This document shows positions 1-23,134 of a DNA stretch of 23,134 nt, piece by piece (position 1 is the first letter of the stretch; each line of letters starts with the position of its first letter). The stretch spans positions 1-23,134 of IMG/VR virus record IMGVR_UViG_3300045533_000028. The stretch is one strand, 5' to 3'. Made by a program: the position numbers and the translations under genes. Below the pieces are notes generated by a model, which saw nothing but the letters and a program-made list of their open reading frames with translations, did not search any database and had not been told where the DNA came from. Origin of the DNA: a virus.

Positions 1-205
1 ATACCATAGGGACTATAAGAAAAAAATTGATGTAAAAATTAAAACTCGAATAAAAGAAAAACAACAAAAAATAAATTTAAATTTTAGCTACGTAAAAAAA
101 GCATTAAAGAAAAAAGGGTTTACGAATGAAGATATTACAAATAACCCTGAATTAATTGAAGTACAAAAAGAAATAATAAAAATCAAACGCTTATGCAAAA
201 TATAA
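1..205 (+). CDS. C-terminal part of a phage protein, possibly HNH-endonuclease-like (5' end outside window)
   Basis: An open frame enters from the left edge (first full codon at 2) and ends at TAA 203-205, giving about 67 residues. The fragment is very Lys-rich and starts YHRDYKKKID. It ends with a helix reading NPELIEVQKEIIKIKRLCK. A 'PELIEVKR..L.IKR' tail after a basic linker is typical of the C-terminus of small phage HNH proteins, but the HNH core itself would lie outside the window, so the identity is an inference from the tail only. It overlaps the next plus-strand gene by 13 nt (ATG at 193). Both run opposite to the rest of the window and converge with the tape measure gene. Coding status is fairly sure; function is uncertain. 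Confidence 0.6.
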   Translation, partial: YHRDYKKKIDVKIKTRIKEKQQKINLNFSYVKKALKKKGFTNEDITNNPELIEVQKEIIKIKRLCKI

Positions 206-408
206 CAGAATTAAGAACAAGCCTGAGTGATAACTACACTCGAATGAAAGCGGGTAAAATGGGCTTAAATGTTGGCAAAGAATTAGCTAACACCGCAGGT
301 AAAATTATCAACTCTTTAAAAGTAGAATTAGAGTACAACTCTATGATGAGTATTAAAGAAGAAATTGAATTTTTACAAAAACCTAAAACAAAGGACAAAA
401 AACTTTAA
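193..408 (+). CDS. Small conserved phage protein, 71 aa
   Basis: This is a 71-residue, mostly helical, charged protein with no signal peptide or membrane segment. The core NTAGKIINSLKVELEYN resembles a small family that I recall in Bacteroidetes phages beside HNH-like genes; its function is unknown to me. It starts at ATG 193 inside the end of the upstream gene (13-nt overlap), so the two are probably co-transcribed and translationally coupled. The stop at 406-408 lies just before a strong hairpin terminator shared with the convergent tape measure gene. It may be a small DNA-associated accessory factor, but nothing in the sequence shows a catalytic motif. Confidence 0.7.
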   Translation: MQNITELRTSLSDNYTRMKAGKMGLNVGKELANTAGKIINSLKVELEYNSMMSIKEEIEFLQKPKTKDKKL

Positions 409-412
409 ATTT

Positions 413-438
413 AAAAGCCCTCGTAATTGAGGGCTTTT
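413..438. terminator. Bidirectional Rho-independent terminator
   Basis: A 10-bp perfect stem, AAAAGCCCTC / GAGGGCTTTT, encloses the 6-nt loop GTAATT. The A-run on the left and T-run on the right give a U-tract in both directions. It lies between the stop of the plus-strand 71-aa gene (408) and the stop of the minus-strand tape measure gene (440), so it ends both convergent units. It is the only clear intrinsic terminator I see in the window. Confidence 0.9.
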
Positions 439-439
439 T

Positions 440-2305
440 TTATATTATCGTGGCTTGTGAATATATGCCATCTACCTTTCTAATCTTACTTCTTATATCA
501 GTTTCCGTTACAAAAACTTTCGTAGTAGGTTGTGATGTTGGTTCGTTAGTTGTTTGACTTCCTCTTATGTTGGGAGGTTGTACTGCACCGCCACCACTTG
601 AACCGCCACCGCTTGTTATATTTCTTGCACCACTTAACCCTGCTGCACTAATTGAGGCAATAGATATACCTGCACCTATTTTAGCCAATGTTATTTGTTT
701 TGCTGCTAATGCCGTATCAAATGCCGTTGTAGCACCTGCCGTTAATGCAGACCTTTGAGCCGCTGCTGCCGTATATCCTGCAATCGCTCTTTGAGTATTT
801 ATAATTACACTTGCAATAGCCGCCCCTTTTTCAATAGCTAATGCTGCTAAGGCTAAACCTTTACTTTGTCCTGCAACTTGATTAAGAAATTGCGCACCTT
901 GTTGTGCTATTGCAACCTTACTATCTTCTATTGCTTGAGTGACTGCTAAAGTTTGGTCTTTATAATCTTTTTCATCTTGTAGTTTTTTATCTTTGAATTC
1001 TTTGTTTTTTTGTTCTTCTTCTAATCTATACTTTTGATTTAATGATGCAACATCTTTTTCATAGTTTTCCGTTAATAATTTTTGTTTCTCAAAATCATTG
1101 CCAATTAATTCTTGTTTTTTTTCTAATGACTTTTGCAAGTCCATTAATTCTAATTCAAATTGAGATTTGCCTCTTAATCTTTTCGCCTCTTCTTCTTCTG
1201 CAATTACTTTATTAATTTCATCACGTTTGCGTTTTTCTTCTTCTGCTGCTTTTTCTTGTTCTTGGAGTTTTTTATCCTGAACCTCTTTACGTTTCTTTGC
1301 TGCCTCTTCATTTCTCTTTTGCTCATTTTTTACAATCTCATTTTGTCTATTAGTTTCTTCTTGATTTAAAACTAATATTGCATTTCTTAAATCATCAAGT
1401 TGGTCTATTTCTTCTTGACTTGCTAACTTTTTCTTTTTTTTCATTTCCAAAAGGTCAGCATCTTGACGAAGTTGTTTGTATCTTAAATCAAATATTTCAC
1501 GTTCTTTGCCACCTTGTGCCTCCAATAACGCTATTTGTCTGTCTATTTGTTTACTTGACTTTTCATTTGCTTTAGCTTGTGCATCAATCGCCCTTTCAGC
1601 CTCAGAACTTATACCAACAAAATCCATTACTGCGTTTTTAACTTTAGTAAATAATTCGCCAATATTTGCAAGTGCAGGTATAAAATTTAAGACCGCCTTT
1701 TTAATTTTATCGAAATTAGCAATTAATAAACCTATTGCAGTAACTATTAATCCTATTCCCAATGTTGCACCTGCAATCCTTAATAGTTTCATTGCACCCG
1801 TTGTAGTACCTACTACGGCAGCATAACGACCTTGTACGGCTGTTAATATCTTTGTCTTAGCAGTATTCAAAGCTACCATTGCAGCACTATCTCCTTGTAA
1901 GGTAGCGTTTACTTGTTGCAATCCATTTAATAAAGCGGTTGCCCCTTGTAACTTAACTAAGGTCTTTTGTAAATCTTCATTCTCACTTCCGAATAAAGCC
2001 ATAGCACCCTGAGCCGCTGCAAAACCTCCGACTATTCCCGTTGCCATATCTCCAAAACCTTTTAACACTACATCAGGTCCATCAGTCGCTAAAGCCTTAA
2101 CACGATTGTTTACATCGATAATAGTATCGGATAGTTTCCCTGCCCTTGCAGTTGCCTCGTCAAATGCCTTACCCGTTAAGTTACCACTTGCTAATTCATT
2201 CTTTAACTCTCTTAATTCTTGTTTAAGTGATTTGGTTTTTTCGGCTGCTTTGCCTACGGAGTCGCCTCCCTTTATATCGACTGTGAGTTGTACGTTCTTT
2301 GCCAT
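440..2305 (-). CDS. Tail tape measure protein
   Basis: This 621-aa protein has the architecture of a siphovirus tape measure: a helical N-terminal part, a hydrophobic stretch at about residues 174-197, a long charged coiled coil rich in Lys, Glu and Gln from about 250 to 470, an Ala-rich hydrophobic region (about 475-560) and a Gly/Ser/Thr-rich C-terminal tail. Family knowledge: tape measure proteins set tail length at roughly 1.5 angstrom per residue, which would suggest a tail near 90 nm, and can form a channel at DNA ejection. It is the last gene of the minus-strand operon. Its ATG overlaps the stop of the upstream 192-aa gene by one base (TAATG). No lysozyme or peptidase motif was seen. 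Being last, after the other tail genes, is an unusual order for tape measure genes. Confidence 0.85.
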   Translation of the reverse strand: MAKNVQLTVDIKGGDSVGKAAEKTKSLKQELRELKNELASGNLTGKAFDEATARAGKLSDTIIDVNNRVKALATDGPDVVLKGFGDMATGIVGGFAAAQGAMALFGSENEDLQKTLVKLQGATALLNGLQQVNATLQGDSAAMVALNTAKTKILTAVQGRYAAVVGTTTGAMKLLRIAGATLGIGLIVTAIGLLIANFDKIKKAVLNFIPALANIGELFTKVKNAVMDFVGISSEAERAIDAQAKANEKSSKQIDRQIALLEAQGGKEREIFDLRYKQLRQDADLLEMKKKKKLASQEEIDQLDDLRNAILVLNQEETNRQNEIVKNEQKRNEEAAKKRKEVQDKKLQEQEKAAEEEKRKRDEINKVIAEEEEAKRLRGKSQFELELMDLQKSLEKKQELIGNDFEKQKLLTENYEKDVASLNQKYRLEEEQKNKEFKDKKLQDEKDYKDQTLAVTQAIEDSKVAIAQQGAQFLNQVAGQSKGLALAALAIEKGAAIASVIINTQRAIAGYTAAAAQRSALTAGATTAFDTALAAKQITLAKIGAGISIASISAAGLSGARNITSGGGSSGGGAVQPPNIRGSQTTNEPTSQPTTKVFVTETDIRSKIRKVDGIYSQATII

Positions 2306-2883
2306 TATGCTATTTTTGTTACTATGATTGTTGAATTAGCTTTACAAGTTGTTATTGCGGTTGTTTCACTTCTAAATCTAAATTGTGCAGTTCCACTATT
2401 TGCACCCGTTATTAAAATACCTTTACCATTTACAAAGTTTATAGTTGTATTTGGAACACCACTTGAAACCCCTAATGATGTATCGTCTGCTACACTTGAA
2501 CCGCCTGATAAAGTTCCTGATGTCGCTAATTGATTAAAAAAGGACATACCTATTTGAGTGACTGCACTACTTACATCTAATTGGAAACCATGACCCGTTG
2601 TCGCTGCGGCTGCTTGTGTAAACATGTGCATGTCAAAAATATACTTTGAATTTGCAGCGTAAGAAAAAGACATACCCGTTAAATTTACGGGAGTAGTATT
2701 TGCAGCGGTTGCGGCATCATTTGCTAAAGTTAATATAGTTGAACCAATAGAATCTAATTTAATTTTTTCAGCATCACTATAATTGTTTTCAGTTTTAACA
2801 TAAGTTGACCCGTTTGGAATGTCATCCATTGTCCCATCAAAAGAACCACCGCCTCCGCCTAATTGTATCTTTTTTATTGTCAT
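2305..2883 (-). CDS. Probable tail tip / fibre-associated structural protein
   Basis: This 192-aa protein has an N-terminal MTIKKIQLGGGGG with a five-Gly run, then a Ser/Thr/Ala/Gly-rich beta-type sequence. The segment around residues 68-190 (FSYAANSKYIFDMHMF, later GTAQFRFRSET and a C-terminal ANSTIIVTKIA) resembles the compact beta domain found at the end of many phage tail or fibre proteins; this is pattern recognition, not a database match. It overlaps the upstream 865-aa tail gene by 4 nt (ATGA) and the tape measure start by 1 nt, so it belongs to the tail module. A receptor-contacting or head-fibre role is possible. Confidence 0.65.
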   Translation of the reverse strand: MTIKKIQLGGGGGSFDGTMDDIPNGSTYVKTENNYSDAEKIKLDSIGSTILTLANDAATAANTTPVNLTGMSFSYAANSKYIFDMHMFTQAAAATTGHGFQLDVSSAVTQIGMSFFNQLATSGTLSGGSSVADDTSLGVSSGVPNTTINFVNGKGILITGANSGTAQFRFRSETTAITTCKANSTIIVTKIA

Positions 2884-5477
2884 TCTAATATGTATAAAGT
2901 TGTACCTACTGCTGTAATGTTTTCTATCAATGTATCGGTTGAATCCTTAATTGCTAAAGTAAACCCTGCTACTAACTTAGTAATGTAATAAGCCTTGCCA
3001 ATGTTTAAAGTTTCTAAAGGTAATCTAATCGAAATATTCCCTGCCGTTGTATCAGCATTTATAAACAATGGACTACCCTCACCACCCGTTAATATTAAAT
3101 CACTTGAAGTGTTTATAGTTCTATATTGTAGCATTACTAATCCATCTTTGTCAGGTGGTATGTACGTTACACCGCCACCACTTAATACATTCTTTTGTCC
3201 GATTAATTCGCCACCCGTAACTCTATCATCTAAGTTGCCCGTATCTTTGTATAAGTCAGGATTAGTTCCCCACGCACCACTTCCACGACCTCCCCTTGTT
3301 GTGCTACTTGTTTTAGTAACATCGTCAACGGGAGTTAATTTTAAAAAGGTACACTTAGTGGTTTCTTTGCCATTATAATCACTCATTTCATAAAGTCGAT
3401 AGTGATTGCCATCTATTTCATAAATAGGTCTAAGACTTAAATTGTGTACGTCAAAAGGGGTTAAGTTGACATAGCACTCTAACATCTTACTATTCTTATT
3501 ATTAACTTCTTCTAATCCACGTTTGTGAAACTTATTATACAACCCTTGATTAGTAACATTTATAGTTCCATTTGGGAAAGTGTAATATAGTTCTTGTGGT
3601 GTATCAAAGCAAAGGTCATAGTCAGGACTTGTTAATGTATCGTAAGTAGATGCCGCAGGATATTGCAACTCAGTACTAAAACCACCCGTTCCAAAAGCAT
3701 CATCACCAAAGTACCAACTATCTCCCGTTGTAAGTCCATTGTAGAATAGTATCTTAGGTTTAGACTTATCGTTTCTCATTCCCTGAGTTACATCGTTTTG
3801 TAAGTCAGTAGGCAATGGTCTAACTTGTTGGTCTACGGGTTTATAATTAGTAGCTAACAACATTAGACTAAAAGGTATCTTAACCTCTTTTGTGCCTTGT
3901 AAGAAATCGTTTTGAATATCAATAGTTACATCGCCAAAGGTTCTACCCGTTCTTTGATTGTATAAGTTATTGTGATAGTCTTTATCTAAATCATAAGTAA
4001 ATCTGTAAAACTTTTCTTTTGCACCGCCTATTGGTTTAATTATAAACTCCTTATTATAGTCGACCTTGTAAGTCCAATCAATTATCTCATTAGTGTAATA
4101 ATTATCTCTCGGTTCAATTAGATAGGTAAGGTAACCTCCTGAGTTCGGGTCATTAGCTTTAAAGTAGTAAGGTTCAATATACATATTAAACATTTTTACC
4201 AATCCCATTACAAAGTCTTTCTGAGTCATTTCAGAACTTAGCAAACTATTTACATTTATAATATCATTAACTCCGTAGTCTTTATTTAAGTAAATGTCAA
4301 ATCTTGATGAATCAATAGATATTTCAGTACCTTGTATAAAATTAGCTAAACAAAACTTATAAGTCCTTGTGCTATTTAATCTCACGTTTACTGAGGTGTT
4401 TAACCTTGCTACTTGAATTGATGCGTTATTTGCTAAAGTTGAAGTTAATTGATACGCTGCCCCTATAATAGTAATTATATTACCTAAATCATCTATTAAA
4501 TACATATTGCCCCCAATCGCTTGACCTGCTAATAATGTACTACCGCTTACATTTTTAAATACGGGATTTAATATAGTTGAAATATCATAATCATTTGTAC
4601 TAAGTACATTTAATTCGCCCGTAGTATCGTCATATTCTAAGTTTGTATCTTTTATTTGACTTGTAAAAATAATAGCGTTATTAGTGTATAAACTTAACCC
4701 CGTTCTATTTGGAGTATAAGCCTTTAATCCACTTGTTCCTAAATCATAACTTATCCTGCTATTTTCAATGTCTGTTTCAGTTCGTGTCATTCCCGAACTA
4801 TCCCCTTTATAAATTAACTTCTCAAATGTTTCACTATTAATGAAGTCTGAGTAATACCTAAACCCTGCATCTAACCATATTTTGTCCCAAAGTGTTTTAA
4901 CAAAAAACCATAAGTCAAAATCACCAACTTTCCAATAGTCTTGTAATTGCCCATTAGAAGTCATTACATCGGTCTGTCTGCCATTCTTAACTTGTGGATA
5001 AACATAACCACTTGCATTACTCCAACTTGACTCAATTACCGCCCTTGTGTAAACGTGGTCAAAATCAGACATATCTAAATCAGACATCTTTCTACCCTCA
5101 ATCGTTTTAAAGAAGTCTGCATTTTCGCCATAGATAATTAACTCATATTCGATTAACTCCTTAGTCTTGTTAATATTAGTCAACTGAGCATAACCTGTTA
5201 TAACGGGCAAACTATCTTCATAGTATGTTGCCTTTACTTTTTTAGTAGGATTATAAAACGGGTCAAACTGAACATTTGAACTTATAAACATTGAGGCATC
5301 AAAGTAACCGCTAAACACTTGATTGTTTACTCTACTACTCGGTAATACGATTGTCTTTGTAAAGTGCGACTTCCTCTGATTAGGGTCTTGAACATCGTAA
5401 ACAGATTTCGTAACGGGTACTAAATCCTCATCCATCAATTCAATTTGATACTCGCCTATTTCTAAAATTCTATCCAT
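2880..5477 (-). CDS. Large tail protein, probably tail-tip/hub component
   Basis: This is the largest gene in the window (865 aa). The N-terminus (MDRILEIGEYQIELMDED) and the regular beta-strand-like pattern with many Tyr, Asn, Thr and Asp fit a structural protein of the distal tail. I recall similar large tail proteins in Bacteroidetes phages. A low-complexity linker, TTRGGRGSGAWGTNP, separates the main body from a C-terminal beta domain of about 80 residues. That domain resembles the end-domain style of the neighbouring 192-aa protein and may be displayed outside. The start overlaps the stop of the upstream 409-aa gene (TAATG) and the end overlaps the next ORF (ATGA). No protease or lysozyme signature was seen; a distal-tail/Tal-like role is inferred from position and size. 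Confidence 0.7.
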   Translation of the reverse strand: MDRILEIGEYQIELMDEDLVPVTKSVYDVQDPNQRKSHFTKTIVLPSSRVNNQVFSGYFDASMFISSNVQFDPFYNPTKKVKATYYEDSLPVITGYAQLTNINKTKELIEYELIIYGENADFFKTIEGRKMSDLDMSDFDHVYTRAVIESSWSNASGYVYPQVKNGRQTDVMTSNGQLQDYWKVGDFDLWFFVKTLWDKIWLDAGFRYYSDFINSETFEKLIYKGDSSGMTRTETDIENSRISYDLGTSGLKAYTPNRTGLSLYTNNAIIFTSQIKDTNLEYDDTTGELNVLSTNDYDISTILNPVFKNVSGSTLLAGQAIGGNMYLIDDLGNIITIIGAAYQLTSTLANNASIQVARLNTSVNVRLNSTRTYKFCLANFIQGTEISIDSSRFDIYLNKDYGVNDIINVNSLLSSEMTQKDFVMGLVKMFNMYIEPYYFKANDPNSGGYLTYLIEPRDNYYTNEIIDWTYKVDYNKEFIIKPIGGAKEKFYRFTYDLDKDYHNNLYNQRTGRTFGDVTIDIQNDFLQGTKEVKIPFSLMLLATNYKPVDQQVRPLPTDLQNDVTQGMRNDKSKPKILFYNGLTTGDSWYFGDDAFGTGGFSTELQYPAASTYDTLTSPDYDLCFDTPQELYYTFPNGTINVTNQGLYNKFHKRGLEEVNNKNSKMLECYVNLTPFDVHNLSLRPIYEIDGNHYRLYEMSDYNGKETTKCTFLKLTPVDDVTKTSSTTRGGRGSGAWGTNPDLYKDTGNLDDRVTGGELIGQKNVLSGGGVTYIPPDKDGLVMLQYRTINTSSDLILTGGEGSPLFINADTTAGNISIRLPLETLNIGKAYYITKLVAGFTLAIKDSTDTLIENITAVGTTLYILE

Positions 5478-6706
5478 TAAAATCTTTGTCTATAACTTGC
5501 GTTGGTGAATTGCACATCTATCTCCTCAATAAACATTCCATCCTTACGGGTGTCTTTATTAGTGTACGATGATGTTGATATTTTAATCGGGTAAAGTTTG
5601 CCATTCTGAAATATAAATGCTAAAGGGGATTTAACCATTTCAGCAATCCATTGACTCTCAATCGTGCTTATATAATCGGTTCTTAATTTAATTGAACTCT
5701 CTATCCTTGTATTGAAAGCGGTGTCGCCCGTTTCATAACTTGAACGGACAAAACTATTACCTACTACTGCACCACCTTGTTTTAAGTAGAAGTCTTTAGT
5801 TACTTGGTATGATTTATCATTTGCAAAGTTAAAGTTATACGCATCAAATCTACCTAATTTGTTTAACCAAAATATTCTAACGGGTGTGTATTTATAACAA
5901 TCCCTATCTATTTGAAAGGTTAATAACTCTGATTGAGGGGTGTTGGAAGTATTTAATATTTGAATGGTGTACTTATCTACTGCATCGGTGTAAATTGGTT
6001 GTGTGCCACTTGTTAAGGTTAAGTTGTTTATACTGCCCGTTCCTACATTAATAGATAAAAATAACTCATCTGTATTAGTTGAACCTGTAAATGTATTGTT
6101 TTTAATATAAGTACCTATTAAAGAACCATCGAAACCATAAGTCTTAATTTCAAATTTAGCGGCAAATGTCAATCCTGATTCTTGCATAAACCCTAACTCA
6201 AACAAGTCTGCAGTACCTATTCTAATATCAGCACCCCTTAACCCCGTTAAAAAGTACTTACCGGTAAATGAATCTATCACATAGTCTTTAATATAATCAG
6301 TCTTAAAAGTATCTTCATATTCAAAAGCCGTATTAACCGCTATTAAGGTGTTAGAGTTAGTTGGAGAACCACTTGCAACATTGGTGTTAGTAGTTCCACT
6401 TAATTCAGCAAACTGAATGTAAAATTCTTTGAACACATTAGATGCCTTATAAATGCCTGTTGTATTGTTTACTATGCCACTAATATCATAGCTTACTTGG
6501 TTTTGAATAGTCCTTTGAGCGTCAAAGTGCGCCTTATCTCCATAGATTGATTTAGGCTTAACGTATTGAGCTATTGCCTGACCTGCTACTATTGGTTTAA
6601 TCTGATAAGAGAATATCGGTTGCGTATTGTCCGTATCAACTAAAAAGTCAATGTGATTAAATGCCGATACTAAACCGCTCGGTTGTTGATTGATTGTAAT
6701 TGCCAC
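5477..6706 (-). CDS. Tail structural protein, 409 aa
   Basis: This 409-aa protein is rich in beta-type sequence, Asn, Thr and Ser, with no signal peptide or membrane segment. It lies between the neck gene and the 865-aa tail gene, in the position of a distal-tail or major tail component, but I recognise no defined family motif. The start is a GTG codon at 6706, 10 nt downstream of the TAACTTTG -10-like element of a good promoter, so the leader is very short. The stop overlaps the next ATG by one base. The C-terminal part (IRIFWLNKLG-like core, then repeated Tyr/Lys strands) looks like a globular virion protein. Assignment to tail rests on context. Confidence 0.65.
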   Translation of the reverse strand: MAITINQQPSGLVSAFNHIDFLVDTDNTQPIFSYQIKPIVAGQAIAQYVKPKSIYGDKAHFDAQRTIQNQVSYDISGIVNNTTGIYKASNVFKEFYIQFAELSGTTNTNVASGSPTNSNTLIAVNTAFEYEDTFKTDYIKDYVIDSFTGKYFLTGLRGADIRIGTADLFELGFMQESGLTFAAKFEIKTYGFDGSLIGTYIKNNTFTGSTNTDELFLSINVGTGSINNLTLTSGTQPIYTDAVDKYTIQILNTSNTPQSELLTFQIDRDCYKYTPVRIFWLNKLGRFDAYNFNFANDKSYQVTKDFYLKQGGAVVGNSFVRSSYETGDTAFNTRIESSIKLRTDYISTIESQWIAEMVKSPLAFIFQNGKLYPIKISTSSYTNKDTRKDGMFIEEIDVQFTNASYRQRF

Positions 6707-6716
6707 ACTTATAAAA

Positions 6717-6746
6717 CAAAGTTAATAGTTTATTATTGTTACTCAA
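6717..6746 (-). promoter_or_regulatory. Bacteroidetes-type promoter for the tail genes
   Basis: On the minus strand, TTG (6746-6744), 19 nt and TAACTTTG (6724-6717) match the Bacteroidetes primary-sigma pattern TTG-N17-23-TAnnTTTG. The GTG of the 409-aa tail gene follows 10 nt later. The upstream box lies in the last codons of the neck gene. It could raise expression of the structural genes separately from upstream read-through. Confidence 0.55.
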
Positions 6747-7260
6747 TAGTCAATGTCAAATTGATGTCCCCACCTAAAGCATCTTCAAGTCTTGACGCTA
6801 AATCGTTAAACGCTGCCTCATTAAAGGTTGGTTTCCAAAATGGTTTCTGATTGACCCCTTTTTGTTTTACTGCAAATGCCATTCCTATTGCTGCCTTTTC
6901 AATAGTAAATTTATTGTTTCTTGGATACTTAGGGTTAGCAGGTACTCGTGGTATGTAAAGTGCTATACTCTTAATCATATCCCTACTTGGAAATGGTGTC
7001 TTAAAACTAAACACTCCACTATTCTTAACTTGGTTTTTCAATCCTCTTACACCCTCATCAAGATAAATGTAATAGTCGTCAGCGGTAAAACCTATCCCGA
7101 TATTTAAACCATCTACTTTTAACTCAGTTGTAGTTATTGATTGACCTAATAATGGTTTGACTGCAAACTGACTATCTAAAGTTTCAACGGCTTTCTTTTG
7201 CCTTTCGTCTGCCCATTGTTTTAAAACCTCACTTATTGTTTTAGTTATTTCAGCACTCAT
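6739..7260 (-). CDS. Neck / tail completion protein, HK97 gp10-like
   Basis: This 173-aa protein has the segment YYIYLDEGVRGLKN followed by FSFKTPFPSRDM and, later, AIGMAFAVKQKGVNQKPFWKP. That order (a 'Y..YLDEGV.G' strand, 'F.F.TPFPS', then 'A...A...K..G....PFW/F') is the pattern of HK97 gp10-like neck or tail-completion proteins in Bacteroidetes phages, which join the head connector to the tail. Its ATG overlaps the stop of the frameshifted chaperone extension (ATGA at 7257-7260), which supports translation of that extension frame. It is the only clear head-tail joining protein in the window. Confidence 0.7.
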   Translation of the reverse strand: MSAEITKTISEVLKQWADERQKKAVETLDSQFAVKPLLGQSITTTELKVDGLNIGIGFTADDYYIYLDEGVRGLKNQVKNSGVFSFKTPFPSRDMIKSIALYIPRVPANPKYPRNNKFTIEKAAIGMAFAVKQKGVNQKPFWKPTFNEAAFNDLASRLEDALGGDINLTLTIE

Positions 7261-7475
7261 TTTATATCCGTTTTAAATATCTCTACATCTTTCAAATACG
7301 CCATGTGATTAAGAAACTCAAATATAGGTGTCTTAAATATCTCATTCCTTTTTTCAAAGCCTACCATTTTAATTATTACATCGTACCAACCCCACTTTAA
7401 GCTAAACCAAGTACTAACTCCCCCTCCTGAAAATAGCTTGGCATATCGTGATGAAATTTCAACATAACCGCGCAA
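7257..7475 (-). CDS. Tail assembly chaperone, frameshift extension (T-like part)
   Basis: This frame has no convincing start of its own; it opens at a TTG at the end of a run of nine T on the coding strand. It reads LRGYVEISSRYAKLF, then FSLKWGWYDVIIKM and a helical end IFEFLNHMAYLKDVEIF. The 'KWGWY...I..M.......I......E.L..LAY' layout is the kind of C-terminal extension found on tail assembly chaperones. It is most likely expressed only as a fusion to the 176-aa upstream protein by -1 frameshifting, giving a 223-aa protein (7257-7927). Its stop overlaps the ATG of the neck gene, a coupling that would make no sense if the frame were untranslated. Confidence 0.65.
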   Translation of the reverse strand: MRGYVEISSRYAKLFSGGGVSTWFSLKWGWYDVIIKMVGFEKRNEIFKTPIFEFLNHMAYLKDVEIFKTDIK

Positions 7476-7927
7476 AAAAAAACCGCAATCGGATAAGCCA
7501 CTTCTATTGATAAATCGTTTTGAAACTCATTTGCTCTATCCATTATATCGCGTTCATCGGTGCATAAGGTTGCTAATATCAAATGTAAGTTCTCAATTAT
7601 CTTATCGGGGTCTTGAGTTAAAGTACCCATTGAAACCCATTGTTCAACATTCCAATGATGTACTTGTTGCGTAACTTTATAAACCTTACCATTCAATTCA
7701 AACTCTTTTACCCACTCGTTATCTTTCATTTCAGCATCAATAAGAAATTGATACTTAGCTAATCGTTTATCAAAGTCTTTTACTAACCATTGACTTGAAA
7801 GTGTCTTAGGCACTCCCTCAAATATATCTAAGATTGCCATGCCTACTTCATAAGCGTTTCCATCAAAGTGTTTAAATGCTGATTGTAGTTTTTGGAATTG
7901 AAGTATTGTTACGTCTTTAAATGTCAT
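7397..7927 (-). CDS. Tail assembly chaperone, short form (G-like)
   Basis: This 176-aa mainly helical protein begins MTFKDVTILQFQKLQSAFKH and contains a conserved-looking WNVEQWVSMGTL segment. I take it as the short form of the phage tail assembly chaperone, the pair that binds the tape measure protein during tail assembly (G and GT in lambda). Evidence is the short upstream gene plus overlapping downstream frame, the slippery T-run near its 3' end, and the location before the tail genes. After residue 151 the zero frame continues 25 residues to its own stop at 7397. A TAAATTTG -10-like box lies 11 nt upstream of its ATG. The identity is inferred from architecture, not from a strong sequence motif. 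Confidence 0.65.
   Translation of the reverse strand: MTFKDVTILQFQKLQSAFKHFDGNAYEVGMAILDIFEGVPKTLSSQWLVKDFDKRLAKYQFLIDAEMKDNEWVKEFELNGKVYKVTQQVHHWNVEQWVSMGTLTQDPDKIIENLHLILATLCTDERDIMDRANEFQNDLSIEVAYPIAVFFCAVMLKFHHDMPSYFQEGELVLGLA
7475..7481 (-). other. Probable -1 ribosomal frameshift site
   Basis: The coding strand has GG, nine T, then GCGCGG. In the chaperone frame the codons are GTT TTT TTT TGC, so T TTT TTT is a canonical X-XXY-YYZ slippery heptamer. A -1 slip on the second TTT gives TTG CGC GGT and enters the 72-codon extension frame exactly at its beginning. The T9 tract could also allow transcriptional slippage. I see no strong downstream pseudoknot. Confidence 0.65.
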
Positions 7928-7938
7928 CTATTATAAAA

Positions 7939-7946
7939 CAAATTTA
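7939..7946 (-). promoter_or_regulatory. Possible -10-like box upstream of the chaperone gene
   Basis: TAAATTTG on the minus strand ends 11 nt before the ATG at 7927. No TTG is found at the usual 17-23 nt upstream, so this is a weak call in AT-rich DNA. Confidence 0.3.
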
Positions 7947-7966
7947 ATTAATGTTTATTGTTAGTG

Positions 7967-8146
7967 CTACTTACTACTCTCTAAAGGCTTTGTGTCGAAA
8001 GCATCTTCATACTTCTTTGCATAAGTTGGACTCCAATGGTCGCCTGAACATACCCATTTTTGCCCATTCTTATCAATGCCTACTAAAATCATTAAGCCTT
8101 TATTCACTTTGCTTTCCTCAAGAAAAAATTCTTTAATTTTTATCAT
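7967..8146 (-). CDS. Small uncharacterised protein, 59 aa
   Basis: A 59-codon frame opens at ATG 8146 and stops at TAG 7967-7969. The protein starts MIKIKEFFLEESKVNKG and has a segment WVCSGDHWSPTYAKKYEDAF that reads as a folded alpha/beta mini-domain with Trp, Cys and His. It fills an otherwise empty gap between the large terminase and the chaperone gene and lies on the operon strand; the overlapping plus-strand frame here looks like its shadow. I do not recognise the family. In most siphoviruses this position would hold portal and head genes, which are absent. Confidence 0.6.
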   Translation of the reverse strand: MIKIKEFFLEESKVNKGLMILVGIDKNGQKWVCSGDHWSPTYAKKYEDAFDTKPLESSK

Positions 8147-8177
8147 TTCGTTTTTTAAAGTTTTATTATTTTTAATG

Positions 8178-8185
8178 CAAATATA
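8178..8185 (-). promoter_or_regulatory. Possible -10-like box downstream of the large terminase gene
   Basis: TATATTTG on the minus strand lies just after the terminase stop (8194) and 31 nt before the ATG of the 59-aa gene. It matches TAnnTTTG exactly, but no TTG sits at the expected upstream spacing, so strength is uncertain. Confidence 0.35.
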
Positions 8186-8193
8186 AGTATTTT

Positions 8194-9540
8194 TTACCTT
8201 AAATGATACTTACCATAGTTAGCCCCATATTTAAATTCAAAGTATTGCCTCATTAAAAGTATATCTCTAAAATCGGGTGACCTCCCTATGTTTTGTTTAA
8301 TCTGTTCTTTTGGTAGTATCCTTAACTTACCATCCCCATCCCCATTATAAGACTTTAATTGTTCAAGTTCCTCAATTATATCCTCTTTAGTTTTTTGACT
8401 TACTTCTGCTTGTATGTAAATTGAATTACTCTCTATTTTTTCTGCTAACTTATAACCACATTGAGATTGTAAGTTAAAAAAGTTTTGCGGTTGACCTTGC
8501 ACTTCAATAGGTCGCCCGTTATTTGTAAATCCTAATATACCACAATTATCCACAACACCACCACCAACACCATCCTCATCCGCTATACATGATGTTTTAG
8601 GTAAGTTATGTTTAACCCTCATTGCATTAATACATGATTGTATTTCTGTCATTTTACTAACTTCAAAGATATGCAACTCAATTAATATATCTCCATCCCA
8701 AACGGAAACAATAGCCTTATCACTTCCAAACCTTGCTATATCCGCAACTAAATACTTTTTATTTGTAGGTTGTATATGATTGTTTTGAAATAGATTTAAT
8801 ATATTGTCATACTCACATAGTGCATCGGGGTCATCATCATATTCCCAATTCCCTTTTAAAAGCCTTTCTTTTGCGTTCTTACTTAATATTCGATTAAGAT
8901 TTTCAAGATAACCTGCATCTAACATTTTATTATCCTCAGGCAATGCTTGGATAAACTTTTTATATGGTTCAAGCTGTCCTATCTTATTAGGCTTGTAATA
9001 ATCTTTATATAAATAGTTCTTTGATGGATTGCAAGTTTGAAGTAGTTTGCCTTTTAGATTATACTTATCATTTTTCCATCTACCTATTGAGGCGTGTAGG
9101 TTTTCTTTTGCATCACTCTCAAACTCCCCCGCCTCCTCAATCATTCCCCTTGTCATTTGCATTGAACCAAACCTCATGTACTGAGGGTCACTTGGTAAAT
9201 ACTTTGCCTCTAATAAAAATACCTTTGAACCATTGTACAAAGTGTAAAAGTTATCTGTTCCATTAAAATTATAATACTTTTGATTTAATCCCCAATATCC
9301 AAATACTTCATGTATTGTAGGTATTGTAAACTTTCTAATATCATTTAACTTCTTTCGAGCAATAAAGTAATGCGTTTCAGGATAGAGAAAAGCATCTCCA
9401 AATATTAGATTAACTCCACCAAATGATTTTCCACTACCTTTTGAACCTCCGTAAACAATATCAGTTATAGCAGGGTCAACCCATGCCTTAGCCATTTCTT
9501 TTTGCTTTTCGTTCCCGTTTGTATCAAATAGTAATTTCAA
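8194..9540 (-). CDS. terL: Terminase large subunit (ATPase/nuclease)
   Basis: This 448-aa protein is the DNA-packaging motor. Walker A is GSKGSGKS (residues 32-39) and Walker B is MIEEAGEF (133-140) with the catalytic acidic pair. The TCNPSKNYLY stretch (169-178) fits the coupling motif. The C-terminal RNase H-like nuclease shows VADIARFGSDKA (Asp267), IADEDGVGGG (about 319-328) and a late SPDFRD acidic motif. The only available start near the N-terminus is TTG at 9540, because a TAA codon lies in frame two codons upstream; the first internal ATG would leave only about 18 residues before Walker A. It follows the small terminase gene after a 58-nt gap holding a direct repeat. Confidence 0.93.
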   Translation of the reverse strand: MKLLFDTNGNEKQKEMAKAWVDPAITDIVYGGSKGSGKSFGGVNLIFGDAFLYPETHYFIARKKLNDIRKFTIPTIHEVFGYWGLNQKYYNFNGTDNFYTLYNGSKVFLLEAKYLPSDPQYMRFGSMQMTRGMIEEAGEFESDAKENLHASIGRWKNDKYNLKGKLLQTCNPSKNYLYKDYYKPNKIGQLEPYKKFIQALPEDNKMLDAGYLENLNRILSKNAKERLLKGNWEYDDDPDALCEYDNILNLFQNNHIQPTNKKYLVADIARFGSDKAIVSVWDGDILIELHIFEVSKMTEIQSCINAMRVKHNLPKTSCIADEDGVGGGVVDNCGILGFTNNGRPIEVQGQPQNFFNLQSQCGYKLAEKIESNSIYIQAEVSQKTKEDIIEELEQLKSYNGDGDGKLRILPKEQIKQNIGRSPDFRDILLMRQYFEFKYGANYGKYHLR

Positions 9541-9600
9541 TTTTGTTTAACTTTTTTTGGTATCCACACGATGGACAAATGGCATTTTGTTTAACTTTTT
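9541..9600. repeat. 16-bp direct repeat flanking the terS-terL gap
   Basis: TTTTGTTTAACTTTTT occurs at 9541-9556 and again at 9585-9600, bracketing the spacer between the small and large terminase genes. Both copies place an A-rich tract upstream of a start codon on the minus strand, so they may be duplicated translation leaders; a packaging-site role cannot be excluded. The spacer also encodes, in the terS frame, a CPSCG motif (see findings). Confidence 0.6.
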
Positions 9601-10015
9601 ATTTTATTTCCATTCCTGTGATGGTTTCAATCTTTGCAGTTATATCAGATTCGGTCTGTTCTTTTAATCCGTTTAACCTTTGAGTTATTGATGCGTTATA
9701 TTGACCTACCATACCACCCTCTATTTGGTCGTTCCTGACTGCCTTGCGCACACGATTGCAGATAGCTACATATTCACTATATCTATTATCTAAATTGCAA
9801 AAGTAATGGCTTAAATCGGCTATTATACCTTGATTAGATAAGTATAATTCAAACCCCTCCATTGTTAAAGGTCTTTCAAGTGGAGTCTTAACTCTTTCGC
9901 CCTCTTTACCTACATACTCTACTTTGTATCTTGGGTTCTCTTTTGTTTCTTTAGCATAAGCCTCAAAGTACTCCCACATCTTTTCGGGGGTTTCTATGTA
10001 TTTATGTTTAGCCAT
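9599..10015 (-). CDS. terS: Terminase small subunit (DNA-binding)
   Basis: This 138-aa protein starts MAKHKYIETPEKMWEYFEAY and contains RPLTMEGFELYLSNQGII and, near the end, VGQYNASITQRLNGL. The order 'TPE..W..F..Y', 'PLT.EGF..YL', 'YN..I..RLNGL' is the pattern of Bacteroidetes-phage small terminases, which bind the packaging site and regulate TerL. It is directly upstream of terL in transcription and overlaps the 59-aa gene before it by one base (TAATG at 10013-10017). The C-terminus (TITGMEIK) is short. Confidence 0.85.
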   Translation of the reverse strand: MAKHKYIETPEKMWEYFEAYAKETKENPRYKVEYVGKEGERVKTPLERPLTMEGFELYLSNQGIIADLSHYFCNLDNRYSEYVAICNRVRKAVRNDQIEGGMVGQYNASITQRLNGLKEQTESDITAKIETITGMEIK

Positions 10016-10194
10016 TACGATTTAATTATTATTTGAATACCTTTGTCTTGTTGTTGCTCTATTATAATAGTGTGCCAATTAGGACTTTGTTTTTTTATCT
10101 GTTCTACATCTTCCTCTGTTTGGTCAATGTAAACCATTCTCATTTTACCGAGTGATAAAAGGACTGAATAAAGTTTAGGTTCTATTGTTTCCAT
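10015..10194 (-). CDS. Small uncharacterised protein, 59 aa
   Basis: A 59-codon frame fills the gap between terS and the lipoprotein gene, with one-base TAATG overlaps at both ends, which strongly supports it as a real gene. It starts METIEPKLYSVLLSLGK and continues MVYIDQTEEDVEQIKKQ, ending in a basic beta-like GIQIIIKS. No domain is recognised. It is soluble, mixed alpha/beta and of average charge. Expression with terS is implied by the overlaps. Confidence 0.75.
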   Translation of the reverse strand: METIEPKLYSVLLSLGKMRMVYIDQTEEDVEQIKKQSPNWHTIIIEQQQDKGIQIIIKS

Positions 10195-10523
10195 TAGTTT
10201 AATTCTCCACTAAAATTATACACATCATTTGTAAAATATACCTCGCCATTCTTTTTGATATAGCCTCCACGATTGTATTTTGACTCAGGCAAAAAGTTAA
10301 TGTAGTTATCTTTCGGAGTTGATACCGCTTTTACTGATATTGCAGTAACTCCACTAAAACTTATTTCGCCATAACCTGTACCATCCATTCTTAACTTACC
10401 ACTCACTTGTCTATTGCCTCCACCCATTGTATGTAAGTTGCCCTCAAACTCGTAGGTCTTGTTTTGTTTTTCTTTACTGCAACTAATTAAAGTTATTGCA
10501 AGTATTATTAATATTTTTTTCAT
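10194..10523 (-). CDS. Putative phage-encoded lipoprotein, 109 aa
   Basis: The N-terminus MKKILIILAITLISCSKEK is a short positively charged, hydrophobic signal peptide with a lipobox (LISC, Cys15) for signal peptidase II. The mature part of about 95 residues is beta-rich and Gly-rich (NLHTMGGGNRQVSGKLRMDG, later YGEISFSGV). It should be exported and lipid-anchored in the host envelope. Family knowledge: lipoproteins made by phages often block superinfection by masking receptors. It overlaps the 3' end of the 118-aa gene by 41 nt and ends with TAATG into the next gene. No homologous family is recognised, so the exclusion role is an inference. Confidence 0.7.
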   Translation of the reverse strand: MKKILIILAITLISCSKEKQNKTYEFEGNLHTMGGGNRQVSGKLRMDGTGYGEISFSGVTAISVKAVSTPKDNYINFLPESKYNRGGYIKKNGEVYFTNDVYNFSGELN

Positions 10524-10839
10524 ATCTTAATTTGTTTGTTTCAATCATTGTTAATAGTTCCTCATTTGATAATTCCTTTAATATCCTTTCAGTTGTTGCG
10601 TGGCTATTGTCTTGATGGTAATTATTTTCTGATAACTTAACAACTACAAAAGGTCTTGGACTAACTAATAAAGGTGGCTTACCATATTCAGATAAACCCC
10701 ATGTAATAATCTTATCTCCTTTTTTATAATGTGACCATAAAACTGCCATAGTTGAGAAGTCATCCTCTTTGCCTTTTCGTGGCATCAATTCATAACCTTG
10801 CGTTTTTATGTATTCAATAAATGTATTACTTTTTTCCAT
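10483..10839 (-). CDS. Uncharacterised protein, 118 aa
   Basis: This is a soluble 118-aa protein starting MEKSNTFIEYIKTQGYELMP. It has a beta-rich middle (KIITWGLSEYGKPPLLVSPRP, then FVVVKLSE) and a helical C-terminus (ERILKELSNEELLTMIETNK). It resembles small phage proteins that read like a beta-sheet fold, but no motif or catalytic residue set is identifiable. Start ATG 10839 lies 26 nt after the stop of the upstream 88-aa gene. The last 41 nt overlap the lipoprotein start in another frame, longer than the usual 1-4 nt overlaps here. Confidence 0.65.
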   Translation of the reverse strand: MEKSNTFIEYIKTQGYELMPRKGKEDDFSTMAVLWSHYKKGDKIITWGLSEYGKPPLLVSPRPFVVVKLSENNYHQDNSHATTERILKELSNEELLTMIETNKLRYEKNINNTCNNFN

Positions 10840-10865
10840 CCGTATTTATTAAGTTGTTCTAATAG

Positions 10866-11132
10866 TCAAAAGGGCAAATCATCTACTTTCTCACTTTCAT
10901 TAACTTGACTTCTTGTGTCAGTTGGTTTGGTGTAAGTATCGATTTCAAGATAGTGAGTAGGCTTACCCTCTACTATTGTCTGTTTCTTTTTTAGGTTGCA
11001 ATTAACCCACTCTTTACCCTCCATAGCCTTGTTAAGTGCTTGTAGGTCTGATTTTGAAAAACTAATCTTTAGCATTTTGCCAAACTTAGTTTCGATTGTC
11101 TTAGCGTTTCCGCAATAAATTTTCTCGCTCAT
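10866..11132 (-). CDS. Small protein with an SSB-like acidic C-terminal tail
   Basis: This 88-aa protein begins MSEKIYCGNAKTIETKFGKM and has a beta-rich core with KEWVNCNLKKKQ and THYLEIDTY, ending in a flexible linker and SEKVDDLPF. DDLPF at the very C-terminus matches the acidic tip of bacterial SSB proteins (DDIPF or DDLPF), which docks repair and replication partners. The core is much shorter than a normal SSB OB-fold (about 110 residues), so it may be a minimal single-strand binder or a partner-recruiting decoy. No other SSB is visible in the window. It sits 6 nt after the 112-aa gene. Confidence 0.65.
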   Translation of the reverse strand: MSEKIYCGNAKTIETKFGKMLKISFSKSDLQALNKAMEGKEWVNCNLKKKQTIVEGKPTHYLEIDTYTKPTDTRSQVNESEKVDDLPF

Positions 11133-11138
11133 GTTGTT

Positions 11139-11477
11139 TTATTTTGTTTCTATTTCTACTATTGATTTTAATGCTTTGAAAAAATCAGGGTTTTCTCTTT
11201 TATACATATTTTGTTCTTCTATTCTTTTTAATAGACCATAACAATCAAGAATGGGTTTAGTCCATTCATCTAAATTGTCTTGAAGTCTTTGTTCAATTAA
11301 TCTTAAAATTACTACATCTTTATAAATATAACTTTCGCTTACTTCACCCTCCCTTGCATCACCTAAAGTAATAAACTTAATTTCAAAGTGTCCTTTTAAT
11401 AATTTAATTTTTGAAAGTTCAATTAATAGTTTTAATTCTTTTTCAATTTTGTTTTGTTGTTCTGTTCTTGTACTCAT
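11139..11477 (-). CDS. Uncharacterised helical protein, 112 aa
   Basis: This 112-aa protein is highly charged: MSTRTEQQNKIEKELKLLIE at the start, IEQRLQDNLDEWTKPILDCY in the middle, and a helical end. It looks like an all-helical adaptor or coiled-coil protein; no motif is recognised. Its ATG overlaps the stop of a 33-codon frame upstream (ATGA at 11474-11477). A strong Bacteroidetes-type promoter lies about 100 nt upstream, so this gene and the following terminase-side genes may form a separate transcription unit. Confidence 0.65.
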   Translation of the reverse strand: MSTRTEQQNKIEKELKLLIELSKIKLLKGHFEIKFITLGDAREGEVSESYIYKDVVILRLIEQRLQDNLDEWTKPILDCYGLLKRIEEQNMYKRENPDFFKALKSIVEIETK

Positions 11478-11575
11478 TTTGTTGTTTTTATATTTTGTTG
11501 GGGTGTGTTATCACTTACCTGTTTTGGCTTCTCTTTTGGCTTGTCCTTAGTTATTTCAATATTAATATAGAACAT
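11474..11575 (-). CDS. Possible 33-aa leader-like peptide
   Basis: A 33-codon frame from ATG 11575 to TGA 11474-11476 encodes MFYINIEITKDKPKEKPKQV and a basic, disordered end. Its stop overlaps the ATG of the 112-aa gene by 4 nt in the style of this operon. However, the ATG lies only 2 nt after the TATATTTG promoter box, so the predicted transcription start would fall at or after it. Either the start is an internal one or the peptide is not made. Treat as tentative. Confidence 0.35.
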   Translation of the reverse strand: MFYINIEITKDKPKEKPKQVSDNTPQQNIKTTK

Positions 11576-11577
11576 TG

Positions 11578-11608
11578 CAAATATACTATTTAATTTTTAT
11601 TTAACAAA
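11578..11608 (-). promoter_or_regulatory. Strong Bacteroidetes-type promoter
   Basis: On the minus strand TTTG (11608-11605), 19 nt and TATATTTG (11585-11578) match both boxes of the consensus. The upstream box lies within the end of the glycosyltransferase gene. The promoter faces the 112-aa gene and on toward the terminase genes, marking a likely boundary between the glycan cassette and the late genes. Confidence 0.65.
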
Positions 11609-12537
11609 GTATTTATTATCTGACATCTTAATTCGTAACTCTTTTGCATCGTGTAATCCTTAGCGTAATCTTGTAAACCTAATGCATATTCATTCCTTTG
11701 ATGTTCACTTCTTATAAGTAGTTCAATAGCCTTACGCCACTCTTTCGCACCATTAACTCTTAAGCCTTGATATTGTTTAACATCTGAGTAAGTTCCTCCA
11801 TTGGTTATGATTGGAATTGCACTTGCAGCACTCTCTAATAGTTTAAGATTAGATTTGCATGATGTATATAGGTCATCATAACTCGGTAGCAATGCAAAGT
11901 CAATCAGTCCATACATATCCATATAGTCGTCTACTTCCACCGCCTCAAATACTTTAACTTGATGTTGCCAATTTCCACTCCATATTCGTTGTAGGTGTTC
12001 CCAATATTCAGGTACATAACCTGATGCCCCACCTAATACTCTACTCGCTTTATATTTGTGAAATAAAGGAATAGCCAATAGTCTATGGTCTAAGTGATGG
12101 CTAAGTGTTCCTATCCACCCAAATGATAACTCATGTTCAACTTGAGTGCCTCCTGTGGTTATTGCATTGTGAACTAATATTGATTGAATATTAAACTGAC
12201 GATATAGTTCATCTCTTAACTTCTTACTTGCCGTTGTAACGATGTCTGCGTTTTTCAGGTGTGCAATTATGTTTGATGTTATTTCAGCCTCATTAGGTTG
12301 TCTGTTTAAATGCCACAAAGGTCTTTCTACCCAATCATCTATATCTACCCATACCTTTGAACCTTTAATTTGAAGTTCTTTTATTGATTGTAAACTTTGA
12401 TGTATGCCTCTTACATTGTAAACTATGATGTCCTCAGGTTCGGTTACTTGAGCCACAAAGTCCACTTTAAAGTATTGAAAGGGATTGAATAGTCTGTGAT
12501 AATTAACCCCTTGCGATTGACCTAATATTATTTTCAT
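11590..12537 (-). CDS. Glycosyltransferase, GT-B (GT4-like)
   Basis: This 315-aa protein shows a GT-B layout: an N-terminal Rossmann part beginning MKIILGQSQGVNYHRLFNPF, a KVWVDIDDWVERPLW segment, NADIVTTASKKLRDELY, a middle FGWIGTLSHHLDHRLL that opens the nucleotide-sugar half, and a C-terminal SNLKLLESAASAIPIITNGG with the conserved Glu-containing motif of GT4 enzymes. It should transfer a sugar from a nucleotide donor to an unknown acceptor. ATG 12537 is preferred over a TTG three codons upstream because it overlaps the stop of a 33-codon gene (TAATG). The gene closes the methyltransferase/glycosyltransferase cassette. Confidence 0.8.
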   Translation of the reverse strand: MKIILGQSQGVNYHRLFNPFQYFKVDFVAQVTEPEDIIVYNVRGIHQSLQSIKELQIKGSKVWVDIDDWVERPLWHLNRQPNEAEITSNIIAHLKNADIVTTASKKLRDELYRQFNIQSILVHNAITTGGTQVEHELSFGWIGTLSHHLDHRLLAIPLFHKYKASRVLGGASGYVPEYWEHLQRIWSGNWQHQVKVFEAVEVDDYMDMYGLIDFALLPSYDDLYTSCKSNLKLLESAASAIPIITNGGTYSDVKQYQGLRVNGAKEWRKAIELLIRSEHQRNEYALGLQDYAKDYTMQKSYELRCQIINTLLNKN

Positions 12538-12638
12538 TATTCCCAAATATATTTAATCATTAATACAACCATAAATACATAAGCTATACAACAAGTATAA
12601 CCTAAAGAATATCCTAATTTTTTTTTAATATACTTCAT
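12537..12638 (-). CDS. 33-aa single-span membrane peptide
   Basis: The frame runs from ATG 12638 to TAA 12537-12539 and encodes MKYIKKKLGYSLGYTCCIAY followed by VFMVVLMIKYIWE. A basic N-terminus precedes one hydrophobic span (about residues 9-29), so it should insert in the inner membrane. The stop overlaps the glycosyltransferase ATG by one base (TAATG) and the start overlaps the phosphoesterase end by 14 nt, as other operon genes do. The role is unknown; small membrane partners of envelope enzymes, or holin-like peptides, are possibilities. Confidence 0.55.
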   Translation of the reverse strand: MKYIKKKLGYSLGYTCCIAYVFMVVLMIKYIWE

Positions 12639-13617
12639 AAGTGTTTTGGTCTATTCTTTTATTCTCTACTCTATAATTTCCATTCTCTTGAACTATCACT
12701 CTCGCAAATCCTAAGTTATGTTTGCAGTTGAACGGGTCATAGTTAGGTGCTAAGGTGCATAAACAAGCTACTGAATAAGTTGTATTCAAGTCGCCTTGCA
12801 AATTGCTCTCACTATGTTCAGATGTTGTATGACAATGACCGATAAGCATTGAACCTTTAATCTTGTTATACACTCCCTTTGCAGGATTAACGGGACTAAA
12901 GAAACCTTTTACAATCATGTGACCATGTGTCACAGGTAGCTTGCCAATCATTAATACATTTGTTTGAGGTATCCAAACTATTCCTTTCTCTCTTAACTTT
13001 AACCTTGCTGATAGTGTATAGTATTGGTCGTTAAATAGTACGGGTGCTTTTTTCATTAGATACCTCATATACCAATTATCGTGATTACCCTCTACATAAT
13101 ATATCGGACACTTGAACTCACTTATTAACATATCAAGAAAGTCCTCAGTCATCTGAAACCAATCTCTTACATCACTTGTATTTGGTGGTGGTGCATCGTG
13201 ATTTGTAAATGGTTCGTTGTCGAGTAAATCCCCGTTAATAACTATGCAATTAATCTTATTAGTCTTACCATATTCAAGTGCCTTACCTAATGCCTCAACA
13301 TCGTGATTAGGGAAATGTATGTCACTAATTATTAAAACATTGTTACACTCTTTTGGTAAGTCAACAAACTTTCTTTTTTCGCCTTTACTTTGCGGTAAGT
13401 TGTACTGAGTAATGTGGTCAGGGTTATGGTCAACTCTTTTATTATGTCGTCTGTCTTTACCTTTTGAACCACAAACATCTCTAACTATTGCCCTTGTATT
13501 TTCGAAGTCGTCAAAGATAGCAGGGTAAGTTTCTAACAAGTAACGGACTATTGCATTTTTACTTAGTTTAGGAAACTCTAACAGAGTCTTAATTGCTATA
13601 TCTCTTTTTTTAGCCAT
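12625..13617 (-). CDS. Calcineurin-like metallophosphoesterase with N-terminal HTH
   Basis: This 330-aa protein has all five motifs of the metallophosphoesterase fold: D99-I-H101, GD130LLD133, GNH179D180, TH231GH233 and GH261CH263. These bind a two-metal centre that hydrolyses phosphomono- or diesters. The first ~50 residues (AIKTLLEFPKLSKNAIVRYL) look like a helix-turn-helix or terminase-like DNA-binding segment, a layout known for phage-encoded phosphoesterases. The substrate is unknown: nucleic acid ends, nucleotides or a glycan phosphate are all possible. Its leader carries the tRNA-like element, whose 3' end is about 15 nt before ATG 13617. Confidence 0.85.
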   Translation of the reverse strand: MAKKRDIAIKTLLEFPKLSKNAIVRYLLETYPAIFDDFENTRAIVRDVCGSKGKDRRHNKRVDHNPDHITQYNLPQSKGEKRKFVDLPKECNNVLIISDIHFPNHDVEALGKALEYGKTNKINCIVINGDLLDNEPFTNHDAPPPNTSDVRDWFQMTEDFLDMLISEFKCPIYYVEGNHDNWYMRYLMKKAPVLFNDQYYTLSARLKLREKGIVWIPQTNVLMIGKLPVTHGHMIVKGFFSPVNPAKGVYNKIKGSMLIGHCHTTSEHSESNLQGDLNTTYSVACLCTLAPNYDPFNCKHNLGFARVIVQENGNYRVENKRIDQNTYEVY

Positions 13618-13632
13618 AATGTTTTTATTTAG

Positions 13633-13697
13633 ATGTCAATACGAGACTCGAACTCGTATTCCAACAAAGTTGGGTGTTGCCATTACACTAATTGACA
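13633..13697 (-). tRNA. tRNA-like element with truncated anticodon arm
   Basis: Read on the minus strand it folds as a cloverleaf: 7-bp acceptor TGTCAAT/ATTGACA (extendable to 9 bp, 13699 and 13632), U8-A9 as TA, D arm GTGT-AATGGCA-ACAC with the conserved A14 and GG, and T arm ACGAG-TTCGAGT-CTCGT with a perfect TTCRANY loop. The anticodon arm is only CCAAC-TTT-GTTGG: a 5-bp stem with a 3-nt loop, no base 26 and a 3-nt variable region. Total length is 65 nt instead of 72-76. No CCA is encoded. A 7-nt loop needs a 3-bp stem and then position 33 is C, so it cannot be a standard decoder. It resembles Bacteroidetes tRNA-Gln in the D arm (recollection). Confidence 0.6.
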
Positions 13698-13706
13698 TCG
13701 CTTTTA

Positions 13707-13736
13707 CAAATATAATTAAATTCTTTTAAAAACAAA
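13707..13736 (-). promoter_or_regulatory. Promoter directly upstream of the tRNA-like element
   Basis: TTTG (13736-13733), 18 nt and TATATTTG (13714-13707) on the minus strand. Starts usually lie a few nucleotides after the TTTG, so RNA would begin almost exactly at the 5' end of the cloverleaf (13697-13699). The upstream box lies in the last codons of the preceding methyltransferase gene. Confidence 0.6.
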
Positions 13737-14297
13737 TAAAGTATTTCTAAACCAATGTGCTTTATCTTCTATTACTGACCTTGCATCTTCGGTTTCTTTT
13801 TCCATTAATTCAAAACCTCTCTTTTCAAACTCAGGTATTATTTCGTGGTTATCTAAGCAGTTGACATGACCGAAACCCTCTTGACCTCTTACTGCCCATG
13901 ATGTTATTAAGTACTCTTTAGTGTGTTTAGTTATGTTGTCTAAGTAAATAGACATAAAATATTTAGGGATGTGTTCGCCAACTTCAAGACTAATTGATAA
14001 ATCACTTTCATATAACTTAAATCCCTCTATTGTAGTTGTTAAATCTTTCTCAACTATATTGTCATAAACCGCTTGTTTAGGTTTATTTCCCTCAACTCCT
14101 AAAATATAAACCCAATTACCAAAGTAATCATTAATGTCTTTACAATATTGCCCTAATCCACAACCATAATCTACTACACTCAGTTGTCCATTTTCTCGCA
14201 TAAAGTTACAAATCCACTCACTTAACTTCTCTGAGTGTACATGGTGGTGGTGTGCGGTTTCGCCATTCCAAAAACCTGTTTTTGATATTTCGCTCAT
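13716..14297 (-). CDS. Class I SAM-dependent methyltransferase, 193 aa
   Basis: Motif I is VVDYGCGLGQYC (residues 41-52), the glycine-rich SAM-binding loop; an acidic VEGN follows (the post-I ribose contact), then LEVGEHIPK as motif IV-like. The segment EYLITSWAVRGQEGFGHVN resembles phage methyltransferases found beside glycosyltransferases. A HHHHVH stretch near residues 16-21 is unusual. The acceptor is unknown; sugar O-methylation is suggested by the neighbours. The ATG overlaps the stop of the preceding methyltransferase gene (ATGA). Confidence 0.8.
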   Translation of the reverse strand: MSEISKTGFWNGETAHHHHVHSEKLSEWICNFMRENGQLSVVDYGCGLGQYCKDINDYFGNWVYILGVEGNKPKQAVYDNIVEKDLTTTIEGFKLYESDLSISLEVGEHIPKYFMSIYLDNITKHTKEYLITSWAVRGQEGFGHVNCLDNHEIIPEFEKRGFELMEKETEDARSVIEDKAHWFRNTLFVFKRI

Positions 14298-14881
14298 AAT
14301 CTGTTAATATAAATAAACCAACAATCATTCTCTACTTTGTGAGGTGTGCCAAATATTTCTGTGACTGCTTTATTAACTCCCTCCCATGCGTGAAAGTCAT
14401 GACCTGACATTATTCCATTAGGTTTCATTTTAGGTAGCCACGCCTCAATGTCTTTTATAACGGCCTCTCTGCTGTGGCCTGCATCGACGAATAAAACATC
14501 AACTGAATTATCATCAAAGTATTGTGCAGCCTTATGTGATAATGAAACAATCGTTTTAATCTTATTGCCTATTAGTGATACATTGTAAGTATAACTTTCT
14601 TCTATTTCTGAGATGCCCTCGTATGCTTTTATCTCGTTTGCATCCGTTGAATTAGTCGCACCTTGAAAACTATCAATAGCAAAAAAGTTTATATCCCTTT
14701 TTTGTTTGTGGATTTCAACACCAATAAATGAAGTTGACTTACCTTTGTAACAACCTAACTCTACAAATGTACCACCCTCAGGCGTTGCATCAAGTAGTTC
14801 TAAGTATTGTTTTTCCATGTTGAACCACCCCTCAACTAAGTGATAGTAATGTTCTATTTTTTTAAATCTTTTATTTGCCAT
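14294..14881 (-). CDS. Class I SAM-dependent methyltransferase (Methyltransf_24-like), 195 aa
   Basis: From ATG 14881 (MANKRFKKIEHYYHLVEGWF) the protein has motif I TFVELGCYKGKST (residues 38-50), a following FAIDSFQG acidic strand end, and the diagnostic VDVLFVDAGHSREAVIKDI, as in the Methyltransf_24 family that often acts on sugars in polysaccharide loci. This start overlaps the 64-aa gene by 11 nt; a longer frame back to 14935 would overlap that gene by 65 nt and adds residues without a domain, so I prefer 14881. The 3' end overlaps the next methyltransferase by 4 nt. The two are not obviously duplicates. Confidence 0.8.
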   Translation of the reverse strand: MANKRFKKIEHYYHLVEGWFNMEKQYLELLDATPEGGTFVELGCYKGKSTSFIGVEIHKQKRDINFFAIDSFQGATNSTDANEIKAYEGISEIEESYTYNVSLIGNKIKTIVSLSHKAAQYFDDNSVDVLFVDAGHSREAVIKDIEAWLPKMKPNGIMSGHDFHAWEGVNKAVTEIFGTPHKVENDCWFIYINRL

Positions 14882-15065
14882 AAGTTTCTTTGTAATATTC
14901 TTCTCCATCGTGGTTACTATCTCCACCATAAGCACTATCCCAAGCCATTTCTATTTGAAATTGTTCCATTTCTTTTGCTTGTTCTAATATTGCGTTCCAA
15001 GTTAGTTTATCTTTAGGACTATCCCAAAGTTTTTCAAATAGATATTCTGTTGCGGTTTGTTTCAT
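14871..15065 (-). CDS. Small conserved phage/Bacteroidetes protein, 64 aa
   Basis: This 64-aa helical protein, MKQTATEYLFEKLWDSPKDK at the start with EQAKEMEQFQIEMAWDSAY and an EEYYKETYG end, matches a small family I recall from many Bacteroidetes phages and genomes; its function is unknown. It is acidic, soluble and without a membrane segment. It overlaps the preceding glycosyltransferase stop by 4 nt (ATGA) and the following methyltransferase by 11 nt. Confidence 0.75.
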   Translation of the reverse strand: MKQTATEYLFEKLWDSPKDKLTWNAILEQAKEMEQFQIEMAWDSAYGGDSNHDGEEYYKETYGK

Positions 15066-15754
15066 CTTATTATTTTTGCTATGTTTAATGTATTTTTATA
15101 TTCCTCTCTTATTCTCCATTCCTCTTGTTCGTAATGGTAACCCCACCTCATTTGTTTATTTTCATCTGATAACCTACTTGCATAACTCTTATACTTGTTT
15201 ACTAATAAGTCAACATTAATAAATTTCATGTGGCACAATTTCGGTCTTACACTTGAAAATATTACATCGCCAATCGGTTCAGCATGATGGCAACCTGCAC
15301 CATAGTTAATCTCCTTAATGTACTTCTTATTAAAGCAAACTATTTTATCATATTGCTTAGCCTCAACTCCATGTCTAATATTACATACATCGTCTGTATT
15401 ATCCACATTGCACATATTATATCCTTTACTTTCGAATAGTGTTTGATTAGTGTTTAAGTCTTTAGATGTTATATCCAAAAACTCGTCAGCATCACAAACT
15501 ATTACCCAATCTGTTTCAGCGTGTTTCCATGCGTTATTCTTAATCTTTAGATAGGTAGAGTCACTTAGTTTATTTCCCGTGTGATAAGGTATGTAAGTCA
15601 AGTTAGGAGTTGATAAACAAATGTTCTTAGTGCCATCGGTTGACTCATTGTCATACACTACTATCTTGCAATCAGGAAATCTATCACGATACCACTTGAT
15701 GAAGTGAGGTAAGATAAACTCTTCGTTATATGTGATTACTATTATGGTTATCAT
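15062..15754 (-). CDS. GT2-type glycosyltransferase
   Basis: This 230-aa protein starts MITIIVITYNEEFILPHFIK, the classic GT-A entry strand, followed by VVYDNESTDGT (nucleotide-sugar contact) and WVIVCDADEFLDI, whose DAD (residues 88-90) is the DXD-type metal-binding motif. The YGAGCHHAEPIG and KLCHMKF segments are typical of GT2/GT92-like enzymes that use a metal and an NDP-sugar. It should add a sugar to an acceptor, perhaps a virion protein, DNA base or host surface glycan. Ends are linked by ATGA overlap to the 64-aa gene. Confidence 0.82.
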   Translation of the reverse strand: MITIIVITYNEEFILPHFIKWYRDRFPDCKIVVYDNESTDGTKNICLSTPNLTYIPYHTGNKLSDSTYLKIKNNAWKHAETDWVIVCDADEFLDITSKDLNTNQTLFESKGYNMCNVDNTDDVCNIRHGVEAKQYDKIVCFNKKYIKEINYGAGCHHAEPIGDVIFSSVRPKLCHMKFINVDLLVNKYKSYASRLSDENKQMRWGYHYEQEEWRIREEYKNTLNIAKIIR

Positions 15755-15757
15755 ATT

Positions 15758-15952
15758 TTAATAAGGGTTATTGCCCATTTTAAATGAACTTTTTTTAGTA
15801 GGATTTTGTCTGTAATATTTATACATATTTTCATACATCAATTTTCTATCTTTTATTCTTTTCTTTTCTTTTCTTTTTTCGCAAAAATCAACTATTAATA
15901 TTACAAGAATAACGTAAAATATAAAAACTATTAAAAATATTAATATTATCAT
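15758..15952 (-). CDS. Small single-span membrane protein, 64 aa
   Basis: The N-terminus MIILIFLIVFIFYVILVILI is one hydrophobic span (residues 1-21), followed by a strongly basic cytoplasmic tail (CEKRKEKKRIKDRK) and YKYYRQNPTKK. The positive-inside rule predicts the tail in the cytoplasm. It lies 3 nt from the GT2 gene and overlaps the 225-aa gene by 4 nt. A membrane anchor or partner for the cassette is possible; there is no lytic motif, so calling it a holin would be speculative. Confidence 0.6.
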   Translation of the reverse strand: MIILIFLIVFIFYVILVILIVDFCEKRKEKKRIKDRKLMYENMYKYYRQNPTKKSSFKMGNNPY

Positions 15953-16626
15953 AAGTCTAATGTGCTAATTCTTTTATTGTCTATGTAAACTGAAAGTAAA
16001 CGCTCAAGTATAAAGGTGTGAAATGTATAGTAGTCTAATCCCGTTCTTTCTTTTATTTGCTCAGGGGTTAATCCACTTTGATAATCGGCATCTTTAAACG
16101 CTAACTCTGAATACTTGCAGTGCATAAATAATATTGCATCTTTTAATAATTCAACATACTCTTTATAAACCTTACCTTTAGCAATAAAAAAGTTTCCATA
16201 TATCGTGTGCTTAGGTTCTTTAACTTCTAAGTTTAACTCTTTACATATTACTTTAAACAACTTCATAAAACCTTTATGGTTCTTTTCTGTAAACTCTAAA
16301 TATGGTTCGGGCAATGGTTGACAAATATTAATGATGTCGTATCTTTTAAAGTGTTTTTTTACCATTGCATTGTATAAAGTATTCTTAGTATGACCTGTTT
16401 TGTAGTTAAACTTCCACGAAAACACTCCGTAATACTTATCGTCTGTAAAGGACTTTGATAGTTCAATCATAGGGTTGTATTCAAATAAGTAAGATTGTTG
16501 CTCTACACTCTTTATATGGCTATTGTCGTACTCTTTTTTAAAGTAATGGTGCTGACCTTTATCATATACTATTGATGTAACTTCTACATTGTTTAATTCT
16601 ATTGGTGTGAAGTCTATTGTTTTCAT
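15949..16626 (-). CDS. Uncharacterised 225-aa protein, possibly glycosyltransferase-related
   Basis: This soluble protein has YYGVFSWKFNYKTGH (about residues 65-79), then TIYGNFFIAKGKVYKEYVEL (about 141-160) and a C-terminal YYTFHTFILERLLSVYIDNK. The layout 'G..SW.F', 'N.F..K..V...Y', 'F..ERL.SVY' recalls the core of DUF4422-like glycosyltransferase proteins, in which the last motif is the end of the acceptor domain; I hold this at low confidence. Position at the start of the glycosyltransferase/methyltransferase cassette supports it. ATG 16626 overlaps a 34-codon gene by 4 nt. Confidence 0.5.
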   Translation of the reverse strand: MKTIDFTPIELNNVEVTSIVYDKGQHHYFKKEYDNSHIKSVEQQSYLFEYNPMIELSKSFTDDKYYGVFSWKFNYKTGHTKNTLYNAMVKKHFKRYDIINICQPLPEPYLEFTEKNHKGFMKLFKVICKELNLEVKEPKHTIYGNFFIAKGKVYKEYVELLKDAILFMHCKYSELAFKDADYQSGLTPEQIKERTGLDYYTFHTFILERLLSVYIDNKRISTLDL

Positions 16627-16727
16627 AGTTTTTCTAATTTTTTTGCAAAATTAAGTAATGACCTTATTTCATCAATATTCATTTTTTGTGACATTGCAAC
16701 TAACCATTTTATATCTTTTTTTTTCAC
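16623..16727 (-). CDS. 34-aa small protein, GTG start
   Basis: A 34-codon frame from GTG 16727 to TGA 16623-16625. The peptide VKKKDIKWLVAMSQKMN continues IDEIRSLLNFAKKLEKL and is a basic amphipathic helix. It overlaps the upstream 76-aa gene stop by 4 nt (GTGA) and the downstream 225-aa gene start by 4 nt (ATGA), so both ends fit the operon rule exactly. The function is unknown; a DNA-binding or assembly helper is possible. Confidence 0.6.
   Translation of the reverse strand: MKKKDIKWLVAMSQKMNIDEIRSLLNFAKKLEKL
16646..16675 (-). promoter_or_regulatory. Possible promoter inside the 34-codon gene
   Basis: TTG (16675-16673), 19 nt and TAATTTTG (16653-16646) on the minus strand, 19 nt before the ATG of the 225-aa gene. 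It matches the Bacteroidetes pattern but lies inside a short coding frame, so it may be a chance match in AT-rich DNA. Confidence 0.4.
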
Positions 16728-16954
16728 AATAATTCTATTTCTTTTTTAATATCTTCAAAATGTTGAATATCTAATTCTGTAACATCACCAAATGTTTTGG
16801 CATATTTAATCAATTCATCAACTGCTATTAAAGCACATTGTTTGGCATTATCTTCTTGCTGATATTGTCTATTCATAGCGTTATTTCCATTTGAAAAATA
16901 TGAATAACTTATAAACTTATCTACTAACTGTTTTGCTTTTTGTTTTGGTGTCAT
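16724..16954 (-). CDS. Small helical protein, 76 aa (paralogue of the 86-aa gene)
   Basis: This 76-aa protein starts MTPKQKAKQLVDKFISYSYF and has KQCALIAVDELIKYAK and the end FEDIKKEIELL. The same KQCALI.V.E core and KKEIELL end occur in the 86-aa gene at 18134, together with a 22-bp identical DNA stretch at the 3' end. This kind of short protein is common in Bacteroidetes phages and has no known function. It overlaps the 157-aa gene by 4 nt. Confidence 0.75.
   Translation of the reverse strand: MTPKQKAKQLVDKFISYSYFSNGNNAMNRQYQQEDNAKQCALIAVDELIKYAKTFGDVTELDIQHFEDIKKEIELL
16728..16749. repeat. 22-bp direct repeat, copy 1
   Basis: An identical 22-bp stretch lies at 18138-18159. Both encode the last residues of the paralogous 76-aa and 86-aa proteins (EIELL end). 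It probably reflects gene duplication or recent recombination and not a regulatory site. Confidence 0.6.
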
Positions 16955-17424
16955 ATCTTATTTTTAAAATAATCTTTTAAATATTGTTCGTATTCTCTTA
17001 CCGCCTTGCGAACTTCAAAATAAGGTAGTTTAATTTGTTTTTGTGCCTTTAAAATATTTCCTTTGTGGGTTATTAGTATATCGTAAATGTTCGCCCAATA
17101 CATTCGTTTAAAATCGTTCTTGTCTTGATTTACTTTCTCGACTAACTTATCTAAGGCAAACTCAAAATACTGCTTATATTCAATTTCACTCTTTGGGTTT
17201 TCAATCCCTACTAAACTTAATCCGCTTACCATTAAACTATCTTTCTTAATGTTGTTCTTAAAACTATTATAAGCACATTGTATAGAGTAAGCAATCATGT
17301 TTGTATTTTCTAATTCTGTTTTGTGGATTATTCTTTCAATAACTATTGACCTTAACTCCTCCCAATCTTGTCCGTATAACTTTTTGCATACTTTTATCAG
17401 GTCGGGCGAATTGTAGATAGTCAA
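16951..17424 (-). CDS. Putative sigma-like / HTH transcription factor
   Basis: This 157-aa protein reads MTIYNSPDLIKVCKKLYGQD then WEELRSIVIERIIH, ending with LKAQKQIKLPYFEVRKAVRE and YEQYLKDYF. The N-terminal helix with '.W.ELRS.V...' and the C-terminal helix-turn-helix (ILKAQKQIKLPYFEVRKAV) are the pattern I associate with sigma-like regulators of Bacteroidetes phages; the region between is helical. It may direct phage late transcription from promoters of this region. The start is TTG 17424, overlapping the upstream stop by 4 nt (TTGA); no ATG fits better. Confidence 0.6.
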   Translation of the reverse strand: MTIYNSPDLIKVCKKLYGQDWEELRSIVIERIIHKTELENTNMIAYSIQCAYNSFKNNIKKDSLMVSGLSLVGIENPKSEIEYKQYFEFALDKLVEKVNQDKNDFKRMYWANIYDILITHKGNILKAQKQIKLPYFEVRKAVREYEQYLKDYFKNKI

Positions 17425-17738
17425 TATGTTGCCTTTTTGTAATCTTCTAAAACATCTTTTTCAAGACCTTTTAATTTATTTTTTGCTCTTAATATAGTTA
17501 ATCTTGATGGTCTATATGTATACAATAAGATATCATCAATTACCATACTACCATAAGGATAATTTGCTATCCATATAGTGTATTCCCCTAATCTTGCAGT
17601 ATGGTAATTTACATCCTTAAAATCATATTTATCTAATAATACATTAAATAATTCATCTAATACTTGATTGTATTCATTATTCATAAACCAAAAATTAGGT
17701 CTAAATATAAATTGCAAGTTTAATATAAATTCTTTCAT
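17421..17738 (-). CDS. Conserved phage protein, 105 aa
   Basis: This 105-aa protein contains NFWFMNNEYNQVLDELFNVL, a middle NYHTARLGEYTIWIANYPYG and the end YRPSRLTILRAKNKL. 'W.MN..Y...LD' , 'LG...IWIAN.PY' and 'RPSR.TI..AK.KL' together are a pattern I recall from a conserved Bacteroidetes-phage protein of unknown function. It is mixed alpha/beta, neutral and soluble. It overlaps both neighbours by 4 nt (TTGA and ATGA), so it is translated in line. Confidence 0.7.
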   Translation of the reverse strand: MKEFILNLQFIFRPNFWFMNNEYNQVLDELFNVLLDKYDFKDVNYHTARLGEYTIWIANYPYGSMVIDDILLYTYRPSRLTILRAKNKLKGLEKDVLEDYKKATY

Positions 17739-17935
17739 TTTAATTGGCTTTTAATAGCTTGAATATTGTCGCTTAATAGTTTGCCTACATATAAGTATTT
17801 CTTATCTTGTGGCACTTCCTGAGGTGCTAATTCGTTTATCACTGAGTTAGGTATCGTTACAAGTATTTGACCTTTCTTGTCAATCCATTGCATCGGCTTA
17901 CGACCGCAATTCTTTTTATTGTTTGGTTTTTTCAT
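17735..17935 (-). CDS. Small basic protein, 66 aa
   Basis: The start is ATG 17935; a GTG immediately upstream (17938) would add one Met-like residue but the ATG is better. The basic N-terminus MKKPNNKKNCGRKP followed by IDKKGQILVTIPNSVINEL looks like a small DNA-binding (ribbon or HTH-type) protein; this family-like start occurs in Bacteroidetes phages. TAAATTTG lies 7 nt upstream of the ATG. The stop overlaps the 105-aa gene by 4 nt. Confidence 0.65.
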   Translation of the reverse strand: MKKPNNKKNCGRKPMQWIDKKGQILVTIPNSVINELAPQEVPQDKKYLYVGKLLSDNIQAIKSQLK

Positions 17936-17942
17936 CACGTTA

Positions 17943-17950
17943 CAAATTTA
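17943..17950 (-). promoter_or_regulatory. Possible -10-like box for the 66-aa gene
   Basis: TAAATTTG on the minus strand, 7 nt before ATG 17935, in a 46-nt gap (17936-17981) that separates two gene groups. No matching upstream TTG is found at 17-23 nt, so it is weaker than the promoters at 11578, 13707 and 19269. Confidence 0.4.
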
Positions 17951-17981
17951 CTTTATTTAATTAATATTTTATAGTAAGTTA

Positions 17982-18137
17982 TTAACATTGATTACTCAGT
18001 TGTATTCTTACCCTATTCTTAATCTGCATGTATCTAACCCATAACTCAAATGACTTGCACTCTTTCGCTATTGTAGTATTTATCTTAACCACTTCTTTAG
18101 GGGTTATTAGTTGTCCGAATATTGCTGAGTCGTTCAT
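17982..18137 (-). CDS. Small helical protein, 51 aa
   Basis: A 51-codon frame from ATG 18137 to TAA 17982-17984. The peptide MNDSAIFGQLITPKEVVKIN has a helical body (TTIAKECKSFELWVRYMQIK) and a basic end. Its start overlaps the stop of the 86-aa gene by 4 nt (ATGA), so it is coupled. The function is unknown; the shape suggests a small DNA-binding or anti-host protein. Confidence 0.65.
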   Translation of the reverse strand: MNDSAIFGQLITPKEVVKINTTIAKECKSFELWVRYMQIKNRVRIQLSNQC

Positions 18138-18394
18138 AATAATTCTATTTCTTTTTTAACTTCATTCCAATACTCAATTTCATCATCAAATTTATTAGGG
18201 AGTTTGTCTTTCTCTAATTCTTGGAAGATGTAATCTATATGTTCAAATATTTCATTGACTGATATTAATGCACATTGTTTGGCTAATTTTTTCATAGCAT
18301 ATTTAATATACCAATTATCATTTTCATCTGATGTTTTAGTTAATTGATGATACTTATCAAATAATTCTTCTGCTTTTAACTTTGGGGTTTTCAT
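18134..18394 (-). CDS. Small helical protein, 86 aa (paralogue of the 76-aa gene)
   Basis: This 86-aa protein starts MKTPKLKAEELFDKYHQLTK, with KQCALISVNEIFEHID and an end EYWNEVKKEIELL. The shared 'KQCALI.V.E' and KKEIELL features with the 76-aa protein at 16724 make them paralogues in the same operon. No motif points to a function. Both ends overlap neighbours by 4 nt. Confidence 0.75.
   Translation of the reverse strand: MKTPKLKAEELFDKYHQLTKTSDENDNWYIKYAMKKLAKQCALISVNEIFEHIDYIFQELEKDKLPNKFDDEIEYWNEVKKEIELL
18138..18159. repeat. 22-bp direct repeat, copy 2
   Basis: Identical to 16728-16749; see that entry. It is at the 3' end of the 86-aa gene. Confidence 0.6.
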
Positions 18395-18780
18395 AATGTT
18401 GCTACTTGGTTTATTGTTTCAATTCTTTTTTCAACTTCATCATAAGCCTTTCTAAAATCCTTTTCATAACTATACCTATTCTCAAAGTCTTGTAAGTGGT
18501 GGATTAAAGTTGCATGGTCTTGATTGATTAATAGTGCTGAAATGTTTTTTAAACTTCTGTCCGTTCTTTCTCGCATTATCTTGTAGAAAAAAGTACGACC
18601 GATAACATACCATTTAAACCTTGTGCGCTTGGTTATGTCCACGCCTACTACACTATTGATAATCTTTATAATTCTTTCATAGTCAACTAAGGTTCTAAAT
18701 TCAACCTCAGTCTGTTTCTTAGCATAAAGCCTTAATAACCTTTGCTGATTGATTTCTATTTGTCTGTCTAATTGTGTCAT
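18391..18780 (-). CDS. Free-standing DnaA domain IV-like DNA-binding protein, 129 aa
   Basis: The C-terminal half, RTDRSLKNISALLINQDHAT followed by LIHHLQDFENRYSYEKDFRK, resembles DnaA domain IV: the 'SL..I...L...DH.T..H....FE' pattern covers the helix-turn-helix and the DH[ST]T DnaA-box contact, here DHAT. The AAA+ ATPase of DnaA is absent, so it cannot be an initiator by itself; it may bind DnaA-box-like sites as a regulator of phage or host replication. The N-terminal half is a helical linker (MTQLDRQIEINQQRLLRLYA). It is found in other Bacteroidetes phages. ATGA overlaps join both neighbours. Confidence 0.75.
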   Translation of the reverse strand: MTQLDRQIEINQQRLLRLYAKKQTEVEFRTLVDYERIIKIINSVVGVDITKRTRFKWYVIGRTFFYKIMRERTDRSLKNISALLINQDHATLIHHLQDFENRYSYEKDFRKAYDEVEKRIETINQVATL

Positions 18781-18998
18781 AATGTTTTGTAAAATTCTAT
18801 TTTAATTGCGTAACTTGGTAGAGTAGGGCGAATAGTAAATCCATAGTCTAATGACTTTGCTAATACAATTATATCGTATATTAAAGTGCTTGTCATGTCA
18901 TCTATTATTAAATCTACATACTCGCCATCTGTTTCTATTTCGTAGTTGTTTTCATAATTACCTACTACTTGTTTAAGTTCGTTTGCTAATTGGTTCAT
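18777..18998 (-). CDS. Uncharacterised acidic protein, 73 aa
   Basis: MNQLANELKQVVGNYENNYE is followed by an acidic strand YVDLIIDDMTSTLIYDIIVL and a C-terminal YGFTIRPTLPSYAIKIEFYK. It looks like a small alpha/beta domain; no motif. Overlaps of 4 nt on both sides (ATGA) put it in the operon with the DnaA-like and 84-aa genes. Confidence 0.65.
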   Translation of the reverse strand: MNQLANELKQVVGNYENNYEIETDGEYVDLIIDDMTSTLIYDIIVLAKSLDYGFTIRPTLPSYAIKIEFYKTL

Positions 18999-19249
18999 AA
19001 TTGTTTTTCTATAAATTGGTGGAATTGTGGATACTGATTTAATCGGTTTTCAAAGTTTGCCTTTTGCACTTCGTTTAACTTATACATTTGGTTTGCCTCT
19101 CCTACATTGTCAAGTATTACTACATCAAGATTAACCGCCTCTACTTTTACTTTGTTATCTTCTTTGTAGGCTGAAACATATCCGCTTACCTTGTAGGTCA
19201 TGTTACCTAATGCACAATGTAGGTCTTTTAGTTCTATTACTTTTGTCAT
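18995..19249 (-). CDS. Uncharacterised protein, 84 aa
   Basis: MTKVIELKDLHCALGNMTYK continues VSGYVSAYKEDNKVKVEAVN and then helices (KLNEVQKANFENRLNQYPQF). The first half reads as a beta-sheet, the second as a helix pair. No family is recognised. It is the first gene behind the promoter at 19269 and so leads the small-gene operon. Confidence 0.65.
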   Translation of the reverse strand: MTKVIELKDLHCALGNMTYKVSGYVSAYKEDNKVKVEAVNLDVVILDNVGEANQMYKLNEVQKANFENRLNQYPQFHQFIEKQL

Positions 19250-19268
19250 GTTGTTTTAAATAATTAGT

Positions 19269-19298
19269 ACAAAGATAGGGTTACATTCCATATAAACA
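19269..19298 (-). promoter_or_regulatory. Promoter of the small-gene operon
   Basis: TTG (19298-19296), 19 nt and TATCTTTG (19276-19269) on the minus strand, 19 nt before ATG 19249. This is the clearest gap in the right half (19250-19355, 106 nt) and separates the recombination genes from the downstream operon. The rest of the gap is AT-rich with no GC hairpin. Confidence 0.65.
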
Positions 19299-19355
19299 AG
19301 ATATTTTTTAAATTATTTTTAAAATAGTCTACAACCCTAATAAATACAAGCATAT

Positions 19356-19988
19356 TCACTTATAAATATTTAATCTTTTTTGATATTTTAACCTCAATTC
19401 AACCCTTTTTTCAGTGGTTCGGGGCAACATTTCTTCTTGATTTTTCATTTTCAATTCTAAAATTACACTTTTTGCGTTCTGAATTGCCTCTTTTATTTCC
19501 TCTTTGCTAATCTTTAATGTTGGATATTTCCGCTTTTGTTCAAGATATAAGTCATAGATGTTTAGTTTTTCCAACATTTCTCTATACTCCAATAGGTTTC
19601 CACTTAGATGTTGATTGTCGTGGACTGATTGAGAATACATATTGAATAAATTAAATTGAAGTGCAGGATTAGAACCTCTTGAGGCCATATGGCCACATTC
19701 ATCTGTATCTTTATAAGGTCGCCCACTACTTATGCAATTACAACCTTTGTCTATTAACCTTACAATCAAGTTGACCTGTGCCTGTAAAATCTTTTTCCAA
19801 TAACTTAAATTTTCTAAGTCCTTTAATTTAGCTTTGTTTTCTTTACGCTTTTGGTTTGCCTCTGTCATCTTTACTTTTGGGATGTGTATCTTTGAGTATT
19901 CTATTGAGCAAATTGGCGAACACACAACCTGCAATGGTTTTACAGGTGTGTATTGCGCTTTACATATCTTACATAGTTTTGGTTTCAT
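19356..19988 (-). CDS. ninG: NinG/Rap-like recombination protein
   Basis: This 210-aa protein begins with a zinc-finger-like C6-x2-C9 ... C23-x3-C27 cluster (KLCKIC, VVCSPIC) and has the NinG core CNCISSGRP, then ECGHMASRGSNPALQFNLFN and SGNLLEYREML. The 'H..S.G..P.LR/QF...N...' and 'H..GNL..Y' residues match the lambda NinG family, a structure-specific nuclease that aids recombination. It is next to the methyltransferase (TAATG overlap), and downstream of the exonuclease and annealing genes, as expected in phage recombination modules. Confidence 0.8.
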   Translation of the reverse strand: MKPKLCKICKAQYTPVKPLQVVCSPICSIEYSKIHIPKVKMTEANQKRKENKAKLKDLENLSYWKKILQAQVNLIVRLIDKGCNCISSGRPYKDTDECGHMASRGSNPALQFNLFNMYSQSVHDNQHLSGNLLEYREMLEKLNIYDLYLEQKRKYPTLKISKEEIKEAIQNAKSVILELKMKNQEEMLPRTTEKRVELRLKYQKRLNIYK

Positions 19989-20767
19989 TAGAATAGTTTA
20001 GGTTGCATATTGTTTAACATCTTAGTTTTTGCAAGTTTAAAAAAATCTTTCTTAATTTCAAACCCATACGCCTTTCTGTTTTTTTGTATCGCTGCCCTTA
20101 ATGTTGAACCACTACCTGCACAAGGGTCTATAACTACATCACCCTTATCTGTAAATATTTCAATTAAATTTTCTAATACTTTGATTGGTTTTTGAGTCGG
20201 ATGTATTTTTTCAGTTTCGCTATCTCTTACCCAATCCATACAATTAAAAACCATTTTACCATTATTATTAAACTTTGGCAATTTATCACGATAAAGAATT
20301 ACGGCATACTCACAATTACCAACTACTCTCATATTTGCTTTTAATACTTGTGCGCTAAAGTTTTTCCTAAATACTAAGTTAATATAGTTATTTAAGCCGT
20401 ATTTTTTAGCCTTTTCTATTAATTCAAATTGTTGGTCAAATGCGCAAAATACAATCATACAAGGTGCTTTGCCTGTTTCTTTTGGTTCTTTCATTAACAT
20501 AGTTGAGCAAAAATGTAAAAACTCACTAATTCTAAAGTTTTTATCTGTATCAAAAAACTCTGTACCTGCTAATTCACTCTCACCATTTTTATTATCTCCC
20601 CCCTCATACCAACTTGGATTTGAGGCGTAAGCATTATTACCTAAATTATAAGGTATATCTGCTATTATTAATTGCGCTTTTGGTATATTATAGCGTTTGT
20701 AATTTTGGAAATGGTCATTATATAACTCAGGTCTAAATTCAAATTGTTGTTTTCTTTTTGTATTCAT
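19988..20767 (-). CDS. Orphan DNA (adenine-N6) methyltransferase
   Basis: This 259-aa protein has catalytic motif IV as DIPY (residues 37-40, normally DPPY/NPPY), then a target-recognition-like middle, IHPTQKP at 188-194 and the SAM-binding motif I DPCAGSGS at 214-221. Motif IV before motif I is the order of beta-class amino-methyltransferases; adenine as target is likely but not certain (cytosine-N4 is possible). No restriction endonuclease is nearby, so it probably protects phage DNA from host restriction or marks it. It resembles a family I recall in many phages, in which the Ile in motif IV is usual. Confidence 0.82.
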   Translation of the reverse strand: MNTKRKQQFEFRPELYNDHFQNYKRYNIPKAQLIIADIPYNLGNNAYASNPSWYEGGDNKNGESELAGTEFFDTDKNFRISEFLHFCSTMLMKEPKETGKAPCMIVFCAFDQQFELIEKAKKYGLNNYINLVFRKNFSAQVLKANMRVVGNCEYAVILYRDKLPKFNNNGKMVFNCMDWVRDSETEKIHPTQKPIKVLENLIEIFTDKGDVVIDPCAGSGSTLRAAIQKNRKAYGFEIKKDFFKLAKTKMLNNMQPKLF

Positions 20768-20768
20768 T

Positions 20769-21044
20769 TTATTCCTCTGTATAACTATCTTGTAACTGAC
20801 TAATCAAATCCTCATTAGCTAATTCTGCAATCTCCTCAAATAGTAAACTATCCGCTAAGAATGGTATTTGCATTTCTAATTTAGTGACTTTGTTTGATTG
20901 CTTGTAAACTTCTAATGTAGTAACTACTTTGACTATCTCTGCCATTGGTAAGCCATCGTCATCTTGACCTCGTGTATAGTAGATTTCGCAATCCATTTCA
21001 ATGCAATCAATAAATTGTTCTGTGCTATAAATTGTTTTTTTCAT
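20769..21044 (-). CDS. Uncharacterised acidic protein, 91 aa
   Basis: MKKTIYSTEQFIDCIEMDCE has a beta part (EIYYTRGQDDDGLPMAEIVK, then VVTTLEVYK) and an acidic helical end ANEDLISQLQDSYTEE. No known motif. It sits between the exonuclease and the methyltransferase, 1 nt from the latter; TATATTTG lies 4 nt before its ATG, so its message might be leaderless. Possible accessory of recombination. Confidence 0.65.
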   Translation of the reverse strand: MKKTIYSTEQFIDCIEMDCEIYYTRGQDDDGLPMAEIVKVVTTLEVYKQSNKVTKLEMQIPFLADSLLFEEIAELANEDLISQLQDSYTEE

Positions 21045-21048
21045 TTCG

Positions 21049-21056
21049 CAAATATA
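21049..21056 (-). promoter_or_regulatory. Possible -10-like box for the 91-aa gene
   Basis: TATATTTG on the minus strand lies only 4 nt before ATG 21044, so a transcript would be leaderless. No TTG box is seen at the expected upstream distance; low to moderate confidence. Confidence 0.35.
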
Positions 21057-21067
21057 TTATTTATTTT

Positions 21068-21808
21068 TTAAATAAAATAGGGTTGTAAAAATTTTATTTT
21101 TTCTGTCAAAATATCAATATCACAATCCAATATCTCAAAGGTGTAAATTTTAAGATTATTGTAACCGCTATCATTTGGTTGATGTGGCAAATCTTCATCT
21201 ATTGAATTGGCTATCCAAAACAATTTTGTTTCTAAATCAATATCCGTATTGTTAGTGGCTAACTCTCTTATCTCTTCTAACTCACTTAAATAAGGTAGAT
21301 AGATAATTAACTCAGCAACGTGCTTATTAGTTAATATTGCGTTGCTAACTAACTGCCAATAGTACTCAGGAAACTCTTTTTTGAATAGTTGTATATCGTT
21401 TGCCTCCATCATTTCATACATTTGAGCAAATGACTTGCGTGTATAAGGGCATTTAATGTCGAATACACAATCTTTTGAAACTCCATCAGGACTACCACCC
21501 CAATAGTCAATCTGAGGGTGTTGTATGAAGTCTTTTGAAGTCAACTTATAATCAATCGGTAAAAGGTCAAATACTCTTTTTTCAACTAATTTTCCCCATG
21601 TTGTAGGTCGTGCTGACGTTTCTTGACTAATTCTACAATTCATACGTCTTGCAATCTTTAACTCTTCTAAGTAACTTAGCATTGGGGCGTATTCTTTTTT
21701 TGGCTTGTCTTTATTTTTTTTCTTTGTTGCCTCACTTACTTCCTTATATGGCTCAATAAGTCTATATACTTGACTGCTTGTTATTTTCCCGTTTCTTAAT
21801 GCGTTCAT
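21068..21808 (-). CDS. YqaJ / lambda-type 5'-3' exonuclease
   Basis: This 246-aa protein carries the PD-(D/E)XK core: an early Glu (E76 in WGKLVEKRVF), GGSPDG (Asp108), FDIKCP (Asp117-x-Lys119) and YYWQLVSNA (Gln152), in the order of lambda exonuclease and YqaJ nucleases. The second acidic position is Asp rather than the common Glu. It would resect dsDNA ends 5'-3' to expose single strands for the Rad52-like partner encoded just upstream (ATGA overlap, 21805-21808). The N-terminal ~60 residues give the family's usual helical lead-in. Confidence 0.85.
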   Translation of the reverse strand: MNALRNGKITSSQVYRLIEPYKEVSEATKKKNKDKPKKEYAPMLSYLEELKIARRMNCRISQETSARPTTWGKLVEKRVFDLLPIDYKLTSKDFIQHPQIDYWGGSPDGVSKDCVFDIKCPYTRKSFAQMYEMMEANDIQLFKKEFPEYYWQLVSNAILTNKHVAELIIYLPYLSELEEIRELATNNTDIDLETKLFWIANSIDEDLPHQPNDSGYNNLKIYTFEILDCDIDILTEKIKFLQPYFI

Positions 21809-22440
21809 AATGATTCTAATAATTTAATTGCTTTGGTGTAGTTTTCTGTAATTTCGTTTTCAATAGTTTCTGCAATAAATGTTAATTGCAATTCATCAAG
21901 TTTTGTAATCTTTAACCCATACAATGATTTTAATTCAGTTAATTGTGTATCATCTTCTAAGTTATAGTTTTCTAATAAGTCAACTTGTGCAACTTTATTA
22001 CATACATCGAATAAATCTTGACCTTTTAAAAACTTACCATTACTATCAGTTGGGTATGGTTGCCCATTATATAACTTACAAGGTAGCTTAATCATACCTA
22101 CTCTATAAGCATCTCTATTTATTCCCCATTTAACCGCTGCTCTTTTAAACGCATCTGAACTTTCGCCCTTTTCTTTTTCTGTTCTACTCTCAGTTCCACA
22201 ATCACTTTTAAAAATCCATTCATCATTTACTTTAATTCCTATTGAGCAAAACAAATTACCTTTAACTTCATAGTATTTATCACACCAATTTTCAGCACCT
22301 ACAATAGTGTCTAAATGTTCTGCAACATCTCTCGCATCTACATAAGCTATCATTTGAACGTGTGTCGGATTTGTTTTAGGTATTGCACTTTGTACTCTCC
22401 ACTTAAATGGGATTGTTTTTTTTAATAATCTAATACTCAT
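21805..22440 (-). CDS. Rad52-like single-strand annealing protein
   Basis: This 211-aa protein matches the phage Rad52/Sak family pattern: AYVDARDVAEHLD near residues 32-44, GNLFCSIGIKVN strand, GTESRTEKEKGESSDAFKRA (82-101) and AAVKWGI to residue 107. The conserved 'KG..SDAFKRAA.K.GI' motif is the nucleic acid-binding signature. It anneals complementary strands produced by the exonuclease downstream, forming the phage's two-component recombination system. The start is 2 nt after the HNH gene stop; the tail after residue 160 is variable and acidic. Confidence 0.85.
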   Translation of the reverse strand: MSIRLLKKTIPFKWRVQSAIPKTNPTHVQMIAYVDARDVAEHLDTIVGAENWCDKYYEVKGNLFCSIGIKVNDEWIFKSDCGTESRTEKEKGESSDAFKRAAVKWGINRDAYRVGMIKLPCKLYNGQPYPTDSNGKFLKGQDLFDVCNKVAQVDLLENYNLEDDTQLTELKSLYGLKITKLDELQLTFIAETIENEITENYTKAIKLLESL

Positions 22441-22441
22441 T

Positions 22442-22942
22442 TTATCTTTTAATTATGTTTTGTATTGTTGTTCTTGGTATGTTTTTTAATCTTGATATTT
22501 GGATTATTTTATAACCATTTTCATATAATGATTTTATCTCATTACGTTCTACATTAGTATATTTTGCAAATGGATTATTTTCGCCTTTTACATTAATTAA
22601 CCCTATACCAATAGCATGATTAATGTTTTCTCTACAAGTAACCCACTCTAAGTTAGTATAATGATTATCTTTTTTATTTCCGTTTTTGTGGTTTATTTGT
22701 TTTCCTTCTTCATTACCTATAAATGTATAAGCTACTAATCTATGTATTGCATATTTTTTAGATACATTATTTACATTTAATTCAATTCTTAAGTATCCAC
22801 TTTTTGTTATAAATGGATTAATCAACTTATTAGTTCTTTTAGAATATATTTTGCCACATTCTGAAATTAAATAATAATCTTCATACCCTTTTAATTCTTT
22901 AAACTTTAAAGATAGTTGTTCGGGTTTAATTAGCTGACTCAT
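22442..22942 (-). CDS. HNH homing endonuclease with NUMOD4 domain
   Basis: This 166-aa protein has a NUMOD4-type start (FKELKGYEDYYLISECGKIY, residues 14-33), the HNH core IHRLVAYTFI (66-75), INHKNGNKKDN (83-93) and NLEWVTCREN (97-106), then a helix-turn-helix (YENGYKIIQISRLKNIPRTT) for DNA recognition. It is a free-standing mobile nuclease gene between a small gene and the Rad52-like gene; such genes insert in or next to phage genes. The first 14 residues (MSQLIKPEQLSLKF) precede the NUMOD4 start and overlap the upstream gene by 17 nt, so they may be a remnant of a displaced gene. Confidence 0.88.
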   Translation of the reverse strand: MSQLIKPEQLSLKFKELKGYEDYYLISECGKIYSKRTNKLINPFITKSGYLRIELNVNNVSKKYAIHRLVAYTFIGNEEGKQINHKNGNKKDNHYTNLEWVTCRENINHAIGIGLINVKGENNPFAKYTNVERNEIKSLYENGYKIIQISRLKNIPRTTIQNIIKR

Positions 22943-23099
22943 TTTGTTTTTGGTTTTGATTTTCTAAAATTGATATGTGAATTTCTTGTATCATTTCAAA
23001 TACAAATTCAGGTGTGTAGTTTATTTCTACTTTGTCATTCAAAGCATCTTGTTTTACTTTAGCTTTGATTTTTTCGATTAGTTGGATTGTTTGTTGCAT
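22926..23099 (-). CDS. Small uncharacterised protein, 57 aa
   Basis: A 57-codon frame from ATG 23099 to TAA 22926-22928. The protein MQQTIQLIEKIKAKVKQDAL has a middle NYTPEFVFEMIQEIHISILE and a Gln/Asn-rich end. It is helical, soluble and of unknown function. It overlaps the HNH start by 17 nt, more than the usual 1-4 nt, which fits later insertion of the HNH gene. A TATATTTG box lies upstream at 23123-23130, so it may open the early operon. Confidence 0.65.
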   Translation of the reverse strand: MQQTIQLIEKIKAKVKQDALNDKVEINYTPEFVFEMIQEIHISILENQNQKQNESAN

Positions 23100-23122
23100 A
23101 TTGTTTAACTAAATTGTTAGTG

Positions 23123-23130
23123 CAAATATA
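23123..23130 (-). promoter_or_regulatory. Possible promoter box at the head of the operon
   Basis: TATATTTG on the minus strand, 23 nt before ATG 23099; the matching upstream box would lie outside the window. The gap 23100-23134 holds nothing else. Confidence 0.4.
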
Positions 23131-23134
23131 ATAC

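Follow-up and report, generated by a model that had tools for sequence, protein, structure and literature searches.

What is a tRNA cloverleaf with an anticodon loop of only three nucleotides doing between a promoter and the start codon of a phage gene? The question is raised by a stretch of 23,134 nucleotides from IMG/VR virus record IMGVR_UViG_3300045533_000028, which we analysed as a whole and refer to as the window. The answer that we favor, and on which our judgement is evenly balanced, is that the element is a cis-acting, tRNA-shaped 5' leader of the metallophosphoesterase mRNA that serves tRNA-maturation enzymes, 5' protection, or both, and not decoding. The features on which the argument turns are the following.

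13716..14297, minus strand: upstream gene for a 193-aa protein, methyltransferase-like only by sequence reading
13707..13736, minus strand: promoter of the Bacteroidota type, TTTG-N18-TATATTTG, with TTTG and TAnnTTTG boxes at standard spacing
13632..13699, minus strand: tRNA-like element with a collapsed anticodon arm, supported by its sequence, the Rfam tRNA family, model R1 and relatives
13674..13688, minus strand: D arm, GTGT-AATGGCA-ACAC, read from the sequence, with a 4-bp stem, A14 and G18G19
13661..13673, minus strand: collapsed anticodon arm, CCAAC-TTT-GTTGG, read from the sequence, 13 nt against the usual 17
13641..13657, minus strand: T arm, ACGAG-TTCGAGT-CTCGT, read from the sequence, with a 5-bp stem
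13618..13631, minus strand: A/U-rich leader TAAATAAAAACATT, from the element to the start codon
12625..13617, minus strand: downstream gene for a 330-aa metallophosphoesterase (calcineurin-like; Pfam PF00149, 1.1e-11; PHROG 221, 8.8e-30)

The cloverleaf and its shortened arm

A preliminary description of this locus, which gave no strand, had proposed a tRNA-like cloverleaf with a collapsed anticodon arm, 65 nt in total, whose acceptor could extend to 9 bp. Direct reading finds every named part and bears out both measurements on the minus strand, from 13699 to 13632. In the 5' to 3' direction the element begins with GA, the acceptor strand TGTCAAT (13697-13691) and T8 A9; AAT links the collapsed anticodon arm to the T arm, and the 3' acceptor half ATTGACA (13640-13634) is followed by T73 and C74 (13633-13632). 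The acceptor has 7 bp, or 9 bp when A-1:U73 and G-2:C74 are counted, and the length is 65 nt from position 1 to 73, or 68 nt with the two extra pairs. The elbow is typical of tRNA, with U8, A14, G18G19 in the D loop and a T loop of the form TTCRANN. A decoding tRNA carries its anticodon in a 7-nt loop on a 5-bp stem; here the loop has 3 nt, and base 26 is absent.

Covariance models recognize this fold when they are applied sensitively. In a relaxed scan of a 171-base stretch, Rfam tRNA (RF00005) scored 44 bits against a gathering score of 29 (E 1.2e-8), and it was the sole family reported up to an E of 10, in a listing that does not display weaker overlapping matches of the same clan, such as mascRNA-menRNA might give. 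Our model R1 gives 69.8 bits, a score to be read with the window sequence being part of the R1 training set. ARAGORN did not call the element in the window, and a whole-window Rfam scan with the gathering threshold and fast filters missed it; we regard both misses as limits of the tools, the element being nonetheless present. Neither ARAGORN nor Rfam matched a tmRNA in the window. With a strict cloverleaf scanner, the window yields a single perfect 7/4/5-bp element, and 400 dinucleotide-shuffled windows yield none. The folding energy of the element is -21.3 kcal/mol (z -3.3), and of five relatives folded on their own, three reach a less stable or a different structure.

The 3' end of a tRNA is a common component of phage attachment sites, and the element could accordingly be taken for the attP core of an integrase with a host tRNA gene as its target. 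Yet both halves of the cloverleaf are present here; the 22-nt 3' part has no match with up to two mismatches in 199 Flavobacteriaceae genomes, among which the host need not be included; and no integrase was noticed among the open reading frames of the window, itself a fragment. We consider an attachment site highly improbable.

The promoter and the related phages

The promoter lies close to the element. The upstream gene reaches with its 3' end into the -33 box, and the promoter ends 7 nt before G13699, the base at position -2 (5-7 nt in relatives). The bare promoter pattern is not rare in the window, where it occurs six times against 1.7 expected. A similar TTTG/TAnnTTTG promoter nevertheless stands at or near the same place in almost every relative that a search with the upstream gene recovered, and it is retained whatever comes next, be it the element, a bare gene, or a different small RNA (L209-L212, L218). 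The preliminary description had given the element a promoter of its own with a start at the element's 5' end; the promoter is found and is kept in relatives, while the start is a matter of geometry. Because that geometry is known for Bacteroidota, the probable start of transcription is the cloverleaf's 5' end or a position adjacent to it. At the other end, the leader of 13618..13631 is predicted to be unpaired (mean unpaired probability 0.92).

The upstream 193-aa protein has no Pfam or PHROGs match, and the metallophosphoesterase has only distant homologues in named phages, at less than 40% identity. In the window, a block at positions 11590-15754, between terminase and replication genes, combines the metallophosphoesterase gene with two glycosyltransferase-like genes and one for a methyltransferase of the Methyltransf_24 type; it may be a cassette for modifying the surface or DNA. 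The small RNA that follows the promoter in L209-L212 and L218 is putative, about 80 nt long and located within about 150 nt of the end of the upstream-gene match; a hairpin with compensated changes (CTTGCC-GCAAT-GGCAGG and CTTACC-GCAAT-GGTAGG) is followed in it by a terminator-like hairpin that has a T run. It seems that this one promoter slot is occupied by different small RNAs from phage to phage.

We read the sequence upstream of the start codon in the closest IMG/VR homologues of the metallophosphoesterase. The element is at the same place in L002, L003/L004, L005, L006, L007 and L009, and it is cleanly absent from L008 and L010, in which the promoter is followed by ATG 4 nt later. The element is dispensable, since L008 and L010 have both promoter and gene without any leader between them; their metallophosphoesterase mRNA, with TATATTTG 4 nt before the ATG, is probably leaderless. 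Where the element is present, its anticodon arm (CCAACTTAGCTTGG, CCAACAAGATTGG, CCAACAAGATTGT, CCAACAAGTTTGT) measures 13-14 nt, with loops of 3, 5 or 6 nt. A normal 7-nt loop, which would have reduced the oddity to a local deletion in the window, occurs in none of these relatives; a one-off deletion is ruled out by the short arm being present at the same place in related phages. None of the ten loci tested in this family was called by ARAGORN.

Among these relatives the fold is conserved. L002 has a compensatory G-C to A-U change in the D stem, and two pairs of the T stem are changed on both sides in relatives. Across the six distinct sequences, 96% of cells pair, one pair of the D stem and two of the T stem have changed on both sides, and the covariation score of 0.176 is above all 500 shuffles (0.115 +/- 0.019), evidence that is modest because the sequences are close. 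The element is 81-87% identical between window and relatives, compared with 57-69% at fourfold-degenerate sites of the next gene, which indicates that it is conserved under purifying selection and not drifting. An A-C mismatch in the T stem of L003, L006 and L009 shows that the constraint is not absolute, and an arm pair is broken in L005 and L006.

Such flaws, the complete loss in L008 and L010, and the poor acceptors of certain jumbo-phage array members described below speak for a non-functional tRNA relic in slow decay, close to the decayed tRNA that had been suggested at the outset. The compensatory changes and the excess of conservation over fourfold sites argue against decay, as does the fact that unrelated phages have such elements too, at a distance from start codons that varies little, and we judge a relic to be quite improbable. 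A decoy for anticodon nucleases, also suggested then, is unlikely because the loop itself is missing and what is left drifts freely in sequence and length.

The closeness of the promoter is also compatible with a purely structural role, in which a blunt, uncleaved 9-bp cloverleaf at the 5' terminus would shield the mRNA from 5'-end-dependent decay and hold the start site open, with no tRNA enzyme involved. The 5-7 nt spacing in window and relatives, the persistence of the outermost acceptor pair as G-C, G-U or A-U, and the leader that is predicted to be open all accord with it. However, any hairpin would suffice for this purpose, so that the conserved G18G19, A14, U8 and TTCGANT loop go unexplained, as do families with no promoter directly upstream. 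As an account of the element we hold it possible but unlikely, and the tRNA-shaped leader addressed to maturation enzymes remains our preferred reading.

Collapsed elements in other phages

The plan of the element, with acceptor, D and T arms intact and the anticodon arm shortened, is found again in phage families that are unrelated to one another. An exact-pattern scan found at least 119 stretches in viral contigs with a shortened middle between conserved D and T arms. A stricter pattern, identical for both collections, matched 57 stretches in viral contigs against 17 in 84,980 prokaryotic genomes (257 Gb), raw counts that are not normalised by the size of the viral collection, and some of the 17 belong to tRNA arrays or to regions that resemble prophages (as in Flavobacterium davisii 90-106, L226). 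Another 73 stretches have a second type of D arm; the shortening is therefore not tied to one tRNA lineage. Many matches have 7/7 acceptor and 5/5 T-stem pairs, neither of which was part of the pattern. The matches are of two kinds. In one, the acceptor is perfect and the element mostly solitary; the other comprises members of tRNA arrays in jumbo phages, which have poorer acceptors and look like degenerate tRNAs. In a model search of 149 Flavobacteriaceae genomes, the sole collapsed match was the prophage-like region of Flavobacterium davisii, and the other three matches all looked like normal-length tRNAs. Other collapsed families score 37.6-47.9 bits with Rfam tRNA. Searches of INPHARED by blastn with the element, L091 and L086 returned only chance or generic tRNA pieces. 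Pairing at -1:73 and the presence of C74 were rejected as markers of the class, since they also occur in normal phage tRNAs (62% and 91%, respectively), and -2:74 pairing is mostly confined to the window family.

An independent family (L086, L309, L160, L310, L110, L108, L087) lies upstream of a gene for a membrane protein of 85-95 aa that has no match in named phages. Nine pairs are changed on both sides, 98.6% of cells pair, and covariation reaches 0.454 against 0.196 +/- 0.031 in shuffled alignments, a signal that is lost when the partners are slid; as read from these sequences, the covariation evidence is better than that of the window's own family. Acceptor, T stem and anticodon stem vary by compensation and the D arm is nearly invariant, while the anticodon loop, on a 4-bp stem, has 4, 5, 6 or 7 nt. 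Stems that compensate while loop length drifts indicate that decoding is not the property being kept, and with loops of 3, 5 or 6 nt at the window site, we read the element as not serving in decoding.

Two further groups of phage tRNA-like sequences deserve mention beside this class. In the phage tRNA-like genes L240, L243, L245, L273, L301, L303 and L308, the D arm is a standard TAGCTCAG, only 10-13 nt separate the D stem from the T stem, and the anticodon stem is nearly gone. L105, L124 and L175 belong to tRNA arrays, encode CCA and share a conserved anticodon arm of 15 nt, GGTCCGTATACAACC; they may be odd but functional tRNAs and not mimics.

What collapsed elements share beyond the fold is their placement. 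In at least seven families a start codon lies 11-21 nt past the discriminator base. Counted from position 73 in families of the Bacteroidota type, the distance is 13-15 nt in the window family, 13-14 nt in the L086 family, 16 nt in L091 (with which L107 and L126 are grouped in this set), 18 nt in L168/L226, 19 nt in L109/L225 and 15 nt in L195; in L163/L186 it is 11 nt, with CCA also encoded, and in L123/L153 the start codon of a conserved 45-aa open reading frame follows after 21 nt. The genes thus preceded are unrelated: the metallophosphoesterase, membrane proteins, a 600-aa protein that reads as replication-type from its sequence, and short unknowns. We compared a core class, with 14-16 nt between D and T stems, with normal-length phage tRNAs from the same loci. 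An ATG-started open reading frame of at least 60 codons within 60 nt follows 56% of the core class and 13% of normal-length tRNAs, 31% and 81% lie in a tRNA array, and CCA is encoded in 3% and 50%, percentages whose counts include mutual relatives and are to be read by family. The rule has exceptions: several of the solitary collapsed elements have no start codon close by (L128, L133, L391, L401); elements with Shine-Dalgarno-like leaders (L391, L398, L401, L393) lie further from it, at 32-83 nt; and a few solitary ones lack a gene start nearby.

At one site in crAss-like phages, the collapsed form is interchangeable with normal tRNAs. L195, from a crAss-like phage, has its collapsed element 15 nt before the ATG of a short gene. 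Before the same gene, tRNA-Trp ends 15 nt from the ATG in cr111_1, tRNA-His 20 nt in cr116_1 and 21 nt in L356, and tRNA-Met(CAU) 13 nt in L368; cr130_1/L367 and L366 have the 3' half of a tRNA only, cr131_1/L363 and L361 an odd unannotated tRNA-like sequence further upstream, and crAss002 and most other homologues no tRNA upstream. That tRNAs of varied identity, halves and collapsed forms swap at one site fits a processing or leader role and not decoding. As a separate observation, only the T arm and 3' acceptor half precede the short VanZ-like gene in cr130_1 (L346 1150-1440) and L366, and in cr130_1 an HNH-like coding stretch stands directly in front of the remnant, which looks like the insertion of a homing endonuclease into a tRNA.

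These data also bear on whether the element might be a free, trans-acting small RNA that is co-transcribed with the downstream gene only incidentally and binds a target such as RNase P, RNase Z, EF-Tu, a modification enzyme or a toxin directed at the acceptor. In its favor are the promoter of its own, the other small RNA with a terminator-like hairpin in the same slot (L209-L212, L218), and the presence of one element per small phage record; phage records of the window, L086 and L091 types mostly have no other model match, which we also count in favor of the cis-acting leader. Against this, families differ from one another in acceptor sequence, in the discriminator and at C74, collapsed elements hardly ever encode CCA, and spacing to the start codon is constrained even though the downstream genes are unrelated. 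We consider a trans-acting RNA unlikely. Of the earlier proposals, a mimic that acts on processing enzymes fits best, in cis as the leader of the next gene and not as a free inhibitor.

A proposed tRNA-shaped leader and its parallels

How might such a leader work? The stack of acceptor and T arm, together with the elbow of D and T loops, would imitate a pre-tRNA. RNase Z would recognize the mimic at its 3' side, and wherever a longer transcript encloses the element, RNase P could do so at its 5' side. Cleavage would then set the message apart or trim it; a short stretch of open leader, about 13-20 nt, would remain in front of the start codon, with a possible effect on expression. Because recognition of this kind would not need the anticodon arm, the arm could have eroded to a stub. 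In the window family, where transcription would start at the 5' end of the cloverleaf, the element may also cap the 5' end. There the promoter already sets the 5' end at the element, which would make a 5' cut superfluous, and pairing at -1:73 and -2:74 should weaken normal cleavage by RNase P and RNase Z; both points favor a 5'-cap role for the window family. We regard that role as a serious alternative, and since both roles act in cis, they could coexist.

The closest parallel is found in mascRNA and menRNA, from the ends of MALAT1 and MEN-beta, in which RNase P and RNase Z cut by recognizing the elbow of a tRNA-like fold with a compact anticodon-equivalent loop, mascRNA not being aminoacylated (PMC11693755). 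The phage elements likewise combine a tRNA-like fold, a compact loop and an intact elbow, would lie, judged from fold and gene context, within a longer transcript, and do not serve in decoding. In contrast, mascRNA and menRNA are eukaryotic, lie at the 3' ends of long non-coding RNAs and have a reduced D arm, whereas the phage elements lie on the 5' side of coding genes and have a complete one; cleavage, established for the former, is what we infer for the latter.

Other systems resemble the phage elements in part. In animal mitochondria, tRNAs between genes set mRNA ends through RNase P and RNase Z; a tRNA shape bounds messages there, as it may in the phages, although the punctuating tRNAs still decode, as the phage elements cannot. 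The TMER units of murine gammaherpesvirus 68 are viral tRNA-like sequences that serve as processing and promoter modules outside translation, but they give rise to viral microRNAs in a eukaryotic host and have no role as mRNA leaders. Ordinary phage tRNA genes, including those of crAss-like arrays, share the fold, the elbow bases and the 3' flanks, and may occupy the same slot 13-21 nt before a gene, yet they have a normal 17-nt anticodon arm, usually stand in arrays and are less often adjacent to a start codon. A tRNA-like domain without a decoding anticodon loop is also found in tmRNA, which, however, lacks a proper D stem and has an mRNA-like tag frame that is absent from the phage element.

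We found no description of anticodon-collapsed tRNA-like leaders in phages in the open-access literature that we searched, nor are they described in the sections consulted of a review of non-canonical tRNAs (PMC7609411) and of a paper on tRNA fragments (PMC9897764). Judged from that literature and from the absence of the elements from tool annotation, the class appears to be undescribed. Since such elements escape ARAGORN, they are probably missing from phage annotation, to which a simple covariance model could add them.

Somewhat more tentatively than for the element itself, we propose that tRNA mimics without an anticodon form a widespread, previously unannotated class of cis-acting RNAs in phages, that they delimit messages and prepare translation from start codons 11-21 nt downstream, and that they have been exapted repeatedly from phage tRNAs. 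If this is true, it would provide a prokaryotic parallel to mascRNA and to mitochondrial tRNA punctuation, and it would explain why some phage tRNAs stand alone or are degenerate and why genes are found nested within phage tRNA arrays. Phages would then be using the shape of a tRNA as a processing handle that is independent of decoding.
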